64,000 nt of DNA from NCBI RefSeq assembly GCF_004799665.1, contig NZ_CP031310.1, positions 2,286,887 through 2,350,886 on the forward strand. The letters are read 5' to 3'. Both the position numbers and the translations under genes were made by a program. Source of the stretch: Halapricum salinum. GTDB taxonomy: Archaea > Halobacteriota > Halobacteria > Halobacteriales > Haloarculaceae. Under the pieces are notes generated by a model, which worked only from the letters and a program-made list of their open reading frames with translations, was not told the DNA's origin and made no database searches. Positions 1 to 64,000 of this stretch are shown one piece after another. How positions within the stretch are numbered: position 1 is the first letter of the stretch; every line of letters starts with the position of its first letter.

Positions 1-2
1 TC

Positions 3-713
3 CCCATCCCCGAGGGTGGCGCGACGATGGAGAACCAGGGCGAGGAAGACGACGTTCCCTTCCCGGCGATGGCCGGTTCGTGGTACCACCTCACAAAGAG
101 CCACGACGCGGCGAACCTGCGGCTGGCGAACTCGCAGTTCGACATCCCCATCTCGGACGTGCGCACCGCCATCACCTACGGGACCGAAGTCGACGAAACC
201 CGCGCGGACCCCCGACTCAAGACCCGCTTCGACTTCGACTACTACTTCGGTGTCGTCGCCCACCGCTTCGCCGCCCAGGCCGTCGCGGGCTATCCCGTGA
301 CTGTGTACGGCAAGGGCGAACAGCGCAAACCGTTCATCGCTCTGGAGGACGCCGTCGAGGGCCTCGCCCAGTTGGCGACGATGGACCCCGACGACCGACC
401 CGCCGAGCACGTCGTCTACAACCAGGTCACGCGCGCTATCTCTATCGTCGAGATGGGCAACACCATCGCCGACGTGGCCAACGAGTATGACCTGGACGTG
501 GAAGTCGAACACTTCGAGAACCCCCGCGACGAGGACGAAACCCACAAGATGGAGATCGAGAACGACCGTTACGCCGACCTCATCGGCGGCCAGTCGACCA
601 CCTTCGAGGAAGGTATCACCGACGTCTTCGAGAGTCTCACTGACTATGCTGACCGGATCGAGGCCCGTGAGGACCGGTTCCTGCCAGGCGTTCTCGAACC
701 CGACGAGGAATAA
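3..713 (+). CDS. SQD1-like NAD-dependent epimerase/dehydratase (5' end missing)
   Basis: The open frame runs in from the left edge, so the N-terminal NAD-binding Rossmann part lies outside the window and 236 residues remain. The visible part contains the SDR catalytic pair in the setting SWYHLTKSHD, which resembles the FYHLSKVHD segment of plant/bacterial UDP-sulfoquinovose synthase SQD1. A following TVYGKGEQRKPFIALEDAVE segment matches the substrate-binding half of extended SDRs. The likely role is remodelling of a nucleotide sugar, possibly a sulfosugar for N-glycans or glycolipids as in archaeal Agl3; the exact product is inference. Its TAA stop overlaps the next ATG by one base (TAATG), so the two are probably co-translated. 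Confidence 0.8.
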   Translation, partial: PIPEGGATMENQGEEDDVPFPAMAGSWYHLTKSHDAANLRLANSQFDIPISDVRTAITYGTEVDETRADPRLKTRFDFDYYFGVVAHRFAAQAVAGYPVTVYGKGEQRKPFIALEDAVEGLAQLATMDPDDRPAEHVVYNQVTRAISIVEMGNTIADVANEYDLDVEVEHFENPRDEDETHKMEIENDRYADLIGGQSTTFEEGITDVFESLTDYADRIEAREDRFLPGVLEPDEE

Positions 714-1651
714 TGGACGTCCTGGTCACCGGCGGCTGCGGGTACATCGGGAGCGCCCTCCTGCCCCTGCTCCAGGACGAGGAGGGGGTCGAGGAGATAA
801 CCGTGCTGGACTCCCTGGAGAGTGGCTCACCCCGAAATCTGCTGGAAGCCGAACTCGGCGAGGACCTCGCGTTCCGGCGGGGCGACGTCCGGGAGTACGG
901 CGACGTCGAGAGCGCGATGCGCGGCGCGGACACGGTGATCCACCTCGCCGCGATCACCGGGGCGTCGAGCACGCACGACCGCCGCGAGGAGACGTTCGCG
1001 GTCAACCGCGACGGCTCGACCAACGTCTTCACCGCGGCCCAGAAGCTCGGCATCGAAAACGTCGTCTTCGCCTCCTCGTGTAACAACTACGGCCGAACCA
1101 CGAGCACCGATATCGACGAGGAGACGGAGATGGAGCCGCTGAACCCCTACGCCGAGACCAAGGTCGAATCCGAGCGTGACCTGGTCGCCCACGTCGAAGA
1201 CGGCAGCTTCGACGGGACGGCCCTCCGGATGGCGACGAACTTCGGCTATTCTCCGGGCGTGCGGTTCAATCTCGTCGTCAATCTGTTCGTCTTCCGCGCG
1301 CTGACGAACCGTCCCCTGACGGTGTACGGCGACGGGACGAACTGGCGGCCGTTCGTCCACGTCCGCGATGCCGCCCAAGCGTTCAAAGACGCGGCCTGCA
1401 ACCCCGGCGAGTGGACCCACCCGGTCTACAACGTCGGGAGCAACGAATCGAACTATCGAATCAGCGAGATCGCCGAGGTCGTCAGCGAAGAAGTCGGTGA
1501 CGTCGACATCACCTACCTCGAAGACGAACACCCCGGACCCTCCTATCACGTCAACTTCGACCGCGTGGCCGAGACGGGCTTCGAGACGGAGTGGACCCTT
1601 CGCGACGGGATTCGCGACCTCGCGAACACGCTGACAGAACGACAAGCATGA
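713..1651 (+). CDS. NAD-dependent epimerase/dehydratase (extended SDR)
   Basis: This is a 312-residue extended short-chain dehydrogenase/reductase. The N-terminus MDVLVTGGCGYIGS is the glycine-rich NAD-binding loop, followed by HLAAITG and the catalytic YAETK (YxxxK). The C-terminal half has the RPFVHVRDAAQAF segment found in UDP-sugar epimerases. It probably acts on a nucleotide-activated sugar in the cytoplasm. It begins inside the stop codon of the SQD1-like gene and is followed 25 bases later by a third epimerase, so the three form one sugar-modification operon. The precise substrate cannot be read from the sequence. Confidence 0.85.
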   Translation: MDVLVTGGCGYIGSALLPLLQDEEGVEEITVLDSLESGSPRNLLEAELGEDLAFRRGDVREYGDVESAMRGADTVIHLAAITGASSTHDRREETFAVNRDGSTNVFTAAQKLGIENVVFASSCNNYGRTTSTDIDEETEMEPLNPYAETKVESERDLVAHVEDGSFDGTALRMATNFGYSPGVRFNLVVNLFVFRALTNRPLTVYGDGTNWRPFVHVRDAAQAFKDAACNPGEWTHPVYNVGSNESNYRISEIAEVVSEEVGDVDITYLEDEHPGPSYHVNFDRVAETGFETEWTLRDGIRDLANTLTERQA

Positions 1652-1676
1652 CCCACTCGAGGACACAGGAGCGAGT

Positions 1677-2654
1677 ATGACAGCAGACGACTTCCACGTC
1701 GCCGTGACCGGCGGTGCCGGCTACATCGGCAGCCGGGTCATCGATCGCCTTCGAACAGTGCATCCCGACTGGGACGTTACCGCACTGGACAACTTCTATC
1801 GCGGGGACGTCCGCCAGGTCGGCGACGTCGCAATCGAGCACGTCGACATCCGCGAGCGCGATCGCCTCGAAGACGCCCTCTCGGGCGCGGACGTCGTCCT
1901 CCACCTGGCTGCGATCAGCGGCGTCGACGACTGCAACGAGAATGCCGACCTCGCTCAGGCCGTGAACGTCGGCGGGACCGCCAACGTCGCGTGGTTCTGT
2001 CGGAAGACGGGTGCGGCGATGGCGTTCCCGTTCAGCATGGCCGTGCTGGGCGATCCAGACGAATTCCCGATCACGATCGACCAGCCGCGCGACCCGATGA
2101 ACTGGTACGGCCGGACGAAGGTCATCGGCGAGCGCCTCGTCGACGAGTACGCAGACGGTGCCTTCCCCGCCCACCAGTTCATGAAGTCCAACCTCTACGG
2201 CGACCACCTCGTCGGCGAGAAAGTCGTCTCGAAAGGCACAGTCATCAACTTCTTCCTCGGGCGGGCGATGGCCGGCGAACCGCTCACTGTGTACGAGCCC
2301 GGCAGTCAGGCCCGCAACTACCTCCACGTCAAAGACGTCGCGCGGCTGTACGTCCGCAGCGCCGAACGCCTGCAGGCGCAACTCGACGCGGGAGAAACGG
2401 GGACCGAGAAGTACGCCATCGCCAGCGAGCAGGATCCCAGCGTGATGACCGTCGCCGAGCGCGTGCAGTCGATCGCGACGGAGTACGGCATCGACGTCGA
2501 CGTCGAACTGGTCGAGAACCCGCGCGCCGGCGAGGAGACGCTCGTCGAGGAGTTCGAAGTCGACACGACCGACGCCCACGAGAAACTGGGCTGGGAGACC
2601 CAGTACACCATCGAGGACGCGATTCGCGAGCTGTTCGAGCGGCGGGTAGAATAA
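1677..2654 (+). CDS. NAD-dependent epimerase/dehydratase (extended SDR)
   Basis: This is a 325-residue extended SDR with the NAD-binding loop VTGGAGYIGSR, the segment HLAAISG and the catalytic YGRTK. Near residue 220 it has NYLHVKDVARLYV, the substrate-side motif of UDP-sugar epimerases. It is the third consecutive paralogue, all on the same strand, so the cluster most likely builds a modified sugar for surface glycans. The three are too divergent in the residues I can compare to be a recent triplication. The substrate is unknown. Confidence 0.85.
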   Translation: MTADDFHVAVTGGAGYIGSRVIDRLRTVHPDWDVTALDNFYRGDVRQVGDVAIEHVDIRERDRLEDALSGADVVLHLAAISGVDDCNENADLAQAVNVGGTANVAWFCRKTGAAMAFPFSMAVLGDPDEFPITIDQPRDPMNWYGRTKVIGERLVDEYADGAFPAHQFMKSNLYGDHLVGEKVVSKGTVINFFLGRAMAGEPLTVYEPGSQARNYLHVKDVARLYVRSAERLQAQLDAGETGTEKYAIASEQDPSVMTVAERVQSIATEYGIDVDVELVENPRAGEETLVEEFEVDTTDAHEKLGWETQYTIEDAIRELFERRVE

Positions 2655-2702
2655 GCGACGTGGCGGCGGCCTACCGGCGCGGAAAATCCGAGCCCCGACC
2701 CA

Positions 2703-3209
2703 TCAGGCGGACGACTTCTGTCGGACAGTCATGACCGGTACGTCGGAAAGTCGGACGACCTTTTCGGTGACGCTACCGAGCAGATACCGGTCCAGTCCCG
2801 TCCGTCCGTGAGTTCCCATTACGATGATGTCGATGCCGTCCGCGGCACGATCGAGGATCGCCTCGTGTGGCGTGCCGCGTGCGACGATGGTCTCGGTCTC
2901 GATACCCTCCAGCTGCGCGGCCGTCTCCTCGACGATCCGTTCTGCCTGTTCGAGCAGGTCCCGCTGAACGGCCTCGCTCGGAGTTCGTGACCCGGCCATG
3001 CCGGTACTCTCACCTTCGCGGCCGCCGCTCATCGCCGAGTCGTGCTCGGACTGGCGATCGTCAGCCATACCACCCATTCCCTCGGGCGTGTCGACGACGT
3101 GCATCACGTGTACCGTCGCACCGTACGTCTCGGCCAGGTCGCGGACGTTCTCCCGGGCCGCCGTTGCACCCTCGCTGTCGTCGGTTGGATACAGGATGTC
3201 GCTGTACAT
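2703..3209 (-). CDS. Universal stress protein, UspA family
   Basis: This 168-residue protein has the UspA fold: N-terminal MYSDILYPTDDSEGA, HVMHVVDT strand, and the C-terminal ATP-binding signature GTHGRTGLDRYLLGSVT, which fits the G-2x-G-9x-G(S/T) pattern of ATP-binding Usps. A low-complexity insert of roughly 40 residues rich in Met, Gly, Ser and charged residues (about residues 45-85) separates the two halves and is longer than in minimal Usps. The role is presumably stress-related nucleotide binding in the cytoplasm. It has its own promoter immediately upstream. Confidence 0.9.
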   Translation of the reverse strand: MYSDILYPTDDSEGATAARENVRDLAETYGATVHVMHVVDTPEGMGGMADDRQSEHDSAMSGGREGESTGMAGSRTPSEAVQRDLLEQAERIVEETAAQLEGIETETIVARGTPHEAILDRAADGIDIIVMGTHGRTGLDRYLLGSVTEKVVRLSDVPVMTVRQKSSA

Positions 3210-3234
3210 TGGATTTCACCCAGACCTCGCTGTG

Positions 3235-3244
3235 TTTAAATATA
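3235..3244 (-). promoter_or_regulatory. TATA box of the UspA gene
   Basis: Read on the minus strand the sequence is TATATTTAAA, ending 26 bases upstream of the usp ATG (3209). This is the normal distance for a haloarchaeal leaderless or short-leader transcript. The flanking region 3235-3290 is strikingly AT-rich for this genome and contains an imperfect inverted repeat (GGAAATAATA / TATTATTCC) that could bind a regulator. Confidence 0.6.
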
Positions 3245-3336
3245 GGGAAATAATAGTTATTAAATTTATGTATTATTCCATAGGAGAGTGGTCGACACAA
3301 TATCGGCAAAAAAATGCGAGTGCCACGACGGAAGTA

Positions 3337-4179
3337 TCAGTACGCCTCGCCGCTTTCGTGCTCCCAGATCAGGTCGAACAGCCGTTTGAGCCCGGCGACG
3401 AAACTGCCGTTCTCGGTGACGGCAGCCTGGCGCATCGACAGTGGAATGTCTTTTTCCTCGACCAGCAGAATGGCCTTGCCCGACTCGTAGTCCATGCTCG
3501 GGTCGGCGAGGGTGCCCCGAAGCGGGAGTTTCTCGTTGCTGAAGCGCACGTCGATCCCGGGATACTTCGAGTCGAGCTCCTCGTAGATGTCGGCCTGGAT
3601 CTCGCGGTTGTCGGGTTCGAGCAGTGCGGGGTCGAGCATCAGCACCCGGATTTCGACGCCGCGGTCGAGGGCGTCTTCCAGCGCCGGCCGAATATCGTCG
3701 AGATAGGCGAAGCTCTTGGTCATGACGCTGATCTCGCCGTCGGCCTCGTGGTACAGTTGTCGGGTTTCGGTCTCGCTGGGATCGCCCACGTCGACGACGT
3801 GAAAGAGGTCTTCGGTGGGCGTGACGTCCTCGCTGGCGCGTTCGAAGACCGGGCCGAGCGTCGAGACGAATTCTTCTCTGTGGTCCTCGACGTCACTTCG
3901 GAAACTCTCGTAGTCCTGGCGCTCGTTCTCGACCGCCCGATCGAGAATCTCGCTGGGGTGTTTGGCCTGGTACTCCTTCGGACGCCCGGGGATCACTTCG
4001 ACGAAGCCGCGATCAGCAAGTTCAGAAAGCACCTCGTAGATCCGCGCTCGCGGGATTCCCGTGGCCTCCGCGAGATTCGGCGCAGTCGAGCGGCCGAGCG
4101 TCAGCAACTCTCGCAGGGCCTGGGTCTCGTACTCCCGGAGGTCCAGCCGGGCCAGGAGGTCGTCGGCGTCGTCGGTCAT
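3337..4179 (-). CDS. trmB: TrmB-family sugar-responsive transcription regulator
   Basis: This 280-residue protein has an N-terminal TrmB winged helix (LDLREYETQALRELLTLG, then TGIPRARIYEVLSELADRGF as the recognition region) followed by a long helix and a C-terminal effector-binding domain. The open frame extends upstream to 4314, but the acidic start MTDDADDLLARL at 4179 matches where TrmB proteins begin, and the extension is basic and unlike a haloarchaeal protein. The family regulates sugar metabolism; in Halobacterium TrmB controls the glycolysis/gluconeogenesis switch. A sequence fitting the Halobacterium TrmB site lies about 115-130 bases upstream, between this gene and the divergent small gene, suggesting local regulation or autoregulation. 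Confidence 0.85.
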   Translation of the reverse strand: MTDDADDLLARLDLREYETQALRELLTLGRSTAPNLAEATGIPRARIYEVLSELADRGFVEVIPGRPKEYQAKHPSEILDRAVENERQDYESFRSDVEDHREEFVSTLGPVFERASEDVTPTEDLFHVVDVGDPSETETRQLYHEADGEISVMTKSFAYLDDIRPALEDALDRGVEIRVLMLDPALLEPDNREIQADIYEELDSKYPGIDVRFSNEKLPLRGTLADPSMDYESGKAILLVEEKDIPLSMRQAAVTENGSFVAGLKRLFDLIWEHESGEAY

Positions 4180-4291
4180 TACCGTGGTGTCGAGTGGTAG
4201 CCCCCTAAAAGGTTGGTCATGCACCCGGAGTCGCCACCGGAACTGACGCGACAGCCGTCCCACAATACTTATGCGATAGTATGTACACAGT

Positions 4292-4312
4292 GTTACTAAG
4301 ATCGTGAGTAAC
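4292..4312. promoter_or_regulatory. Candidate TrmB operator
   Basis: The sequence contains TACT, eight bases, then GAGTA (4294-4310), inside a longer dyad GTTACT-N9-AGTAAC. The motif published for Halobacterium TrmB is TACT-N7-8-GAGTA. It sits immediately upstream of the ATG of the 37-codon gene and downstream of a TATA-like GATAGTATGT (about 4275-4284), a position expected to repress rightward transcription. It also lies in the upstream region of the divergent trmB gene. The match is seen in the sequence; binding is inferred. Confidence 0.6.
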
Positions 4313-4426
4313 ATGGACGAACCGGAGCCACATCCAGACGATCATCTGGACGACCTCGAAGACGGCGCAGGGTGTACCGAAATCTGGGAGACGCTGAGTG
4401 AGCAGCGCGAAGCCGGTGCGGACTGA
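4313..4426 (+). CDS. Small acidic protein of 37 residues
   Basis: The frame begins MDEPEPHPDDHLDDLEDGAG and continues CTEIWETLSEQREAGAD before TGA. It is very acidic, uses normal codons for this genome, and carries one Cys. It diverges from trmB with a shared 133-bp intergenic region and has a TATA-like box about 30 bases upstream, so it is probably leaderless. I recall similar short haloarchaeal proteins with the phrase DGAGCxEIWExLSE, but cannot confirm this here. No function is known. The last base of its TGA is the first base of the 82-bp palindromic element. Confidence 0.65.
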   Translation: MDEPEPHPDDHLDDLEDGAGCTEIWETLSEQREAGAD

Positions 4427-4507
4427 TAGTGATTACTGTAGCGATTTACCACTACGACCGCCCGACTCCGGGCGGTCGATGTGGAACAGACCGACAGTAA
4501 TCACTAT
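4426..4507. repeat. 82-bp palindromic element, copy A
   Basis: The element has a perfect 14-bp terminal inverted repeat (ATAGTGATTACTGT / ACAGTAATCACTAT), an inner stem CCAC...GTGG and a perfect 9-bp apical stem GACCGCCCG / CGGGCGGTC with a 4-base loop. Two 9-base internal loops (AGCGATTTA and AACAGACCG) and a TA/AT bulge are unpaired. A second copy of exactly the same length lies at 55052-55133, with the loops identical and three stem pairs changed in a compensatory way. It begins at the last base of a stop codon. The 137 bases that follow, to 4644, hold no other feature I can identify except the promoter region of the next gene. Confidence 0.85.
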
Positions 4508-4644
4508 GAGCGCCCCTCCGGTCTGGACTCGCGTCAACCCCACACGGTCTCTGCCGAGCGGCAGGCCCACGCGACAGCCACGAGCTGTTAGATATCGATC
4601 ACGTGGTCGACACACCTATTCTCTCGGCCGTGGTATAGGGCCTC

Positions 4645-5820
4645 ATGGTCGACGGGTTCGGTTCGTGGACGGAGACAAACGGCGGCAGTACTGGCACGGT
4701 CCGAATCCTCCACGTCGACGACAACCGAGACTTCGCAGCGTTGACGGCGACCTACCTGGAGCGCGAGTCCGAAGCGTTCACGATCCTCTCGGAACACTCC
4801 GCTGGTGCCGGTCTGGACCGTCTCCGGACGGCCGATGTCGATTGCATCGTCAGCGATTATCAGATGCCGGGAGAGAACGGCCTCGAGTTCTTCGAAGGCA
4901 TCCCCGACCAGTACGCACACCTTCCGTTTATTCTCTTTACAGGGCAGGGGTCAGAGGAGGTCGCCAGCGACGCGTTTTCGCTGGGCGTCACCGACTACTT
5001 GCAGAAAGAGGTGGGGGGCGATCAGTACACTGTCCTGGCCAATCGAATCGAGCAGGCGGTCGCCAACGCCCAGTTCCAACGGCGCGTCGAACTCACCCGT
5101 GAGCGATTCAAGACGCTCGTCGAGGAGTCGAGCGACGCGATTCTCGTCGTCGGCCCGACGGGGAAGATCCGGTATGCGACTCCGGCCACCGAACACGTCC
5201 TCGGGCGGACGCCCGACGAGCTTCTCGGGACGGACGGGTTCGATCCCGTCCACGACGAAGACGTCGGCGTCGTGGCCCAGGAACTCACGAAACTGATCGA
5301 GGATCCGACCTACAGAGCACGAGTCGAGTTCCGGTACGACCACGGTGCGGACGAGTGGATCTGGGTCGAGGTCCGCGGTCGGAACCTGCTCGACAGCGAC
5401 GCGATCGATGGGATCGTCGTCTACGTTCGGGACATCGACGACCGCAGGGGTCGTGAGCGAGAACTACAACGACAGACCGCCATCTCCCAGGCAGTCTTCG
5501 AGGAAGCCCTCGACGCGATGGTGATCGCCGACGACGACGGCGTGTACGTCGACGCCAACCGCGCGGCGTGTGAGCTCTTCGGGCTCCCCCGCGAGGAGTT
5601 GCTCGGGCGAACGATCGCCGAGTTCACGCCCGAGGAGTACGACTTCGAGCGCCACTGGACGGCCTTTCAGGAGACTGATCGTGATCACGGGCGTCTCACG
5701 CTGGTGCGAGCCGATGGCGAGCGCCGTCTCGTGGAGTTCGCGGCCACCCGGGAGATCGTCCCCGGCCGTCACCTTTCCATACTGCGCGTGATCGACGACG
5801 TGGACGCCCCCGATCAGTGA
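4645..5820 (+). CDS. Response regulator with two PAS domains, no kinase
   Basis: This 391-residue cytoplasmic protein has a receiver domain (about residues 18-135) with the acidic pocket HVDDNRD, phosphoacceptor Asp71 in DCIVSDYQMPG, the FTGQG segment and the conserved Lys in LQKEVG. Two PAS domains follow (about residues 150-270, FKTLVEESSDAILVV; and 280-390, FEEALDAMVIADDDGVYVD). It stops after the second PAS, so there is no HisKA/HATPase or DNA-binding output domain. It would pass a signal to a partner. The start at 4645 gives a short Gly/Thr-rich lead before the receiver; an internal start is possible. Confidence 0.85.
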   Translation: MVDGFGSWTETNGGSTGTVRILHVDDNRDFAALTATYLERESEAFTILSEHSAGAGLDRLRTADVDCIVSDYQMPGENGLEFFEGIPDQYAHLPFILFTGQGSEEVASDAFSLGVTDYLQKEVGGDQYTVLANRIEQAVANAQFQRRVELTRERFKTLVEESSDAILVVGPTGKIRYATPATEHVLGRTPDELLGTDGFDPVHDEDVGVVAQELTKLIEDPTYRARVEFRYDHGADEWIWVEVRGRNLLDSDAIDGIVVYVRDIDDRRGRERELQRQTAISQAVFEEALDAMVIADDDGVYVDANRAACELFGLPREELLGRTIAEFTPEEYDFERHWTAFQETDRDHGRLTLVRADGERRLVEFAATREIVPGRHLSILRVIDDVDAPDQ

Positions 5821-5942
5821 TCGGCGTGGCCAGCACGAGTGCTCGCCGAGCCACGGCGACACCGTTTCGACCACCCCTGGATCGGGCGTGAGACAAGCGA
5901 CGTTTCGGTAGGGATTTATCCGTGGGTGGATTCCTCCCGAGC

Positions 5943-7511
5943 ATGAAGGTACTGGTCACGGACCCGATCGCCGACGCCGGTCTCGCGCGACTGCGCGACG
6001 CCGGTTACGAGGTGGTGACCGATTACGATATCGACACGCAGGGCGTCATCGACGTGATCGAAGACGTCGACGGCCTCCTGATCCGAGGCACAGAGATCAC
6101 ACGCGAGGTCTTCGAGGCCGCCGAGAACCTGCAGATCGTCTCTCGGGCGGGGATCGGGGTAGACAACATCGACATCCCCGCGGCGACCGATCACGGCGTC
6201 ATCGTCGCCAACGCGCCACGCGGCAACGTCCGCGCGGCCGCCGAGCTCACCATCGGCCTCGCCTTTACCGTCGCGAGTCAGGTCCCGCAGGCCCACCAGC
6301 GCCTGAAGAACGGCGAGTGGGCCAAAGACGACATCACCCGCACCGAGTTGGGCGGGATGACCGTCGGCATCGTCGGCCTCGGACGGCTCGGCCAGGAGGT
6401 CGGCCGCCGCTTCGACAATCTCGGGTTGAACGTCGCGGCCTACGACCCCTACCTGGGTGAGGACCGAGCCGACCAGATGGACGTCGACTTGCTCGAACTC
6501 GACGAACTCCTCGAGACCGCGGACATGCTCTCGATCCAGGCTCGCCTGACCGAGGAGACCCGCGACCTCATCGGCGAGGAAGAACTCGAGAAATTCCAGG
6601 GTGACTTCGTCATCCACACCTCTCGCGGGGGCGTCGTCAACGAGCCTGCGCTGGCCGAAGCCGTCGACTCGGGCAAGATCAAGGGTGCCGGCGTCGACGT
6701 CTACGACACGGAGCCGCCGGGTGCGGACCACCCGTTCATGAGTGTCGAGAATATCGTCACGACACCGCATCTGGGCGCCACGACCAGAAACGCCCAGGTC
6801 AACGTCGCCGTCACCTCTGCCGAGCAGATAATCGACGCGCTGGAAGGCGAGTTGGTCAAGAACGCGATCAACGTCCCGTCCGTCGAAGCGACGGCCTACC
6901 CGCGCATCCGCAACTACGTCGAGGTCGCCGAGACCGCCTCGACTGTCGCGATGCGCCTGTTCGAAGGCCGCGTCGAGGAGATCGAGATCACCTACGCGGG
7001 CGCCATCGCCGACGAGGACCTCGACCTCGTCACCGCCGCGGTGTTCAAACCCTACGGCTGGCAGGATCAGGTCGTCAACGCCCCCGCCCGGATCGCCGAG
7101 CGCCGCGGGATCGACGTCACCGAGAGCCGCCGCCGCGAGACCAAAGACTACCGGAGCCTGGTCTCGATCACCGTCGGCGACGGCACCGACTCCCTCACGG
7201 TGTCGGGGACGCTGTTCGCCGGTGACGAGCCGCGACTGGTCGAGATCGACGGCTATCGGGTCGACGCCGAGCCCCACGGCCACATGCTGCTCTCGCGCAA
7301 CCGTGACGAACCGGGCGTGATCGGCTTCATCGGTCGGGTCTTCGGCGAGCACGACATCAACATCGCCAGCATGGCCAACGCTCGCCAGTCCATCGACGGC
7401 GAGGCCCTGACGGTGTACAACCTCGACGATCCCGTCAGCGACGACGTGATCGAGCAACTACTGGCCGACGAGCGAATCATCGACGCCACGCGGATCGATC
7501 TGGACGGCTGA
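5943..7511 (+). CDS. serA: D-3-phosphoglycerate dehydrogenase
   Basis: This 522-residue enzyme oxidises 3-phosphoglycerate with NAD, the first step of serine synthesis. MKVLVTDPIADAGL opens the substrate-binding domain; the nucleotide-binding loop is GIVGLGRLGQEVGRR near residues 140-155; HTSRGGVVNEPAL and TTPHLGATT carry conserved active-site residues of D-hydroxyacid dehydrogenases. An intervening (ASB) domain is followed by a C-terminal ACT domain (GVIGFIGRVFGEHDINIASM), the usual serine-sensing module. The full length is normal for the long SerA form. An upstream in-frame ATG at 5922 would add seven residues, but homologues start at MKVLVTD. Confidence 0.95.
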   Translation: MKVLVTDPIADAGLARLRDAGYEVVTDYDIDTQGVIDVIEDVDGLLIRGTEITREVFEAAENLQIVSRAGIGVDNIDIPAATDHGVIVANAPRGNVRAAAELTIGLAFTVASQVPQAHQRLKNGEWAKDDITRTELGGMTVGIVGLGRLGQEVGRRFDNLGLNVAAYDPYLGEDRADQMDVDLLELDELLETADMLSIQARLTEETRDLIGEEELEKFQGDFVIHTSRGGVVNEPALAEAVDSGKIKGAGVDVYDTEPPGADHPFMSVENIVTTPHLGATTRNAQVNVAVTSAEQIIDALEGELVKNAINVPSVEATAYPRIRNYVEVAETASTVAMRLFEGRVEEIEITYAGAIADEDLDLVTAAVFKPYGWQDQVVNAPARIAERRGIDVTESRRRETKDYRSLVSITVGDGTDSLTVSGTLFAGDEPRLVEIDGYRVDAEPHGHMLLSRNRDEPGVIGFIGRVFGEHDINIASMANARQSIDGEALTVYNLDDPVSDDVIEQLLADERIIDATRIDLDG

Positions 7512-7558
7512 TCGCCGTCGACAGACTGCGCTCGAAATTTCTCGGAAAACTCGGCCAC

Positions 7559-7756
7559 TCACTCGCGCTGCTCGGGATGTGTCCACTCCTCGCGACACGC
7601 CTCGTCACAGAAGTGCGCCGTCTGCACCTCTCCGTCCTCGATCCAGGTGACGACCCGATGGGTCGCCTCCTGAACGATCGGGTCACCACAGATCGTACAC
7701 GTCGGCGCGTCCTCCTCGGTGACGTCCTCACCGAGTTCCGAAGTCGGATCGACCAT
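7559..7756 (-). CDS. Small zinc-finger protein
   Basis: This 65-residue acidic protein has CTICGDPI and HFCDEACREEW, giving a treble-clef-like Cys pattern (C-x2-C then C-x3-C) similar to small haloarchaeal zinc-finger families (DUF7576 type; the family name is from memory). Zinc binding is likely and the partner is unknown. It is convergent with serA (47 bases apart) and is transcribed away from the leftward GlmU-like gene's side without an obvious operon partner. Confidence 0.75.
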   Translation of the reverse strand: MVDPTSELGEDVTEEDAPTCTICGDPIVQEATHRVVTWIEDGEVQTAHFCDEACREEWTHPEQRE

Positions 7757-7861
7757 CTTCTATCGAACCGTGGGCTGGCGGATACTTAACCCCACCTTCT
7801 CGACGCGACGCTCTCTCCCAGGGCAGGCGTCACGAGCTCGCGTGATGTTTTCGACGCGGTG

Positions 7862-9043
7862 TCACCTGTCCCGCGTGACGACCTCGCCCGGCGTCGTCGA
7901 CGCCCCGGTCGAGAGCGTGACGCCGGCGTTCAGGCTCGTGTTGATCCCGGTCTTGACGCCGTCGCCGACCACGACCCCGAACTTCCGTCGCCCCGTCGAG
8001 ACGCGGTCGCCCTTGACTGTGAGCCGCACGTCGCCACCGTCGTGACGCAGGTTCGCCACGTTCGTCCCCGCGCCGAAGTTCACGTCTCGCCCGAGCACGC
8101 TGTCGCCCACGTAGGAGAGATGTGGGACGTTGCTGTCGGCCATCACGACTGTGTTCTTCAGTTCGACGCTCTGGCCCACGTGGGTGTCTTCCCCGAGGAG
8201 GGTCGCGCCACGAACGTAGGCGTTCGGGCCGAGGGTCGCGCTCGAGCGAACGAGTGCGGGGCCTTCGATCACGACGCCCGGTTCGACGGTCGCGCCCTCC
8301 TCGACGACGACTGTGCCCCGGAGGTCGGCGTCGTCGCTGACCTCGCCGTCGATCCGGCGGTCGAGGTCGCCGAGCTTCCACTCATTGGCTTCCAGCAGTT
8401 CCCAGGGCCGACCGACGTCGAGCCAGCGGTCGAGTTCGACGGGCGTCACGTCGTACTCGTCGATCACCCGCGCCACGACGTCGGTGATCTCGTACTCGCC
8501 GCGCTCGCTCTCGGGGACGTCCAGCCACTCGCGAGTCTCGGCGGGAAAGACGTACGCACCCGTGTTCGCGAGGTCAGTCGGCGGGTCGGTCGGCTTCTCG
8601 ACGATACTCGAAACGAACTCACCCTCGACGGAAATGACGCCGTAGTTCGAGGGGTCAGCGACCTGGAAGGTCGCCAGCGCCGGCCCCGAGGAGAAGAGCG
8701 ATTCGATTGATTCGGGGTCGTAGAGGTTGTCGCCGTTGAGGACGGCGAATTCGCCGTCGAGGTACTCCTCCGCAGCGCGGACGGCGTCGGCCGTTCCGTC
8801 CTGAGACTCCTGGATGGCGAAGGTGACTGGGACGCCGCGGTAGTTCTCCCCGAAGTAGTCCCGTACTTCGTCGGCTTCGTAGCCGACGACGACGATCAGT
8901 TCGTCCGCGCCGGCGTCGACGGCTGCGTCGGCGGTGTGGGCCAGCAAGGGCCGGTCTGCGACCGGGAGCATCGGCTTCGGCAGCGAGTCGGTCAGCGGTC
9001 GCATACGGGTTCCCTGGCCTGCAGCGAGAAGCACTGCTTGCAT
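7862..9043 (-). CDS. Bifunctional sugar-1-phosphate nucleotidylyltransferase/acyltransferase (GlmU-like)
   Basis: This 393-residue protein starts MQAVLLAAGQGTRMRPLTDS, the nucleotidylyltransferase signature, followed by LPKPMLPVADRP and the metal-site segment AVLNGDNLYD. From about residue 250 it becomes a left-handed beta-helix of hexapeptide repeats (for example VEPGVVIEGPALV and the segment SYVGDSVLGRDVNFGAGT), the acyltransferase half. Archaeal relatives make UDP-N-acetylglucosamine or related nucleotide sugars. The open frame continues upstream to 9439, but that extension is Arg-rich and out of character; 9043 is the clear start. The exact sugar is uncertain (glucose-1-P or glucosamine-1-P). 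Confidence 0.9.
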   Translation of the reverse strand: MQAVLLAAGQGTRMRPLTDSLPKPMLPVADRPLLAHTADAAVDAGADELIVVVGYEADEVRDYFGENYRGVPVTFAIQESQDGTADAVRAAEEYLDGEFAVLNGDNLYDPESIESLFSSGPALATFQVADPSNYGVISVEGEFVSSIVEKPTDPPTDLANTGAYVFPAETREWLDVPESERGEYEITDVVARVIDEYDVTPVELDRWLDVGRPWELLEANEWKLGDLDRRIDGEVSDDADLRGTVVVEEGATVEPGVVIEGPALVRSSATLGPNAYVRGATLLGEDTHVGQSVELKNTVVMADSNVPHLSYVGDSVLGRDVNFGAGTNVANLRHDGGDVRLTVKGDRVSTGRRKFGVVVGDGVKTGINTSLNAGVTLSTGASTTPGEVVTRDR

Positions 9044-9150
9044 GTCAGACACGCCACGGCGAGGGGGCAAAACTCCGACGATGAACCCCCAGTCGAGGCA
9101 AGCTACGGGGTCGGGGGAAACACGAATGTGCGTCGAGCGGAGACGTAGGC

Positions 9151-11409
9151 GTGATGAGCGAGTCGCGTCGCCTGTTGCAGGTCGATTCCGACGACGCCGT
9201 TCGAGAGCAGACGGCGACCGTCGTTCGGGAGGCGACCGCGTTCGAGTACGAGGGCGTCTCGACGGCACAAGCGGCCCTCTCGCGGCTGTCGTCGTCGACG
9301 TTCGACTGCGTGGTGACAGCCGCCCAACTTCCCGAGCGCGACGGCGTCGCGTTGCTCGACTCGATCCGTGCGGAACACGACGACGTCGCGGTCGTGTTCT
9401 GTGACGACGTTTCCGACCCCACTGTGCCGGCCAGCGCACTCAACCGCGGTGCTGACGGCTACGTCCACCGTGACGAGGAGGACTGGCCGCAGGAACTCCT
9501 CGAACGAGTCCACGACGCGGCCAGGACGCGCCGTGAACGGAGAGACCATCGGCGGGCGTCGTCGATCCTCGATTCGTTGTTCGAACAGGTCCCCGAGCAC
9601 ATCCACCTCTACGTCAAAGACGAGACGGGAACGCATATCCGGGTGACCGACACGCTCTTCGACGCGGACATGCTCCTGGGCAAGCCCGACTACGAGGTCG
9701 TCGGTGTTCCCCCGGGCGAGTGTGAGACCTATCAGGACGACCTGGAGGTGATCGACACCGGCGAGCGGGTCGTCGACCGCGAGGAGCGCTCGCCGCTGTA
9801 CGAGAAGTGGTTCTCGACCTGGAAGGTCCCGTGGCGCGACGACGGCTCGGTCGCCGGACTGATCGGGTTCACCGAGGACATCACCGAGCGCAAACGCTAC
9901 GAGCAACGACTGGAGCGACTCACCGAGCGCTTCGAGCTCGCAGTGGCAGTCACGGGCGTCGGCGTCGTCGACTGGGATCTCAACTCCCGGGACGTCAATT
10001 TTCACGGCGCAGCCGCCGCGATTCTCGGGTTGGACGATCGGGCGACGCTGTCGCCGTCGACGCTACGTGACCAGGTCCATCCCGAGGACGTGAACGCGAT
10101 CGATCGACTGGTCGATCCCGGCGACGCCAGCGAGATCGACGTCGAGTTCCGCGTTCCGAGCGTCGCGGGGTGGCGCTGGGTCCAACTGACGGGTGAGTGC
10201 CGGACCGACGAGGCGGGCGTCCCCGAACGAGTGATCGGGATCGTGGCCGACACGACCGAGCGAAAGGAACGCCAGCGCGCGCGGACTCGCCATCGCAAGC
10301 GGATCACCGCACTGCACGACGTGGCAGCCGCGCTCCAGCACTGTGACACCAGGACGGCGGTCTGTGAGCGGACGATCGAGGCCGCGGACGACGTCCTGGC
10401 GTTCGACCAGTGTGCGATCATGCTCCGGGAGGGCGACCGACTCCCGATCGAAGCCAGTTCCGAGGGGCTCGACGTCGACGCGATCGATCCGCTCGCCGTC
10501 GACGAAGGACTCGCGGGGCAGTGTTTCCAGCAGGGAAGCGCCTCGACTGCTCCGGACATCCGCGAGAACGACATCGCGAGGTATCGAGACGACTGCCGGA
10601 GCGTGCTCAGCGTCCCCGTGGGCGAGCACGGCGTCTTCCAGGCAATCTCGGCGGAGGTCGACCACTTCGACGCGGACGACCTGGAACTGGCGGAGCTGTT
10701 GCTCACCCACACCGCGACGGCGCTGACCCGACTCGACCGCGAGCGGGAACTCGAGCGTCAGACCGAGCGTCTCCAGCGCCAGAACGACCGTCTCGATCGC
10801 TTCGCTTCGATCGTCAGCCACGACCTCAGGAACCCGCTGGAGGTCGCTCGCGGTCACCTCGACCTCTCGGAAGCCGACGACGAGCACCTCGATCGCGTGG
10901 CCGCCATGCACGAGCGTATGGACGAACTGCTGGAGGACCTGCTGACGCTCGCTCGCGAGGGTGACCGCGTGACCGACACCGAACGGATCGAACTGGAATC
11001 GCTCGCAGCGCAGTGCTGGCAGAGTGTCGAGACCGACGGCGCAACCCTCGACGTCGCGGGGACACTGTCGTTCGGGGCCGACCCCAGCGGTGTCCAGCAA
11101 CTCCTGGAGAATCTCTACCGGAATTCGGTCGAGCACGCCGCGACGGCCGACGATCCGTCGGTGACGATCCGGGTCGGGCCGCTGGAGGACGGCTTTTTCC
11201 TCGAAGACGATGGCCCGGGGATCGCCCCGGAGATCCGTGATCGAATCTTCGAGCCCGGGTTCTCGACGGACGAGACGGGGACCGGCTACGGCCTGTCGAT
11301 CGTCGCCGAGATTGCCGAGAGTCACGACTGGACGATCTCCGTCGGCGAGAGCGACGACGGCGGTGTTCGCTTCGAGATCACCGGTGTCGATGTCGTGGGA
11401 TGCGAGTGA
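9151..11409 (+). CDS. Hybrid sensor histidine kinase with a degenerate receiver
   Basis: This 752-residue cytoplasmic protein contains a receiver-like domain (1-125), two PAS domains (about 135-255 and 260-375, each ending in an ITER/TTER PAC segment), a GAF domain (about 385-530), a HisKA domain with phosphoacceptor His557 in FASIVSHDLRNP, and an HATPase with N box ENLYRNSVEH, G1 EDDGPGI and G2 GTGYGLSIV. No membrane segments are seen, so it senses an internal signal. In the receiver the phosphoacceptor position reads VVTAAQLPE, with Ala57 instead of Asp, and the conserved Lys is replaced, so that domain is probably not phosphorylated. The start may be at the first or second Met. Confidence 0.9.
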   Translation: MMSESRRLLQVDSDDAVREQTATVVREATAFEYEGVSTAQAALSRLSSSTFDCVVTAAQLPERDGVALLDSIRAEHDDVAVVFCDDVSDPTVPASALNRGADGYVHRDEEDWPQELLERVHDAARTRRERRDHRRASSILDSLFEQVPEHIHLYVKDETGTHIRVTDTLFDADMLLGKPDYEVVGVPPGECETYQDDLEVIDTGERVVDREERSPLYEKWFSTWKVPWRDDGSVAGLIGFTEDITERKRYEQRLERLTERFELAVAVTGVGVVDWDLNSRDVNFHGAAAAILGLDDRATLSPSTLRDQVHPEDVNAIDRLVDPGDASEIDVEFRVPSVAGWRWVQLTGECRTDEAGVPERVIGIVADTTERKERQRARTRHRKRITALHDVAAALQHCDTRTAVCERTIEAADDVLAFDQCAIMLREGDRLPIEASSEGLDVDAIDPLAVDEGLAGQCFQQGSASTAPDIRENDIARYRDDCRSVLSVPVGEHGVFQAISAEVDHFDADDLELAELLLTHTATALTRLDRERELERQTERLQRQNDRLDRFASIVSHDLRNPLEVARGHLDLSEADDEHLDRVAAMHERMDELLEDLLTLAREGDRVTDTERIELESLAAQCWQSVETDGATLDVAGTLSFGADPSGVQQLLENLYRNSVEHAATADDPSVTIRVGPLEDGFFLEDDGPGIAPEIRDRIFEPGFSTDETGTGYGLSIVAEIAESHDWTISVGESDDGGVRFEITGVDVVGCE

Positions 11410-11473
11410 GTGACCCCGTTCGACGGACTCCTTCTCCAGAAAACATTTGATACTGATGTCGGGCGAGGCTAGT

Positions 11474-11893
11474 ATGGCTGCCGTCCTCCTCCGGGTGCTG
11501 GCGCTCGTCGTACTTGCCGTGACCGCAGGCTGTGTTTCGACGGACGCCGGACAGGCGCCCACAGTCGAGGAGACGGACACGCTGGAGGGGCCGACACAGA
11601 CCGACGCGCCGACGCTGACGACGATGGAGTACCCCTACGGGACCCAGTTCGTCTCCGTCGAGCGGGTCGACGCGAGCGTCGCGCCGCCGCTGTCGGATGC
11701 TGAGTCGGCGCGGTTCGAGAACCTGACTCGGACCCGTCGGGAGACGTTCCTGCGAGCGCTTGATGCGGACGGGGGCCTCACGTTTCGACCCAGCGACGAG
11801 CGATCGAATCCGTTCGGCTTCGGCGAGAGTGACCGTCCCGAGTACGTCCGCTACGAAGGCACGTGGTATCTCGTCGCCGTCGGTATCGTGTGA
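11474..11893 (+). CDS. Predicted lipoprotein of unknown function
   Basis: The 139-residue product begins MAAVLLRVLALVVLAVTAGC, a hydrophobic signal ending in a lipobox (VTAGC), so it is probably exported and lipid-anchored. The mature part is short, Thr-rich at first, then contains segments such as YVRYEGTWYLVAVGIV that look like a small beta domain. Two in-frame ATGs upstream (11447, 11456) would place charged residues before the signal; 11474 gives the cleaner signal peptide. I do not recognise the family. Confidence 0.6.
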   Translation: MAAVLLRVLALVVLAVTAGCVSTDAGQAPTVEETDTLEGPTQTDAPTLTTMEYPYGTQFVSVERVDASVAPPLSDAESARFENLTRTRRETFLRALDADGGLTFRPSDERSNPFGFGESDRPEYVRYEGTWYLVAVGIV

Positions 11894-12048
11894 GATCCCA
11901 CATCGCGCTTTCGATAATTACGCCGAGAGGCAAAGCCATATGGGTTCGAACGCTCGGGCAGTAACCGGACGTGGTTTCGGTCTGGGCCGCCATGCGAGCA
12001 CCTCCCTCGGAACGCTTTTCGGTCCGACTCGCGTACACGTATCTAACA

Positions 12049-12495
12049 ATGGGTATCGGAGGCTCGGATATGTACCGCCAGCAGATCCTCGATCACTACA
12101 AGAACCCGCGTAACTACGGGGAGATCGAGGACGCGACGTTCACCCACGTCGGCGAGAACCCGATGTGTGGCGACACCATCGAGATGGACATCGTCTTGGA
12201 CGACGACGAGGACACCATCGAGCACGTGGCCTTCCGCGGAGACGGCTGTGCCATCTCCCAGGCCTCGGCGTCGATGCTCTCGGAGAAGCTGCAGGGGATG
12301 TCCGTCGAGGACCTCGAAGCTCTGGATCGCGACGACGTCATCGACATGCTCGGCGTCGACATCTCGCCGATGCGAGTCAAGTGTGCAGTCCTCGCTGAGA
12401 AAGTCGCCCAGGACGGCGCGGAGATCTACTTCGGCGAGAAGGATCTGGACAAGACGCGAACTGAGGAAGACGACCCGGACGTTCCTGAGGAGTAG
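12049..12495 (+). CDS. sufU: Fe-S cluster assembly scaffold, SufU/IscU family
   Basis: This 148-residue protein contains the scaffold family's key residues: the first Cys with adjacent Asp in NPMCGDTIEMD, the second in FRGDGCAISQAS, and the third in PMRVKCAVLAEK. MYRQQILDHYKNPRNYGE is the family N-terminus. It assembles iron-sulfur clusters from sulfur supplied by a SufS-type cysteine desulfurase, which is not encoded in this window. The frame is open upstream to 11971; MGIGGSDMYRQQ at 12049 matches haloarchaeal homologues, and a start at 12070 is also possible. Confidence 0.9.
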   Translation: MGIGGSDMYRQQILDHYKNPRNYGEIEDATFTHVGENPMCGDTIEMDIVLDDDEDTIEHVAFRGDGCAISQASASMLSEKLQGMSVEDLEALDRDDVIDMLGVDISPMRVKCAVLAEKVAQDGAEIYFGEKDLDKTRTEEDDPDVPEE

Positions 12496-12572
12496 CCGAC
12501 CAATTCTCGATCTACGGGAGCGCTTCTCACACTATCGAAACGAACACCGTCCAGCGAGCGGTAGGCACTCGT

Positions 12573-13064
12573 ATGGTCACTGTCCGTGAAGCGACCGAGC
12601 GCGATTCCGACGCGATGCTCGATCTTCACGTCGCCTCGATCCGCGCGTTCGGTCCCGACGCGTACGACGACGGCCAGGTCGACGCCTGGGCGTACACTGA
12701 GGGCGGCCCGTCGTATCCGATCGACGATCCGGGCCACGTCGTCGTGGTCGCCGAAGCCGCCGACGGACCACTCGTGGGGTTCGGCGACGTCTCGCCATCC
12801 GAGAACGAACTGTACGCGGTGTACGTCCATCCCGACCATGCTCGGGTGGGCGTCGGGACAGCGATTCTCGACTGTCTCGAACGGACGGCTCGCCAGCGTG
12901 GTGCCGACTACCTCGAACTGACTGCCTCGAAGAACGCCGTCGGCTTCTACGAGCAGGCTACCTACGAGCGACTCGGCCTGGTCGAACACGAACCCAGCGG
13001 GCCCCACGACGTGACGCTGGAGTGTGTCCGGATGCGGAAATCGTTCGACCGCGTGACTGAGTGA
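12573..13064 (+). CDS. GNAT-family N-acetyltransferase
   Basis: This is a 163-residue single-domain GNAT. The acetyl-CoA motif A appears as YAVYVHPDHARVGVGTAILD (a VxPxxxRxGxG loop) near residues 85-105, followed by the motif B-like region ELTASKNAVGFYEQATYERLG. The acceptor substrate cannot be predicted. It lies 77 bases after the sufU gene on the same strand with its own likely promoter. Confidence 0.88.
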   Translation: MVTVREATERDSDAMLDLHVASIRAFGPDAYDDGQVDAWAYTEGGPSYPIDDPGHVVVVAEAADGPLVGFGDVSPSENELYAVYVHPDHARVGVGTAILDCLERTARQRGADYLELTASKNAVGFYEQATYERLGLVEHEPSGPHDVTLECVRMRKSFDRVTE

Positions 13065-13109
13065 CACACCTCCAGCAGGGTTTTCAGGCCCGGTGACGCC
13101 ACTGTTTCT

Positions 13110-13874
13110 ATGACCGCCGACGCGAACCAGTGGGACCCCGACGACTACGACGAGCGTCACAGTTTCGTCTACGAGCGCAGCGTCGACCTGCTCGAGGTAC
13201 TCGACCCCCAACCCGGTGAACGCGTCCTCGACCTGGGCTGTGGCACGGGTCATCTCACTCACGATATCGCTGAACGCGGCGCTGACGCCGTCGGAATCGA
13301 CGCCGATCCCGAGATGATCGCCCAGGCTCGCGAGACGTATCCCGACCTCGACTTTCGACTGGCCGACGCCCGCAAATTCACGCTCGAATCGGCTGTGGAG
13401 GCCGTCTTCTCCAACGCCGCACTCCACTGGATTCCCGGCGTTGATCATGATGCGGTGCTCGACCACGTAGCCGACGCGCTCGCCGCGGATGGTCGTTTCG
13501 TCGCGGAGCTGGGCGGCCACGGCAACGTCGCGTCGATCACGAGCGCGCTCGAAGCCGAACTCACAGCTCGCGGCCACGACTTCGAGCACCCGTGGTACTT
13601 CCCGTCGACCGGCGCGTACGCGTCGCGACTGGAGCAGGCGGGCTTCGAAGTCCAGAATGTACGACTGTTCGATCGACCGACCACACTCGAAGGCGAGGAC
13701 GGCCTGCGAAACTGGATCGAGATGTTCGGCGATTCGTTCTTCGAGGGTGTCTCCGACGAGGAATGCGAGGCGATTCTCGACGGTGTGGCGGGTCGACTGC
13801 GCGAATCGCACTACGACGGCGAGGATTGGACTGCGGACTACCGGCGACTTCGGGTGCGGGCTGTGCTCGACTAG
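13110..13874 (+). CDS. Class I SAM-dependent methyltransferase
   Basis: This 254-residue enzyme has the SAM-binding motif I VLDLGCGTGHLTHDIA, an acidic motif II (GIDADPEMI) and the segment FSNAALHWI, which is typical of the trans-aconitate methyltransferase-like group. The substrate is not determined by the sequence. Its stop overlaps the stop region of the convergent gene by 4 bases. Confidence 0.88.
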   Translation: MTADANQWDPDDYDERHSFVYERSVDLLEVLDPQPGERVLDLGCGTGHLTHDIAERGADAVGIDADPEMIAQARETYPDLDFRLADARKFTLESAVEAVFSNAALHWIPGVDHDAVLDHVADALAADGRFVAELGGHGNVASITSALEAELTARGHDFEHPWYFPSTGAYASRLEQAGFEVQNVRLFDRPTTLEGEDGLRNWIEMFGDSFFEGVSDEECEAILDGVAGRLRESHYDGEDWTADYRRLRVRAVLD

Positions 13875-14236
13875 GCCGGCCCGTCGACCAGCGTCGTCTC
13901 CCCGTCGGCGTGTGTCACCGCTACCGTGTGGCGGGTGTGACGAGCGTGCGTCTCGGCCCATCGCCGGGCGGCTGACTCTTCCAGGCGCTGGACTTCTTCC
14001 GGGCAGTTTCGACACTCCGCCTGCCAGGTCGATATCCCGTCCGGAAAGTGGCCTGTATGGCGCTGGTGGTCGAGCGCGAACTGCTCGACGGCCAGATTCC
14101 CGACGGCCATCTCGTCGAGTTCGTAGTCCAGATCCCACGCGCGGCCACAGCGCTCGCAGGCGATCGTCGGCGTGTCGTCGACGGCGTCGGGATCGCTCGG
14201 GGCGTCCGGCTCGGGATCATCGGAGTCGCTGGGCAT
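13871..14236 (-). CDS. Haloarchaeal Cys-pair protein, probably zinc-binding
   Basis: This 121-residue protein has an acidic Asp/Pro-rich N-terminus, then CERCGRAW and a second pair CRNCPEEV about 50 residues later, with several His between (LDHQRHTGHFPDG). This suggests one zinc site formed by two Cys knuckles. I do not recognise a named family. It is transcribed leftward after cdc48 (67 bases away) and converges on the methyltransferase with a 4-base overlap of the ends. Confidence 0.7.
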   Translation of the reverse strand: MPSDSDDPEPDAPSDPDAVDDTPTIACERCGRAWDLDYELDEMAVGNLAVEQFALDHQRHTGHFPDGISTWQAECRNCPEEVQRLEESAARRWAETHARHTRHTVAVTHADGETTLVDGPA

Positions 14237-14303
14237 ACCCAGGCTGGGGGTCGCAGGGTCTTGAATCTGGAGCCTTTCGGTCGCGAAAACGAAGCGTCGA
14301 CGT

Positions 14304-16529
14304 CTACTGGAATCCGATCCGGCCGGAGCCGCGCTGACGGTCCATCTCGCGGCCGCCGCCGCGGAACTCGTCTTCCATCTTCTCGAAGTAGTCGCGGATG
14401 TCGTCGGTGATCGTCGGCCGCACGCTTTCGAGTGCCGACCGGAAATGTTTCATCTCGACCTCCTCGGCGTCGTCGTCGGCCCGGAGGGCCTCGATGGCCG
14501 CTTCCCGTGAGATCGACTCCAGATCCGACCCGACGTAGCCCTCGGTGATCTCGGCGATCTCGCGCAGGCTCACGTCCGGGGCCAGCGGCGTGTCGTCGGT
14601 GTGGATCTTCATGATCTGCTCGCGACCATCGACGTCCGGCTCGCCGATGTTGATCAGGCGGTCGAACCGCCCCGAACGGATGAGGGCGGGGTCGATCATG
14701 TCCGGGCGGTTAGTCGCGCCGATGACCATCACGTCTTCCATCTCTTCGAGGCCGTCCATCTCCGTCAGGAGCTGATTGACGACGCGCTCGGAGACGTTGC
14801 TCCCGACTTCGCCGCCTCGTCCCGGTGCAAGCGAGTCGAGTTCGTCGAAGAAGATCACGGTGGGTGCGACCTGCCGTGCCTTCCGGAAGGTCTGCCTGAT
14901 GGCCTTCTCGGACTCACCGACCCACTTCGAGAGGAGCTGCGGACCCCGAACGCTGATGAAGTTGGCGTCGGTCTCGTTGGCGACAGCTTTGGCCATCAGC
15001 GTCTTGCCCGTCCCGGGCGGGCCGTACAGCAGGACGCCCGCCGGTGGCTCGACGCCCATGCGCTCGAACTTTTCTGGACTATTCATCGGCCACTCGACGC
15101 TCTCTTTGACCTGGCTCTTGGCCTCGTCGAGGCCACCGACGTGATCCCAGGAGATCTTCGGCAGCTCGACGAGGACTTCGCGCATCGCGCTCGGACTCAC
15201 CTCGTTGAGTGCGCCGCGGAAGTCCTCGCGCTTGATGATCATCCGATCGATCAGACTCGGCGGGATGTCCTCCTCGTCCAGATCGATCTCCGGCAAGTAC
15301 CTGCGGAGGGCTTTCATCGCCGCTTCCTTCGTCAGGGACTCGATGTCCGCGCCGACGAAGCCGTGGGTCTCGTCCGCGAGACGCGGGAGTTCGACGTCGT
15401 CCGAAAGGGGCATTCCGCGGGTGTGGATCTGGAGGATCTCCTCCCGTCCGACTTCGTCGGGAACGCCGATTTCGATCTCGCGGTCGAACCGGCCGGGTCG
15501 ACGCAGGGCAGGGTCGACGCTGTCGACTCGATTCGTAGCCGCGATCACGATGACCTGGCCCCGGGATTCGAGGCCGTCCATCATCGTCAGCAACTGGGCG
15601 ACGACGCGGCGCTCGACCTCGCCGGTGACGTCCTCGCGCTTGGGCGCGATGGAGTCCAGTTCGTCGATGAAGATGATCGACGGGGACTCCTCGGTCGCGT
15701 CCTCGAAGATCTCGCGTAACTGTTGTTCGGACTCACCGTAGTACTTCGAGATGATCTCCGGGCCGGCGATAGAGAAGAAACTGGCGGAGGTCTCGTTGGC
15801 CACCGCCTTCGCAAGGAGGGTCTTACCCGTGCCGGGCGGGCCGTGCAGCAGGACCCCCTGTGGCGGCTCGATGCCCAGCTTCTTGAAGATCTGGGGGTGT
15901 TTCATCGGCAGTTCGACCATCTCCCGCACCCGTTGAATCTCGTTCTGGAGGCCGCCGATGTCCTCGTAGGTGATGCCGCCGCCGGTCTTCTCGAACCCGG
16001 AGATGGGTTCCTCGCGCAACTCGACGTCGGTGTCCTCGGTGATGAGCGCGACGCCGTCGGGCTCGGTCTCCACCGCGATGAGCGGGATCGCTTGCCCGGG
16101 CGAGCGCATGAACGGGTGGTTGGTCGAGGACATCACGGGGACGATGTCACGCTCGACGACCGGTCGCTTGAGGATCTGGCGTTTGACCATGCCCGCGGCG
16201 TCGCTGCCGAACTGGACGCTGGCTTCCTCGGGCGGTGCGAGGACGAGTTTCTCTGCCTTCTCTGCTTCTGCCTTTCTGATGGTGACGCGCTCGCCGATCC
16301 CGACGTCCGCGTTCTGACGGGTGAAGCCGTCGATGCGCACGGTGTCGGTGTTCCAGTCCTGGCGGTCGGCGCGCCAGACCTTGGCGGCGGTCGTGTCCCC
16401 ACCCTCTATCTCGATGATGTCACCGGGGGAGAGTTTGAGATGCAACAGGGTGTCGGGGTCGAGGCGCGCGATGCCTCTGCCCGAGTCGTTCGGGTAGGCT
16501 TTCGCGACCTCTAGTTGAACTTCGTTCAT
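14304..16529 (-). CDS. cdc48: Cdc48/VAT-type AAA+ ATPase
   Basis: This 741-residue protein unfolds proteins for quality control and for delivery to the proteasome. It has an N-terminal double-psi barrel domain (residues 1-185), then two AAA modules, D1 and D2, each with Walker [10 protein letters not shown] and Walker [11 protein letters not shown] / [10 protein letters not shown], and sensor segments [19 protein letters not shown] and [14 protein letters not shown]. The length and order match archaeal VAT. The tail is Gly/Arg-rich ([20 protein letters not shown]). The gene stands alone, divergent from the radical SAM gene across 432 bases. Confidence 0.97.
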
Positions 16530-16631
16530 AGGTGAGCGTCGATGTGATAGACTGGGGCATACCGGGAGATATGCTTTTTGCTACCGGCGGCCGGAGCGTG
16601 GTGGCGGCGGGCTTTTATGTGAGGAGTTATC

Positions 16632-16838
16632 ATGGCTCGGCTTCTCTCGTCGGTTCGGGGTTGTTTCTGGTTCAGACAGCCCGGGAACGCCCTCGACTCG
16701 CTGGCTAGGAACCGGAGACTTTCCCGTGAACACCAACGCAGGAAAGCCCTCGACTCGCTGACGGTCTCTCTGCCGGATATCCTCACTTCGTTCAGATAGG
16801 GCCGACAGAGCGCCCGCGAGCGTGGTGAGGGCGTTCCC
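16632..16838. repeat. Small direct and inverted repeats in the cdc48-radical SAM gap
   Basis: The 432-base gap 16530-16961 has no convincing gene. It contains a 14-base direct repeat CCCTCGACTCGCTG (16690-16703 and 16747-16760) and a 12-base inverted repeat GGGAACGCCCTC / GAGGGCGTTCCC (16683-16694 and 16827-16838). A 55-codon frame from 16632 to 16799 spans the direct repeats and would encode NALDSLARNRRLSRE and a diverged copy KALDSLTVSLPD; it is basic, unlike most proteins here, and may be spurious. The block could be a remnant of a mobile element. Confidence 0.4.
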
Positions 16839-16961
16839 GAGTCGTTGTTCACGGTACTGCCTCCGAGTCCAAGCAAGAGTAGTGCGAACGATCCACAGAG
16901 ATGTCGAGAACACTTTCGCACGACTTTTGAGGCTGCCCCCGATAACAAGGGTAACTAACCG

Positions 16962-17957
16962 ATGATCTCCAAGGGCTGCGAACAGTGTGCCAACGGCGGC
17001 AAGATGGTCATCTTCGTCTACGGCTACTGTGACCAGCGGGACTGTTTCTACTGTCCCCTCGGAGAGAACCGCAAGAACGTCACCGACGTCTACGCCAACG
17101 AGCGCAAGGTCGAGGAAGACCAGGACATCATCGAGGAAGCAAAGCGGATGGACGCCCTCGGCTCCTCGATCACCGGCGGCGAACCCCAGGAAGTGATGGA
17201 CCGCACCTGCCGGTACCTCTCCCTCCTCAAAGAGGAGTTCGGCGAGGATCACCACACCCACCTCTACACCGGGATCACGGGCGGCCGCGAGAACATGCGC
17301 CGCCTCGCCGAAGCAGGGCTGGACGAGATCCGCTTCCACCCACCCTACGAGCAGTGGGGCGATCTGCATGGAACCGAGTGGGAAGAGATCCTCTACATCG
17401 CTCGCGAGGAAGGTCTGACCCCGGCGTTCGAGATCCCGGGCATCCGCCCCGAGACGGAGTTCCTCGACTTCCTGGACGAGGGCGCGGCGGACTTCTGTAA
17501 CATCAACGAGTTCGAGATGTCCGACGGCAACTACCGCCGGATGCAGGAGGAGGGCTTCGAACTCCGCGAGGGGCACATGAGCGCCGTCGACGGCGACCGC
17601 GAGGAAATCCTCGACGTGATGGGCGACCACGAGAAAGTCTACTTCTGTACGAGCGTCTTCAAGGATGCCGCCCAGCACCGCCGTCGCCTCAAGCGGATGG
17701 CCCGCAACGTCCGTCGCCCCTTCGACGAGATCACCGACGACGGGACCATCGTCTACGGCAAGACCACCGCCGAACCCGAACTGTTCGAGGAGCTGGACGT
17801 GCCCGGGGAGTTCTACACAGTGAAATCGAATCACGTCGAGGTGGCTTGGTGGCTCCTCGAAGAGATGGTCGAAGAGGGTGATCTGGAACGCGGGGAGATC
17901 GTCGAGCAGTACCCGACCGTGGAAGGGACAGTTGTAGAGCGGACGCCGGTGGCATAA
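16962..17957 (+). CDS. Radical SAM protein
   Basis: This 331-residue protein has a radical SAM cluster motif in YGYCDQRDCFYCPLG (C-x4-C-x2-C spacing, slightly wider than the canonical C-x3-C-x2-C) and the GGEP motif in SSITGGEPQEV. Further features are FHPPYEQW and a C-terminal hydrophobic/acidic region. The first Cys pair (CEQCANGGKM) near the N-terminus could bind metal or be part of the fold. The reaction is unknown. Its last 17 codons and the downstream terminator reappear as a diverged copy at 18094-18206. Confidence 0.85.
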   Translation: MISKGCEQCANGGKMVIFVYGYCDQRDCFYCPLGENRKNVTDVYANERKVEEDQDIIEEAKRMDALGSSITGGEPQEVMDRTCRYLSLLKEEFGEDHHTHLYTGITGGRENMRRLAEAGLDEIRFHPPYEQWGDLHGTEWEEILYIAREEGLTPAFEIPGIRPETEFLDFLDEGAADFCNINEFEMSDGNYRRMQEEGFELREGHMSAVDGDREEILDVMGDHEKVYFCTSVFKDAAQHRRRLKRMARNVRRPFDEITDDGTIVYGKTTAEPELFEELDVPGEFYTVKSNHVEVAWWLLEEMVEEGDLERGEIVEQYPTVEGTVVERTPVA

Positions 17958-17985
17958 CGTACGGCGAACGAAGTGAGCCGTTTCA

Positions 17986-18016
17986 CCGGACCGAGCGGAG
18001 CGAGGTCCGGCTTTTT
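17986..18016 (+). terminator. Hairpin and T-tract terminator after the radical SAM gene
   Basis: A 7-bp stem CCGGACC / GGTCCGG with an 11-base loop is followed by CTTTTTCCCC and, a little later, another T5. T-rich tracts terminate archaeal RNA polymerase, and the hairpin is conserved in the second copy with a changed stem. Confidence 0.65.
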
Positions 18017-18093
18017 CCCCACGTTTTTGCCGCGAGTGGTACCCGCAGGGCCGGCGGCCCGAGGATACCCGAAGCGGGAAAAAGTGGTTGCAG

Positions 18094-18143
18094 CAGTATC
18101 CGACGGTCGAGGGAACGGTCGTTGAGCGGACGCCGGTGGCATA
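18094..18143 (+). pseudogene. Second, diverged copy of the radical SAM gene 3' end
   Basis: The frame ending at TAA 18143 encodes QYPTVEGTVVERTPVA, the same residues as the true gene end at 17957. The DNA differs at eight third-codon positions in 17 codons with no amino-acid change, and is then identical for about 50 bases through the stop into the terminator region. No upstream part of the gene is present. This looks like a fragment of a homologous gene from a relative, left by recombination or insertion, not a simple decayed tandem duplication. Confidence 0.75.
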
Positions 18144-18172
18144 ACGTACGGCGAACGAAGTGAGCCGTTTCA

Positions 18173-18206
18173 CCGGACGCGACCGTCGGGAGCGTCCGGC
18201 CTTTTT
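18173..18206 (+). terminator. Second copy of the hairpin and T-tract terminator
   Basis: An 8-bp stem CCGGACGC / GCGTCCGG is followed by CCTTTTTCCCC. The stem differs from the first copy at paired positions while the T-tract is the same, supporting selection for the structure. It would isolate the downstream heliorhodopsin gene from read-through. Confidence 0.65.
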
Positions 18207-18352
18207 CCCCACGTTTTTGCGAGGAGTGGCTCGCGAAGCGCTTCTGGGAGTCTCATCTGGATCATTTGCCGGTCCCGTGGTCGCTGTATGCCTGTTTACT
18301 TGTGCAACAGGGTACCAAACTATGATATCAAATGCCTGTGAAGAGATATCTC

Positions 18353-19126
18353 ATGGGAAAGACAAATCCTGACGACTGGAACCTGCGGCGTTTCAACGCG
18401 GTCATGGGCGCGTTACACTTCGTCCAGGGTGCGTTGATGCTCTACTTGAGCTCGTCGCGGGAGTGGACGATCACCGCGACGCGTCTCGAGTTCGATACTG
18501 AGAGTCAGCAACTCGAACCCGTCATGGAGTCGATCGGGACGATCGAGTTGGCCTATCTGGCGGTTGCGTTCCTGTTCATCTCGGCAATCGCCCACGCGCT
18601 GATCGCGACGGTTCTGTACGACCGTTACGTCGCCTACCTCGAGGAGGGCATGAACCCCTACCGGTGGTACGAGTACGCGGTCAGTGCGTCGGTGATGATC
18701 GTCCTGATCGCCATGCTCGCGGGCGTCTGGGATCTCGGCACGCTGATCGCGCTGTTCGGTCTCGTCGCAGTGATGAACCTCTGTGGACTCGTGATGGAAC
18801 GGCACAATCGGCTGACCGAGAAAACGGACTGGAGTTCGTTCGTCGTCGGTTCGATCGCCGGCGTCGTCCCCTGGATCGTGATCGCGGTTACGATCGTCCG
18901 CACGTTCAACGCTGGCGGGAGCCCGCCGGACTTTGTGATCGTGATTTACGTCTCGCTGTTCGTCCTGTTCAACCTCTTTGCGATCAATATGTGGCTGCAG
19001 TATCGCGGCGTCTGGAAGTGGCAGGACTACCTGTACGGTGAACGGGCGTACATCGTGCTGAGCCTCGTGGCCAAGTCGCTATTGGCCTGGCAAGTCTACT
19101 TCGGCGCGGTGAACTCGCCAGTGTAG
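18353..19126 (+). CDS. Heliorhodopsin
   Basis: This 257-residue seven-helix membrane protein has the heliorhodopsin signatures: WYEYAVSASVMIVLIA in helix 3 and GERAYIVLSLVAKSLLAWQV in helix 7. With the ATG at 18353 the retinal Schiff-base Lys is residue 241 and the helix-3 Glu is residue 107, the same numbers as K241 and E107 of HeR-48C12, which supports this start over 18332. Heliorhodopsins bind retinal and insert with the N-terminus inside, opposite to type I rhodopsins; the function is light sensing or regulation of partner proteins and is not settled. No retinal synthesis gene is in the window. The 121 bases upstream are more AT-rich than the surroundings. Confidence 0.93.
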   Translation: MGKTNPDDWNLRRFNAVMGALHFVQGALMLYLSSSREWTITATRLEFDTESQQLEPVMESIGTIELAYLAVAFLFISAIAHALIATVLYDRYVAYLEEGMNPYRWYEYAVSASVMIVLIAMLAGVWDLGTLIALFGLVAVMNLCGLVMERHNRLTEKTDWSSFVVGSIAGVVPWIVIAVTIVRTFNAGGSPPDFVIVIYVSLFVLFNLFAINMWLQYRGVWKWQDYLYGERAYIVLSLVAKSLLAWQVYFGAVNSPV

Positions 19127-19164
19127 CACCTCCCCCTATCGCCACCGTCCTGGCACTCGAGCAC

Positions 19165-20250
19165 TCAAAGCGACACCACGAACCACTCCTCGTCCGGACG
19201 TCGCTGTACTTCCGTCCGGAACTGCGCTGACCGCGACCGAACCCGCTCGCGCAACCACTCACGACCGCGCTCGCCCGCAGGTCGCACCGACTTCTCGACT
19301 ACTTCGACCGGATGCAGCCGCAGCTCCGATAGTCCGTCGTCGACTACCACCTCGAACAGGAACGTCAGGTCGTTGCGGTGGCCCTCGACGGCGGTGAAGT
19401 CAGAGACGAACGTCCCCGTATCGTACAGGATCGGCCGCTCCTCGTACACTTCGATGCCGGCGATCTCGTGGGCGCTGTGGCCGTGGACGACGTCGACGCC
19501 GCGGTCGATGAGCCACCGGCCGAACCGGCGGTGGCGGTCGGTCTTGGGTTCGTAGTTTGGGCCCCAGTGCAGCGACGCCACGACGAGGTCCACGGTCTGA
19601 GGAATCTGCGAGAGGCTACGCTCGACACGGTGGCGGGTTGCCGGATCGCGCGGATCCATGTTCAGGTACGACGTCCCGGCGCTGTCCGGTCCCGCAGCGA
19701 ATGGGCGGAATCGGTCGGTGTAACTCACCAGTGCGACGGTCAGGCCCCCGGCCTCGAACGTCCTCGGCGCGAACGCGGCCGCTTGGTCCTCACTTGCTCC
19801 GGCATGGGCAATTCCCGCGGCGTCGAGAGCACCCGTCGTGTCTCGTACCGAGACGGGCCCGTAGTCCATCACGTGGTTGTTGGCCAGACTGACGGCCCCG
19901 ACGTTGCCGGTCTTCAGGACGGTCGTCGCCCAGTCCGGGTCGCCACGGAAGCGCCACTGCTTGTCCGGCCAGGGCTCGCCTCGCGTGGTGAGCGTACATT
20001 CGAGGTTGCCGACGACGGTGTCGAGCGCGTCGAGCCGCCCCTGCACCTCGTCCCACACTGCGGCTGGCGTCGACCGATGTTTCTCCTGGACGTACCGGGC
20101 CAGCAGGAGGTCGCCGACGAACCCAATCTGGGCCGTCCCATCGACGCTGTGGCCGAGTTCGAACTGGCTGTCCGGTCGTGCGCTCAGCATCGAACACCCT
20201 CCGAGTGCGACCGCACCGGAGGTCAGTACCGCTCGGCGACTACGCCGCAT
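19165..20250 (-). CDS. CapA/PgsA-like metallophosphoesterase-fold lipoprotein
   Basis: This 361-residue protein begins MRRSRRAVLTSGAVALGGC: twin arginines and a lipobox, so it is probably Tat-exported and lipid-anchored. The mature domain has the CapA/PgsA features: IGFVGDLLLARYV, VGNLECTLT, AVSLANNHVMDYG, VASLHWGPNYEP and HGHSAHEIAGIEVY, the metal-binding Asp/Asn/His set of the calcineurin-like CapA fold. Relatives take part in poly-gamma-glutamate capsule formation, though many are of unknown role. The upstream TrmB gene is on the same strand, 38 bases away, and may co-regulate it. The long upstream frame to 21066 is a shadow of the TrmB gene. Confidence 0.85.
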   Translation of the reverse strand: MRRSRRAVLTSGAVALGGCSMLSARPDSQFELGHSVDGTAQIGFVGDLLLARYVQEKHRSTPAAVWDEVQGRLDALDTVVGNLECTLTTRGEPWPDKQWRFRGDPDWATTVLKTGNVGAVSLANNHVMDYGPVSVRDTTGALDAAGIAHAGASEDQAAAFAPRTFEAGGLTVALVSYTDRFRPFAAGPDSAGTSYLNMDPRDPATRHRVERSLSQIPQTVDLVVASLHWGPNYEPKTDRHRRFGRWLIDRGVDVVHGHSAHEIAGIEVYEERPILYDTGTFVSDFTAVEGHRNDLTFLFEVVVDDGLSELRLHPVEVVEKSVRPAGERGREWLRERVRSRSAQFRTEVQRRPDEEWFVVSL

Positions 20251-20288
20251 CGCCTGTCTCGTCGACTGGCTGTCAGAAAAGCCCTCGG

Positions 20289-21443
20289 TCAGTCCTCTGC
20301 TTCGACTAACTCGACCGTGAAGCGCTCGCCTTCGACGTCTTCCATGTACGAGCCCCAGCCGCCGATCGTGTAGGTTTCGTCGTCGACGTCGAGCCAGATG
20401 GTCGCCTGGTGGACGAACGACGCAAGCGGCGGCGCGTCGACCTCGAAGTCGTACTCCGCGGAGACGAGGTTCGAGATCCCGCCGGTCAGTTCGACCGACT
20501 CCCCGGATTCGGTGTCGACGCCCTCGACGGTGAGCACGACGCGCGCGCCGTCTCGGACGAGTGGGGTGACGTGATGGAGACACTCCCGGATGTTCGAGTA
20601 GGTGGCCGGAAGCCCTTCCGACCGAGTCGAGTAGACGGTCTCCCAGGTGTTCCACAGCGCGGTCTGGAAGAACCAGTAGAACACCCGCGACAGCGAGGCG
20701 TCGTTGACGAGCACGCCGTAGCGGCTCGAATCCGGGAGCGTCGACTCGGGGGCGAACGCGGCGTGCTCGCGGTCGACGACGGCCAGAAACTGCGTCTCCA
20801 TGTCGCGATAGCGGACCTCGGTGACACACCCCTCGAACTGCTCGCGGACGTCCGCGAACGGCCGGTCGGTGTCGGATTCGGCACCGCCGGGCTCGCCCAT
20901 CTCGGGATCGAGGTCGCTCGCCGGCGGGATCGCGTCGTCCTCTCTGGTGAGTGTGAGTTTGACGACGACCCCCCGGTCGAAGGCCGCACAGATCGCGTCT
21001 CGCAGGCGCTCGAACTGTGCGGGCGTCGCGCTGACCTCGACCTCGTGTTCGGCCGACTCGATCCACTCGCGAGCCTGCCTGAGCACGGTCTGGGGCTGAG
21101 AGACGACGCTGATGGTGGCGTGGGTGACGTCGGGTTGGCTCCAGCGCTGGTCGATCTCCTCGGCGGCGTCGAGGAAGGTGTCGGCGTAGCTCTCCAGATC
21201 TTCGATCACTGTCTCGGGGTCGTTTGCCCGGACCTGGAGGCTGCCTTCCTGGTAGGTCTCGGCGTAACCACGGTCGGCGAGGCTACGGACGACATCGTAG
21301 ATTCGCGTCTGCGGGACGTCCGAGGCCTCGGCGAGCTCCGAGGCCGTCGCCGTACCGTGTTCGAGCAGCGCGACGTAGGCGTCGGCCTCGTACTGGGTGA
21401 CGCCGGCGTTTTCGAGCGCTGTGCGGAGCCGCTCGGTATCCAT
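20289..21443 (-). CDS. TrmB-family transcription regulator
   Basis: This 384-residue protein has the N-terminal TrmB winged helix (LENAGVTQYEADAYVALLEHG and ASDVPQTRIYDVVRSLADRGY), a linker helix, a PLD-like middle region and a C-terminal TrmB sugar-binding domain ending near the segment WLDVDDETYTIGGWGSYMED. It is the long TrmB form. An ATG at 21455 would add four residues. It is followed by the CapA-like gene, so they may be an operon. The effector is likely a sugar or related ligand, by family analogy only. Confidence 0.87.
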   Translation of the reverse strand: MDTERLRTALENAGVTQYEADAYVALLEHGTATASELAEASDVPQTRIYDVVRSLADRGYAETYQEGSLQVRANDPETVIEDLESYADTFLDAAEEIDQRWSQPDVTHATISVVSQPQTVLRQAREWIESAEHEVEVSATPAQFERLRDAICAAFDRGVVVKLTLTREDDAIPPASDLDPEMGEPGGAESDTDRPFADVREQFEGCVTEVRYRDMETQFLAVVDREHAAFAPESTLPDSSRYGVLVNDASLSRVFYWFFQTALWNTWETVYSTRSEGLPATYSNIRECLHHVTPLVRDGARVVLTVEGVDTESGESVELTGGISNLVSAEYDFEVDAPPLASFVHQATIWLDVDDETYTIGGWGSYMEDVEGERFTVELVEAED

Positions 21444-21502
21444 ACGCCCATCCAATCCGGTCGATCACCCTAATCGTTGCGGTCTTCCGTCACCACTATT
21501 CT

Positions 21503-22021
21503 TCACCGACAGACCCGTTCGAGGGCACTGGCGAGTGTGTGCGGATCCGTGGACGTGATAACGATCTCCCGTCCCCCGGCCCGTTCGATCCTGACTGCTC
21601 GTTTGCCCGCGACGATGTAGCCGATCGGCCCGTCGAAGCGGATCCCCCACCGGTACAGCGTCGGATTGAGTCGGATTCCGACACCGCCGAACTCACCCAT
21701 CGGCGAGATCTCAGTCGGTCGAACCGATTCGATCTCCTCGCAGGGGATCGTCCGCGCTCGCAGGTGCAGCGGCCACAGCCGCAGGGCGAGGCCGTCGTCT
21801 CTGACTTCTACTCGGAGGTTCGCGTAATAGAACAGGACCAGCGGCGAGAACACCAGGAACAAAATGACGCCGATCACCAGTGGGACGTTCGTTCCGGGAT
21901 CGCTGTCGACGGCGACGGCGACGCTGGCGAGCAGCGCGGCGGGGACGCTCCCGACGAGTAGCAGGGCCCACAGCCAGTCCTGGCGGAAGTACTGGCGCTC
22001 GCTGTAGTGGACGGTCGACAC
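21503..22021 (-). CDS. Membrane protein with PH-like domain
   Basis: This 172-residue protein starts with GTG. Two transmembrane helices (about residues 18-38 and 48-66) are followed by a soluble region of alternating strands (VEVRDDGLALRLWPLHLRAR ... YIVAGKRAVRIERAGGREIV) ending with HTLASALERVC, which has the form of a bacterial PH-like (bPH) domain. It would be anchored in the membrane with the domain in the cytoplasm. The role is unknown. The 73 bases between it and the next gene hold both divergent promoters. Confidence 0.7.
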   Translation of the reverse strand: MSTVHYSERQYFRQDWLWALLLVGSVPAALLASVAVAVDSDPGTNVPLVIGVILFLVFSPLVLFYYANLRVEVRDDGLALRLWPLHLRARTIPCEEIESVRPTEISPMGEFGGVGIRLNPTLYRWGIRFDGPIGYIVAGKRAVRIERAGGREIVITSTDPHTLASALERVCR

Positions 22022-22094
22022 ACCTGTTCATTTACTGGCAGCTACCCCAAGTGTTTCGATACGTTTTGGTGTCGAGCGCACCTCCTCTCGATCG

Positions 22095-22397
22095 ATGTAC
22101 GTCTCGCCTGCAGTCCGTACGATCGCCGACGATCCACTCGAAGACGAATCTGTCACCTTGCTCGTCGAGGTCGACGACGACTACGAGCCGGGCGTCGATT
22201 CGGTCGCCAAGCGGGTCGAGACACTCGGCGGGAGCGTCGAGGATCGACGCCGGTTCGGGACATTGGTCGTCTCGATCTCGCAGACGGCTGTGGGCGAACT
22301 CTGCGAACTGGATGGACTGGCGGTTGTCGAGACCGACAACGCGGTGACGATCGATCCCGACGGCGCGGGCGAGGACGTCGAGTACGACATCGAGTGA
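22095..22397 (+). CDS. Conserved-looking 100-residue protein, unknown
   Basis: The product is acidic, with an alternating strand/helix pattern: SVTLLVEVDDDY, a helix with VAKRVETLGG, RFGTLVVSISQTAVGELCEL and DGLAVVETDN. This beta-alpha-beta-beta-alpha-beta order is like a subtilisin propeptide / I9 inhibitor-like ferredoxin fold, but that is only a topology resemblance. No protease neighbour is present. Codon use is normal and it has its own upstream region. Confidence 0.6.
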   Translation: MYVSPAVRTIADDPLEDESVTLLVEVDDDYEPGVDSVAKRVETLGGSVEDRRRFGTLVVSISQTAVGELCELDGLAVVETDNAVTIDPDGAGEDVEYDIE

Positions 22398-22488
22398 TCG
22401 ATTTTCGGCCGTGTGGCCGGTCACCATTCCGATCGGGGCGTTGCGAACCCGCAAGCGTTTACTTCCGTGCCGAGTAATTCGAACTACG

Positions 22489-22932
22489 ATGCCGGACTGC
22501 CCACTCGCCGACGATTGCCCCGAATTCACCGAGCGTATCTCCGGGATGGGGTGTCAACACTACGGCGACCGCGGGGGAGCTGAGTGGTGCAACCACTACA
22601 ACCAGCCGATCAAGGAACTCAAAGCCCAGCCCGTCAAGATGGGCGAAGAGGTCGTCGTCGACGTCGAGGACATCCACGAGAGCGGCGCGGGCGTCGGCCG
22701 AACCGACGACGGGTTCATCGTGCTCGTCGACGGCGTCCTCCCGGAGGCACGCGCTCGAGTCAAGATCACGAACGTCCACTCGAACCACGCCAAAGCCGAG
22801 GAGGTCGAGCGACTCGAGATGGCCGAGACGACCTCCGAAGAGACCGTCGAGGACGAGCGCGACGCCGCGGACGAGGACGAAGACGACCGCGGACCACGGC
22901 TGGGCAGCCGGGACAACTTCTGGGGCAGCTAG
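22489..22932 (+). CDS. TRAM-domain protein with N-terminal Cys motif
   Basis: This 147-residue protein starts MPDCPLADDCPEFTERISGM (ATG at 22489; the frame is open to 22411). The N-terminus carries several Cys and His (CPLADDC, MGCQHYG, EWCNHY) that may bind zinc or a cluster. The TRAM domain follows (GEEVVVDVEDIHESGAGVGR and VDGVLPEARARVKITNV), a predicted RNA-binding barrel. The tail is highly acidic (about 35 residues, mostly Glu and Asp). TRAM proteins in archaea act as RNA-binding or chaperone-like factors. It is followed six bases later by the Tfx gene. Confidence 0.85.
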   Translation: MPDCPLADDCPEFTERISGMGCQHYGDRGGAEWCNHYNQPIKELKAQPVKMGEEVVVDVEDIHESGAGVGRTDDGFIVLVDGVLPEARARVKITNVHSNHAKAEEVERLEMAETTSEETVEDERDAADEDEDDRGPRLGSRDNFWGS

Positions 22933-22938
22933 TCGACC

Positions 22939-23400
22939 GTGACTGACGCCGATTCGATCCTCGAACAGGCGGGATTCGATTCCGAGGCGTCGATTCTGAC
23001 GCGTCGGCAGGCCGAAGTGCTGGCGCTTCGCGAGCGCGGGCTCACCCAGTCGGCCATCGCCGAGCAGTTCGGAACCTCACGAGCCAACGTCGCGAGTATC
23101 GAGTCCAGCGCCCGTGAGAACGTCCGGAAAGCTCGCGAGACCATCGCCGTCGCCGAGACGCTTCGGGCCCCGGTCCAGATCGACGTCGAAGCCGGGACCG
23201 ATCTCTACGACGTGCCACCCGTCGTCTTCGAGGCCTGTGACGACGCCGGTGTGAAGGTGCCACACACGGCGCCGGAACTGCTGTCGACGGTGAGTGAAGC
23301 CGCCGGCGACGCGGTCGTGGGCCGCGAGATCAGGGTGGAGATTCTCGTCAGCGTCAGCGCCGACGGGACGGTCAGGGTCCGGCGAACCAGCGACGACTAG
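22939..23400 (+). CDS. Tfx family DNA-binding regulator
   Basis: This 153-residue protein starts with GTG six bases after the TRAM gene. The N-terminal helix-turn-helix reads SILTRRQAEVLALRERGLTQ followed by SAIAEQFGTSRANVASIE, like the Tfx/sigma-4-type HTH, and the C-terminal part (VFEACDDAGVKVPHTAPELL) matches the Tfx C-terminal domain. Tfx was described as an activator of the molybdenum formylmethanofuran operon in methanogens; haloarchaeal members have no confirmed target. Likely co-transcribed with the TRAM gene. Confidence 0.85.
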   Translation: MTDADSILEQAGFDSEASILTRRQAEVLALRERGLTQSAIAEQFGTSRANVASIESSARENVRKARETIAVAETLRAPVQIDVEAGTDLYDVPPVVFEACDDAGVKVPHTAPELLSTVSEAAGDAVVGREIRVEILVSVSADGTVRVRRTSDD

Positions 23401-23444
23401 CGGAGACGACTGCGCTTTTTGTCTCGCCGCTCCATCGTCCGAGT

Positions 23445-24227
23445 ATGGATCTGCAACTGCAGGACGACGCGGCGCTCTGTACCGCTGCTACGAGTGGTCT
23501 CGGCCTCGCGAGTGCGAAGGCGCTGGCGCGTGCGGGCTGTGACGTTGCCGTCTGTGGGACGACTCCCGAACACGTCGACGACGCCCGCGAGGAACTCCGG
23601 GCCGTCGGCGACGGCGACGTCCTCGCCGTCGAGGCCGACATCACCGATCCCGACGAAGTCGAGGCGTTCGTCGAGACCACGGTCGAGCGCTTCGACGGCC
23701 TCGATCACGTCGTCACGAGTGCGGGCGGACCCGCCAGTGGGTCGTTCGTCGAGACGACCGAGCGAGACTGGTACCAGGCCTACGACCTGCTCGTGATGAG
23801 CTATGTCTGGACGACCCGGGCAGCGCTTCCACATCTTCAGGACGGCGGCGGAACCATCACCGCGATTACGTCTCGGTCGGTCAGAGAGGTGCTGGACGAC
23901 CTCGTGCTCTCGAACGCCGTTCGACGCGCGGTGATCGGACTCGTCAAGACACAATCTAGAGAGTTCGCACCTGCCGTACGTGTCAACGCCGTGCTCCCGG
24001 GTGCACACGAAACCAGCCGGATTCGGGAACTCGTCGAAGACGCTGTCGAGCGCGGCGAGTACGACACCTACGACGCGGGCCTCGCTGATTGGGCCACCGA
24101 CGTCCCGCTCGGCCGGATCGGCGATCCCCGGGAACTCGGCGACGTCGTCGCATTCCTCGCCAGCGACCGCGCCAGTTACGTCACCGGCGTTGGCCTCCCC
24201 ATCGACGGCGGATCGACGCGAAGTTGA
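23445..24227 (+). CDS. Short-chain dehydrogenase/reductase
   Basis: This 260-residue SDR has a nucleotide-binding segment AATSGLGLASAKALARAG and the VTSAGGPASG strand. At the usual catalytic Ser/Tyr/Lys region it reads ITSRSVREVLDDLVLSNAVRRAVIG: the Ser is present but the YxxxK Tyr is replaced (NAVRR). This departure is shared by a subset of atypical SDRs of unknown activity. The C-terminus (YVTGVGLPIDGGSTRS) is typical of 3-ketoacyl reductase-type SDRs. The substrate is unknown. Confidence 0.85.
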   Translation: MDLQLQDDAALCTAATSGLGLASAKALARAGCDVAVCGTTPEHVDDAREELRAVGDGDVLAVEADITDPDEVEAFVETTVERFDGLDHVVTSAGGPASGSFVETTERDWYQAYDLLVMSYVWTTRAALPHLQDGGGTITAITSRSVREVLDDLVLSNAVRRAVIGLVKTQSREFAPAVRVNAVLPGAHETSRIRELVEDAVERGEYDTYDAGLADWATDVPLGRIGDPRELGDVVAFLASDRASYVTGVGLPIDGGSTRS

Positions 24228-24442
24228 CGGAACCGCGCCTGTAGATTGAACAGGTAGTCTCTTTGCAACGAAGCCGGAAACACTTGTAGGTATCTCTCGC
24301 CGTTTTAATATCAGGAAACATGTAGCTTCAGGTAATATTATGCGGTAGCCTGTCACAACCTTTCACATCGTCGGTCGCCCGTCGGACGGGTGGCCGGAGG
24401 GAGCACACATGGGATCCACCTATTTGACAGGAAGTGCCTGAG
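24228..24442 (+). promoter_or_regulatory. Upstream region of the giant-gene operon
   Basis: These 215 bases hold no gene. Two AT-rich TATA-like stretches are visible, TTTTAATA (24303-24310) and TAATATTA (24333-24340), both about 100 or more bases before the start, so the transcript probably has a leader. In that leader a short hairpin CCCGTC / GACGGG lies at 24378-24390. A ten-codon frame (24409-24441) ends just before the ATG and might be a leader peptide, without further support. Confidence 0.4.
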
Positions 24443-27400
24443 ATGGGGCAATTTCGACCCCACTCGTGGCTACTGGTGACGGTCGTCTTCGTGGCGGTCG
24501 TCCTCGGGAGCACCGCCGTCAGCGCGGCTGTCGTGACTACAGATACTACTGACGCCGAGTCCGCTGGTTCGACCGTCGTCGCCGAGTGTACGGCGAGTCC
24601 GACCGAGGTGAACATCGGCGAGACAGTCACGTTAGACGCCAGCAACTCAGATGCGAGTTTTATCCAGTTCGACAAAGAGGGTGACGGCCAGTACGAACGG
24701 GGTGACGAGACGGACTTCATCGTGAACGTCACGTACTCCGAGGCTGGAACGTACCAACCCCAGGCTCAGGACGATACTGGAGACGTCGATCAGTGCGGAG
24801 AGGTGTACGTAAACAGCCCTCCGTCAGCGGCGTTCACCTGGCGCCCGGATCCGGGCGTTGCGGGCCAGCCAGTCGAGTTCGACGCCTCGAATTCAGTGGA
24901 CGGGGACGGTGAGATCGTCGCCTACCACTGGGACTGGGACGGCGACGAACTGATCGACGAGACGACCGACGCGCCGGTCGTCAACGAGACGTTCTTCCAG
25001 ACCGGCTTTCGCAACGTCGGGCTCACAGTCGAAGACGACGGCGGGTCCAACTCGACGACCTACCGCGACGTCGAGATCGTTGAGGCCACCGTGATCGCCC
25101 GGTGTTCGGTCGAACCCCAGACCGTCGTGGTCGGCCAGAACGTGACGATCGACGCCAGCGCCTCGGAGAACGCCTCGTATCTCGGGTACGACTTCGGGGA
25201 CGGGACGTCACGCCCCGAGACAGTCGAATTCACTGTCAACCACAGCTATTCGGAGCCCGGCGAATACACGCCAGTCATCACCGTCTACGGCCCGGGCGGC
25301 AAGAGCGATACCGTCGAGTGCCCGACGATCACTGTCGAGCGCGCGAACGCCCGGCCGACCGCCGAGTTCACCTGGAGTCCGAATCTCGGAATAGCCGGGG
25401 AGTCGATGACCTTCGACGCCTCGAACTCCTCGGACCCCGACGGGACGATCGGGACCTACCGCTGGGACTGGGACGGTGACGAGCAGTTCGAACTGACCAC
25501 CGACGAGCCGGTCGTCGAACACACCTTCGACGTACCCGGGTCCAGATTCGTCGGCCTGCAGGTCGAAGACGACGAAAACGCCACGGATATCCGGTATCGT
25601 GACGTCTCCGTGGTCCGGCCGGTCGTCGCGCGGTGTTCGGTCGAACCCCGGACAGTGGAGGCCGGCCAGACGGTCGTGATCGACGCGCGTGCCTCCGAGA
25701 ACGGTTCGTATCTGGCCTACGACCTCGACGGTGACGGCGAGTACGAACGGCCTGAGGCCACGGAGTTCGTCGTCGAACACAGCTACGACGAACCCGGCGA
25801 GTACACGCCCGTGATCACCGTCTACGGCGAGCGCGGGCAGTCGGATACCGTCGAGTGCCCGACGATCACGGTCGAACCCCCGAACGAACCCCCGGAGGCG
25901 TCGTTCACCTACAGTCCCGATCCGGGCGTCGCAGGAGAGACGATGACCTTCGACGCCTCGAACTCCGTGGATCCGGACGGCTCGATCGAGACCTACCGCT
26001 GGGACTTCAACGGCGACGGGACCTACGAGGAGTCCACGACTGATCCCCAGGTCGAACGGACGTTCTCGACGACCGGCTTCCGAAACGTCGGCCTGCAGGT
26101 CGTCGACGACGATGGCGCGACGGGCCGGACGACCCGTGACGTCGAACTCGTCGCTCCCCAACTGACCGTTCGCTGTACGGTCGAACCGACGTCGGTCGAA
26201 CCGGGAGAGAACGTCACGATCCGGGTCGAAGCCGCGAACGGTTCGTATCTCGACTACGACTTCGACGGCGACGGCGAGTACGACCGCTTCGAGACCCAGG
26301 AATTCACGGCAACGACGAGCTACAACGAGACCGGCGAGTACGCGCCGGTCGTCAGGGTCTACCCGGCGTTCAGGGAACCGGAGACCGCCGAGTGTGATAC
26401 CGTCACGGTCGAGGAACCCGACGAGAGCGGCTTGCCGATCCCGCCGTGGTGGCCGATTCCGGCTGCCGGGGGCGGACTACTCGGGCTCGGCGGGCTCGCG
26501 TACTACTTCTTCGGCGGTGGCGGCGGTGGAGCCGCTGGTGGCCGACCGAAGCCCAAACCGAAGCCGCGCCCGCACGGTACCCAGCAGGGCGCCCGCTACG
26601 AAACCGGCGTGTTCGAGATCCCCGCCGACTCCGGGCTGCTCTCGGTCCCGGTCGGATTCGAGCCCGATTTGATCCTCTGTAGCGCCGTCAACGGCGCGCG
26701 GACCGACGCCGCGACCGACCGGACGGCGGGCTGGTCGCGCGGGATCGCCCACGTGACCAGCGAGGGGATCGAAAATCGGTGTCTGACCGTCGCCGACGAC
26801 GCCCACACCACCGACCAGGCCACCTGCGCGGCCGACGACGACCTCGCGCTGCAGGTCGTCCGCCACGAGGCCGACGGCCCGCCCGGCCGTGTCACCGCAG
26901 CGGTCACCGACACCACTAGCGACGGATTCGAGGTGGACGTTTCGGTGCCGGGTGACGACCCGCTGGCCGGCGGGATTCGCGTGCTCTATCAGGCCTTCCG
27001 GACGGGATCGGACGTCGACGTCGAGACCGGGACCGTGATGACGCCGACCGAACCGGGAACGCAGACGATCGACCTGGGGATCGACGCCGAGCACGTCTCG
27101 CTGACGACGACGGCGGCCGTCTCCGACGACGACCAGCTGTGGACGACCGACCGCGGCGTCGGGTTCTCGGTCGGCCACGCCGTCGCCGAGCCGACACCGG
27201 ACTCGTCGATGGACGAGACGACTCTCTCACAGGCCGTCTCCGGGTCCAGCGCCTGGCCGGGTGCAGGTCACCCGGTGGCTGGCGTCGGCGACGACGCGGC
27301 GGCGTTGCACTTGCTCTATCAGGACGGCGACAATCTCGCGGGCCGGACGAGCGCGAAAGCGACGGCGCTGGGCCAGACGCTTCGCCTGCAGTACGATCGG

Positions 27401-28354
27401 GTCTACAACGGTCCGCACAAACTGGGCTCGACGGCCCGGCATCCAATCTCGTATCTGGCGCTCGCGGGCGAGCCGTTGCGACCCGCAGTGGGGACGTTCT
27501 CGTTGCCGCGGCCGGGCGAGACGCGAACGGTGGATTGTGGGTTCGAGCCCGCGATGATCGAGTGTCAGATCGCGCCCGCCCCGCTGGGCGAGGAGGTCGC
27601 GTCGGGGGCGACCCCTCACCCGTTCGGTGCGTCTCAGGGGACGGCGATTGCGACCGGGGACCGGCTGCGACAGTACGTCCTCCACCACGCGGTCGTGCCG
27701 GGTCAGCCCGAGGATCGAACCAGCGTTTCTGCGGCTACCGCAGAGGCCGGGCAGGCGCGAGCCTCGACCGACGGCGGGACCGACAGGGACCTGTCGGCCG
27801 CTACTCGCGGGGCGAACGTGGCCGCCGGGAACGTGGGTGCCGCGAACGCGGCCGATCTGACGGACGTCCAGCCGCTCGAACCGGCGCGGCCGGCCTCCTC
27901 GGGGATCGATCCCGAGACGGCGACTGCGCCGGCCGCACCGGAACACGACGACGACGGTCGAGTCGGGCTGTGGCTCGCGACCGACTCGGATGGGACGATC
28001 GTCGGTCGGGACGAACTCTCTGTCGTCGGGATCACCGAGACGGGTTTCCGGGCCAGCGTCGACAGCGTCGACACCGACAGTCGCGGCCCAGCCGGTCCAA
28101 GACCGACCGTCGTCTATCGGGCGTGGCCGGCGCTGGACGTTACGGGGAGCGAGCGGGAATCGACTGTCCAGGCCGGCGAAACCAGGGACGAACATCCACC
28201 TCGGGAGACCCAGAATCAGCAGCAGACACAGCGTAAGCAAGACCAGCAACAGGTCCAGGGCAGCCAGCGCGAACGGCCAGTTCGGGAGAACCGAGCCGAC
28301 CTGAGCGATACGAGACCGTCGGCGGAGTCGTCGACCCGGGAGGGCCGCCGATGA
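24443..28354 (+). CDS. Giant PKD/Ig-like membrane-anchored protein, first gene of the operon
   Basis: The 1303-residue product has a signal peptide (SWLLVTVVFVAVVLGSTAVS), then about 600 residues of alternating modules: three PKD domains (near residues 130-218, 305-392, 485-572, with phrases such as VAGETMTFDASNSVDPDGS) and four Ig-like modules each opening (A/V)RC or AEC and closing ECxT or QCGE, so each may hold a disulfide. A transmembrane helix lies near residues 669-692, followed by GGGGGG and a Lys/Arg stretch, placing the last 600 residues in the cytoplasm. That half contains two copies of a module with VPVGFEPDLILC and VDCGFEPAMIEC. A GTG at 24434 is an alternative start. It overlaps the next small ORF by ATGA. 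Function unknown. Confidence 0.85.
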   Translation: MGQFRPHSWLLVTVVFVAVVLGSTAVSAAVVTTDTTDAESAGSTVVAECTASPTEVNIGETVTLDASNSDASFIQFDKEGDGQYERGDETDFIVNVTYSEAGTYQPQAQDDTGDVDQCGEVYVNSPPSAAFTWRPDPGVAGQPVEFDASNSVDGDGEIVAYHWDWDGDELIDETTDAPVVNETFFQTGFRNVGLTVEDDGGSNSTTYRDVEIVEATVIARCSVEPQTVVVGQNVTIDASASENASYLGYDFGDGTSRPETVEFTVNHSYSEPGEYTPVITVYGPGGKSDTVECPTITVERANARPTAEFTWSPNLGIAGESMTFDASNSSDPDGTIGTYRWDWDGDEQFELTTDEPVVEHTFDVPGSRFVGLQVEDDENATDIRYRDVSVVRPVVARCSVEPRTVEAGQTVVIDARASENGSYLAYDLDGDGEYERPEATEFVVEHSYDEPGEYTPVITVYGERGQSDTVECPTITVEPPNEPPEASFTYSPDPGVAGETMTFDASNSVDPDGSIETYRWDFNGDGTYEESTTDPQVERTFSTTGFRNVGLQVVDDDGATGRTTRDVELVAPQLTVRCTVEPTSVEPGENVTIRVEAANGSYLDYDFDGDGEYDRFETQEFTATTSYNETGEYAPVVRVYPAFREPETAECDTVTVEEPDESGLPIPPWWPIPAAGGGLLGLGGLAYYFFGGGGGGAAGGRPKPKPKPRPHGTQQGARYETGVFEIPADSGLLSVPVGFEPDLILCSAVNGARTDAATDRTAGWSRGIAHVTSEGIENRCLTVADDAHTTDQATCAADDDLALQVVRHEADGPPGRVTAAVTDTTSDGFEVDVSVPGDDPLAGGIRVLYQAFRTGSDVDVETGTVMTPTEPGTQTIDLGIDAEHVSLTTTAAVSDDDQLWTTDRGVGFSVGHAVAEPTPDSSMDETTLSQAVSGSSAWPGAGHPVAGVGDDAAALHLLYQDGDNLAGRTSAKATALGQTLRLQYDRVYNGPHKLGSTARHPISYLALAGEPLRPAVGTFSLPRPGETRTVDCGFEPAMIECQIAPAPLGEEVASGATPHPFGASQGTAIATGDRLRQYVLHHAVVPGQPEDRTSVSAATAEAGQARASTDGGTDRDLSAATRGANVAAGNVGAANAADLTDVQPLEPARPASSGIDPETATAPAAPEHDDDGRVGLWLATDSDGTIVGRDELSVVGITETGFRASVDSVDTDSRGPAGPRPTVVYRAWPALDVTGSERESTVQAGETRDEHPPRETQNQQQTQRKQDQQQVQGSQRERPVRENRADLSDTRPSAESSTREGRR

Positions 28355-28473
28355 GCTCGCCCACTACCGGGCGACACCGTGAGCGACTTTCAGGGGAGAC
28401 AATGATCGACAGCAGCGACACGGCGACAGTACCGACGCGAGACGAACGCGGCAGAGCGGGGGCAGGCCGATGA
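28351..28473 (+). CDS. 40-codon junction ORF
   Basis: The frame MSSPTTGRHRERLSGETMID continues SSDTATVPTRDERGRAGAGR and stops at TGA. It overlaps the stop of the PKD gene by ATGA and the start of the next giant gene by ATGA, so it fills the only gap between them exactly. This arrangement suggests translational coupling. The peptide is Arg/Ser/Thr-rich with no recognisable domain, so it may be a real small protein or only a coupling device. Confidence 0.5.
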   Translation: MSSPTTGRHRERLSGETMIDSSDTATVPTRDERGRAGAGR

Positions 28474-31400
28474 GCGACGACGAGCCGAGCACGGACGAGG
28501 TGATTCTCGCCGAACTGGCGAAAGTGATGGAGCCGATCGGCGACGCCGCCAACAACGGGACGGTCCCGGACCTTCTGGACGACATGGGCCTCACCGACGA
28601 GGTTCTGGACGTCAAAGTCGACGCCGTCGTCAGCGAGATCCAGAAGATCACCGGCGCCTACGCCACCCTGGAGTCGGCGATCATCGACCCGCTCTCGCAG
28701 GGCAACACCCCCGATTTCAGTAACGTCGACGAAGTGTTCGAGGCGGTCAAGGACATCTTCGAGACGATCAAGAATCTCGACGACATCGAGGCCCCGGACC
28801 CCGACGTCGACGCCATCGGCGAGCGCGTCTTCGACTACCTCCTTATCACGTACCTCGCCGACGAGCACCCGGCGGCCCACAGCCTGCTGGTCATCATCGG
28901 CGTCGTCAAGCCCGAGGCCGGCCCCGGAACGGTCGGCGACCTCGAACTCTCGGCGTTCGCCAACGTTTTCGCCAGCCCGAAAGACCTCGTCGGCGACCTC
29001 TTCAACTGGGGGAGTCAGGAGTTCGAACCCTATGTCGTCCTCTTCTACGTCAAAGGCGTCGTCAGCGCGCTCGGACTCGACGCCGCCTTCCAGGAGGCCG
29101 CCCAGGAGGTCCAGCAGGTCATCGACGGCCTCGACGGCGGGACCGGCGGTAACGGCGGCACTGGCGGCGGTAGTAGCGGTGGGAACGGCGGCACAGGCGG
29201 GACGGGAGGCGGCGGTAACGGCGGAACCGGCGGTGGTGGGGCAGGCGGCAACGGCGGAGGCGGTCCCGCAGTCACCGGCCCCTCCGCGGAGATCGCGAAC
29301 AAACAGTTGAACATCAATGTCTTCACCGTCTCCGACAGCAGCGGGAGCGGCGAGATGGGGATCCACATCATCCCGGTACCGGGAGAGAACGATTCGCTTC
29401 CCGGACTGGCGATTCGGCCGTTCACCAGCGGGCAGGCCGAGGTCAGCGAGGATCTCGGTTCGGGGTGGTCGTTCAACGCGAAGGTGTCGGGCAATGCCAA
29501 CTGGGCGATGAAGATCACGGCCGACACGAGCGGGAAGGTCGAGCCCGAAATGCTCGATCTCGACGCCTCCGCACCAGTGGCGCGAGAGGCCCACGCCGAC
29601 GCGAGACTCACCTACGAACCATCAGGCGAGGCAGATATCACGCCGATCCTCGGGGACCCTTCGAAGACTGGAATCGGCGTCCGGTACTTCCAGACTCACG
29701 CGAAGATCGACTACGACGGCGAGACGGTCGTGTTCGTGGTCGAGATTCCCGCCCGCGGGCGGATCCAGGTCAAACCCGAAGGCGGCTTCCTGAAGAAGGT
29801 CGTCCCCGACGGCGTCGCCTACGACTTCGACGCCACGGTCGGCTGGTCGTCCGAATCCGGGTTCTACTTCGAGCGCGGTGGGACCCTGGAGATGTCCCTG
29901 GCCCAGCAAAAACAGCTGGGGCCGCTCCTCCTCGAGGAAATCTACGCCGCCCTCGAACCCGACAACGGCGGTGCCAGTTCAGGGGGCGGCGGGGCAGGTG
30001 CTGGCGGTGCTGGCGGAACAGGTGCTGGCGGTGGTGGAGGCGGCGGCGCTGGCGGTGGTGGAGGCGGCGGCGCTGGCGGTGGTGGAGGCGGCGGCGCTGG
30101 CGGTGGTGGAGGCGTCGATGCCGACGCGGACGTCGACGCCTCGGCGAGCGCGGACGTCGATCTCAAGGAAGGAACCGTCATCATTCAGGGTGCGGCCTCG
30201 GGAACCGTCGAACTCGGGCCGGTCAAGGCCACGGTCAAGCGGATGGGTGTCGAGGGCGAGGTTTCCTTCCCCGAGGACGGCGGGAACCTCGGTCCCGCAC
30301 AGCTCGATATGGCGTTCAAGCCCCCGGAGGGCGTCGGCATATCGATCGAAGCCGGCGCGGTCTCCGGTGGCGGCTATCTGGAGTTCGACTACGAGAACGA
30401 ACGCTACGCGGGAGTCCTCCAGATCAAGGCTGGCAGCCTGACGATCAACGCCGTCGGCTTGCTCACGACCGAACTCCCTGGTGGCGAGGACGGCTTTTCG
30501 CTCCTCCTCATCATCTCCGGGGAGTTCTCGCCCGTGCAGTTGGGCTTCGGGTTCACGCTCAACGGCGTCGGCGGCATCGTCGGGGTCAACCGCTCGATGA
30601 AGCGCAAGCCGCTGGGCAAGGCCGCCCGGACGGGGTCGATGGATTCCGTCCTCTTTCCACAGAACCCCGTCGCCAACTCCCAGCGGATCATCAGCGACCT
30701 CCGGGCGATTTTCCCGCCCAACGAGGGCACTCACGTCTTCGGCCCGATGGCCAGACTGGGCTGGGGGACGCCGACGCTCATCACCGCGGATCTGGCGGTC
30801 GTCCTCGAAGTCCCGACCTGGAAGATCGCACTGCTCGGGCGACTCTCGGCACTGCTGCCCGACGAGAAAGCGCCGCTGATCGAACTCAATCTGTCGGTCG
30901 CGGGCTTTCTGGACCCGCCGAACAAGCAGGTCGCGATCGACGCCTCGCTGTACGACTCACGGATCGTCATGTGGACGGTCAGCGGCGACATGGCGATGCG
31001 TTCGAACTACGGCGACGATCCGCGGTTCCTGCTGTCGGTCGGGGGCTGGAACCCCCGCTACGACCCGCCGAAGAACTTCCCCGAACTCAAGCGCGTGACG
31101 GCCAATCTGGGCGCGCCCGGCGGCAACCCCAAGATCGAGTTCACGGGCTACTTCGCCGTCACCTCGAACACCGTTCAGGCCGGTGCGGGCGTCCACGCCC
31201 TCGCGAAGGCCGGCCCCGCCAAGATCGAAGGCAAGCTGTCCTTCGACGCGCTGATCCAGTTCAACCCGTTCAAGTTCATCGTCGACTTCCACGCGTCGTT
31301 CTCGGTCACGATCAAGGGCAAGGGACTGTCGATATCGATCGATGGGACGCTCTCCGGGCCGGGGCCGTTCCGAATCAAGGGGACGATCAAGATCAACATC

Positions 31401-32453
31401 CTGTTCATCGAGATCAAGATCAAGGCTGACGTCACGATCGGGCCTTCGAAGGACAAAGAGGAGCTGCCGCCGGCTCGCGTCCTGCCGAAGATCGAGAAAG
31501 CGCTGAACAAGCCCGCCAACTGGACGGCCCAACTGCCGGAGTCGGGGGCGAGCTGGGCGACCTTCCGCGAAGTCGAAGCGGGCGAGGGTGAGGTGCTGGC
31601 TCATCCGATGGGCGAGATCGGCGTCAGACAGACGATCGCGCCGCTGCAGTACGAACTGGAGACGTTCGGCAACGCGACGCCCTCGGGGTACACGAACTTC
31701 GAGATCACCGACGTCACAGTTGAGGGATCGGCCGCGATCGACTTCGACGCGACCACGAAAGAGGACTTCGCGCCCGCGCAGTTCTCGAAGATGAGCGACT
31801 CGGAGAAGATGAACAGCCCCTCCTTCGAGAAACACCCCGCTGGCCGGAAGATGCGCCACGCGGGGATCTACTGTGGCTTCCCCGAGGGCAAGCGCGATCG
31901 CAACCGTCGCCAGACGAAGTTCGGCTACGAGTGTTCTGTCATCGACCGCACCAAGGACAACTGGGGGACCGACCTCGCAAAACTCGGCCGCTTCCGAGCT
32001 GAGGGTCTCTCTGCGATCTCGGGGATGACCAACGAGCAGGTGATGGCGCTCGCGGACGTCGGTGCTGTGGCCCACTCGCCGGCACGCAACGTCGGGAATC
32101 ACCGGTTTCGGCTGAGCGAGATCGATCAGGCGATCGTCGATGCCGTCGACGGCGGTGCGGTCGCCACAGTGAGCGGAGACGACGGCGAGGAGTCGGTCGT
32201 CCGCGGCGGGAGCGATCCCGACACGGGCGGGCTGGCCGGCTCGATCTCGATGGGCCAGACCAGCTACGTCGTCGCCAGGGCGAGCGATCTCACGCAGGTC
32301 GACATCCCGACCGCCGACGGCGAGATGTCAAAATCACAGGCCCAGCGGGCGCTCTCGCGGTACGAGAGTCAGTTCCCGTCGGCCGCCGCCCAACTCCGGG
32401 TGGTCAAAGCCAGCCGGGCGACGACCGACGGTCAGGGGGGTGGGAGTCGATGA
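28470..32453 (+). CDS. Giant beta-rich protein with Gly-rich linkers (DUF6603-like)
   Basis: The 1327-residue product has no signal peptide. A helical acidic N-terminus (residues 1-220) is followed by a Gly/Asn/Thr linker (about 221-268), a beta-rich region (270-500), a second Gly-rich linker (about 501-549) and a long beta-rich body. The body includes the phrases VGVNRSMKRKPLGK, SQRIISDLRAIFPPNEGTHV and GPMARLGWGTPTLITADLAV, which I associate from memory with bacterial DUF6603 proteins. The C-terminal section has DFAPAQFSKMSDSEKMNSP. Repeated amphipathic strands (ITINILFIEIKIKADV-like) suggest a beta-solenoid or lipid-contacting fold. It overlaps the flanking small ORFs at both ends. The role is unknown. 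Confidence 0.8.
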   Translation: MSDDEPSTDEVILAELAKVMEPIGDAANNGTVPDLLDDMGLTDEVLDVKVDAVVSEIQKITGAYATLESAIIDPLSQGNTPDFSNVDEVFEAVKDIFETIKNLDDIEAPDPDVDAIGERVFDYLLITYLADEHPAAHSLLVIIGVVKPEAGPGTVGDLELSAFANVFASPKDLVGDLFNWGSQEFEPYVVLFYVKGVVSALGLDAAFQEAAQEVQQVIDGLDGGTGGNGGTGGGSSGGNGGTGGTGGGGNGGTGGGGAGGNGGGGPAVTGPSAEIANKQLNINVFTVSDSSGSGEMGIHIIPVPGENDSLPGLAIRPFTSGQAEVSEDLGSGWSFNAKVSGNANWAMKITADTSGKVEPEMLDLDASAPVAREAHADARLTYEPSGEADITPILGDPSKTGIGVRYFQTHAKIDYDGETVVFVVEIPARGRIQVKPEGGFLKKVVPDGVAYDFDATVGWSSESGFYFERGGTLEMSLAQQKQLGPLLLEEIYAALEPDNGGASSGGGGAGAGGAGGTGAGGGGGGGAGGGGGGGAGGGGGGGAGGGGGVDADADVDASASADVDLKEGTVIIQGAASGTVELGPVKATVKRMGVEGEVSFPEDGGNLGPAQLDMAFKPPEGVGISIEAGAVSGGGYLEFDYENERYAGVLQIKAGSLTINAVGLLTTELPGGEDGFSLLLIISGEFSPVQLGFGFTLNGVGGIVGVNRSMKRKPLGKAARTGSMDSVLFPQNPVANSQRIISDLRAIFPPNEGTHVFGPMARLGWGTPTLITADLAVVLEVPTWKIALLGRLSALLPDEKAPLIELNLSVAGFLDPPNKQVAIDASLYDSRIVMWTVSGDMAMRSNYGDDPRFLLSVGGWNPRYDPPKNFPELKRVTANLGAPGGNPKIEFTGYFAVTSNTVQAGAGVHALAKAGPAKIEGKLSFDALIQFNPFKFIVDFHASFSVTIKGKGLSISIDGTLSGPGPFRIKGTIKINILFIEIKIKADVTIGPSKDKEELPPARVLPKIEKALNKPANWTAQLPESGASWATFREVEAGEGEVLAHPMGEIGVRQTIAPLQYELETFGNATPSGYTNFEITDVTVEGSAAIDFDATTKEDFAPAQFSKMSDSEKMNSPSFEKHPAGRKMRHAGIYCGFPEGKRDRNRRQTKFGYECSVIDRTKDNWGTDLAKLGRFRAEGLSAISGMTNEQVMALADVGAVAHSPARNVGNHRFRLSEIDQAIVDAVDGGAVATVSGDDGEESVVRGGSDPDTGGLAGSISMGQTSYVVARASDLTQVDIPTADGEMSKSQAQRALSRYESQFPSAAAQLRVVKASRATTDGQGGGSR
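30024..30116 (+). repeat. 24-bp tandem repeat encoding a poly-Gly linker
   Basis: The unit GCTGGCGGTGGTGGAGGCGG plus CGGC occurs three times without change, then once partially. It lies inside the 1327-codon gene and encodes the second Gly/Ala linker. Such in-frame minisatellites usually vary in copy number between strains. Confidence 0.85.
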
Positions 32454-32512
32454 GCGCGACTCGTTGCCTGTCACGACCCGCCACTGCGGCGACGGAGGTT
32501 TCACATGAGTAA
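32450..32512 (+). CDS. 20-codon junction ORF
   Basis: The frame MSATRCLSRPATAATEVSHE starts in an ATGA overlap with the stop of the 1327-codon gene and ends at TAA, eight bases inside the 1182-codon gene. It spans the whole gap between the two genes. It repeats the arrangement of the 40-codon ORF at 28351, but is so short that a coupling or ribosome-passing role is as likely as a functional peptide. Confidence 0.35.
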   Translation: MSATRCLSRPATAATEVSHE

Positions 32513-35500
32513 TTCCACGTTCACGTTCTATCCGACTGTCAGAGAGGGGTATCGGCCATCCGAGACGTTCTCGAAATCCGGCGGGACGATCCCGGCGAGC
32601 GGGTCGGCACAGATCGATCTCGAACTGACTGCGACTGGACCCGAGGGGACGACCACGAAGAATCCGGGCGTCGAACTGACGCTCTATGGCCCGGGCGAGG
32701 TGACGAACCTCGACACCGACCAGATCGTCCGGATGGAACCCGAACCCGAGACGACGGCGTTCCCGCCGAACTACTTCCCGCTGGTCGAGTTCGACAGCCC
32801 GCAACTCCCGTGGCTGTTCAGCCCCCGGCGAGCAGACGGCAAGGGCCGCAACCGGCCGTGGCTGTGTCTCGTCGTCGTCGAGGTCCAGAACACGTCCTAC
32901 AAGCCTGCGGGCACCGGGCCACTGCCGGTGCTGGAGACGCCGACCGACCAGTTGCCCGACGTCAGCGAGTCCTGGGCGTGGGCCCACGCACAGGTCGTCG
33001 GCAGCCACGACCCGGAGTCGGTGTTCGGCTCGCGCTCGACGGCCACGAAGTCACGACTGCTGTGTCCACGGAATCTCGACCCGAAGACCAAGTATCGCGC
33101 CTGCGTCGTGCCCACCTTCGAACCCGGCCGGAGAGCCGGGCTGGGGCTCGACCCCTATCCCGACGGACGAGGATCGATGGAGTTGGCCTGGGATGGGGAG
33201 GACTCGGTTCGCTTGCCAGTCTATCACTCGTGGGTCTTCACGAGTTCGGCACAGGGCGACTTCGAGTCGCTGGCGCGCGAACTCGACTCGGTCGAGTTCG
33301 GCCCGAACATCGGTTTCCGGCCGATCGACGTCAGCAACCCCGGTCCTGTGGACCTGAAACTGCCCTACGACGAGGCGACGGACACGGGAACGGTCGGAAT
33401 CGGCGGCGCGCTGAAATCGATCGGCGCAGAGCCCGACACCTACGATTCGGACATGCGATCGGAACTCAGAGACCTTCTGAATACGCCCAACGACGTGGTC
33501 GAAGAGACCGACTACGGCGCGGTCGGCCCGCCGCTGTACGGCCGCTGGCACGCGGGTGTGCCCGAGCTGGAGGACCCTGACGTTGACACGTCGATCTACT
33601 ACTATCCGGAGTGGTTCAACACGCTCAACAGCGACCCGCGAAACAGGATCGCCGCGGGCTATGGGACGCTGGTGATACAGAACGAACAGGAGCGGCTGAT
33701 GACCAGCGCCTGGGAGCAGTTCGGCGACCTCGATATCGCCAATCGGTTCCTCAGACGGATTCAGCTCGGCAAGGGAATCCTCGAACTCCGCCACCGGAAG
33801 CTGGAGTCGTACTCGACGGGCTCGCTGCTCGGGATGAGTTCGCCCGTCCACGGGATGTTGCTCGACGTCGAGACTGGAACGAAGACGGTCCACGGCACAG
33901 CACTCGAAACGGACATGCCGACGCCACTGTCCTCGCCAGCGTTCCGGCGGATCACCCGCTCGAACGGTCCCCTGGCCCGCCGGCCGGGCACGTCGGTCGA
34001 TTCGGCGACGTTCGCGACCCACCTCGAAACCGGCCGGATTCCGCGACTGACCGACGGCCTCTCGTTCAGCGCCGAGCAGATGCTGGCCGGGGATGGCGAG
34101 TCGGCAGGTGCGGCCGCTGAGGGGGCGATGCAACCAATGAGCGGATCACTGCACGCCGAGGCCGCCGGGAAGGAGGGTGCCGGCGCCCCGCCAGCGACAC
34201 CGTTCGAAGACGACGAGGAGTTGCCCGAACCGGGGCCGGACATCGAGCGCGCGTGGTCGGCGCTGGATAGTCTGGACGCCCACGCCGGGACGGCCGACGG
34301 TGCAATCACCGACCTCTCGATGGCAGTGCGACGAAACGATATCGAGACCGTCCGGGACCTCGTCGAAACCGCGCCGACCGTGCTCGATCACTGCGAAAAT
34401 CTCCGTCGAAACACGTTCGAGTCGCTCTCGCGAGCGGTCGCGAAGGTGCTGACCGAACCACGAGCCGAGCGCCTCGCCGATTCGTTCGATCGGGCGGCTG
34501 CCAACCAGCGCCTCCAGGCGCTCCATCGCGCCCAGCGCGAACTCGAAGGCGCAGTGCAAGCCGCGATGGCGTCGCTTGCGGCCGGCGACCCACCGCAGGA
34601 GATCCGACGGCACCTCGACAGAGCCAGCGAGGCCGTGAATCAACTCCAGGGTGCCAGTGAGGACCTCAGAGAGTCCATGGAGGGACGTCCCGCGACGACG
34701 ATGCGGACGATGTCGATGACTGCCGGCGACGAGTTCCTCTCGGGTGAGACGGCACAGGTCCCGAAGATCGGCCAGTCGAAACCCAAACAGGTTGAATTGC
34801 CCTCGAAAGAAAAATTGCGAACGTCGGTCATCTCGGGGCTGGACCCGACCGTGACGCTGCCCGAGCATGCCGCCGAGGTCATTGGGATTCCACAACTGCG
34901 CCAGCGGGACGACCCCGTCGAGGACGTGATGGCCGCGCCGACGTTCACGGACACGACCTACGAACTGCTTGCCGAACTGAACCAGGAGTACTTCCTGCCG
35001 GGTGCGGGCGAGATTCCGAAAAACAGCATCGGTGTCCTGCAGACCAACCCCGAGTTCATCGAGGCGTTCATGACGGGACTGAACCACGAGTTCGCCCGCG
35101 AGCTCCAGTGGCGCAACTTCCCGACTGACCGTGCTGGGACGTACTTCCGGCGGTTCTGGGATCGCAAAGGCAACCCCAAAATCGACAGTGACGATCCCGA
35201 AAAACTGGCCGATATCACGCCGATTCACACCTGGGACGAGAACGCTCTCGGGATCAACAGCCCCCACGACAACCACGCGAAAGTCGTCCTGCTGATCCGC
35301 GGGGAGCTGTTGCGGCGCTATCCCAATACGGACATCTTCGTCGCGAAGGCCGTCGCCGAGGACAACCCCGACGAAGGCGAGGAGCCCGACCGCGTGCCGG
35401 CGTTGCCGAACACCCACGTCACCCGAGATGACGCTGGCGAGGACGTCAAGTTCCCCGTCTTCCGCGGGACGCTCGATCCGGACATCACCTTTTTCGGGTT

Positions 35501-36053
35501 CGACCTCTCGCCGGACGAGGCGCTGTACGACCCCTACCACGAGGGCGCGACGGAGCCGGACGACCACCCGGACGAGGGGTGGTTCTTCGTCCTGCAGGAA
35601 CCGCCCGCCGAGACGCGCTTCGGGATGGACGTCGGGACCGAGGCGGATATCGGGCAGACGCCCTACGGAATCGTCTCCAGCGAGCCGGGAACGCCCCGAA
35701 CCCCGAGCGAAGAACTCGAAGACGAGGTCGAGACCGGCTGGAGCGGACTCTCGTGGGCACACATCGTCGAGTCGGGTGAGGATCCCTCGTCGGTGACCCA
35801 CGTCGACGTCGACGGCTCGCGTCCCGGCGCAGAGAACTGGTCCTACGACGCCGACGACGTGACGGACACGCCCCCGACGCGCTGGGGCTTCAACAGCGCG
35901 CACATGGCCCGTGCGACCTGGCAACTGCCGGTTCGAATCAGTATCCACGCAGACGACATGATCCCAGAGGAACCGCCGACAGACGAGACCGACTGGCGTA
36001 ACGTGCAGATCGACACACCCGCGACGATCGTCGATCTCGGAGGGAATCTATGA
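32505..36053 (+). CDS. Giant protein, 1182 residues, uncharacterised family
   Basis: No signal peptide or membrane segment is seen. The N-terminal third is beta-rich (SGSAQIDLELTATGPEGTTT; LPWLFSPRRADGKGRNRPWL; CLVVVEVQNTSY). A middle section of about residues 540-760 is helical and Ala/Glu/Arg-rich with coiled-coil character. The C-terminal third contains LQTNPEFIEAFMTGLNHEFA (near 844-863) followed by RELQWRNFPTDRAGTYFRRF, a phrase I remember from large uncharacterised bacterial proteins (LNHEMARELLWREYPTDQRG-type), and FGFDLSPDEALYDPYHE. The gene overlaps the 3572-codon gene by ATGA. The function is unknown; the conserved block would be the best query. Confidence 0.8.
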   Translation: MSNSTFTFYPTVREGYRPSETFSKSGGTIPASGSAQIDLELTATGPEGTTTKNPGVELTLYGPGEVTNLDTDQIVRMEPEPETTAFPPNYFPLVEFDSPQLPWLFSPRRADGKGRNRPWLCLVVVEVQNTSYKPAGTGPLPVLETPTDQLPDVSESWAWAHAQVVGSHDPESVFGSRSTATKSRLLCPRNLDPKTKYRACVVPTFEPGRRAGLGLDPYPDGRGSMELAWDGEDSVRLPVYHSWVFTSSAQGDFESLARELDSVEFGPNIGFRPIDVSNPGPVDLKLPYDEATDTGTVGIGGALKSIGAEPDTYDSDMRSELRDLLNTPNDVVEETDYGAVGPPLYGRWHAGVPELEDPDVDTSIYYYPEWFNTLNSDPRNRIAAGYGTLVIQNEQERLMTSAWEQFGDLDIANRFLRRIQLGKGILELRHRKLESYSTGSLLGMSSPVHGMLLDVETGTKTVHGTALETDMPTPLSSPAFRRITRSNGPLARRPGTSVDSATFATHLETGRIPRLTDGLSFSAEQMLAGDGESAGAAAEGAMQPMSGSLHAEAAGKEGAGAPPATPFEDDEELPEPGPDIERAWSALDSLDAHAGTADGAITDLSMAVRRNDIETVRDLVETAPTVLDHCENLRRNTFESLSRAVAKVLTEPRAERLADSFDRAAANQRLQALHRAQRELEGAVQAAMASLAAGDPPQEIRRHLDRASEAVNQLQGASEDLRESMEGRPATTMRTMSMTAGDEFLSGETAQVPKIGQSKPKQVELPSKEKLRTSVISGLDPTVTLPEHAAEVIGIPQLRQRDDPVEDVMAAPTFTDTTYELLAELNQEYFLPGAGEIPKNSIGVLQTNPEFIEAFMTGLNHEFARELQWRNFPTDRAGTYFRRFWDRKGNPKIDSDDPEKLADITPIHTWDENALGINSPHDNHAKVVLLIRGELLRRYPNTDIFVAKAVAEDNPDEGEEPDRVPALPNTHVTRDDAGEDVKFPVFRGTLDPDITFFGFDLSPDEALYDPYHEGATEPDDHPDEGWFFVLQEPPAETRFGMDVGTEADIGQTPYGIVSSEPGTPRTPSEELEDEVETGWSGLSWAHIVESGEDPSSVTHVDVDGSRPGAENWSYDADDVTDTPPTRWGFNSAHMARATWQLPVRISIHADDMIPEEPPTDETDWRNVQIDTPATIVDLGGNL

Positions 36054-39000
36054 GCACCAGCTCCTGGAGCGCGGTCGACGACGCCCGGGCCGCCTGGCAA
36101 CGGGCCGACGACGAACTCCCGCGACTCCGCGCGGTCCACGGTGATCTCTCGACCACACTCGATGCCCTCGTGCGAAACAAACCAGAGAACGCGGCTGTGG
36201 CCGAAGCGATCGACTCCCTGCAACGGCTCGGCGGCGACAGCGACGACCGCCGGGGAGCGCTGGACTTTCTGACGAACCCAGTGCTGGACGGCGACCTAAC
36301 TGTTCAGGCAGCCTTCCAGCAGGGGCGGGCCGTCACGACCGACGCCGACGCCGTGGCGAGCGCACTCGCCTCGTACGTCGACGGCGGCAGCTGGTCGGCC
36401 GTCGAGTCGGCAGTCACAGACGTCCTCCAGCCTTCTGGGGGCCCGATGGCGATCGACACGACGACGCTCGAACAGCTCGTGACGCTGTTCGGGATCGCGA
36501 TCGAGGCCGCGATCGCTGCCCGCGAGACGCGAGCCGACACCCTCCAGAGCGAACTCGCGAGTGCGTACGCCGATATCGACGAGCCGCTGCCAGAGATGGA
36601 CGACCAGCCCATCGCACTCTTGCCCGTGCGGATGGAGACGCGGTTCGTCGACGACGCGGGTGCGAAAGAGGACGACTTGACGCAGTTGCTCGTGCGGGTC
36701 TACCCCGACCAGATCCACGGCGACTCCCACGAGGAGGAGTTGACCGACGACGAGGTGCGCTGGGGGCAGAACTTCTGGGCGACGCTGTGGTACGCCCGCC
36801 ACCCGGATCCGGACGTCGTCCCGAGCAACCCCTCGGACGCATACCTGCAGAATCGGCTGCCGAACCAGCGACTCCGGGAACTGGTCGCCGACATCGACCC
36901 GACTGATTTCTCCGAGGCCCATTACAAACGCTATCGCGAACTCAAGGAGCGAGCCTGGAAACAGCTACTCGATCGCTTCGGCCGCGAGCGGGCGGCCTAC
37001 GTCGTCCACGCGCTCGAACCCGACGACGAGGAACTGGCTGGCGATCTGCTGACTCGCCCGCCCGCCCCACCGCAGCCACCGTCGGGTGGTGGGGGAGGGG
37101 GGCCGAACTGGATGTACCCCGGCGCGTTCGCCGAGCAGCTGGACACCGACGCCATCACCAGTCAGATCAGCGACGATCACCTTCTCGACCAGATCGGTGG
37201 CTCCGCCACACAGTTCGACGAGTCGTCACTGCAGGTCGGCGACGATTCGGTCGACCAGAGCGACGACACCACGACAACTACTGAGCGCTCGTCCGTCGAC
37301 GAGGACCTGCGTGGCGATGGCGGCCAGACCACGGGCGAAACGGGCGACGACGGAGCCGAAGGCGAAAGCTCTCAGAGCGGATCTGACGCGGGTGATACCA
37401 ATAAACTACCCACGAAGGTACCAGCACTCTCGTTCCCGGAGGTCCCGCGCCGGCCCGTCTCCTGGACCCAGCAGCCCCGGGCGGCCTTGCTGCCCGATCG
37501 CTGGATCGCGATCGCCGAGTGGGAGACTCCGAAGGGCAAGACCAAGCGAGCAGCCGTGGAGGGCGACCCAATCAGAGAGCCGCTGCCGATGGGTCCCAGC
37601 CCGGAGTCGGTCGCCGCAGAAGACCTCGCACGTCAGGCCAGCGACTCGCCAGCGCCGGACGGCACCGAGTGGATGGTCGACTTCGAGGAAGCCGAGAGCG
37701 TGGGGATGGGCATGCGGCTGCGGCTGTCGGGACTGTCCGGCTTCGACCCACACCGCGGTTTCTCGACGTTCACGGTGCTCGGTGTGAAGGCCTCGATGGA
37801 CGCCGAGACTACTCCGGACGCGGTGACAGAGCTCCTCGACGCCCACCACTACACTGACGGGATCGAATTTCTCGAACAGGGGACACCGACCAACAATCAC
37901 GACGAGTCCTCGGGCTACACAGCGAAAGACGACCCGCTGGAAAGCATGCAGATCGAGGCGGGCGAACCACTGGTCGAGACCGGCGACCGTAGCGACGGCG
38001 ACCTGCTCGCGCGGGCGCTGGCGATCGACACAGACGAGGATCACGTCTTCGGGCACGTCGAGAACGCCGGCGGAACCCAGCAGCGAGACGCCCGCCACAT
38101 GAACTCGGCGCTGTGGCCGGCCACGCTCGGCTACTTCTTCCAGGACCTGATGATCCACAACGACCTGACGGACAATCCGTCGATCTTCGGCGGCGGCATG
38201 CCCGAAAACCTCCAGGGCTCGCAACGCCGGGATCGACTCTCGCAGCTCATGCTGTGGCACGACGCCTACCGGAGACACTTCGTGCGCTACGTCCGCGGGC
38301 GAGGCCCCCTCCCGGCGCTCCGGGTCGGCCCACAACCCTATGGAATCTTACCCACGAAGGCAGTCGATACCGAGCGCGATATCTCGGTACTGGATCAGCA
38401 GGTGATCGCGGATCTGGAACTGGGTAGCCAGTCGGTCTCGGACCTCCAGCAACGCGGGACGGATCTGTCCACGCTGGTCAACGGCGGCGTCGAGCCGACG
38501 CTGTTGCTGGACGCGGGCGCGAAACCCGACGAGCTTCTCGATGCGGGCGCGTCGCCGGACGACCTGCTGGCCGGCGGCGTCGACCCGAAGACGATCGTCC
38601 AGCAGAGCGGCGTCGCGCCCGCCGCGCTGACCCAGGACGGGATCGGTCTGCTGAAGACCTCGCAAGCGACGCGCTCACGGCTGAAATCGGCCGGGGTGCC
38701 GGTCGACGAACTCGAACAGCAGGGACTCACCATCCGCGCACTCGTTCGTGGCGAAGTAACGGACGAACAACTCGCGGAGCGTGGGATCACCACGAAGGCG
38801 GTCGCCGAAGCACTACTCCCGCGACAGGCCAAATCCCTCGGGATCACCCCACAGGCGCTCGAACGCGCGGGTGTCACGCCCGGTGCGCTCCTGCGCGGCG
38901 AGATCACGACCGAGCAGGTCGAGAAATTAGGTCTCTCGACGCGGGCGGTCGCCGACGTCGTGTTACCACAGGCTGTGCGCGATCTGGGGATCACGCCAAA

Positions 39001-42000
39001 GACGCTCGAAGACGCCGACGTTTCGCCGGTCGACCTGCTCAACGGGCAGGTGTCGGCTGCGGATCTGGAGGCTGCGGGCGTGACCAGTGAGGCCCTTGCA
39101 GAGGCACTGTTGCCACAGGAACTGGTCGACTTCGGGATCACGCCCGAACAGGTTGGTCAGGCCGTCGGTGTCGAGCAGCTCTTCAACGGTGATCTGGGCG
39201 TCGAGGGCCTTCAAGAGGCTGGCCTGGATACCCAGAATCTCGCCGACGCCCTGCTGCCCACGTCGTTCCGCGACGCAGGGATCACGCCCGACTCCCTGGA
39301 GTCTGCGGGGATCACGCCCGCGGCAGTACTGTCGGGGAAGGTCTCGCCCGAAGACATCATCGAGGCCGGCGTGACCCCTGACGCGCTGGCCGAAGCCGGG
39401 ATTCTGCCTGAGGCCTTCGCGGATGTGGGGGCGGTGTTCGGTGATCTGCTCTCGGCGGGACTGAAGCCCATGGAACTGCTCGAACAGGGACTCTCGCCGA
39501 AGGCACTGGTCGACGCCGGCGTCGATCCCCAGTTGCTGGTCGAGGCGGGCCTCGCGCCGAAGAAACTCGTCGACGCCGGGATGGACGTCGTCGAACTCGC
39601 GGCCAAGGGGACGATCCCGATCGCCGACCTGCTCGAAGCTGGTGCGTCACCGCAGGAACTGGCCCGGCTCGGCGCGGCCGTCGAGGACCTCTCGGGCGGT
39701 GAGATCCCGGCACAGGAACTCGTCCAGGCCGGATTCGCGGCCATGGATCTCCTCCAGGCCGGCGCGGACGCACTCGGTGTCGCACAGGGTGGGGCACGGC
39801 CGAGTCAGCTTCGCGACGCTGGCGTCGACGCCGGAACCCTCCGCGATGCGGGCAAGGCAGCCGGCTCGCTCCGACAGGCTGGCTACACTGCTGGGGAGTT
39901 GCTCGAGTCGAACTATACCGTCGAGGAACTGCTCAACGGCGGCTTCTCGCCGGAGGAACTCTCGGCGGCCGGCGTCGATCGAGCTGCCCTCGAAGGTACT
40001 GGCCGTGACGTGAGCGACCTGCTCGCTGCTGGCCATCCGCCCGAACAGCTCCGGGCGGAGGGCTACGGCCCAGACCAGCTCATGGAGGCAGGACTGGGCG
40101 CTGCCGGGCTCGTCGCCGCGGGCTACACTGCGGGCGAGCTCAAGGACGCGGGATTGTCGACAGACCAGCTCGTCGCCGCCGGGATGGAGCCGCGCGCGCT
40201 CCGGGCCGCGGGCGTCGATCCGAAATCACTGGCCGACGCAGGGGTCGACGCTCGCCGTCTCAAGGAGGCGGGAGCGAAGGCCGAGGACCTGCTGGATCAC
40301 GGGTTCGACCCGCAGGAACTGCTCGACGCCGGCTTCAACTCGGTCGAACTCGACGTCGCCGGGGTCGACGTCGACCAGATTGCGACTGAAGTCGCCGAGG
40401 GCGAGGCCGGCGTCGACGAGGTCGCCGACGCTGCACTCGACGGAGTACAGTATGCGGCGACGGTGCTGGAAGACCCCGAGCAGGCCGAACGCGACCTCTA
40501 CTCTTTCAGTTTCGACCCCGCGATTCCCAAGCTGCCGAAACTGGCTGACAGCGGCCCAGGGGACGGATCGGCCGGTTGGGGACAGGCCGGCCAGCCTGAC
40601 GGCGGTGTCACGGCCGGCGTCCCGGTCGTCCGACCACTGTCGATCGACGACAAACTCCCGCGTGATCTGGAGAGCAGACTGGGCGGTCTCGGCGAACTGT
40701 GGGGCGATGCGGCTGCGGGCCTGCCGTTCGCGGGGCCGACCGACGAGAGCGGCGTCCTTGACGCACTCAAGCGCGAGGGTATCTCGGCGGATATCCGCCA
40801 GCAGACGATGGCCTTCTCGGCCGAATCGATCGACCACGCCGACCGCGTCAACGATTTGGTTCGCTACTGGTACGGCGGTGGCTCGCCGATCCGCGATCTG
40901 GTCTACGACATGTGCGAGGGCCGGATCGATCTCGACCCCCGGATCGGCCACTTCCGGCTGGAGGACATCTCCCGGGCGGAGATCAACGACTACGAGCCCT
41001 CCTCGGCGCGGGACATCCAGGAGTTCTACAACTACATGTTGACCTACAGCCGGCAGGGGACGATCGAACCGCACGAGATGGTCGACGCCGATATCGGCCA
41101 GTTCGTCGACATCCTGCTCGAATCGACGTTCTCGGAGGTCAAGATGCTCTCCCAGATCGAACTGATCAAGCCCGAGAACGTCGCGCTGAACGCCGACGCA
41201 ATCGAGGATATCGATGACTGGGGCGGCATGACCGACGCCGAGAGTCGTCGAGCGATCGTCAACGCGCTCGAAGACGCCGACGATCCCACGGCGTTCGTGG
41301 ACGAACTCGTGAAAAATGCCCGGGCGAACTTCCCCGGGCGGTCGAAGTACTACCAGTTCGCACAGAACCAGACCGAACACAACGACTCGGGGGCGCTGCG
41401 ATCGCTGCTCAGATTGCTGTTGCAGTACGGGATGCTGCAGGAGTACGTCACGGCCCGCCGTCGGTTGGGGCTGGCCTACGACGACGTGCCCGCGGCCTGG
41501 CCGGACCCGGCCTACTACGGTCCGGGCGACGACGGCCCGCTGTCGACGTTGCGCGACGAGACCCCGACAGCGCTCGACGCGCATCCCAACATCGGGAGTC
41601 CGGAGCCGACGGTGTCGAACTACTCGAAGCACGGATTCACCTCGACGTACGACCGCTACGACTACGCCGACGCCCTCCAGGACGCGGCGCTGAACTACAC
41701 GTCGACGACCTCGATCGACCCGCGGATGAGCGAGTTCACCGATAGCCTCGAATATCTCGGCGGCGTCGAGCCGGCCGAGATGGCGACGCTGGCCCGGGAG
41801 ACGCTCGACCTCGCGAGCCACCGCCTGGACGCCTGGTGGACCTCGCTGGCTACGAAAGACCTGTTCGAACTCCGGGAGTCTCAGGGCAGCTACGATACCG
41901 AGGCCGGCTTCGACCACGAGCAGTGGAGCGGCGGCGGCAGCGACGCCCCTCGTGCGACGCTCGATCCCGGACTGCTGTCGAACGTCACGTTACCCGAGGG

Positions 42001-45000
42001 GGGCTTCGGCGGGGCTGGAACGTCGCGTGGCTCGGGCGGCGGCGAGGCCACGGGCTCGGTCGGTACCGACGTGTCGACGGACATCGAAGCCGACGTCTCG
42101 AACGTCGATACCGACGTCTCAGGCGGCGATTCCGGCGGGAGCGACAGTTCCGGCGAGACCGTCCAGACACAGTTCGACCCCGCGGCGATCGCGAACATGG
42201 ACATCAGGATTTCGCGTGGTGGGACCGACGACGACTCCCGATCCGACGGCGGCTTCCGTGGTTTCGACAGCGACCTCGGCAACGTGTCTGGAAGCAGTGA
42301 CACCTCCGGGGAGCGTAGCGGCACCAGCGACCAGCAGTCCGGTGGTTCCCAGGGCGGGACGATCGATCTCGACGCGCTTCGAGAGGGTGGACAGATCGCG
42401 ACCAGAGAGCAGTTGACCGATACCTCGATCCTCTCACCCCGGGTCAAATCGGATCCCGGGCTGTACGTCGGGGGCTACGGCTTCGTCGAGGATCTCTCGG
42501 CGGACGTCGAAGGCAGAGACGGTCCCCAGTACGTTCACGCACCCTCCGAACAACACGCGACGACCGCAGCGGTGCTGCGCAGCGGCTACGAGGCCCACGA
42601 GGCCGACGAGGGCGAGAACGTGCTAGCGATCGATCTCTCGGCCGATCGCGTCCGTGCGGGGCTGCGACTCATCCGAGGTGTCCGTCGCGGCCAGTCGCTG
42701 GCGGAACTGCTGGGCTATCGCTTCGAGCGTCGCCTCCGCGAGGAAACGCTGGAGAGTGACGCCGACGTGATGCAGTACGCCCACGTCTTCCGGACGGCGT
42801 TCCCGGCGAAGATCGGCAAACTGACTCGCCCCGACGAGTCCCAGATCCAGGGCAAGACCGAGGGCCAGCAAGACCTCGCCAAGCGTGACGTCGTCGACGG
42901 GCGCAAACTCGTCGAGAACTGGGACGACTATCCGTTCGGCCACGGCGAGGAACTACCGGCAGTCGGCTCGGAGGACTACGACGCTATCGACGCCATCGTC
43001 GCCGAGTTGACCGACGACGTCGACGCGGCCGGGGACCTCCTGACTGCCGAGAGTGTCCATCAACTCGGCCAGGGCAACTACGAGGCGGCCGGTGGATCGG
43101 TGTCAGCGCTGGCCGACGGCGATCCCCTGCCGGACCCGGATATCGCGCGGACGCCGCGCAGCCAGACCGGGTTGACCCATCGCCAGTGTCTCCTGTTCGG
43201 GACACCCGCCGTCCAGAGTGGCGCGAGCCCACGCTCGGCGGCCGAGCCGGCACTGGCGGCTTGGATCGAGGAACTGCTGCCAGCGCGCAGTGACGTCGAG
43301 TGTCTGGCGACCTACCGCTGGACCGAGACCACCGTGGATCAGGACGGCACCCAGATCGAGACCGAGCAGACCCACGAGACGAACGTCGCGCTCTCGGATC
43401 TCGATCTGGGATCGCTCGACGTGCTGTTGCTGTTCGGTGCGGAGCGCCAGCCGGCCCGTTCGGAACTCGAACAGCGCCTCGTCTACGCACTGGTGCGGGA
43501 TCGGCCGACCAGTCCAGCCGTACCCGCCGACGCCGAGATCGAACTCGAACTCACCGAGACCGTCTCCCCTGGTGCGGTCGCGATGGCCGACCTGCTCGAA
43601 CTGGCGCGCAGTCTACGTGAACTCGTCCAGACGGGCCGACCCGCGACTGCGGAAGATCTCGCTCATCCGACCGACGCCCGCGGTGAGGGCTACGACGTCT
43701 CGACGGCCGACACGCTCGAAACCCGAGCGAATACCGCGCAGGACCGGCTGCTCGACGTCGCGGAGCAAATCGACGAGCGACTCTCGGTGCTGGACAGCGA
43801 TCACGCCGTCGGCGACGGTGTCGACGACCTGCTGGCGACCCAGACTGCCAGTGCCGACGGCGGACTGCCCGGCGGCGACCCTGGCGGGTCCTGGGGTGGT
43901 CTCGGCGGTGGCGTGACCCTCCCCGGTGAGACCTCGCCAGTCTCGGACGTGGCCTTCAGGATTCCCGAGCCGACGGTGACCGAGCAGGCGACCGATCTCG
44001 TCGACGCGATCGAGGCTGTCGACGACGAGGTCCCGCTGGCCGACGCCGAGACGACGACGACTGGAATCGACGCCGGTGCGATCCGATCCGAACTGTCGAC
44101 ACTGCTGGATACCCTGCCCGCCGGGCTGGCCAATCCGAACGCCGTCCGGGCTGACGTCACCGTCGAATCTGAGAGTGGGCAGTCTATCTCGGGTGTCCTC
44201 GGCCAGCCAGTCACCGTTCCCGAGGTTCCAGATGCGGACGAAGAGGACGACGGCGGCGATGGCGACACGGGCGACGATGGTGACACGGGTGAGGACACCG
44301 CTGGCGGTGCTGCAGGCGGCGCCCCGATCACCTGGCTCCCGCCGGGTGGCCAGCTGGAGACGTCGATCCCCGACGCGACGTTCGAGCAGCCCGAGTCGAC
44401 CGTTGACATGGCTGACCTCCCGGAGACCGACTACGCGGGGACGACCTACTACGCCGAGAACCTAGAGTCAGTCACGATCGTCGGCAGCGCGCTCGGCGTC
44501 GGCGGTTCGGACCAGGGTAGTGAGAGCGACAGTGACGACACGTCGGGCGGTGACGACTCGACCGGCGAGTCGGGTGACGATTCCGAACCCCAGATCGACT
44601 GGTCGACGGCGACGGCGACCGTCCGAGCGTGGGGGACCGACGGTCTCTCGTGGTTCGAGCGTGAGACGACGGTGACGCCGGACGTCGACGGCTCGTTCAG
44701 CGTCGATTTCGACTTCGGTGGTGTCGACGCGGGGACGCCGTTCCAGATCGTCGCCACCGTCGACGGAACGGTCGTCTACAGCGCGACTGGTCGCGTCGTC
44801 GACGACGAGCTGAGCACGACCGCACAGTCAACTCTCGAAAACGACTGCCCGAACCTCCGGCAGTTGCTCTGGCTCCGCGCCCGCCAGGAGCTGTTCGATA
44901 CGGCCGGCGGTGCGAGCGGTTCGCTGGCGGGCGCGCTCTCGATGGCGGAGTTCGACGCAATCCAGGCCGAGCGCGACGCGGCCGACCCATCCGCGACGCC

Positions 45001-46768
45001 GATCACGACAGACGACATCGCTGCCGTCGACGACCTGCTCGCCGTCGAGGGGATCGATCCCGCGGGGCTGGCTGGCCACTTCGACATGGCTGTCGGGCCG
45101 ATCAGCAAGCTCGGCCTGGACCGGATCGTCGACGTCACCGGCGAGGGCGGGCCAGACGACGCGCGCTTCTGGTACGGGCCGACCACCTCGTTGAGCGACG
45201 TGCGAGCCCGAATCTCGCGGACGCTCGCCAACCCGGCGCTGTACAACGCCGGGGCCGCGCCGTGGCTGCTGTCGTATCATCACGATTCGGCGGCCGTGTT
45301 GCACGGGATGGACGGCGGCGAGCAGGTCGCAGCCTACCTCGACGCCTTCCTCTCGGGTCCGCCGTGGGTCCTGCGATACATCGACGAGCACGTCGACGAG
45401 CCGGTGACGCTACTCGAAGAACTGACCGCGTGGCTCTACGACCCGGCCTCGGTCGAGAATCCGGGCGACCTGCCGACCGCGCTGCACGACCTGGCTAGCG
45501 TCGTCACCGATCTGCCCGCGCTCGCGGTGCTGTTCGAGGGGCTGGCGACGGTTGATGACAACACTCATCTCGAGACGTTCAAGATCCACCTCCAGGGGCT
45601 GGCCTCGACGATGGGCGGCGGGCCGCCTTCGATGCCCGATGCGTCGACCGCGAAGGCGACTTTCGACGCCGACGCCTCCGCGGCGACCACGGATCTCGCG
45701 AGCGACGCCCACAGCGTCGCGACGACGATCGATCCAGTTGTGGAAAGCGAGGCCGATCGATCCGTCCGCCGGATCGTCCTCGAACGCCTCCGCCAGCCGA
45801 TGACCGTCGCGGCCTCCTACGGCGTCTTCGGGAGCACCCCGCGCAGTCCCGACGGCGGCGCGCCCGAGGACGAGGCCGCACTGGTCGAACAGGCCCGGGC
45901 GCTGCTGGAACGACTCCGGGCGCGCCTGGAGGAGGCCGCGCCGCTGGACCCACGCGCGGCGACCGACGGTGGGACACAGCCGCCGGCCCAGCGCGTCGAG
46001 GCCCAGACCGACCGCTTGCAGGCGCTGTTCGGCGAGGACTTCACCGTGCTGCCGCCGTTCACGCCCTCGAACGGCCCCGAACTGGCGACGACGTTCACCG
46101 ACGACGGGCTGATCCCCGACGGGCACGCGATGGCGGCGGAGACGCTGCTCCAGCGGAGTGCGACGTTCCGCGAGACGGTCGCTGACTTCCGGGAGGCCCG
46201 GACCTACGCCGAGGCCATCGCGGGGACGCTGACCGAACCGTTGACCGTCGGACAGGTCCCCTACGAACCCGGGGACACGTGGGTCGGGGTCGACGACGCC
46301 GATCCCGACGCGGGCAAGCTCTCGCTGGTCGCACAGTTCGGCCCCGATCTCACGCCCGGAGCCGTCGACCAGCCGATCACCGGACTGTTCCTCGACGAGT
46401 GGTCCGAAGCCATCCCGGCCGATAGCGAGACGTCCGGGGTCGCGCTCAACTACGATGACCCCGGGAATCGGCCGCCACAGTCGGTGCTGGTAGCGACGCC
46501 GCCCGACGACGGCTGGACGCTGGACGACCTGGCCGCGACGGTCGCGGAGACGGGCGAGTACATGAAACGCCGGGCGGTCGATCTGGGCGATCTCGACGAC
46601 CCCTCGTATCTGTTCCCGGGGCTGTACTTCGCGCGCCAGCAGGATCCGACGCCGGAGACGCCGACGGTCGCCTTCGAGATGCTCGACTGGTACGACCGGC
46701 AACTGGAGTACACACTCTTGCGACCACAACTGCAGGTCGAACTCCAGGGGGTGTTCTTCGATGGCTGA
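36050..46768 (+). CDS. Giant protein of 3572 residues with decapeptide repeats
   Basis: This is the largest gene in the window. Near residues 185-200 it has QPIALLPVRMETRF, near 750-769 GRGPLPALRVGPQPYGILPT, and near 3445-3484 LFLDEWSEAIPADSETSG and PPQSVLVATPP; I recall similar phrases in uncharacterised bacterial giants. Residues about 802-1445 are degenerate ten-residue repeats of the form xELLxAGxxP. Asp/Ser/Gly-rich linkers occur at about 345-460, 1975-2120 and 2720-2890, and an Ig-like segment (TATVRAWGTDGLSWFERETT) at about 2860. Remaining regions are helical. There is no signal peptide or membrane helix. It overlaps both neighbours (4 and 8 bases). No enzymatic motif is recognised, so a structural role is most likely. 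Confidence 0.85.
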   Translation: MSTSSWSAVDDARAAWQRADDELPRLRAVHGDLSTTLDALVRNKPENAAVAEAIDSLQRLGGDSDDRRGALDFLTNPVLDGDLTVQAAFQQGRAVTTDADAVASALASYVDGGSWSAVESAVTDVLQPSGGPMAIDTTTLEQLVTLFGIAIEAAIAARETRADTLQSELASAYADIDEPLPEMDDQPIALLPVRMETRFVDDAGAKEDDLTQLLVRVYPDQIHGDSHEEELTDDEVRWGQNFWATLWYARHPDPDVVPSNPSDAYLQNRLPNQRLRELVADIDPTDFSEAHYKRYRELKERAWKQLLDRFGRERAAYVVHALEPDDEELAGDLLTRPPAPPQPPSGGGGGGPNWMYPGAFAEQLDTDAITSQISDDHLLDQIGGSATQFDESSLQVGDDSVDQSDDTTTTTERSSVDEDLRGDGGQTTGETGDDGAEGESSQSGSDAGDTNKLPTKVPALSFPEVPRRPVSWTQQPRAALLPDRWIAIAEWETPKGKTKRAAVEGDPIREPLPMGPSPESVAAEDLARQASDSPAPDGTEWMVDFEEAESVGMGMRLRLSGLSGFDPHRGFSTFTVLGVKASMDAETTPDAVTELLDAHHYTDGIEFLEQGTPTNNHDESSGYTAKDDPLESMQIEAGEPLVETGDRSDGDLLARALAIDTDEDHVFGHVENAGGTQQRDARHMNSALWPATLGYFFQDLMIHNDLTDNPSIFGGGMPENLQGSQRRDRLSQLMLWHDAYRRHFVRYVRGRGPLPALRVGPQPYGILPTKAVDTERDISVLDQQVIADLELGSQSVSDLQQRGTDLSTLVNGGVEPTLLLDAGAKPDELLDAGASPDDLLAGGVDPKTIVQQSGVAPAALTQDGIGLLKTSQATRSRLKSAGVPVDELEQQGLTIRALVRGEVTDEQLAERGITTKAVAEALLPRQAKSLGITPQALERAGVTPGALLRGEITTEQVEKLGLSTRAVADVVLPQAVRDLGITPKTLEDADVSPVDLLNGQVSAADLEAAGVTSEALAEALLPQELVDFGITPEQVGQAVGVEQLFNGDLGVEGLQEAGLDTQNLADALLPTSFRDAGITPDSLESAGITPAAVLSGKVSPEDIIEAGVTPDALAEAGILPEAFADVGAVFGDLLSAGLKPMELLEQGLSPKALVDAGVDPQLLVEAGLAPKKLVDAGMDVVELAAKGTIPIADLLEAGASPQELARLGAAVEDLSGGEIPAQELVQAGFAAMDLLQAGADALGVAQGGARPSQLRDAGVDAGTLRDAGKAAGSLRQAGYTAGELLESNYTVEELLNGGFSPEELSAAGVDRAALEGTGRDVSDLLAAGHPPEQLRAEGYGPDQLMEAGLGAAGLVAAGYTAGELKDAGLSTDQLVAAGMEPRALRAAGVDPKSLADAGVDARRLKEAGAKAEDLLDHGFDPQELLDAGFNSVELDVAGVDVDQIATEVAEGEAGVDEVADAALDGVQYAATVLEDPEQAERDLYSFSFDPAIPKLPKLADSGPGDGSAGWGQAGQPDGGVTAGVPVVRPLSIDDKLPRDLESRLGGLGELWGDAAAGLPFAGPTDESGVLDALKREGISADIRQQTMAFSAESIDHADRVNDLVRYWYGGGSPIRDLVYDMCEGRIDLDPRIGHFRLEDISRAEINDYEPSSARDIQEFYNYMLTYSRQGTIEPHEMVDADIGQFVDILLESTFSEVKMLSQIELIKPENVALNADAIEDIDDWGGMTDAESRRAIVNALEDADDPTAFVDELVKNARANFPGRSKYYQFAQNQTEHNDSGALRSLLRLLLQYGMLQEYVTARRRLGLAYDDVPAAWPDPAYYGPGDDGPLSTLRDETPTALDAHPNIGSPEPTVSNYSKHGFTSTYDRYDYADALQDAALNYTSTTSIDPRMSEFTDSLEYLGGVEPAEMATLARETLDLASHRLDAWWTSLATKDLFELRESQGSYDTEAGFDHEQWSGGGSDAPRATLDPGLLSNVTLPEGGFGGAGTSRGSGGGEATGSVGTDVSTDIEADVSNVDTDVSGGDSGGSDSSGETVQTQFDPAAIANMDIRISRGGTDDDSRSDGGFRGFDSDLGNVSGSSDTSGERSGTSDQQSGGSQGGTIDLDALREGGQIATREQLTDTSILSPRVKSDPGLYVGGYGFVEDLSADVEGRDGPQYVHAPSEQHATTAAVLRSGYEAHEADEGENVLAIDLSADRVRAGLRLIRGVRRGQSLAELLGYRFERRLREETLESDADVMQYAHVFRTAFPAKIGKLTRPDESQIQGKTEGQQDLAKRDVVDGRKLVENWDDYPFGHGEELPAVGSEDYDAIDAIVAELTDDVDAAGDLLTAESVHQLGQGNYEAAGGSVSALADGDPLPDPDIARTPRSQTGLTHRQCLLFGTPAVQSGASPRSAAEPALAAWIEELLPARSDVECLATYRWTETTVDQDGTQIETEQTHETNVALSDLDLGSLDVLLLFGAERQPARSELEQRLVYALVRDRPTSPAVPADAEIELELTETVSPGAVAMADLLELARSLRELVQTGRPATAEDLAHPTDARGEGYDVSTADTLETRANTAQDRLLDVAEQIDERLSVLDSDHAVGDGVDDLLATQTASADGGLPGGDPGGSWGGLGGGVTLPGETSPVSDVAFRIPEPTVTEQATDLVDAIEAVDDEVPLADAETTTTGIDAGAIRSELSTLLDTLPAGLANPNAVRADVTVESESGQSISGVLGQPVTVPEVPDADEEDDGGDGDTGDDGDTGEDTAGGAAGGAPITWLPPGGQLETSIPDATFEQPESTVDMADLPETDYAGTTYYAENLESVTIVGSALGVGGSDQGSESDSDDTSGGDDSTGESGDDSEPQIDWSTATATVRAWGTDGLSWFERETTVTPDVDGSFSVDFDFGGVDAGTPFQIVATVDGTVVYSATGRVVDDELSTTAQSTLENDCPNLRQLLWLRARQELFDTAGGASGSLAGALSMAEFDAIQAERDAADPSATPITTDDIAAVDDLLAVEGIDPAGLAGHFDMAVGPISKLGLDRIVDVTGEGGPDDARFWYGPTTSLSDVRARISRTLANPALYNAGAAPWLLSYHHDSAAVLHGMDGGEQVAAYLDAFLSGPPWVLRYIDEHVDEPVTLLEELTAWLYDPASVENPGDLPTALHDLASVVTDLPALAVLFEGLATVDDNTHLETFKIHLQGLASTMGGGPPSMPDASTAKATFDADASAATTDLASDAHSVATTIDPVVESEADRSVRRIVLERLRQPMTVAASYGVFGSTPRSPDGGAPEDEAALVEQARALLERLRARLEEAAPLDPRAATDGGTQPPAQRVEAQTDRLQALFGEDFTVLPPFTPSNGPELATTFTDDGLIPDGHAMAAETLLQRSATFRETVADFREARTYAEAIAGTLTEPLTVGQVPYEPGDTWVGVDDADPDAGKLSLVAQFGPDLTPGAVDQPITGLFLDEWSEAIPADSETSGVALNYDDPGNRPPQSVLVATPPDDGWTLDDLAATVAETGEYMKRRAVDLGDLDDPSYLFPGLYFARQQDPTPETPTVAFEMLDWYDRQLEYTLLRPQLQVELQGVFFDG
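38455..40385 (+). repeat. Protein-coding decapeptide repeat array
   Basis: About 640 residues of degenerate ten-residue repeats are encoded here, with consensus like (E/D)LLDAGxxPxx and examples DELLDAGASPDDLL, ELLDAGFNSVEL, QLRDAGVDAGTLRDAGKAAG. In the first half (about 38750-39450) a higher-order unit of near 50 residues recurs, each with an ALLP segment followed by GITPxxLExAGVTP. The pattern is like the decapeptide repeats of DotG/IcmE in Legionella type IV secretion. That is a resemblance in repeat form only. Confidence 0.8.
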
Positions 46769-48974
46769 CCGGACCGTCTGGTCGCGACTCGAACCCCGGC
46801 CCCGACGAGACGAGATGCCCGACGCGCTTCGCGCGCCGATCCGCGACCCGCTGTGGATGCTCTCCCGGCAGTGGCAGGTCAGCGAGTTCCAGGGCGAGGA
46901 CGCCGGCTCACCAGTGCGCGTCGACGTCGATATCGCCGAGGATCGACTGACGCGCGTCGATCTCGAGGGCGGCGGTCGCGGCGGCGAGGACGGACCAGCA
47001 GGCCCGTTCGACTACGACGGCGGCCCCCTGGAGGCGATCGTCGAACGCGAGCCGGTCATGACCGACGACGATGTCCTGACCGAGCCAGCCGACCAGCCGG
47101 GCGAGGGCCCGACGCTGCGCCGCCGCGCGGAAGCCGGCCAGCAGTTCCGGCGGACGCTGGCCGAGGCCGGCTACGGCGAGTTCGCACCCGCCGACTTCGA
47201 CGACGACCTCGTTCTCGACGTGCCTGACCAGCCACTGGAGTCGAGTGACCGCAGATACGTCGAACTCGTCGGCGGCCGGACACTGGACGGCGCGAAGGTC
47301 GCGCGGGCGATCCGCTCGGCGGTCGGCAACATCGACGCCGTCGTCGCGGGCGAGGCGAGTTCGTGGTCCGGCGTCAGCGCCGGGGCGCTGCCCGTGCCGA
47401 CCGGAGAGTCCCGGACCGGGGCGTTCGACGAGTGCGTCGAGGAGTTCTACGCGTGGTACGTCGACCTCTACGACGAGCCCACAGTCGAAACGGGGTCGGC
47501 GTGGGATCCGACCCGGCTCGAATATCGATTCTCGGTGACGACGGGCGCCGGAAACACCGAGACGGTGTTCGAAGCGCCGGAGTACAAGGGCGGCCACCTC
47601 GACTGGTACGCCTTCTCGACGCCCGAAGACGCCGAGAGTCTCGGGACGCCCGACGAGGGCGGGACGCCGGCCGAAGGCGCGCTCACCGAGGACGGCCAGC
47701 TCGACGTGCCGGATCTGACGGGCCTCGACACGTCTCAGGAGGTCGGGATCGGCGACCTCGCGAACATGCCGCTGAACCTCTCGACGATCAATCGGTCGAA
47801 GACGCTGCTGCCGACGCAAATCTCGTTCCCGGGGATGCCCGCCAATCGCTGGTGGGAACTGGAAGACGGCACCGTCGACATCTCTCAGGCGACTGACGAG
47901 GGCTCGAGTCTGGCCCGGATGCTCCTGGTCGAGTTCGCGGCCCAGTACGGCAACGACTGGTTCCGGATCGACCTCGATACGCCGGTCGGGACGCTCACGC
48001 GGCTGACCGATCTGACGATCACCGATTCGTTCGGCCTGACCGAGACGGCCGAGCCGGCGCGAGACGACGACTGGAACCTCTACATGCACGATCTTCCGGA
48101 CCACGACGAGCCGGGACTGTTCGTGCCGCCGACGCTCGCGGATTCACGGACGAGCGAGCCGGTCGAGAAGGTCGTCTTCGCCCGCGACGAGACGGCGAAC
48201 CTCGCGTTCGCGCTCGAACGGATCGTCGAGAGCCCGACCGGACAGGCCCTCGATCGGACGGAGTTCCAGGTTCCACGCCTGGAGATCGACCGTGTGTCCG
48301 CTGCCGAGGAACCGGACGAGGAGTACGTCGAACTCGCTAATTCGGGTGAAGACGAGCTCGTGATCGACGGCCACGAACTCCACACCGAGAGCGACGGCTC
48401 GCTGAGCGAGGTCCACAGCTTCGGCCAGCGGACGCTCGACGCTGGTGAGACGATCCGTGTATACACTGGCGTCGCGCCCGACGCAGACGACGTGAGTGCC
48501 GGGAAGGGAGCCTCGGCCTGGACCGACGCCGAGGCCGTCGTCGTCCAGGACGGCGACGGCAGTACCGTCGCCAAGCGACTGCTCGCCCGGCCCAGCGACG
48601 CGCTGGCGGACTACCGGCTGTCGACGGACGTGCCGGACTACTGGTTCCCGTTCACCCCTGAGCAGGGCTGGAACTTCAAACTCGAACGCGCACTCCTGCT
48701 CGACGCTTCGACGCTCGGGCTGGACATCGATGAGATCCCGCGCCCCCTCGGGGAGATCCTGCGGCCCGAGGACGAACTCCTGCCGCCCGGGGAGGACACC
48801 TACCTGATCCACGACGAGGAGATCACCCGCAGCGGTCGCGAGGTCACCCGGCACTATCAGCACGCCCGCTGGACCGACGGCGCGAGCCACCTCTGGAGTT
48901 CACGACAGAGCCGCGTCGGCGACACCCAGCTATCGAGCGGCCTGCGCTTCGACGTGCTGGACGAGCGGGAGTGA
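46761..48974 (+). CDS. Last gene of the giant operon, with lamin-tail-like domain
   Basis: The 737-residue product begins MADRTVWSRLEPRPRRDEMP and has near residues 28-52 RDPLWMLSRQWQVSEFQGED followed by AGSPV, a phrase I remember from uncharacterised bacterial proteins. The middle contains PGMPANRWWELEDG and LLVEFAAQYGNDWFRIDLDT. At about 508-610 there is a lamin-tail-like domain: EYVELANSGEDELVIDGHEL, HSFGQRTLDAGETIRVYTG and AVVVQDGDGSTVAKRLL. It overlaps the 3572-codon gene by 8 bases and ends the operon 3 bases from a convergent lipoprotein gene. The role is unknown. Confidence 0.8.
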   Translation: MADRTVWSRLEPRPRRDEMPDALRAPIRDPLWMLSRQWQVSEFQGEDAGSPVRVDVDIAEDRLTRVDLEGGGRGGEDGPAGPFDYDGGPLEAIVEREPVMTDDDVLTEPADQPGEGPTLRRRAEAGQQFRRTLAEAGYGEFAPADFDDDLVLDVPDQPLESSDRRYVELVGGRTLDGAKVARAIRSAVGNIDAVVAGEASSWSGVSAGALPVPTGESRTGAFDECVEEFYAWYVDLYDEPTVETGSAWDPTRLEYRFSVTTGAGNTETVFEAPEYKGGHLDWYAFSTPEDAESLGTPDEGGTPAEGALTEDGQLDVPDLTGLDTSQEVGIGDLANMPLNLSTINRSKTLLPTQISFPGMPANRWWELEDGTVDISQATDEGSSLARMLLVEFAAQYGNDWFRIDLDTPVGTLTRLTDLTITDSFGLTETAEPARDDDWNLYMHDLPDHDEPGLFVPPTLADSRTSEPVEKVVFARDETANLAFALERIVESPTGQALDRTEFQVPRLEIDRVSAAEEPDEEYVELANSGEDELVIDGHELHTESDGSLSEVHSFGQRTLDAGETIRVYTGVAPDADDVSAGKGASAWTDAEAVVVQDGDGSTVAKRLLARPSDALADYRLSTDVPDYWFPFTPEQGWNFKLERALLLDASTLGLDIDEIPRPLGEILRPEDELLPPGEDTYLIHDEEITRSGREVTRHYQHARWTDGASHLWSSRQSRVGDTQLSSGLRFDVLDERE

Positions 48975-48977
48975 CAG

Positions 48978-49904
48978 TCAGTTTCCACCGGGGAGCGGAT
49001 AGACCAGACTGTACGCGTCTCCGAGTGACAGATCGGTCAGATCCTGCGTGAGTTTCGCCGTCTCGAACGACCCTGTCACCTCGACGGTGTTCGAAGAGAC
49101 CGAGTGATCGACGCCGCTGACGTCGTGTGCTTCGACGTCGGTCAGCAACTGCTCGACGGCCTCCGTTTCGGGCTCGCCGTCGACGAGATAGACGAAGTCG
49201 AAGGTGGTCGTCTCGCCCTCGACCGTCATCGCCTGACCGAACCACGTCCCGGTCGTGAGGCTGCTCGTCTCGCTCTCGTCGTACCGGTAGTCGATGTAGA
49301 GCCGACCGTACGTCGCCGTCCCCAGCGCGTCGACGAGGCGTGCGAACGCGTCGCTCGTCTGCGTGGCTCCATCGGTCGCGCCGCTGTTGACGTCGATGAG
49401 CGTCTTCGCCCCCTCGACCGACTGGGTGAAAAGCATCGCCGAGGCGTCGACTGCGTAGGTGTACTCCTGCTCGTCGGCGACGACGAACTCGTACCCACTG
49501 TAGGAGTCGGCTCGGGACCACTCTTCGAGAGACGTGAACTCGTCCACGAAGGCCTCGGCGTCGAAGGAGCCGGTCAAGATCATCGTGCCGTTCGTGGTGA
49601 TCAGGCCGTCGGTGTCGTTGGTCGACACACCGCCGACATCCGGACGATACTCCTCGATCAGCGAGTCGAGGTCGTAGGACAGCGCAGCCTCGTGATCACG
49701 CAACTGATCGTAGTGCTGGAAATTGGCGATCGTCGACTCGAAACCGTGGAGCGCCCCAGCCTCCGGGACCCACGTCGCGTAACCTGTCCGGCTCCCTCCT
49801 AAGTCAGACCCGCTCGACAGCAGTCCACACCCACTCAGCGCCGCCGCACCTGCGACGCCACCGGCGCGTAATACACCCCGTCTGGAAACCGCTCGATCCA
49901 CCAT
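48978..49904 (-). CDS. Tat-exported lipoprotein, unknown
   Basis: The 308-residue product begins VSRRGVLRAGGVAGAAALSGCG near residue 6, with a twin-arginine motif and lipobox, so it should be a Tat lipoprotein outside the membrane. The mature part is acidic, Thr/Ser-rich and beta-rich (TMILTGSFDAEAFVDEFTSL and TVEVTGSFETAKLTQDLTDL are internal similar segments, suggesting a duplicated domain). I do not recognise a named family. It converges on the giant operon with a gap of three bases, which leaves little room for separate terminators. Confidence 0.75.
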   Translation of the reverse strand: MVDRAVSRRGVLRAGGVAGAAALSGCGLLSSGSDLGGSRTGYATWVPEAGALHGFESTIANFQHYDQLRDHEAALSYDLDSLIEEYRPDVGGVSTNDTDGLITTNGTMILTGSFDAEAFVDEFTSLEEWSRADSYSGYEFVVADEQEYTYAVDASAMLFTQSVEGAKTLIDVNSGATDGATQTSDAFARLVDALGTATYGRLYIDYRYDESETSSLTTGTWFGQAMTVEGETTTFDFVYLVDGEPETEAVEQLLTDVEAHDVSGVDHSVSSNTVEVTGSFETAKLTQDLTDLSLGDAYSLVYPLPGGN

Positions 49905-49929
49905 ACAGCCGGGGTATGGTTTGTGAGGG

Positions 49930-50700
49930 TTATACGTTCCTATCGACTTTCACTTTCTCGAGTCGGGTCGCGAGCGCCAGGAACGTTGCGAGGATCGTCA
50001 GCACCACTGCACACGCAGCCGCCAGGTCGTGGGCCGCCACCGAGTGATCGTAAGCGCGACCAGCCGCCGTCGTCACGACCGGTTCGGCGCGCAGCCAGGT
50101 GTGGTGCGGTCCGTCGAGGATGGGCCAGAAGTAGTCGACCACGTCGTTGAACCCGTACCACGCGACCGCGACGGCCACCGCCGGGACCGAGAAGCTGGCG
50201 TAGCGGTGGATCAGGAAGGCCTCGACGGCCATCGCGAGGTGGCTCCCGATCAAGAAGAGATAGAGCCACAGCGCGATCCCTTCGGGACCGTTGAGCGCGA
50301 GCTGGACGTACGGCGTCCACAGCCCGAGCTTGATACAGCCGAAGAAGGCCAGCGCGTGCAGCCAGTCGGCCTCCCAGCCGAGCTTCCAGGCCGCGAGCGA
50401 GAGCCCGATGAACATCGTCGCGGCGGGGCTGTCGGGGATCAGGACCCACGCTTCCAGTGGGGCGGCTCCGAGTTGTCCTTCGAGTGCAATCGACGTCGGC
50501 TGGCCGGCATAGTACCAGAACCCAAAGAGCGTCCCCACGAGATTCACGAGGACGATCGGCCACGCCAGTCGCAATCCGATGTCTTCGAGCCACTTCGGAA
50601 GGGGGGCGACGTATCGAGGCAGTCTCTCGGACGCGGGCAGATCTGCGTCGAAATACCGTGCGACCAGCCGCTCGATCCGCCGACCGACTCCCGATGCCAT
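49930..50700 (-). CDS. DUF1405 family membrane protein
   Basis: This 256-residue protein has about six or seven transmembrane helices, with the DUF1405 (YpjA-like) phrases GTLFGFWYYAGQ, GFNDVVDYFWPILDG and WTPYVQLALNGPEG. Bacterial members lie near cytochrome genes but have no proven function. The gene starts 25 bases upstream of the Tat lipoprotein gene on the same strand, so co-transcription is possible. Confidence 0.85.
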   Translation of the reverse strand: MASGVGRRIERLVARYFDADLPASERLPRYVAPLPKWLEDIGLRLAWPIVLVNLVGTLFGFWYYAGQPTSIALEGQLGAAPLEAWVLIPDSPAATMFIGLSLAAWKLGWEADWLHALAFFGCIKLGLWTPYVQLALNGPEGIALWLYLFLIGSHLAMAVEAFLIHRYASFSVPAVAVAVAWYGFNDVVDYFWPILDGPHHTWLRAEPVVTTAAGRAYDHSVAAHDLAAACAVVLTILATFLALATRLEKVKVDRNV

Positions 50701-50783
50701 GTCTCGCTACTCCGGACGCCCCCGACTAAACGATAGCGAAAGCCACAGTCGATCGAATTAAAATATTACTGACAGGAGAGCAG

Positions 50784-50788
50784 TATAA
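50784..50788 (+). promoter_or_regulatory. TATA box of the fructose-bisphosphatase gene
   Basis: TATAA is 20-25 bases upstream of about 50809, where an in-frame ATG lies ([11 protein letters not shown]...). This fits either a leaderless transcript starting at 50809 or a leader of about 39 bases before the preferred ATG at 50848. The dyad TACTG-N9-CAGTA (50767-50785) overlaps the box. Confidence 0.5.
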
Positions 50789-50847
50789 GGGATCGCGAGT
50801 GCTATGGTATGTATGGACGTGTCAATATCCGGTCGACGGGGGTCGCC

Positions 50848-51696
50848 ATGAACACGATCGATCAGATCGTCAGGGCGGTCAAAGAGACCGCCGACTACAT
50901 GAACACGCACCTCGCGAGCCACGCGGGTAGCCGCGGTGAGACCAACCCCAGCGGCGAGGTCCAGTCTGCCGCGGACGTCTGGGCCGACGATCTCTTCTTC
51001 GACGCACTCGGGCCACTGGACGGCGTCGGCGGCTACGCCAGCGAGGAACGTGAATCGGTGATCGACTGCGGCGAGGGATATACTGTCGCCGTCGATCCGC
51101 TCGACGGATCGGCGAACCTCGCCTCGAACAACTCCGTCGGGACGATCGTCGGCGTCTACGACGCCGAACTCCCCGCCAGCGGGCGGTCGCTCGTCGCCTC
51201 GATGATGGTGCTTCACGGCCCGTACACCACCATGACCGTCGCTCGCGAAGACCGTGACGTCGTCCAGGAGTACCTCCTGCAGGACGGCCACAGCGAGCGT
51301 CGCGGGACGTTCACGATGCCACAGCCGCCCGCCGTCGTCGGGATCGCGGGCAAGCCGACCGATCGCTCGGACCGGCTCAACGCCCTCGCCGAGGAACTCG
51401 AACGCGACCTCAAACTCCGCTACGGCGGCGCGACCGTGGCCGATCTGGCGCAGGTCCTCGAATACGGTGGCATCTTCGGCTACCCCGAGTCCGAGGTCTA
51501 CCCCGAGGGGAAACTTCGAGTCCACTTCGAGGCCGCGCCGCTGGCCTATCTGATCGAGAACGCCACTGGAGCCTCCAGCGACGGCCACCAGTCGCTGCTC
51601 GATATCGATCCGGACGGTCTCCACGCCCGGACGCCGACCTTTTTGGGTGATTCGGCGCTCGTCGAACGGGTCGAAGACGCACTTGCAGAACCCTAA
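50848..51696 (+). CDS. fbp: Class I-type fructose-1,6-bisphosphatase
   Basis: This 282-residue enzyme removes the 1-phosphate from fructose 1,6-bisphosphate in gluconeogenesis. Metal-binding signatures are GGYASEERE and [19 protein letters not shown], with [20 protein letters not shown] in the sugar-phosphate region, the FBPase/inositol-phosphatase fold. [20 protein letters not shown] at 50848 matches the family start; an upstream in-frame ATG at 50809 is possible because the TATA box fits a leaderless start there. Its stop overlaps the convergent DnaJ gene by 4 bases. Confidence 0.88.
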
Positions 51697-52301
51697 CTCG
51701 CGTACTGCTTTGCGGTCGTGTAGGCCTCTCGAACGCGCTTGAACTCCTCTTCGTCGCCGCCCTGGTCGGGATGGACGTTCTTGACTTTCCTCCGATAGGC
51801 CGATTTGACCTCGTCGATCGGCGCGCCGGCCGGCAGCCCGAGCGTAGCGAACGCCCCCCGCGCCGGATGTGTGGTTTGCTCGGTTTCGGGTTGGGACTCG
51901 CGCGTCTCGAAGGGAAGTCGCGCGCCGATCGCCACCCCTGGCAGTTCGTGCTCGACGAGAATCGGTACAGTATCGGTCTTCTCGATCCGGAAGTACGCCC
52001 GCGCGTCGAAGGTGATGGCGACGTCACGCTGTGGGAGGTAGAAGGCGACGGGCTGGCCCGCGACCGGGTGGTCTTCGGCGTAGGACTCGTCAATTTCGTC
52101 GAGGTAGTCCCGGATCTCGACCCGGCGCCGTGATTCGGTATTGCCGTACTGCTGGCGGGTCTGTTGGGCGGGGAAGAATCGATCGGCCAGCACGAACAGT
52201 CCGGCGACACAGCAGCTAGAGCCGACTCCCAACACTGTTCCCAGAACGAGCCAGTCCGGCAGCGTGGCGACCCACTCCGGCAGACCAGCGAACGACTCCA
52301 T
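51693..52301 (-). CDS. Membrane-anchored DnaJ-domain protein
   Basis: This 202-residue protein has one N-terminal transmembrane helix (about residues 18-40, [21 protein letters not shown]), a middle beta-rich region and a C-terminal J domain with the HPD motif in [20 protein letters not shown]. The J domain at the C-terminus is typical of haloarchaeal membrane J proteins. It would recruit DnaK to the inner face of the membrane. The client is unknown. Confidence 0.85.
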
Positions 52302-52387
52302 CAGTCGACGGTCGCTTAGGAACCAGCCCTCAAGAAAGGTTCGCTCGGGGCAATCTGTGCACTGTCGCGCGCGTTCGTCAGCTCAAC

Positions 52388-53143
52388 CTAGCCGATGTAA
52401 CGCAGATCCTCTTCGGAGGGGGTGGCGTTGCCCTGTTCCATCTCCTGGATCTTCCGGACGACCTCTTCCATCTCCTCGGCGCGGTCCTCCAGCGAACTGA
52501 AGTCGACTTCGAAGCCGATGACGTCCTGCAAGATTTCGAGCACTGCCTGGGCGCTCTTGGGATCGACCAGATACCCCGAAGTCTCGCCCATCAGACAGGC
52601 CGCAGCGAGATCACGGCGCTCGCTCAGACCGAGCAGGAGACCGGAGACGCCGACGATTCCACCCGCGGGTTCGTCCTCGCGAAACTCCACGCCCGCTTCT
52701 TCGAGTTCTTCGACGAAGGCCTCGGTCGTGGCCGCGCCGAGCACGTCGTACTCCTCGATGAGCTCGCCCGTCGGGACGCCCCCGAGCGCGAACACACGCT
52801 CAACGCCCAGATCGTCGGCGACATCGAGGAACGTGTCCGTGAGGCCGTAGTGGCCGGCGTTGTCCTGTGCCTGGTGGTCGCCAGTGAGTGTGACCACGTC
52901 GGGACCGGTCTCGGTCTCGACGGCGTGGAACTCTGCGTGTGCGAGTTCGGCTTTCCCGTCCTCGACGCTGACCTGTGGCGGAAAGTGCTTCGAGTAGACC
53001 CGACAGACGGGTTCGCTGTCCAGTTCTTCGAGGATGTGTTCGGCCGCGAGCTTGCCGACGTGGCCGACGCCGGGCAGTCCCTCGACGAGGACTGGGTCCT
53101 CCAGCTCCGGCTCGGCGAGTACGTCGATCTCGAATTCGTCCAT
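52388..53143 (-). CDS. PAC2-family proteasome assembly chaperone-like protein
   Basis: This 251-residue protein has the PAC2/PbaB features LVEGLPGVGHVGKLAAEHI, VVTLTGDHQAQDNAGHYGLT, FALGGVPTGEL and GVSGLLLGLS. The archaeal homologues PbaA/PbaB are linked to proteasome assembly or quality control. It ends a leftward operon with Nop10 (5 bases upstream), aIF2-alpha, S27e and L44e, an order that recurs in haloarchaea and ties it to translation genes. Confidence 0.92.
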   Translation of the reverse strand: MDEFEIDVLAEPELEDPVLVEGLPGVGHVGKLAAEHILEELDSEPVCRVYSKHFPPQVSVEDGKAELAHAEFHAVETETGPDVVTLTGDHQAQDNAGHYGLTDTFLDVADDLGVERVFALGGVPTGELIEEYDVLGAATTEAFVEELEEAGVEFREDEPAGGIVGVSGLLLGLSERRDLAAACLMGETSGYLVDPKSAQAVLEILQDVIGFEVDFSSLEDRAEEMEEVVRKIQEMEQGNATPSEEDLRYIG

Positions 53144-53148
53144 ACCCG

Positions 53149-53331
53149 CTATTCGCGGCGCCGCTCCTTAAGTGCCCTCCGGTACGAGCCGTACCGGTCT
53201 TCGGGTGAGAAGGGGGCTGGCGCGCTGTTGACAGCTTCGGCGCCACAGTCGGGACAGGTGCCAGAAAGGGTGTACACCGGGCGTTCGTGGGCGGTCTGCC
53301 ACGCCGAACACACCCGGATATCCGATTTCAT
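53149..53331 (-). CDS. nop10: H/ACA RNA-protein component Nop10
   Basis: This 60-residue protein starts MKSDIRVCSAWQTAHERPVY. Archaeal Nop10 usually binds zinc through Cys pairs; here the second pair is visible in CPDCGAEAVNSAPAPFSPED, and the C-terminus RYGSYRRALKERRRE matches the conserved RYxxYRR...K Nop10 end. It stabilises Cbf5 in pseudouridylation complexes. It lies 12 bases after aIF2-alpha, 5 bases before PAC2. Confidence 0.9.
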   Translation of the reverse strand: MKSDIRVCSAWQTAHERPVYTLSGTCPDCGAEAVNSAPAPFSPEDRYGSYRRALKERRRE

Positions 53332-53343
53332 GTCGGTTCGCGA

Positions 53344-54192
53344 TTATTCTTCGTCGGTGTTGCGTTCGCGGTGATAGAGCGCGCTGCCGCCGTGCTCGTC
53401 GACGACTGCGGCCGCGCGGTCGGCAGCCGTCTCGAGTTCAGCTTCGGCGGTCTTGTAGTCGGGGGCCTGCACCTTGATGCGGTACTCCGGCGAGCCCACG
53501 TAGGTCACTTCGAGCTCGACCTCTTCGGGAACACCGGAAGACGAGTCTTCCGAGCCCCCACTCGCTTCGCTCGCGGGGACCTCCCCGTTGCCCTCGGCGG
53601 CCTGCAGGGCCTCCTTGAGCACGTCGACGCCGTCACCGTCGAAGACTTCCAGATCGACGTAGCCCGTGACCTTGACGTACGGGACGGAGACGTTCTCGCG
53701 GGCGGTCTCGACGATGGCCTCGATCTCGTCGTCGTCGAGATCGGTGTCTTCGAGCGCCTCGGCCCCGTGGATGGCGGCCTCCTCGAAGCCGGCATACATC
53801 GAGCCGAATTCGGCGAGCAGTTCGTTCGCGACGGCGGCGTACTTCTCGTCTGCGATGTCGTCGCCGAACGATTGCTCCATCCAGTTGTCGGCTTTCCGCT
53901 CGTTTTTCCACTCCTGGATCTTGTCCTTGCGCTGGTGGTCGTTGACGTCCTTCAGCGAGAGGTCGATCTGCTGGGCGGATTCGTCGACGTCCAGAACCTT
54001 GGCGACGACGCGCTGGTCGACGCTGACGTGGTCGCGGACGTTCTTGATCCAGCCGCTGGCGACCTCGCTGATGTGACAGAGGCCGCGCTTGTCCTCGTAC
54101 TCCAGCAGGTCGACGAACACGCCGAAGTCCTCGATCTCGTCGATGCGGCCGACGACGAGTTCGCCCGGTTCCGGCCAGCCGCTGTACTTCAT
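53344..54192 (-). CDS. Translation initiation factor aIF2 subunit alpha
   Basis: This 282-residue protein has the N-terminal S1 domain ([40 protein letters not shown]), the central helical domain ([20 protein letters not shown]) and the C-terminal alpha-beta domain. It is part of the aIF2 heterotrimer that carries initiator tRNA-Met to the ribosome. It starts 2 bases after S27e and an insert rich in Gly/Ser/Glu ([20 protein letters not shown]) precedes the last domain. Confidence 0.95.
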
Positions 54193-54194
54193 CG

Positions 54195-54368
54195 TTACCG
54201 TGCCTCGACGGTCTCGACGACCTCGCCCTCGATCTGGGCCTTGCCACCGGTCGGGACTGCGAGCGTGTGCCCGCAGACCGCGCAGGCGACCTCCGAGGCG
54301 GCCTTGCCGAAGACGATCTGTTCGTTCTCACAGTCCGGACAGGCGACGGTGTAGAAGCTTCCTGCCAT
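54195..54368 (-). CDS. rps27e: 30S ribosomal protein S27e
   Basis: This 57-residue zinc-ribbon protein starts [20 protein letters not shown] and has a second pair [16 protein letters not shown], the usual four-Cys S27e arrangement. The frame is open upstream to 54431, overlapping L44e; the start at 54368, 2 bases after the L44e stop, fits the family length. Confidence 0.95.
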
Positions 54369-54370
54369 AT

Positions 54371-54652
54371 TTACTCCTGGAATTCGAGGCGGCCGGCGCG
54401 CCATCCTTCGCGGACGTGGGCCTTGCCACACTCGCCACAGCGGTAGGTGAGGTTGGTCTTCTTCGTCGGCTTGTCCCCTCCGGGGACCTTCGAGAACTTG
54501 CCGTCGTTCCCGATGCCGCTGTTGCGCTCGCGCTGGCGGTCGTTGACCTTTTTCATTCCCGAGGAACGGCCCGATCGGACCTTCTCGACCTCGTGTTCGT
54601 TGTGCTCGTTACAGTGCGGACAGTACGTGTTGAATCGGCGTGGCATCTGCAT
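54371..54652 (-). CDS. rpl44e: 50S ribosomal protein L44e
   Basis: This 93-residue protein has [20 protein letters not shown] with Cxx[20 protein letters not shown], and the second CxxC in [20 protein letters not shown]. It is the first gene of the operon; an in-frame ATG two codons downstream (54646) is an alternative start and probably the family's true start. Confidence 0.95.
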
Positions 54653-54797
54653 AGCGAATCGTCCTTGCCGGCGATTTGACGTGCGCGCTTAAAACCCGTT
54701 TGGTTCCGGACCATCGCGGTGTTGCGGGGATTTCGCCGCCCTGGCTGTTTCGAGGGCCTTCGAAGTCCCTAAGTACAGTTGCGCCGAATCGACGTCT

Positions 54798-55052
54798 ATG
54801 AAGAACCTCATCGTCAACGGCGACCCCGGGAAGCTCCGCAAGGGCGCTGTCATCGAGTACGACGGTCAGGAGTACGTCTGTTTCTCGGTCAAGCGCCAGG
54901 GCGACTGGCACGGTCCCGACCGCCCGCAGCTGTGGTGTACGGTCGGTCAGGAGGACGAGCGCGAGACCTACGAGCGCCGTCAGTACATCCCGATGCACCT
55001 CGACACGCTCTCTGCGGACGCAGACGCCGTCACCGTCGTCGAGGCAGCCTGA
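54798..55052 (+). CDS. HAH_0734 family protein
   Basis: This 84-residue protein (MKNLIVNGDPGKLRKGAVIE, GQEYVCFSVKRQGDWHGPDR, ERRQYIPMHLDTLSADADAV) matches the small haloarchaeal HAH_0734 family from memory. The fold is beta-rich and the function is unknown. It diverges from the L44e operon across 145 bases. The last base of its TGA stop is the first base of palindromic copy B. Confidence 0.85.
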   Translation: MKNLIVNGDPGKLRKGAVIEYDGQEYVCFSVKRQGDWHGPDRPQLWCTVGQEDERETYERRQYIPMHLDTLSADADAVTVVEAA

Positions 55053-55133
55053 TAGTGATTATTGTAGCGATTTACCGGTACGACCGCCTGCAGTCGGGTA
55101 GTCGATCCGGAACAGACCGACAATAATCACTCT
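55052..55133. repeat. 82-bp palindromic element, copy B
   Basis: The element has the same length and fold as copy A (4426-4507). The 14-bp outer stem has one end mismatch (ATAGTGATTATTGT / ACAATAATCACTCT), the inner stem is CCGG / CCGG, and the apical stem GACCGCCTG / CGGGTAGTC has one mismatch and two pairs that are G-U in RNA. The two 9-base internal loops are identical to copy A. It starts at the last base of a stop codon and lies in the gap to the convergent DUF2298 gene. Confidence 0.85.
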
Positions 55134-55147
55134 GACTTCTCGCCTGC

Positions 55148-57778
55148 TTACTCGTCGAGTGCGCCCTGGTCGACGCGGTAGATCGTCACCAGCGGCCACT
55201 CCTTCTCGACCGAGACGACCGACAGACGATCGACCGTTATCGGTCGATACTCCGACCGTTCGTTCGGTCCGACGTAGATCAACTCCACGTCGTATTTCGC
55301 CAGCAATCGTCGCTGCTCGGCTGGCTCGCCAGTGAACATCGCCCGCACGTCTCTGAGCCGCTGCTCGTACACGTCAGGACCGCGGTAGGCCCGTTCCGGC
55401 AGCTTGCCCAGAACTGTCGGCACCCCAGTGAGACTCGCTGGCCCGTTGTACCAGCGGTACTGTGGGCCCGGATCGCTGAGCATGTTCGGCTGGCCCTCGA
55501 CCTCGCTGTCGAGCCAGTAGACTGCCGCCGCCTCCACGTTGTGATCACGCTCGACGAACGCCAGCGCGTCCAGCGTCGGATCGGCGATCCGCTCGGTATC
55601 GGTACTGAACGTATCCACCGGCTCTTCGGGTGTGTACGCCACGGCGATCCCGAACGAGCCGTACAGTCCCGCGCCGACGACGAGCAGCCCGACCGCCAGC
55701 GTCAGCCCCACGCGCTGGCTCTCGTCGATCACTGCTCGTCGTTCAGCAAGACGGTCGAGCGCGATCGTCGCGAGACTCCAGACGATCGCGAGAACGAGTA
55801 CGAATCCCGCGAGTGCCGACCACGCTGGAATCGCCGCGAGTGCGTCGATCGAGGGCGACCCGGCGATGTCGCCGGTCAGACCGAAGTGGACTGTGAGTGC
55901 GAGCATCCCATAGAGCGAGACGGCGACCATCAACGCGACTCCGAGGGCAGCGAGTGCCCGCCTGCCGAGGTCGCCCGAGAGATCGAGTGCGGATTGGCGT
56001 TCTTCCAGGAGTCGGACCAGTATCACGCCCGCAGCGACGCCCGCGAGGATCCACACCTGCATGTAGACCTTGAAGACGGTGTTGAACCGGCCGCCTGCGC
56101 CCGGCTCGACCACGTAGACGAACTCCACGAGGACGATCAGTCCGGTGAGCGCGACCAGCAGCACCGTCTCGAACCCCGGCTGTGGTGGGCTCTCACCGTC
56201 CTCGTCAGTGCGCCACGGGATCACCGTTCGACCGAACACGGAGACGGGGCCGGAGCGACGCAGCAGTATCCATCCGCCCAGGAGTATCGGGAGGAACAAC
56301 CCGACTGCGGGCACAGTGAGCACAGTCGTCACGGCCACGAGCGTCGTCGCTGCTACGGCGACGGTGACTGCTTCGGGCAGTCTGTAGTGACTGTGGCGAT
56401 AGAGGTACAGACCGTACAGCAGGAGGAACGCCCCGTGAGTGAGGAGCAACTCGGCGAGTGTGCTCCGGCCCGGGAACGCGCCCGGAGAGGTGTTCGCGCT
56501 GCTGGATTCGAACAGCCAGTACGGCGAGGACAGCACCCACGCGATCGCGAGGACGATCACGCCGACGACGACGGCGACGCCGAGTCGCTTGCCTTCGCGT
56601 TCGAGCCACGAGTCGATCGTTCGGTCGGTCGCTCTCTCTCCTCGAAGCAGTGCCAGTGGGTTCGTGGGACCGAGCGCCAGCGTCAACACGACCAGCCCGC
56701 CGACGGCCGGGAACGACCACGTGTTGACGACGGCGACGACGGCCCCCAGCGCCGGGAGGACACCGAACAGCGTGCCCAGTGTACGCGTTCGTGAGCGACC
56801 CGTCCCGGCGACGAACACCTGCAGGAGGATCGTCGCGACGACCAGCAGGAAGGGCGTACTCATCATGTGGGCGTGCAGATCGCCGTTGAGCCACGCAAAG
56901 AGGGGGAACTCGGTGATCGCGTTGTCGATGACGCGACTGGCCGACCAGTAGCTAAATTCCGAGATCGAACTCGCGATTCCCCGGTCGCGCGGGAGCGGGA
57001 AGAAGAGCCCCGCGACCCAGTTCCAGCCCGCCGCCAGATAGCCGAGCGGCGCACCGAGTAGGCCAAATTCTCCCGCGGCGTGTTCGAGGATGGCTCCGCC
57101 GAAGCGGAACGACGTCTGGAGGTTGCTGGCGACGCCGACGAAGAACGCGCTGGCGAGACCGGCGCGGTGGGCCGAGAAGCCGCGGTGGGCCGCGATCGAT
57201 CTCGCGAGACCGTAGGCCGCGGTGACGAGCATGGCGTAGTAGCCCGCCAGCGCGAGGTTGTATGCGAAGCGCCCTTCTGTGCCCGTGATCCGGGCGAGCA
57301 GCGACGCCAGCAGGTGGCCGCCGTAGTAGTAGCGGACGCTCTCGCCCGCGAACCATGCGTCCTCGGGCGGGACGGTGGTTCCGCGAAGCGAGGACTGCAG
57401 CAGGCTCATGTCGAGGAACTTCTCGCCGGCGAGTGGCATCGCGGCGGGATCGACGGCTCGGACCGCGATGAGAAAGCAGAACGCCACACTGAACACCAGT
57501 GCGACGCGGACGTAGGCCGCGTGGTCGATGTCGTACCCGCGATACCACAGCGTTGCCGCGAGAGCGCCCAGAACGAGGAGGCCGACCCAGAGCGCGAGTG
57601 TGATCGAGACCCGACCGAGGAAGAAGACGACGAGCCAGACGAGCGCGAGTGCGAGCGGGAGGGCGACCCCGGCTCCCAGGTCGTCGAGGTCCGGAAGCAG
57701 CGCGTGGGCGAGTGGCATCCCGACGTAGAGCAGCACCAGGTACGTAAGCAGCCAGAGGGCCACCAGCCCGTATTCCAT
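55148..57778 (-). CDS. DUF2298 multi-pass membrane protein
   Basis: This 876-residue protein has many transmembrane helices and the DUF2298 (Chlor_Arch_YYY) hallmark near residues 115-160: EKFLDMSLLQSSLRGTTVPP followed by DAWFAGESVRYYYGGHLLAS. The C-terminal soluble part contains VYWLDSEVEGQPNMLSDPG and LLAKYDVELIYVGPNERS. Members of the family are predicted membrane glycosyltransferase-like enzymes of unproven function. The gene is convergent with the HAH_0734 gene. Confidence 0.85.
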   Translation of the reverse strand: MEYGLVALWLLTYLVLLYVGMPLAHALLPDLDDLGAGVALPLALALVWLVVFFLGRVSITLALWVGLLVLGALAATLWYRGYDIDHAAYVRVALVFSVAFCFLIAVRAVDPAAMPLAGEKFLDMSLLQSSLRGTTVPPEDAWFAGESVRYYYGGHLLASLLARITGTEGRFAYNLALAGYYAMLVTAAYGLARSIAAHRGFSAHRAGLASAFFVGVASNLQTSFRFGGAILEHAAGEFGLLGAPLGYLAAGWNWVAGLFFPLPRDRGIASSISEFSYWSASRVIDNAITEFPLFAWLNGDLHAHMMSTPFLLVVATILLQVFVAGTGRSRTRTLGTLFGVLPALGAVVAVVNTWSFPAVGGLVVLTLALGPTNPLALLRGERATDRTIDSWLEREGKRLGVAVVVGVIVLAIAWVLSSPYWLFESSSANTSPGAFPGRSTLAELLLTHGAFLLLYGLYLYRHSHYRLPEAVTVAVAATTLVAVTTVLTVPAVGLFLPILLGGWILLRRSGPVSVFGRTVIPWRTDEDGESPPQPGFETVLLVALTGLIVLVEFVYVVEPGAGGRFNTVFKVYMQVWILAGVAAGVILVRLLEERQSALDLSGDLGRRALAALGVALMVAVSLYGMLALTVHFGLTGDIAGSPSIDALAAIPAWSALAGFVLVLAIVWSLATIALDRLAERRAVIDESQRVGLTLAVGLLVVGAGLYGSFGIAVAYTPEEPVDTFSTDTERIADPTLDALAFVERDHNVEAAAVYWLDSEVEGQPNMLSDPGPQYRWYNGPASLTGVPTVLGKLPERAYRGPDVYEQRLRDVRAMFTGEPAEQRRLLAKYDVELIYVGPNERSEYRPITVDRLSVVSVEKEWPLVTIYRVDQGALDE

Positions 57779-57913
57779 ACAGCAGCAAAGGGAGATGGGT
57801 CAGATAGGCTTTTTGAAGGTCGCGCGTGGGGCGGAGGGGATGTACCACGGTAGAAAGTCACGGGCGGCGACCGAATCACAACCCTTAATGACGGCCCCGA
57901 GTTACCAGAAGGT

Positions 57914-57988
<75 letters not shown>

Positions 57989-58059
57989 TTTTCGATGTGA
58001 ACAAAACCGCGAGCACCGCGTAGCGTGTGCGAGCATCCGTGAACATCGACAATTGTTGA

Positions 58060-58237
58060 GTGGATTTGAATCAGGCGGCGGCGACCAGCGGGAGCTGACG
58101 ACGTGGTTCAAATCCACCTCCCGCTACTATTCTGCTGCGAACAATTCGTGAGCAGCGAATCGTAAAGAGTGGATCTGAACGAGAGAACACGCAGCGTGAA
58201 GCGACCGTGTTCACGTTGTTCAAATCCACTGCCCGCT
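58060..58237 (+). repeat. Two partial copies of the tRNA-Met 3' end
   Basis: The 24 bases 57965-57988 of the tRNA 3' end (from GTGGTTCAAATCC to CCGCTA) recur without change at 58103-58126, and with a few changes at 58218-58237. Each copy is preceded by an inverted complement of its T-arm (GTGGATTTGAA at 58060-58070; GTGGATCTGAAC at 58169-58180) at an equal distance of 37 bases. This is the pattern of old attachment sites left by elements that integrate at a tRNA 3' end. The rest of the gap 57989-58309 has no gene. Confidence 0.75.
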
Positions 58238-58309
58238 CTGTGCTGTCGCTCGCAAAATCGTGAGTGACTGACATTCGAAGTCGCTCGCAGGGTCCGAGTC
58301 GGTCGAACT

Positions 58310-58879
58310 CTACCCGTCGCCGTGTTCGTCGACGACGACGACCTCGCCGTCGACCACGTCGACGTTGATGAGCGTCTTGACGGCGTAGTCGGTGTCGTCG
58401 AGTTTGTTCTCGCCGCCGACTTTCTTGATGACGGCGACGGTGTCGACGATCTCGGCACCGACTTCTTCGAGCGCGCCCGTGATCGCTGCGAGCGTCCCGC
58501 CGGTCGAGAGGACGTCGTCGAGTACGAGCACGCGGTCGCCATCGTAGACGTCGTTGACGTACATCTCGCTCTCGGAGTAGCCCGTGACCTGCTGGAGGGA
58601 GACTTCCCCCTCCAGGCCGTACTGACGCTTGCGGATGACGACGAGGGGGATGTCGGTCATCAGTGAGACGGCCGTCGAGAGGTGAATCCCCATCGCGGCT
58701 GGGGTGACGATCTTGTCGACGTCTTCGAGTTCGGCTTTGCGGATGATCTTGATGACGATCTCTCGGAGTAGTTCCGGTTCGAGCATGGGGACGCCGTCGC
58801 TGATCGGGTGGACGAAGTAGTGGTAGCCGTCCTTCTCGATGATCGGGGCGTCGAGCAACGACTGTCTGAGGCGGTCCAT
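58310..58879 (-). CDS. hpt: Hypoxanthine/guanine-type phosphoribosyltransferase
   Basis: This 189-residue purine phosphoribosyltransferase has the PRPP-binding motif [19 protein letters not shown] and the archaeal HGPRTase N-terminus ([20 protein letters not shown]). It salvages purine bases with PRPP in the cytoplasm. [20 protein letters not shown] is the flexible-loop region. It has its own promoter and does not overlap the attachment repeats. Confidence 0.9.
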
Positions 58880-58941
58880 GTCGGCGCTACTCCCGGCGAG
58901 GCTAAAAGTTCCCCGTCACGCATTCATCGTGTGGATCACAC

Positions 58942-60876
58942 TCACACTGCGCTCAGAAGGTCCGCGAGCACCCGGAGGATCGGCAGGAGTTGCCCGCCGT
59001 CGACCGGATACCGCCCCAGTCCCGTCGCGTAGGCCGTCACGACCAGCAACGAGAAGACGACCGTTCCAGCGGTCGCCAGTCCGATCGCGCCTGCGACGAC
59101 TCGGTCAAAGCGATCGGTGTACGGGGTCGCGGTCGCGCCGACGGCGAGCACGCCCGCGAGCCCGAGCCCGACCAGCGCGTGAAACTGGAAGGCCTCGCCG
59201 AGGGCCAGCCCTTGGGAGAGGACGAACGCTGCGACGACCTGGCCGCCGATCAGCACGCCTCCGGCGACTGTCCAGGCGACCGTCCAGGTCTCTTTCCTGC
59301 AGACGCGTTCGATGGGGGTCAGGAGGACGAGCCCGACGACGGAGACAGGATACAGCGGTATCAGATAGCGGACCGTGACCTGTGCGTGCAGCGGCAGGCG
59401 CTCGACATACAGTAGTGTGAATAGCGCAGTGAAGACGACGACTGCGAGCGCGGTCGCCGGTCTGGGATCACGGAGCCGGCGTGGGTCGAAGTTCGCCCTC
59501 AGGCGATTCACCGCTGCGAGCGGCACGGCGACGGCACTGCCGAGTACCGGTGCCGACTCCAGCACCGAGAGGTTGATGGCTTCCTCGCTTGCACCCGAAT
59601 TTGCGACGACGTATCCGCTGCGGACGAACGTCCGGTAGAGGTCGCTCGTCCGTTCGGTCGCCGTCTCGACGCCCCCGACGAGCAACCTCACGAACGTCGT
59701 GCCGGCCGTCACGATCGCGTCGAGCAGCCCCACGAGTGACTCCACGATACTACCGCCGCCCCCACCTGAGCCGCCGCTTCCGGGATCGGCTGTTGGATCG
59801 CCGTCTGCACCACCCGGGTCGACGACGCTGCTGCCCGCATCGGCGATATCGAAGCTCCGCAATAGCCGCGGCGGGACGAACGGATTGCCCGCGATCAGGA
59901 AGTTGGTCAGGAAAAACGGGACCAACGCGAGGACGAACACGCCGCCGACGACCGGCAGCGAGCGGTATCTGGCTGCCGGCGACGAGGCAAAGTCGGCCAC
60001 GACGAGCGTGACCAACAGCACGAGCGCCTCGGGCGCGTGGATCCACGCGAGCAGGGCGACTGCGGCGTAGGCCCCGCCGTGGACGAGGTCCCGTCGGGGC
60101 GTCTCCGGATCGCGACTCTTCGCGAACGCGAACAGCGCGAGCAGCACACAGAGTGTCGTGAAGACGTGTCGTTTCGGGATCGGGGCCCAGAAGCCGATCG
60201 GCGTCCCCAGAACGACGAGGACGCCGGCGACGACACCCACCCGGGGAGTCGCGAGATAGCCGACCAGACGATAGGCGAACACGGCGACCAGCGCCCCCGA
60301 GAGGATCGACGTGAGTTGCATCGCGAGGACGGGAACGATCGCCTCTGGAACGGGCGTCGCGACGGCGACGTTCGCGAGAAACAGCACGAGCGCGAGCACA
60401 CACCCACTGAGGGCGAACGCTCGTCGGTAGTCGAGAATCCTGCCCAGGACGACCGAAAACCAGAGGAGAGCCAGCGACCACACTGCGACGAGCGCGATCC
60501 GAAGGTCGGCGACCACCGAGGCCCCCTCGAGTAGCCAGTAGGCGGGCAACGAGAGGACGAGCTGGCCGTAGTTGCGCCCGTAGAGCTGGCCGTCGACGAC
60601 GTGCATCCCCGGCGTGTCGAGTGAGGGCCCGAAGACTGCCCGCTCGATCGACAGGTGTCCCTCGGTGAGTGCGACGAAGGCGTTGGCCGTCGTGTAGGTG
60701 TCGGTGATGAATATTCCGACACGGGTCAGCAGGGCGATGTAGCACAGCGAGCCGAGAAAGAGCGCGAGACCGCGCTGATCGCCGACGACGAGCCGGCCTG
60801 CTCGAACCGAGCGTGTGTGGATGCGAGCGACGACTCGACTGACATCGGCTGCCGATACCGTTCGGGAGTCGCTCAT
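58942..60876 (-). CDS. Polytopic membrane protein, possible GT-C glycosyltransferase
   Basis: This 644-residue protein has 10 or more transmembrane helices, with ITDTYTTANAFVALTEGHLS and GRNYGQLVLSLPAYWLLEGA in the first extracellular part, similar in layout to GT39/GT83-type membrane transferases, though I do not see a clear catalytic DxD beyond ITDTYT. A loop rich in Gly/Ser/Asp occurs near residues 355-385. It overlaps the upstream 164-codon gene by ATGA, so the two act together. The function is tentative. Confidence 0.6.
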   Translation of the reverse strand: MSDSRTVSAADVSRVVARIHTRSVRAGRLVVGDQRGLALFLGSLCYIALLTRVGIFITDTYTTANAFVALTEGHLSIERAVFGPSLDTPGMHVVDGQLYGRNYGQLVLSLPAYWLLEGASVVADLRIALVAVWSLALLWFSVVLGRILDYRRAFALSGCVLALVLFLANVAVATPVPEAIVPVLAMQLTSILSGALVAVFAYRLVGYLATPRVGVVAGVLVVLGTPIGFWAPIPKRHVFTTLCVLLALFAFAKSRDPETPRRDLVHGGAYAAVALLAWIHAPEALVLLVTLVVADFASSPAARYRSLPVVGGVFVLALVPFFLTNFLIAGNPFVPPRLLRSFDIADAGSSVVDPGGADGDPTADPGSGGSGGGGGSIVESLVGLLDAIVTAGTTFVRLLVGGVETATERTSDLYRTFVRSGYVVANSGASEEAINLSVLESAPVLGSAVAVPLAAVNRLRANFDPRRLRDPRPATALAVVVFTALFTLLYVERLPLHAQVTVRYLIPLYPVSVVGLVLLTPIERVCRKETWTVAWTVAGGVLIGGQVVAAFVLSQGLALGEAFQFHALVGLGLAGVLAVGATATPYTDRFDRVVAGAIGLATAGTVVFSLLVVTAYATGLGRYPVDGGQLLPILRVLADLLSAV

Positions 60877-61367
60877 CGTTGCACCTCGACGGTGATCGAC
60901 TGCTCGCGGACGGTGATCTCCTCGCCGTCACCGCGCAGGAGCAGCGTCAGCGACGCGTCGTAGCTGTCTGCGTCGAGCTCGCTCTCGTCGATCGTGAGCC
61001 GCTGGATCGATAGCTGCTGTCGGGCCGACTGGTGGGTACAGAGAAACAGTGTCGGGCCCGCGCTCCGGCTCAGTTCCGGAATCGAGATCGTATACGAGAG
61101 GATCGGCTGGCCACTGACGTTCGTCGCCCGCACACTCCCGTCGGGGACTTCGAGGTAGTACGTCTCGGCCCCGAACTGCCCTTTCGAGATGGTCGCGCTG
61201 TCGGGCAGCGACTCGACGCTGACATCGGCAGTCCCGGATCCAATCTGGGCCGTACAGCCTCGCGGTTCCTGCGTGAGGTCGACTGCTCCCACGAGCGGGC
61301 CGGAGACGAGCGTCACCAGAACAACGAATCCGGTCACGCCGTAGACCGCCAGCCGCGTCTCCTCCAT
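60873..61367 (-). CDS. Exported/membrane-anchored protein, unknown
   Basis: This 164-residue protein starts MEETRLAVYGVTGFVVLVTL, one N-terminal hydrophobic helix or signal, followed by a beta-rich domain (VSVESLPDSATISKGQFGAE, TLLLRGDGEEITVREQSITV) that looks like a small Ig-like surface domain. The frame extends upstream to 61745 but that is the shadow of another gene; 61367 is the sensible start. It is translationally coupled to the downstream membrane protein by an ATGA overlap. Confidence 0.65.
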   Translation of the reverse strand: MEETRLAVYGVTGFVVLVTLVSGPLVGAVDLTQEPRGCTAQIGSGTADVSVESLPDSATISKGQFGAETYYLEVPDGSVRATNVSGQPILSYTISIPELSRSAGPTLFLCTHQSARQQLSIQRLTIDESELDADSYDASLTLLLRGDGEEITVREQSITVEVQR

Positions 61368-61455
61368 CACTCCAGGGAAGGCGGAACGTGGGAATAAAAC
61401 TGTCGCGGGTCGCCGACGAGAACGATTTTTGGTGGTGGCGCTCGACTGCGACGGT

Positions 61456-61749
61456 ATGGGCGAGTTCGACCTCGATCTGCAGGCCGTCGAGGACAAGCTA
61501 GACGGGACCGACGGCGGGGACGCACGCATCGTACTCGACATCCTCGATGGGACCACCGACGACGAGGAGTGGCTCGAACTGATCGACCAGGGCGCGGTGC
61601 TGGTGCTCAACGTCGAGGGCGATGTCAACGAACTCGCGGCCGGGTTCGCCCGCGAGATTCGGGATATGGAGGGTGAGTTGGTCCACTTTCGTGGCTTTCT
61701 GATCGTCGCCCCACCCGGCGTGATGGTCGACACCGACCGGCTCAATTAG
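61456..61749 (+). CDS. DUF5779 family protein
   Basis: This 97-residue protein (MGEFDLDLQAVEDKL..., LDILDGTTDDEEWLELIDQG, ELVHFRGFLIVAPPGVMVDT) matches haloarchaeal DUF5779 by memory. It has a small alpha/beta fold of unknown function. Its stop region overlaps the convergent VOC gene by 8 bases. A SepF identity was considered and not supported. Confidence 0.85.
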   Translation: MGEFDLDLQAVEDKLDGTDGGDARIVLDILDGTTDDEEWLELIDQGAVLVLNVEGDVNELAAGFAREIRDMEGELVHFRGFLIVAPPGVMVDTDRLN

Positions 61750-62437
61750 GCTGCGCTTCCATCAGCGTCAGGTAGTGGCCGTCCGGATCGAGTATCCTGA
61801 TCCCCTTTTCGACTGTTTCGGCCGCACGTGTGCGCTCTCGAACCCGATCGATCACTCTGCCGGGATCGTCGGTCCGCAGCCCCCAGTCGACGTGAACGCC
61901 GCCGCGGCCATCGGCGATTCCCAACTGCGGTTCCCACAGCTCCAGGTCAAGTTCGCCAGTCGTCAGGCGAATCCGCCGCCGTTCGTCACCACGGTCGACG
62001 ACTTCGAACCCCAGATCGGTGTAGAATCCGGTGGCCCGCTCTAGGTCCGCGACCTCCAGGACCAGTTCGAAGATACCGTCGATTCCCGGCCCGGCGATGT
62101 CGCGCTGACCTAGCTCGACGCAGTTGTCCGCCGGATCGTCGAGATAGAGCGAGCGTGCGTCGCCGAAGACTGCCTCGACCAGCTCGAAGGTCGAATCGAG
62201 ACGGTTCCACCACGTCTCGTACTCCCCGGAGGGGATCGAGAACGCGTAATGTGTGTGGACGCCGCCTCGCGGGACCGCGCCCGGTCGGCGGATCACGAGT
62301 TCGGTGTCGCCAGCGTCCAGTACCGTCTCGGTTTCGGTCCGCCTGACGACCGGCAGGTCGAGATCGGTGCGGTAGAAATCGACCACCGGCTCGCGGTGTT
62401 TGGCCTCCAGCGCGACCCAGCCACAGGAACCGAGCAT
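61742..62437 (-). CDS. VOC-family (glyoxalase-like) protein
   Basis: This 231-residue protein consists of two VOC half-domains: GSCGWVALEAKHREPVVDFY with LYLDDPADNCVELG, and FELVLEVADLERATGFYTDL with ILDPDGHYLTLMEAQPN. Metal residues His/Glu can be assigned in GGVHTHYAF, GGVHVDWGL and NCVELG. It may be a dioxygenase or isomerase-like enzyme; the reaction is unknown. Confidence 0.87.
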   Translation of the reverse strand: MLGSCGWVALEAKHREPVVDFYRTDLDLPVVRRTETETVLDAGDTELVIRRPGAVPRGGVHTHYAFSIPSGEYETWWNRLDSTFELVEAVFGDARSLYLDDPADNCVELGQRDIAGPGIDGIFELVLEVADLERATGFYTDLGFEVVDRGDERRRIRLTTGELDLELWEPQLGIADGRGGVHVDWGLRTDDPGRVIDRVRERTRAAETVEKGIRILDPDGHYLTLMEAQPN

Positions 62438-62479
62438 ACTGCGAGTGTGGTACCCCGGGAGGAAAAACCTCGTCGTCGA

Positions 62480-63178
62480 TCAGACCGCAGCCGAGGCGTA
62501 TCCGGTGATCGTACCGACGATCGTCTCCCAGACCGAGAAGCCGGTCGTGATCGCCAGTACGGTGTCGGCCGCGAAGAAAGCGAAGATCGCGGCACCGAAG
62601 AAGTGTGCCTTCCGGAGGTCGAACGTGTGCGAGAAGGTGTGGAAGAAGTAGGCATTGGCGAGGCTCACGGGAACGATCGCGAGCATCTCGCCGACCCATA
62701 TTCCGGGGTGTGCGCCGTACTCGACGGCGAGGCCGATCGTCACGAGTTGGGTCTTGTCGCCGACTTCGCCTGCGGCCATCATCGCGAAGATCGGAACGAA
62801 TCCCCCGAGGGAGTTCGGGACGTCGTAGCCCAATAGCGTCACGTCAAGCTCGCCACTCGCCGTCGTCATTCCGCCGTCAGTCGTCGTCGGCTCGGCTGCC
62901 GGGGCCGGTGCTGAACGGACGAGCAAGACTGCGAACACCGCGAACAGGACCACGGTGAACAGTTCGAGATACAGCTCCGGCAGCGCACCTCTGAGCGCGC
63001 TCCCCAGCCAGATCTCGACGGCCGTCCAGCCCGCGAAGGCCGCGCCAGCCGCCGAAACCACGAGCAGCGGGTGGTACCGCGTCGAGAGCCCCGCGATGAT
63101 GAACTGCACCTTCTCGCCCGGGAGCACCGCGAGCTGGGCCGTCGCGGCAGCGACGACGACCGCGAGCCACTCACTCAC
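62480..63178 (-). CDS. TMEM165/GDT1-family cation transporter
   Basis: This 232-residue protein has six predicted transmembrane helices in two halves. The second has the family motif AAGEVGDKTQLVTIGLA (ExGDKT). The first reads VLPGEKVQFIIAGLS, where the ExGDKT motif is changed (the first Glu and the Thr are lost). The family exchanges Mn2+/Ca2+ for protons. An unequal pair of motifs may change cation binding. Confidence 0.85.
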   Translation of the reverse strand: MSEWLAVVVAAATAQLAVLPGEKVQFIIAGLSTRYHPLLVVSAAGAAFAGWTAVEIWLGSALRGALPELYLELFTVVLFAVFAVLLVRSAPAPAAEPTTTDGGMTTASGELDVTLLGYDVPNSLGGFVPIFAMMAAGEVGDKTQLVTIGLAVEYGAHPGIWVGEMLAIVPVSLANAYFFHTFSHTFDLRKAHFFGAAIFAFFAADTVLAITTGFSVWETIVGTITGYASAAV

Positions 63179-63293
63179 GCCTGCTCACCGCCCGACTGGC
63201 GATCCGTGCCGCTCGCATATACTCGAATTTAGATCCATCTAACACGTAAGCGTTGTGGACCAAACGAAAAATTGCTGTCTGGGAAACACCGTC

Positions 63294-63998
63294 TCAGGCC
63301 GGTTCTTCGACCTGTTCGTCGACGGTTCCGCCACCACCGCTACGGCCGCCGAAGGTGAGGACCCACAGGACGGCGAGCCCCAGATAGAATGCCAGCGTGA
63401 TCGGGATCGCGAGGATCAGCATCGTGAAGATTCCGCTCGGAGAGATGAACGCGGCAAAGGCGAAGATGGCGATGGTCACTTCGCGCCAGCGTCGCCACAT
63501 CGACTCGACCGAGATCAGGCCGCCGAAGTGGAACAACAGCATCGTCACCGGGATTTCGGCGAGGAGGCCGATTCCTACGGTCGTATAGACCACCATCCAG
63601 CCGTAGTACTTGATCCGGTAGGCGATGACCATGTTCGCCCCGAGCGCGTCCTGGGCCAGCCAGGAGATGACAGCAGGCGCGACCTGAGTGTAGCCGACGT
63701 AACTCCCGAGGGCGATCCCGGCGACGAGCGACCCGCCCCAGACGATCAGGACGCGTCGGTCGCCAGTGACCAGCCCGCGCGATTTGAGCGCTGGCCAGGC
63801 GTAGTAGACGATCAGCGGCAGCGTCACGGCGATGGCAACGAGCGCGCTGAACTTGATCTCGAAGATCAGGTGTTCGACGGGATGCAGCGCCACCGTCTGG
63901 ACGTCCTCGCTCCGCATGCCTTCAGGCAGGCGGGCGGTGAAGTCGTCGTTGATCTGCTTGATCCCGCCGCGATAGAGCCAGACGAACAGGCCACCGAG
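63294..63998 (-). CDS. tatC: Sec-independent translocase TatC (5' end beyond window)
   Basis: The visible 234 residues include the TatC core phrases HPVEHLIFEIKFSALVAIAV, YAWPALKSRGL, FAAFISPSGIFTMLILAIPI and FHFGGLISVE. The frame is open to the window edge, reading LGGLFVWLYRGGIKQINDDF upstream of the Met at 63917, so the real start lies outside and the internal Met is not the start. TatC forms the receptor of the twin-arginine pathway, which exports folded proteins such as the two RR lipoproteins found here. Confidence 0.88.
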   Translation of the reverse strand, partial: LGGLFVWLYRGGIKQINDDFTARLPEGMRSEDVQTVALHPVEHLIFEIKFSALVAIAVTLPLIVYYAWPALKSRGLVTGDRRVLIVWGGSLVAGIALGSYVGYTQVAPAVISWLAQDALGANMVIAYRIKYYGWMVVYTTVGIGLLAEIPVTMLLFHFGGLISVESMWRRWREVTIAIFAFAAFISPSGIFTMLILAIPITLAFYLGLAVLWVLTFGGRSGGGGTVDEQVEEPA

Positions 63999-64000
63999 CA

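Follow-up and report, generated by a model that had tools for sequence, protein, structure and literature searches.

An 80-bp imperfect palindrome of haloarchaea, very probably a non-autonomous MITE-like mobile DNA element

RESULTS

Two related palindromes at stop codons

The window, a 64,000-nucleotide stretch of the Halapricum salinum genome analysed here as a whole, holds two copies of an imperfect palindrome, copy A at the end of a 37-aa ORF and copy B at the end of a DUF7098 gene (Table 1). Between them, at 24434–48974, lies a series of very large ORFs, all on the forward strand (1306, 1327, 1182, 3572 and 737 aa). An earlier note, made from the letters of this DNA alone, had described the palindrome as an 82-bp unit. 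Compared as 82-mers the two copies share 68 of 82 bases and differ at positions 11, 26, 27, 38, 40–43, 48, 49, 56, 57, 72 and 81, and the compensatory pairs that the note reported (11–72, 26–57 and 27–56), the four apical differences, the two changes giving G-U (38–45 and 35–48) and the unchanged internal loops were all reproduced; changes at 34–49 and 2–81, beyond those in the note, break pairs. The palindrome itself therefore stands, but its boundaries do not: neighbouring copies put the outermost bases of the 82-mer in a direct repeat, so that the true unit is an 80-bp element, TAGTGATTACTGTAG...CTACAGTAATCACTA, with a TGA triplet on either side, and bases 1 and 82 belong to the TGA/TGA target-site duplication. 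The left TGA of copy A is the stop codon of the 37-codon gene, as the note had placed it. Folding z-scores are −10.9 for copy A and −4.8 for copy B, with none of 200 shuffles as good, and both strands of the palindromes fold much better than shuffled sequence. The outer stem of copy A has a single mismatch, A14/G67 in element numbering.

Table 1. Features of copies A and B and their flanking genes (window coordinates)
Feature	Position	Strand	Remarks
37-aa ORF (MDEPEPHPDD..)	4313..4426	+	ends at copy A; moderate coding score; no match in a Pfam search
Left target-site duplication TGA, copy A	4424..4426	+	stop codon of the 37-aa ORF
Copy A, 80-bp element	4427..4506	+	covariance model 106 bits, E 6e-24
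Left terminal inverted repeat, 15 bp	4427..4441	+	outer stem with 4492–4506
Left internal loop CGATTTA	4442..4448	+	unpaired, conserved
Inner stem, 5' side	4449..4464	+	paired blocks 4449–4452 and 4455–4464
Apical loop	4465..4468	+	variable; reverse-complement form in some lineages
Inner stem, 3' side	4469..4484	+	paired blocks 4469–4478 and 4481–4484
Right internal loop AACAGAC	4485..4491	+	
Right terminal inverted repeat	4492..4506	+	
Right target-site duplication TGA, copy A	4507..4509	+	
DUF7098 (PF23384) gene, 84 aa	54798..55052	+	stop codon is the insertion target
Left target-site duplication TGA, copy B	55050..55052	+	stop codon of the DUF7098 gene
Copy B, 80-bp element	55053..55132	+	covariance model 89 bits; terminal A to C
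Right target-site duplication TGA, copy B	55133..55135	+	
DUF2298 membrane protein gene	55148..57778	-	convergent, downstream of copy B

A family found within one order

A 22-base pattern with up to three mismatches has 29 occurrences in the complete H. salinum genome (3.45 Mb), and its reversed control has none. The covariance-model search proposed in the earlier note, run with a model built from 27 copies, raises this to about 50 distinct copies in the same genome and, among 392 genomes from the order, finds a match in 166, belonging to 49 of 95 genera (E ≤ 0.01, at which about four genomes are expected by chance); nearly all of the matches listed across the order are exactly 80 nt. In a phylum-wide sample 18 of 295 genomes were positive, all 18 from this same order. 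An Rfam scan of the window returned tRNA only, leaving the 80-bp family unmatched above the gathering score. Searches of viral contigs and phages found no copy, while a plasmid search gave a single match (79%) in Haloarcula sp. GH36; plasmid PL47 carries no such element.

Target, duplication and size classes

The flanking duplications, which the note had also suggested looking for, are present and are 3 bp long. They are perfect (TGA/TGA, TCA/TCA or TAA/TAA) at 19 of 29 copies in H. salinum, and in other genomes the flanks match at 24 of 27 elements. The MAG Halobacteriales archaeon QH_10_67_22 (QH_10) contains a burst of 87 distinct copies, 86 of them exactly 80 bp and 26 identical to the consensus, flanked by TCA/TCA in 42 cases, TGA/TGA in 34 and TAA/TAA in two (78 perfect TSA/TAA duplications), with one discordant TGA/TCA. 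The matched triplet varies among identical elements and is therefore part of the target. The preferred target is GACTSA(G)/CTSAG, its consensus being GACTSA with a weaker GTC on the other side, and insertion occurs in both orientations, TCA and TGA being nearly equal. The element is multicopy, has no coding capacity and ends in terminal inverted repeats of about 15 bp that start with TA, the outer stem being 93–96% paired.

Elements of a sister subfamily (TAGTAGCCATTGAAA..) likewise measure 80 bp and have TA on either side, most of them at CTAG. Near-identical copies of this subfamily are found in H. salinum at 1010147–1010226, 1498358–1498437 and 1748773–1748852 (L105, L108 and L106). A size scan for TSA duplications and inverted ends starting with TA gives 80, 107, 108 and 109 bp, as well as an extended form of 128 bp and composites formed by nesting, and several unrelated end sequences share the TSA target. 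At least two further families, of 107 bp (TACGGTCGTGCGTAA..) and 108–109 bp (TACTGTCGGACACAA..), occur in QH_10 (L118–L183) and duplicate TSA just as the 80-bp family does. One hairpin is of half size, 40 bp (L012:1499–1538); it is flanked by a TCA duplication and seems to consist of the left arm doubled back upon itself.

Empty sites and nested insertions

Insertion can be followed to the base where one element has entered another. A copy of the TA subfamily lies inside a main-family 80-bp copy (L004/L030) and adds 80 bp plus TA, and in G357 a 108-bp element inside another 108-bp element adds 108 bp plus TGA, both exact to the base. The near-identical TA-subfamily copies and the nested copy are evidence of recent activity in the H. 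salinum genome. Two apparent 2.3-kb elements (L030 and L031) were rejected as pairs of separate insertions. A one-ended copy in L131, considered as a larger transposon, was rejected too, being truncated and next to an RNase H-like gene.

At one stop-codon locus in the genus of G177 (g3, putatively of the Haloarcula group) the site is filled in G177, G131 and G083, the element of G083 lying in the opposite orientation to the other two; G394 has a member of another subfamily there, and the site is empty in nine to ten related species (G162 GACTGAGGCTTACCA against GACTGA-[80]-TGACGTTACCA when filled). Occupation of one gene's stop codon in related species (L257–L259 and L272), in opposite orientation or by another subfamily, reflects either repeated insertion or in-place inversion. 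Copy B is likewise absent at the orthologous place in five congeners of H. salinum, and at six sites of this genome the element is absent from congeners; their spacers have diverged too far to show an empty site exact to the base, which the Haloarcula-group locus does show.

The suggestion in the earlier note of a mobile unit mobilised in trans thus receives strong support from the 3-bp duplications, the empty orthologous sites, the nested insertions, the bursts of identical copies and the lack of coding capacity.

Placement at stop codons

Genes were called from codon usage; by these calls, 15 of the 49 H. salinum copies and 43 of the 98 QH_10 elements (31–44%) lie exactly on a stop codon, and no QH_10 copy lies wholly within a called gene. 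Among non-coding-or-stop sites, stops make up 11–13% of TSA, 29–30% of CTSAG and 36% of GACTSA. Target preference and purifying selection against gene disruption therefore largely account for the stop-codon association: stop codons are frequent sites mainly because the favoured core is TGA and a stop that receives an element remains intact, although a modest excess beyond target preference may remain. At one decayed copy (L031:823–902), the last A and the TG of the right duplication form the ATG of a lipoprotein-like gene.

Pairing of the arms

Across a set of 36 diverse copies, pairing holds in 93.7% of cells and two-sided changes occur at 26 of the 29 pairs; doubly changed cells number 186 against 53 in shuffled and 19–36 in slid controls. 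Two-sided changes are found at 13 of 29 pairs within H. salinum. Arm sequences are wholly different between subfamilies with the pairing kept, and the 7 × 7 internal loop stays unpaired with its bases conserved. The earlier note had argued for selection on a folded RNA or single-stranded DNA. These two-sided changes uphold that view for single-stranded or cruciform DNA but not for RNA, as G-T and A-C mismatches in the stems are balanced (39 against 41 in H. salinum, 17 against 17 in the burst, with a mild bias of 28 against 17 across genera), which indicates a constraint on DNA rather than RNA.

The note had also raised a 3'-UTR RNA element. A functional RNA hairpin of this kind, kept by selection at the ends of genes as a terminator, stabiliser or regulator, would fit the stable fold, the strong covariation and the share of copies exactly at stop codons, and the probably orthologous G177 and G131 copies, nearly unchanged where the whole stretch is 94% identical, give a weak hint of constraint. 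We nevertheless consider it highly improbable: G-U is no commoner than A-C in H. salinum or the burst, both orientations occur with TCA and TGA nearly equal, the stop-codon share is largely what the target motif predicts, there is no Rfam match, copy B is missing from the five congeners, and target duplications are needless for an RNA element.

Random stem substitutions, which the note had held to count against selection, are seen only in young post-insertion copies; stem changes in the QH_10 burst comprise 63 singles and 3 paired doubles, and lineages across genomes keep their pairs. As fresh copies decay at random, the covariation between lineages reflects selection on still-mobile copies, or slow events, and not correction at each jump. 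Homogenisation of the arms by templated repair (quasi-palindrome correction) could produce matched arms in place of selection, and apical loops do seem to flip to their reverse complement; however, the scarcity of matched doubles in the burst means that such correction is not fast, and correction never reaches the asymmetric internal loops, making this explanation quite unlikely. The apical tetraloops of QH_10 and other copies form apparent reverse-complement pairs (ACTG/CAGT and ATTG/CAAT), which suggests flipping of the inner stem.

Candidate mobilisers

No transposase-bearing element with matching ends was found in pattern scans of H. salinum or of the burst genomes, nor in 66 MAG loci, about 240 kb of G357 contigs and 115 kb of G289 contigs. 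IS5-type transposases were rejected: the burst genomes contain neither PF13586 nor PF13359, both IS5/Harbinger-type families, and none of the PF01609 genes fetched from G289, G357 and QH_10 has matching ends.

A REPIN/PATE-like single-stranded hairpin moved by an IS200/IS605-type HUH (Y1) transposase would be consistent with a hairpin bearing conserved unpaired loops, with a target consensus that is stronger on one side (GAC-TGA) and with the Y1_Tnp gene in seven of ten tested genomes. To our knowledge, IS200/IS605 Y1 transposases make no target duplication, whereas the flanks here covary as TGA/TGA, TCA/TCA and TAA/TAA; moreover the H. salinum genome (99.98% complete) has no Y1_Tnp despite its near-identical TA-subfamily copies and nested insertion. 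HUH/Y1 mobilisation was rejected on the TAA/TAA and TTA-type matched flanks together with this missing gene, and we rate it as highly improbable.

DISCUSSION

The 80-bp imperfect palindrome is very probably a non-autonomous, MITE-like mobile DNA element, confined as far as searched to one haloarchaeal order. The observations establish its mobility, its 3-bp (or 2-bp) duplication, its target, its two orientations, its fixed length and a constraint on pairing. We propose that a DDE-type transposase would act in trans, making a staggered cut at the target that would then be joined to the element ends. Pairing of the arms may be kept because a source copy has to fold into a cruciform or hairpin that holds the ends of this very short DNA next to each other; alternatively, both ends might have to bind the same enzyme.

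Ordinary MITE biology gives no account of the fixed 80-bp length, and unrelated inverted repeats with a common target and size class in one genome are unusual if each needs its own transposase. Both points bear on another mechanism, in which a structure-specific host enzyme that is not an IS transposase moves the cruciform or hairpin DNA, reads paired or folded ends rather than sequence and makes the 3-bp TSA duplication. Because such an enzyme reads paired ends, unrelated arms of fixed lengths (80 and 107–109 bp) could share one target, as is seen within one genome, and the mechanism is also in keeping with the pairing kept across genera, the fixed length and the failure to find a matching transposon. 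However, the transposase search extended to three Pfam families and to part of the sequence only, the common first bases (TA, G/C, G/T, G) and the conserved TTTACC/GTTCC loops imply some sequence recognition, and the 107–109-bp members pair reliably only over their ends. We therefore regard a structure-specific enzyme as unlikely, though worth keeping in mind.

Among known transposons, MITEs of the IS5 superfamily (the IS427 and IS1031 groups and eukaryotic Tourist/Harbinger) use CTAG/CTNAG-type targets with 2- or 3-bp TA/TNA duplications. Their ends begin with G, whereas the 80-bp family begins with TA and its burst genomes lack PF13586 and PF13359.

The bacterial MITE-like repeats RUP (107 bp), Correia/NEMIS (107/155 bp) and ERIC resemble the 80-bp family in being short and non-coding, with terminal inverted repeats, TA termini, duplications and long hairpins, and NEMIS also falls into discrete size classes (PMC2229807). 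Unlike RUP, Correia and ERIC, the 80-bp family is archaeal, duplicates a 3-bp TSA, is exactly 80 bp across genera and has unrelated yet paired arms; RUP has a partner in IS630-Spn1, whereas no partner IS was found here. Closer in host are the SMRs of Haloquadratum walsbyi (three SMR-A of about 110 bp and SMR-B, HqIRS41, of 80 bp), whose mobilisation was called ‘enigmatic’ and which are likewise haloarchaeal with inverted termini and no related transposon, the sizes here being 80 and 107–109 bp; by their published description, however, they lack target duplications, which the 80-bp family has, and SMR-A is inserted into IS605/PATE palindromes (PMC3119063). REPIN/RAYT and the IS605-derived PATE are also short, intergenic palindromic hairpins mobilised in trans (PMC3116915; PMC3119063), and GTAG REPs also supply stop codons (PMC3733652). 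REPIN/RAYT and PATE make no target duplication, in contrast to the duplicated TSA of the 80-bp family, whose H. salinum host has no Y1_Tnp. The open-access literature yielded no account of the 80-bp family, the nearest being the Haloquadratum SMRs; the family, present in about half of the sampled haloarchaeal genera, appears not to have been described before.

Defined boundaries, target and duplication open these repeats to annotation and to studies of polymorphic insertions and of effects on the host. How small haloarchaeal repeats are mobilised, a matter called ‘enigmatic’, becomes a testable question: which enzyme cuts CTSAG, and why are the elements exactly 80 (or 107–109) bp? The covariation of the arms provides a natural data set on cruciform or hairpin DNA as a transposition intermediate. 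If a structure-guided host enzyme were indeed responsible, this would be duplication-making transposition outside the known transposase classes, placing fixed-length hairpins across the haloarchaea, often at stop codons.

Follow-up and report, generated by a model that had tools for sequence, protein, structure and literature searches.

The gene described here, which lies in a 64,000-nucleotide stretch of Halapricum salinum DNA (the window), is in our reading a functional clade-A haloarchaeal heliorhodopsin (HeR), gained horizontally in place of a clade-B HeR and standing alone as a monocistronic gene that has its own leader. We give this reading a probability of about 85%. In the proposed course of events, the lineage of this species would have acquired the clade-A HeR horizontally, and the newcomer would have replaced the clade-B HeR that its congeners carry. 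G000 denotes the window genome and G001–G005 the other Halapricum genomes; the names of other genera are inferred, as are the assignments of g9 to Halorhabdus, g11 to Halosegnis and g12 to Halosimplex.

Table 1 Features at and around the HeR gene (window positions)
Feature	Position	Strand	Remarks
Radical-SAM protein gene	16962..17957	+	taken as vertical marker of the site
Radical-SAM gene end and 3' region, repeat copy 1	17905..17991	+	
Repeat copy 2	18092..18178	+	non-coding copy of the radical-SAM gene end
Terminator-like repeat, copy 1	18011..18051	+	motif CTTTTTCCCCACGTTTTTG
Terminator-like repeat, copy 2	18201..18241	+	
Leader common to clade-A relatives	18315..18352	+	CAAA...TGAT...CTGTGAAG; alignment to several relatives starts about here
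HeR gene	18353..19126	+	257 aa; E107 (TM3 counterion), S111, L118, S237, K241 (retinal lysine)
Colour-tuning positions of the window HeR			M148, M213, A240
CapA-type protein gene (capA, PF09587)	19165..20250	-	convergent with HeR; missing at the G003 site
TrmB-type regulator gene	20289..21455	-	missing at the G003 site
Right-flank genes (21503-22021, 22095-22397, TRAM, Tfx)	21503..23400	.	kept next to radical SAM in G003, where HeR is missing

The HeR reading frame is open throughout. Its product scored 335.4 bits (2.3e-100) against the Pfam family PF18761 (Heliorhodopsin; curated cut-off 26.7), the sole Pfam family reported, and the type-1 rhodopsin profile PF01036 (Bac_rhodopsin) gave no match. 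Six distinct PDB sequences matched the protein, every one named heliorhodopsin. An in-frame ATG at 18332 would lengthen the product by seven amino acids; all 11 clade-A HeRs aligned have the ATG at 18353, and an equivalent of the upstream ATG was not found in any other clade-A relative of that alignment. The conserved segment before the start is a putative promoter and leader, in which GTGA would be the ribosome-binding site. Numbered from 18353, E107 and K241 equal those of 48C12 (PDB 6su3), and all 43 HeRs aligned have both. According to the available part of PMC9601134, heliorhodopsins are marked by a TM3 Glu counterion, a TM7 Lys and the motifs E..S..L and SxxxK. Both motifs are present in the window protein, the letters of the first having been placed at 107/111/118 by our own analysis. 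The stretch GERAYIVLSLVAK is identical to that of 48C12, letter for letter; family-wide, the invariant positions of this region are G229, E230, Y233, L236, S237, A240 and K241, and the letters between them vary.

An AlphaFold2 model (mean pLDDT 91.3; input alignment of 43 window and locus sequences) predicts a seven-helix fold with a beta-type first loop, its strands at residues 38-48 and 53-64. When the model was compared with the PDB by Foldseek, ranks 1–10 were all HeRs and the next match stood at 9.8e-04. The gene is single-copy in G000 and under purifying selection, with a dN/dS of about 0.13 against G091 (dN about one eighth of dS). Judged by its sequence, it is an intact, normal heliorhodopsin. 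The earlier note on this DNA had named it a heliorhodopsin, and the Pfam family, the conserved residues and a model closest to PDB 6is6 all agree; its numbering of Glu107 and Lys241 as in HeR-48C12 is likewise borne out by the alignment. Its description of the helix-7 stretch as nearly invariant does not hold across the family, where seven positions are invariant.

One HeR is present in each of the six Halapricum genomes. Matches were found in 27 of 146 genomes of the family and, in a survey of the order, in 41 of 392 genomes and 21 of 95 genera, counts that take in partial matches (e.g. G099) as well as G061, whose gene is interrupted. The five other Halapricum HeRs are 60–62% identical to that of the window. 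Its closest relatives (88–92%) sit in other genera and span three families, two besides the window's own: G392 (92%, family f7), G305 (91%, Natrinema mahii by sequence), G091 (91%), G093 (90%), G246 (88%, family f12) and G083 (88%). For these family statements L211 (G305) and L049, by sequence the same Natrinema locus, were counted once. In the HeR tree, the window HeR falls in an 11-row clade A (support 100/99) free of any other Halapricum, and the remaining Halapricum HeRs fall in a 17-row clade B (100/100). Forcing the six into one clade costs 279 log units and is rejected (p-AU 4.48e-55). Both analyses were built on chosen rows, 45 in the tree and 42 in the AU test, a subset of the HeRs found; the L051 row contained a stop and the G061 row was assembled from two pieces. 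A phylogeny was among the checks the earlier note had proposed, and it conflicts with the radical-SAM tree, a single-gene tree of modest support in which the six Halapricum stand together (89/90). Radical-SAM identity is 89–95% within Halapricum and 81–87% outside it among the genera compared (G045, 56%, excluded).

A version of the site without HeR is found in G003, a 78%-complete draft. Here an Antibiotic_NAT gene lies between the radical-SAM gene (95%) and the window's four right-hand genes, and HeR, capA and TrmB were not found between the matching flanks. The Antibiotic_NAT gene (aminoglycoside acetyltransferase family; L162:1789-2531) is apparently frameshifted and lies in two frames. 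G083 and G141 also have TRAM near radical SAM without HeR. The G003 site could instead have lost HeR. Because the site differs in capA and TrmB too, the boundary of the HeR insertion is imprecise, and the absence of all three genes between the same flanks would fit their joint arrival in one 3.4-kb island. We consider such an island unlikely, as the best capA relative (78%) sits at another place in the congener G002, no capA match other than the window's own was found among the loci scanned for it, and the best TrmB relative reaches 45%.

Evidence on HeR as a unit of one gene comes from its surroundings in other genomes. Six Halapricum genomes yield six HeR contexts, and the same spot was never found twice in the genus. 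In 8-kb flanks, 2 of 15 HeR-locus pairs, which are not independent of each other, have at least 500 bases in common, namely G001/G005 and window–G002. The common flank of the latter (518 bases) was rejected as synteny, since it is a histidine-kinase paralogue at window 9151. In the same genomes, the control flanks were shared in 15/15 pairs for the rhodopsin with BCD, 15/15 for rhodopsin_a (10/10 without L203, whose gene did not align), 7/15 for radical SAM and just 6/15 for rhodopsin_c (6/10 without L209, a more distant copy); for L162, L195, L198 and L209 the stretch is shorter or cut off by a contig end. Rhodopsin_c is a type-1 rhodopsin gene left of the window (G000:C1:2285534-2286244), about 19 kb from HeR.

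G001 and G005 share a collinear block of 83,297 aligned bases, in which their HeR genes are separated by about 12 kb and point in opposite directions. At the position of the G001 gene (2374840-2375604, minus strand), the flanks in G005 are separated by about 30 bases; at the position of the G005 gene (400884-401639, plus strand), G001 lacks HeR and has about 260 bases. The displaced unit of 853 bases is inverted, is 92.5% identical like its surroundings and terminates at the stop codon. Apart from an edge stretch of 210 bases, it is the sole displaced segment of at least 120 bases at 85% identity in the block. The pair shows, at the level of single bases, an archaeal gene that has switched place and strand. 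Two Halosimplex genomes have HeR in common and nothing else over about 17 kb, and in most clade-A pairs the DNA likeness begins at the leader or within the start of the gene and ends shortly after the stop. Such wandering is not general, because Halorhabdus keeps a fixed neighbour: HeR stands next to a glycosyltransferase gene in 5/5 genomes, and the pairs examined are collinear. In the synteny check that the earlier note had suggested, identical neighbours across the family were looked for and found only within Halorhabdus. The HeR gene of G061 is interrupted by an insertion sequence (L121:7612-8679) that contains a 332-aa open frame and has TCGAGCAG at both ends, so HeR is probably dispensable there.

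We put forward, tentatively, that in part of the haloarchaea HeR may be a nomadic single-gene unit with its leader, one that moves within genomes and between families and swaps HeR clades, and that would hence act independently of a linked partner; short palindromic repeats are perhaps one vehicle. A phage or plasmid vehicle was rejected, as HeR had no match in 50,697 phage records and matched 2 of 72,556 plasmid records (46–48% identical; Chloroflexota and Lactococcus). It could also be that MITE-like short palindromic transposable repeats carry HeR as a composite unit. The relocated unit of G001 is bracketed by 85-nt palindromes that are 90.6% alike, one palindrome lies upstream of the gene in G002, and in Natrinema mahii one of another type comes after the stop codon. 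However, these are just 3 of 30 HeR loci, with repeats on both sides in G001 only. No copy was found in the 600 nt to either side of the window HeR. The repeat occurs at the order of 40 places in G001, so its insertion beside HeR could be chance, and no clear target duplication surrounds the G001 unit. We therefore regard carriage by such repeats as rather improbable.

Several repeats were recorded in their own right. The 85-nt palindromic repeat (e.g. L109, G001:C1:2374744-2374839) has many copies in G001 and G002 and few, weak ones in G000. An imperfect large inverted repeat (arms of 76 nt, 72%) occupies window 16701-16877, between the CDC48 and radical-SAM genes, and window 57906-57990 matches, at 91.9%, a repeat (L049:8686-8771) close to the HeR locus of Natrinema mahii. 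TnpB lies downstream of HeR in one locus (L050).

Ancient paralogy would explain the tree conflict without transfer if both clades, A and B, had been present in the haloarchaeal ancestor and one of them had been lost in each lineage. Several families do contain both clades, and G083 and G084, of the same genus, differ in clade (88% and 63% identical to the window HeR). Nevertheless, two full-length HeRs were found in none of the 392 genomes of the order survey; G096 gave a full match plus a partial one, and G061 has one gene in two pieces. Identity between the HeRs of Natrinema and the window, which come from different families, is 91%. Between the window and G091, dS is lower for HeR (0.38) than for radical SAM (0.70); the values are 0.40 and 0.56 against G093, and 0.77 and 0.81, with no clear difference, against G083, all by a rough clock, as synonymous sites are near saturation and GC-biased. 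On this evidence paralogy appears quite improbable and horizontal gain is preferred. The earlier note had suggested a recent gain at this site. The gain itself is upheld by the tree conflict, the identities, dS and the HeR-free site of G003; "recent" applies relative to species splits only (dS 0.38 to the nearest aligned relative), and the repeats on which the note based its suggestion do not bear it out.

Those repeats were described correctly, as a duplicated gene end with terminators left of HeR: the two copies of the radical-SAM gene end are 91% identical and the two terminators 80%. The motif CTTTTTCCCCACGTTTTTG has 24 sites in the G000 genome (reverse control, 0), among which three close doublets occur where 0.04 would be expected from random placing, and a perfect 132-nt tandem copy surrounds the same motif elsewhere in G000 (L234, G000:C1:1246811-1247086). 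Radical-SAM gene end and terminator stand in tandem in three of five congeners (G001, G004 and G005) with differing junctions and with HeR elsewhere, and the gene after the duplicated end in G001 encodes a small multidrug-resistance protein; G002 and G003 have one copy of the gene end. These observations suggest that tandem terminator copying is recurrent, and because doublets recur without HeR, the repeats are tied to this kind of terminator and not to HeR. That the repeated gene end, directly left of HeR as it is, is a scar of the event that delivered the gene, as the earlier note had it, is highly improbable and was rejected in view of the HeR-free tandem copies, the excess of doublets and the 132-nt copy in a genome with a single HeR.

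No evident partner stands beside the window HeR, since capA downstream is convergent. We scanned by Pfam 118 neighbour genes (60 + 58, two alignments) of the 123 called by our own composition score, some of which will be wrong calls; L109:6304-6588, L118:3173-4402, L119:9581-9985, L121:9601-13191 and L032:1149-1418 were left out, and one spurious window frame was swapped for capA. Among the first 25 families listed for each, Glycos_transf_2 was the commonest with five members; HTH_10 had three, and a type-1 rhodopsin occurred once (L036). Outside Halorhabdus, no partner family recurred beside haloarchaeal HeRs among the neighbours scanned and families listed, in keeping with the earlier view of a single gene without an obvious partner. 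A genus that keeps HeR (6/6 Halapricum) but not its neighbours speaks for a HeR that acts on its own or in trans, and Halapricum offers naturally solo HeRs in hosts with their own retinal supply. G000 carries two BCD-type carotene dioxygenase genes over the cut-off and three type-1 rhodopsins, so retinal should be available; G045 has HeR and no BCD match.

All-trans retinal would be bound at K241, with E107 as the counterion. Absorption is predicted near 536–540 nm, in green light, and the role may be photosensory rather than pumping, via a partner encoded elsewhere. Heliorhodopsins are further marked by an inverted orientation in the membrane, with the N-terminus inside, and by a slow photocycle that pumps no ions, both of which would be expected of the window protein. 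The HeR family is already known and the window protein is a further member. Our literature search, with thin coverage of subscription journals, returned nothing joining heliorhodopsin with Halapricum; titles and abstract openings reported no haloarchaeal HeR relocation, and the available part of PMC8612252 does not mention haloarchaea. Partner proteins have been proposed for HeRs from adjacent genes, as far as the available parts of the sources go: glutamine synthetase (PMC9529153), photolyase (PMC9769723) and an ABC transporter (PMC11109279). Those HeRs belong to the same family as the window HeR, but such partners are absent beside it and from the families listed as recurring near haloarchaeal HeRs.

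Among solved structures, the best match is TaHeR of a Thermoplasmatales archaeon (PDB 6is6, 7u55, 7clj; Foldseek 54% identity, TM 0.90, rmsd 1.4 A), which differs in host lineage and loop lengths. HeR 48C12 (PDB 6su3, 6su4, 6uh3) has the same E107/K241 numbering and the GERAYIVLSLVAKS stretch, but is 39% identical and has Q148 and Q213 where the window HeR has M. The letters M148, M213 and A240 are those of HeRs absorbing below 540 nm, a short-wavelength group that includes the Halorhabdus tiamatea HeR, measured at 536 nm (available part of PMC7807009); the measured protein itself lies outside our alignment. The Halorhabdus HeRs that we aligned fall in the window's 11-row clade and are 82–86% identical to the window HeR, and whereas their gene has a fixed glycosyltransferase neighbour, that of the window stands alone.

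Follow-up and report, generated by a model that had tools for sequence, protein, structure and literature searches.

Why should a palindromic sequence begin exactly at the stop codon of a gene, and do so twice within one stretch of a haloarchaeal genome? In the 64-kb stretch of the Halapricum salinum genome that was analyzed (hereafter the window), a strong inverted repeat with arms at 55054-55084 and 55101-55131 follows the TGA stop codon of an HAH_0734-family gene. The preliminary description placed this copy at 55052-55133, took the A of the TGA as its first base, and offered two explanations for the register: insertion specificity for TGA, or co-option of the repeat to signal 3′ processing or termination. 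The palindrome and its contact with the stop codon hold, whereas the extent has to be corrected: the element is 80 bp long (55053-55132, plus strand) with no coding capacity, and the A at 55052 is part of the stop codon and of the duplicated target. TGA stands on both sides of the element as a 3-bp target-site duplication. A covariance model scan of the window found two copies only, this one and copy A, where the same TGA register recurs at the end of a conserved 37-aa open reading frame (ORF). The placement of the present copy between convergent genes was also borne out (Table 1). We regard the feature as very probably a nonautonomous, MITE-like 80-bp transposon that has a safe site at the TGA stop codon.

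Table 1. Coordinates of the element, its parts and its neighbors in the window, with loci of other short families in the relative G030
Feature	Position	Strand	Basis
HAH_0734-family gene, 84 aa, native TGA stop	54798-55052	+	NF045545, PF23384; 80 orthologues without insert
Stop TGA, left half of 3-bp target-site duplication	55050-55052	+	
80-bp palindromic mobile element, whole	55053-55132	+	
Outer stem, 5′ arm (terminal inverted repeat)	55053-55067	+	
Internal loop, 5′ side CGATTTA	55068-55074	+	Own-genome and class-wide alignments
Middle 4-bp stem, 5′ side	55075-55078	+	
Apical stem, 5′ side (conserved CGACCGC)	55081-55090	+	
Apical stem, 3′ side	55095-55104	+	
Middle 4-bp stem, 3′ side	55107-55110	+	
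Internal loop, 3′ side AACAGAC	55111-55117	+	Own-genome and class-wide alignments
Outer stem, 3′ arm; final base C here, A in most copies	55118-55132	+	
TGA, right half of target-site duplication	55133-55135	+	
Convergent gene, chlor_Arch_YYY domain protein	55148-57778	-	TIGR03662
ORF of 37 aa preceding copy A; its TGA stop (4424-4426) is the left target duplication	4313-4426	+	
Element copy A	4427-4506	+	blastn, covariance model
TGA, right target duplication of copy A	4507-4509	+	
Other short families in G030	L058 8608-8715; L063 878-986; L059 953-1059; L054 1159-1191		

Whether the stop codon predates the element was read from orthologous genes. None of 80 HAH_0734 orthologues from named genomes carries the insert, and in all of them the gene terminates at the same residue or close to it, with TAA in 33, TGA in 32 and TAG in 15. 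The closest orthologue, from Halapricum sp. CBA1109, ends in ...VVEAA-TGA exactly as the window gene does, and among named orthologues the closest to the flanking gene likewise come from Halapricum (89 and 86% identity). At the site of copy A the 37-aa ORF is 89% identical in four same-genus genomes, where it stops at TGA twice and at TAG twice, and the insert is present in none of the four. Because the orthologues lack the insert and end near the same codon, the stop codon is native and the second TGA its duplicate; the possibility, raised at the outset, that the gene normally continues past this point is not borne out. Joined-flank queries for 11 further stop-abutting copies against five same-genus genomes found the element in no readable orthologous junction, some alignments stopping short of the junction. 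The same stop was seen in several of them, as in CTG TGA TCGC (L022), TCA CTTCTC (L024) and TCA (L013 and L010), and some orthologues have TAA or TAG. The 37-aa ORF itself has matches in 32 of 39 relatives and none in Pfam or NCBIfam.

The element is dispersed well beyond the window. In the 3.45-Mb, single-contig genome of H. salinum, blastn gave 39 matches, five of which are the second strand of the same palindromic copies, leaving about 34 places. The relative G030 contains 130 exact matches to a 13-base core (67 forward and 63 reverse; reversed control, 0), and since many of its copies are near-identical, they represent a recent burst. Covariance-model matches occur in 20 of the 22 genera of the family (70 of 116 genomes) and in 36 of the 74 genera of the class (92 of 242 genomes). 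Cultivated strains are among the carriers, for example the tractable Haloferax mediterranei, whose plasmid pHME505 (NZ_CP039140.1) has 31 places of the TAGTAGCG subfamily. A perfect 3-bp direct repeat, mostly TGA or TCA, bounds 22 of the 30 own-genome copies examined at full length. Over all loci it bounds 69 of 90 copies (36 TGA, 31 TCA, 1 TAA and 1 TTA), a count that includes a few double readings (L020, L021 and L064), and a 4-bp repeat was found at 1 of the 90 only. Class-wide, 41 of 54 copies have a TSA duplication, 8 have TA only (7 of these from the TAGTAGCG subfamily), and 5 have neither; the 54 are 56 rows minus L392 (stray) and L407 (out of register), and the count excludes loci shorter than 3000 bases (L262, L268, L270 and L273). 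The flanks of the copies together form a palindromic target, GACTSAGTC (GAC-TSA-GTC), and the palindrome GGACTSAGTCC is recovered as well from copies away from stop codons alone.

How often the element lies at stop codons was counted with a codon-usage gene caller built for the analysis, after dropping L016 and L019, which overlap L015 and L012. In the own genome, 9 of 27 copies are exactly in a stop codon (7 TGA and 2 TAA), 15 are intergenic and 3 lie in called genes; the corresponding figures in G030 are 21 of 43, 17 and 5. About 40-55% of noncoding copies are exactly in a stop codon. A looser own-genome count with the element left in place gives 12 of 30, or 13 when copy A, whose ORF the caller missed, is added. 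The register described for two of two copies is therefore real, on a sample that was small against the roughly 34 copies in the genome, and the suspicion that copies elsewhere might be unrelated to stops is correct for the intergenic ones (15 of 27 and 17 of 43). In plasmid records annotated by others, four of nine TSA-type copies abut an annotated stop exactly (L437, L438, L440 and L441) and five do not (L436, L439, L442, L443 and L444); of the TA-type copies, 0 of 2 do.

Against a flat expectation of 15%, taken over all intergenic and stop TSA sites, these figures are an excess: 9 of 24 in the own genome (P = 0.005) and 21 of 38 in G030 (P = 7e-9). Such an excess would be expected if the element had been co-opted as a bidirectional signal for 3′ processing, mRNA stabilization or termination and were retained at stops for that reason, and it is in keeping with this idea that convergent genes flank 14 of 30 own copies and that the fold (below) is stable on both strands. 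However, the excess is accounted for by target motif and gap size. When each copy was compared with the other sites of its own gap, weighted by a motif learned from non-stop copies, 8.9 copies at stops were expected in the own genome and 9 observed (P = 0.63; 18 gaps); in G030, 17.9 were expected and 21 observed (P = 0.05; 33 gaps), so that the G030 excess is not wholly explained, a point against the MITE-like reading. Because motif and gap reproduce the observed counts almost entirely, the stop-codon register is mostly a product of target choice and of the places in which an insertion can be tolerated. Nor is the share at stops greater where copies are diverged, as in the own genome (9 of 24), than where they are near-identical, as in G030 (21 of 38), and orientation relative to the gene is mixed, with 5 same and 4 opposite in the own genome and 12 same and 9 opposite in G030. 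A scan for T-tract terminators of bacterial types, which leaves archaeal signals outside its scope, found no site in 54700-55500. Nor are copies held in place: two close species with 20 and 28 copies were found to share just 2 insertions, and turnover is therefore high. Of the two explanations first offered, insertion specificity is the one upheld, with a native stop that is duplicated, and co-option of the element for 3′ processing or termination we judge unlikely.

The MITE-like transposon would then behave as follows. An enzyme supplied in trans would make a 3-bp staggered cut at the palindromic GAC-TSA-GTC target, leaving TGA or TCA duplicated on either side. TGA stops preceded by C, often as GAC TGA (Asp-stop), fit this target, and an insertion at such a TGA regenerates the stop and leaves the protein unchanged. 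Insertions inside genes would be lost and those at stops would survive, so that copies would accumulate at stop codons and in the gaps separating convergent genes. We infer a DDE-type transposase as the mover in trans, and selection against gene damage would be what shapes the distribution. The coincidence of element and stop codon is thereby reduced to a simple rule in which the stop codon is the target, the duplication rebuilds it and the protein is unchanged.

The fold of the element comprises an outer stem of 15 bp, a 7 × 7 internal loop, a 4-bp stem, a 2 × 2 mismatch, a 10-bp apical stem and a tetraloop. The window copy folds far better than shuffled sequences on either strand, as RNA (z = -5.4 on the plus and -4.4 on the minus strand) and as DNA (z = -4.8 and -3.9). 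Among 28 own copies found by blastn, with L021 and L026 excluded for indels, pairing holds in 92.7% of pair cells, and two-sided changes occur at 13 of 29 pairs, compared with 7.2 in shuffled alignments (0 of 500 as high). A class-wide alignment of 55 sequences has zero gaps over 80 columns. Here 94.7% of cells form pairs and two-sided changes reach 26 of 29 pairs (0 of 500 shuffles), figures that lean upward in a set picked by a covariance model rewarding pairing; slid versions are 25-44% paired. RNAalifold independently recovers the same structure. The internal loop is unpaired and partly conserved (C..TTTACC / GG.A..GAC); within the apical stem, CGACCGC is conserved.

Strong covariation of this kind could point to a structured noncoding RNA, or RNA motif, under selection on one strand, and the preliminary description had proposed that the apical stem keeps pairing through G-U pairs that work as RNA on one strand only. 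The window copy does have two G-U pairs and one C.A in that stem. Among non-Watson-Crick transitions in the stems, G-U exceeds A.C in G030 (16 vs. 8) and at other loci (16 vs. 6), but not in the own genome (11 vs. 15), and the one-strand claim fails there. The 15-bp outer stem, which forms the terminal inverted repeats, is paired in 92.8% of cells in own copies and 96.7% class-wide, and paired change of inverted ends is expected of any two-ended transposon and is no proof of RNA function. Given further that the direct repeats at both ends show transposition, that orientation relative to genes is unbiased, that the class-wide set was chosen by the pairing-favoring model noted above, and that the sole match in an Rfam search was a tRNA, an RNA function of this sort is highly improbable.

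We searched for the enzyme that moves the element and found no autonomous partner in the complete genomes carrying it. Thirty PF01609 loci in eight genomes were scanned for their ends, none of which match the element (they carry other ends), and of 14 genomes searched for PF13358, 8 lack it; G000, G001, G003, G005, G030, G028 and G133 are among the eight, which include copy-rich genomes. In 12 genomes, the terminal repeat followed by other sequence identified just variant or decayed copies. Other leads were rejected. An ISH3-like element in G021 (L187) with an apparent TGA duplication and TAC ends proved, in a search of 146 genomes, to have conserved coding sequence at one supposed end, the real end being TAGTCTCAACTTCCCA. 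As a mobilizer we also discarded a rare DDE protein of 621 aa encoded in G000 (L188), for which plasmids yielded a single weak homologue, at 21.5% identity. Partial matches on Halobellus plasmids are not IS ends. Among viral contigs, 12 and 81 matched short end patterns and the model finds no element in 92 loci, so these matches were due to chance.

The missing autonomous copy leaves room for another route, in which a host-encoded enzyme recognizes the internal loop and mobilizes the element in the form of a folded single strand, as RAYTs do with REPINs. The exact 80-nt length and the fold conserved class-wide, with the paired changes just described, and an internal loop that remains unpaired would suit such a route. 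Y1/HUH transposition is not known to make a target duplication, nor are REPs, and the 3-bp duplication at most copies is a misfit with such a route; neither did 278 proteins encoded beside copies include a recurrent gene family. Movement as a single strand is accordingly improbable in our view, if marginally less so than co-option at stops. REPINs and REPs (PMC3116915, PMC3733652) share with the element an imperfect palindrome, extragenic position, many copies and long persistence without an autonomous copy. The element is set apart by its 3-bp TSA duplication and by the lack of a recurrent gene family beside its copies.

The element also resembles the MITEs of prokaryotic insertion sequences. 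It is short and noncoding, has terminal inverted repeats and a target-site duplication, and occurs in many dispersed copies, often intergenic, with no transposase gene. It differs in that the searches above found no parent IS and in that the whole class shares its two ends, its internal loop and its exact length, which is unlike a deletion derivative specific to one IS. MITEs usually arise anew from each IS, and it is unusual for one to keep the same length and inner sequence throughout a class, a point that weighs against this reading. IS1031-type IS5 elements and PIF/Harbinger transposons make a 3-bp TNA duplication at the center of a palindromic target, a rule that TSA within GACTSAGTC fits; the ends of the element, however, begin TA(G/C), and no such transposase was among the 30 PF01609 loci. 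The element does not fit an IS630/mariner MITE: it duplicates TSA as a rule rather than TA, and PF13358 (DDE_3) is absent from the seven genomes named above, although the TAGTAGCG subfamily does have a TA duplication. In its available portion, a review of prokaryotic MITEs makes no mention of stop codons (PMC10969869).

No description of the element was found in the open-licence literature, subscription journals being outside the scope of the search, and one paper there describes the only comparable haloarchaeal repeats (PMC3119063). These are the small mobile repeats (SMRs) of Haloquadratum walsbyi, which have inverted ends, no known transposon with the same ends and a mobilization called enigmatic in 2011; they are described as leaving the target unduplicated and as inserting into other mobile elements, with SMR-A about 110 bp long and one SMR-B family 80 bp (PMC3119063). 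Compared by description, the element resembles SMR-A and SMR-B in being a short haloarchaeal repeat with inverted ends and no known transposon sharing them, one SMR-B family even having its length, and differs in duplicating TSA. By this comparison the SMRs are the closest published group, though size and target duplication differ. The element adds to this small group of haloarchaeal mobile repeats a defined target, duplication length and fold, and these make the search for the enzyme testable. The element is ordinary in kind, that is, MITE-like, and unusual in its fixed class-wide architecture, its missing enzyme and its use of stop codons.

Some orthologous copies have changed after insertion. 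At L290 (G029), L277 (G064) and L278 (G059), positions 1501-1580, the same site and duplication are occupied and the element is inverted in one genome; in these three genomes of another genus the flanks are 89-92% identical and the element is identical at 73-74 of 80 positions, which indicates either a flip in place or an independent reinsertion. One shared insertion (L467 in G001 and L510 in G002) has outer arms from different subfamilies around an inner part that agrees, raising the question of concerted arm exchange. At L470 (G001) and L489 (G002), the left flank is 95% identical and the right flank is unrelated beyond the element, possibly the endpoint of a rearrangement or recombination.

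The inverted and arm-swapped orthologous copies suggest that arms could be renewed in concert in place. We tentatively entertain, as a further reading that is less likely than the MITE-like one and still rather doubtful, that the element is a mobile hairpin whose length is locked at 80 nt throughout the Halobacteria, a lineage of its own persisting without an autonomous copy. An enzyme, possibly encoded by the host, would move it by recognizing the stem and internal loop together with the target palindrome. The arms would be renewed as above, and the target palindrome fits Asp-TGA gene ends.

Other short elements of similar habit occur in these genomes. At L243 (about 1501-1662; G000:C1:1393909), a copy of the element is split by a 79-bp sibling with ends TAGTAACAATTG and CAATGGCTACTA and a TA duplication. 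G030 contains further short families that duplicate TNA, of about 108 bp (TACTGTCGGACACAAG) and 107 bp (TACGGTCGTGCGTA), and a 33-bp palindrome. In Halorussus amylolyticus (L131, 1816-1922), a 107-bp element with ends TAGTGATTGCTGTGA and a TGA duplication lies upstream of the HAH_0734 gene of that species.
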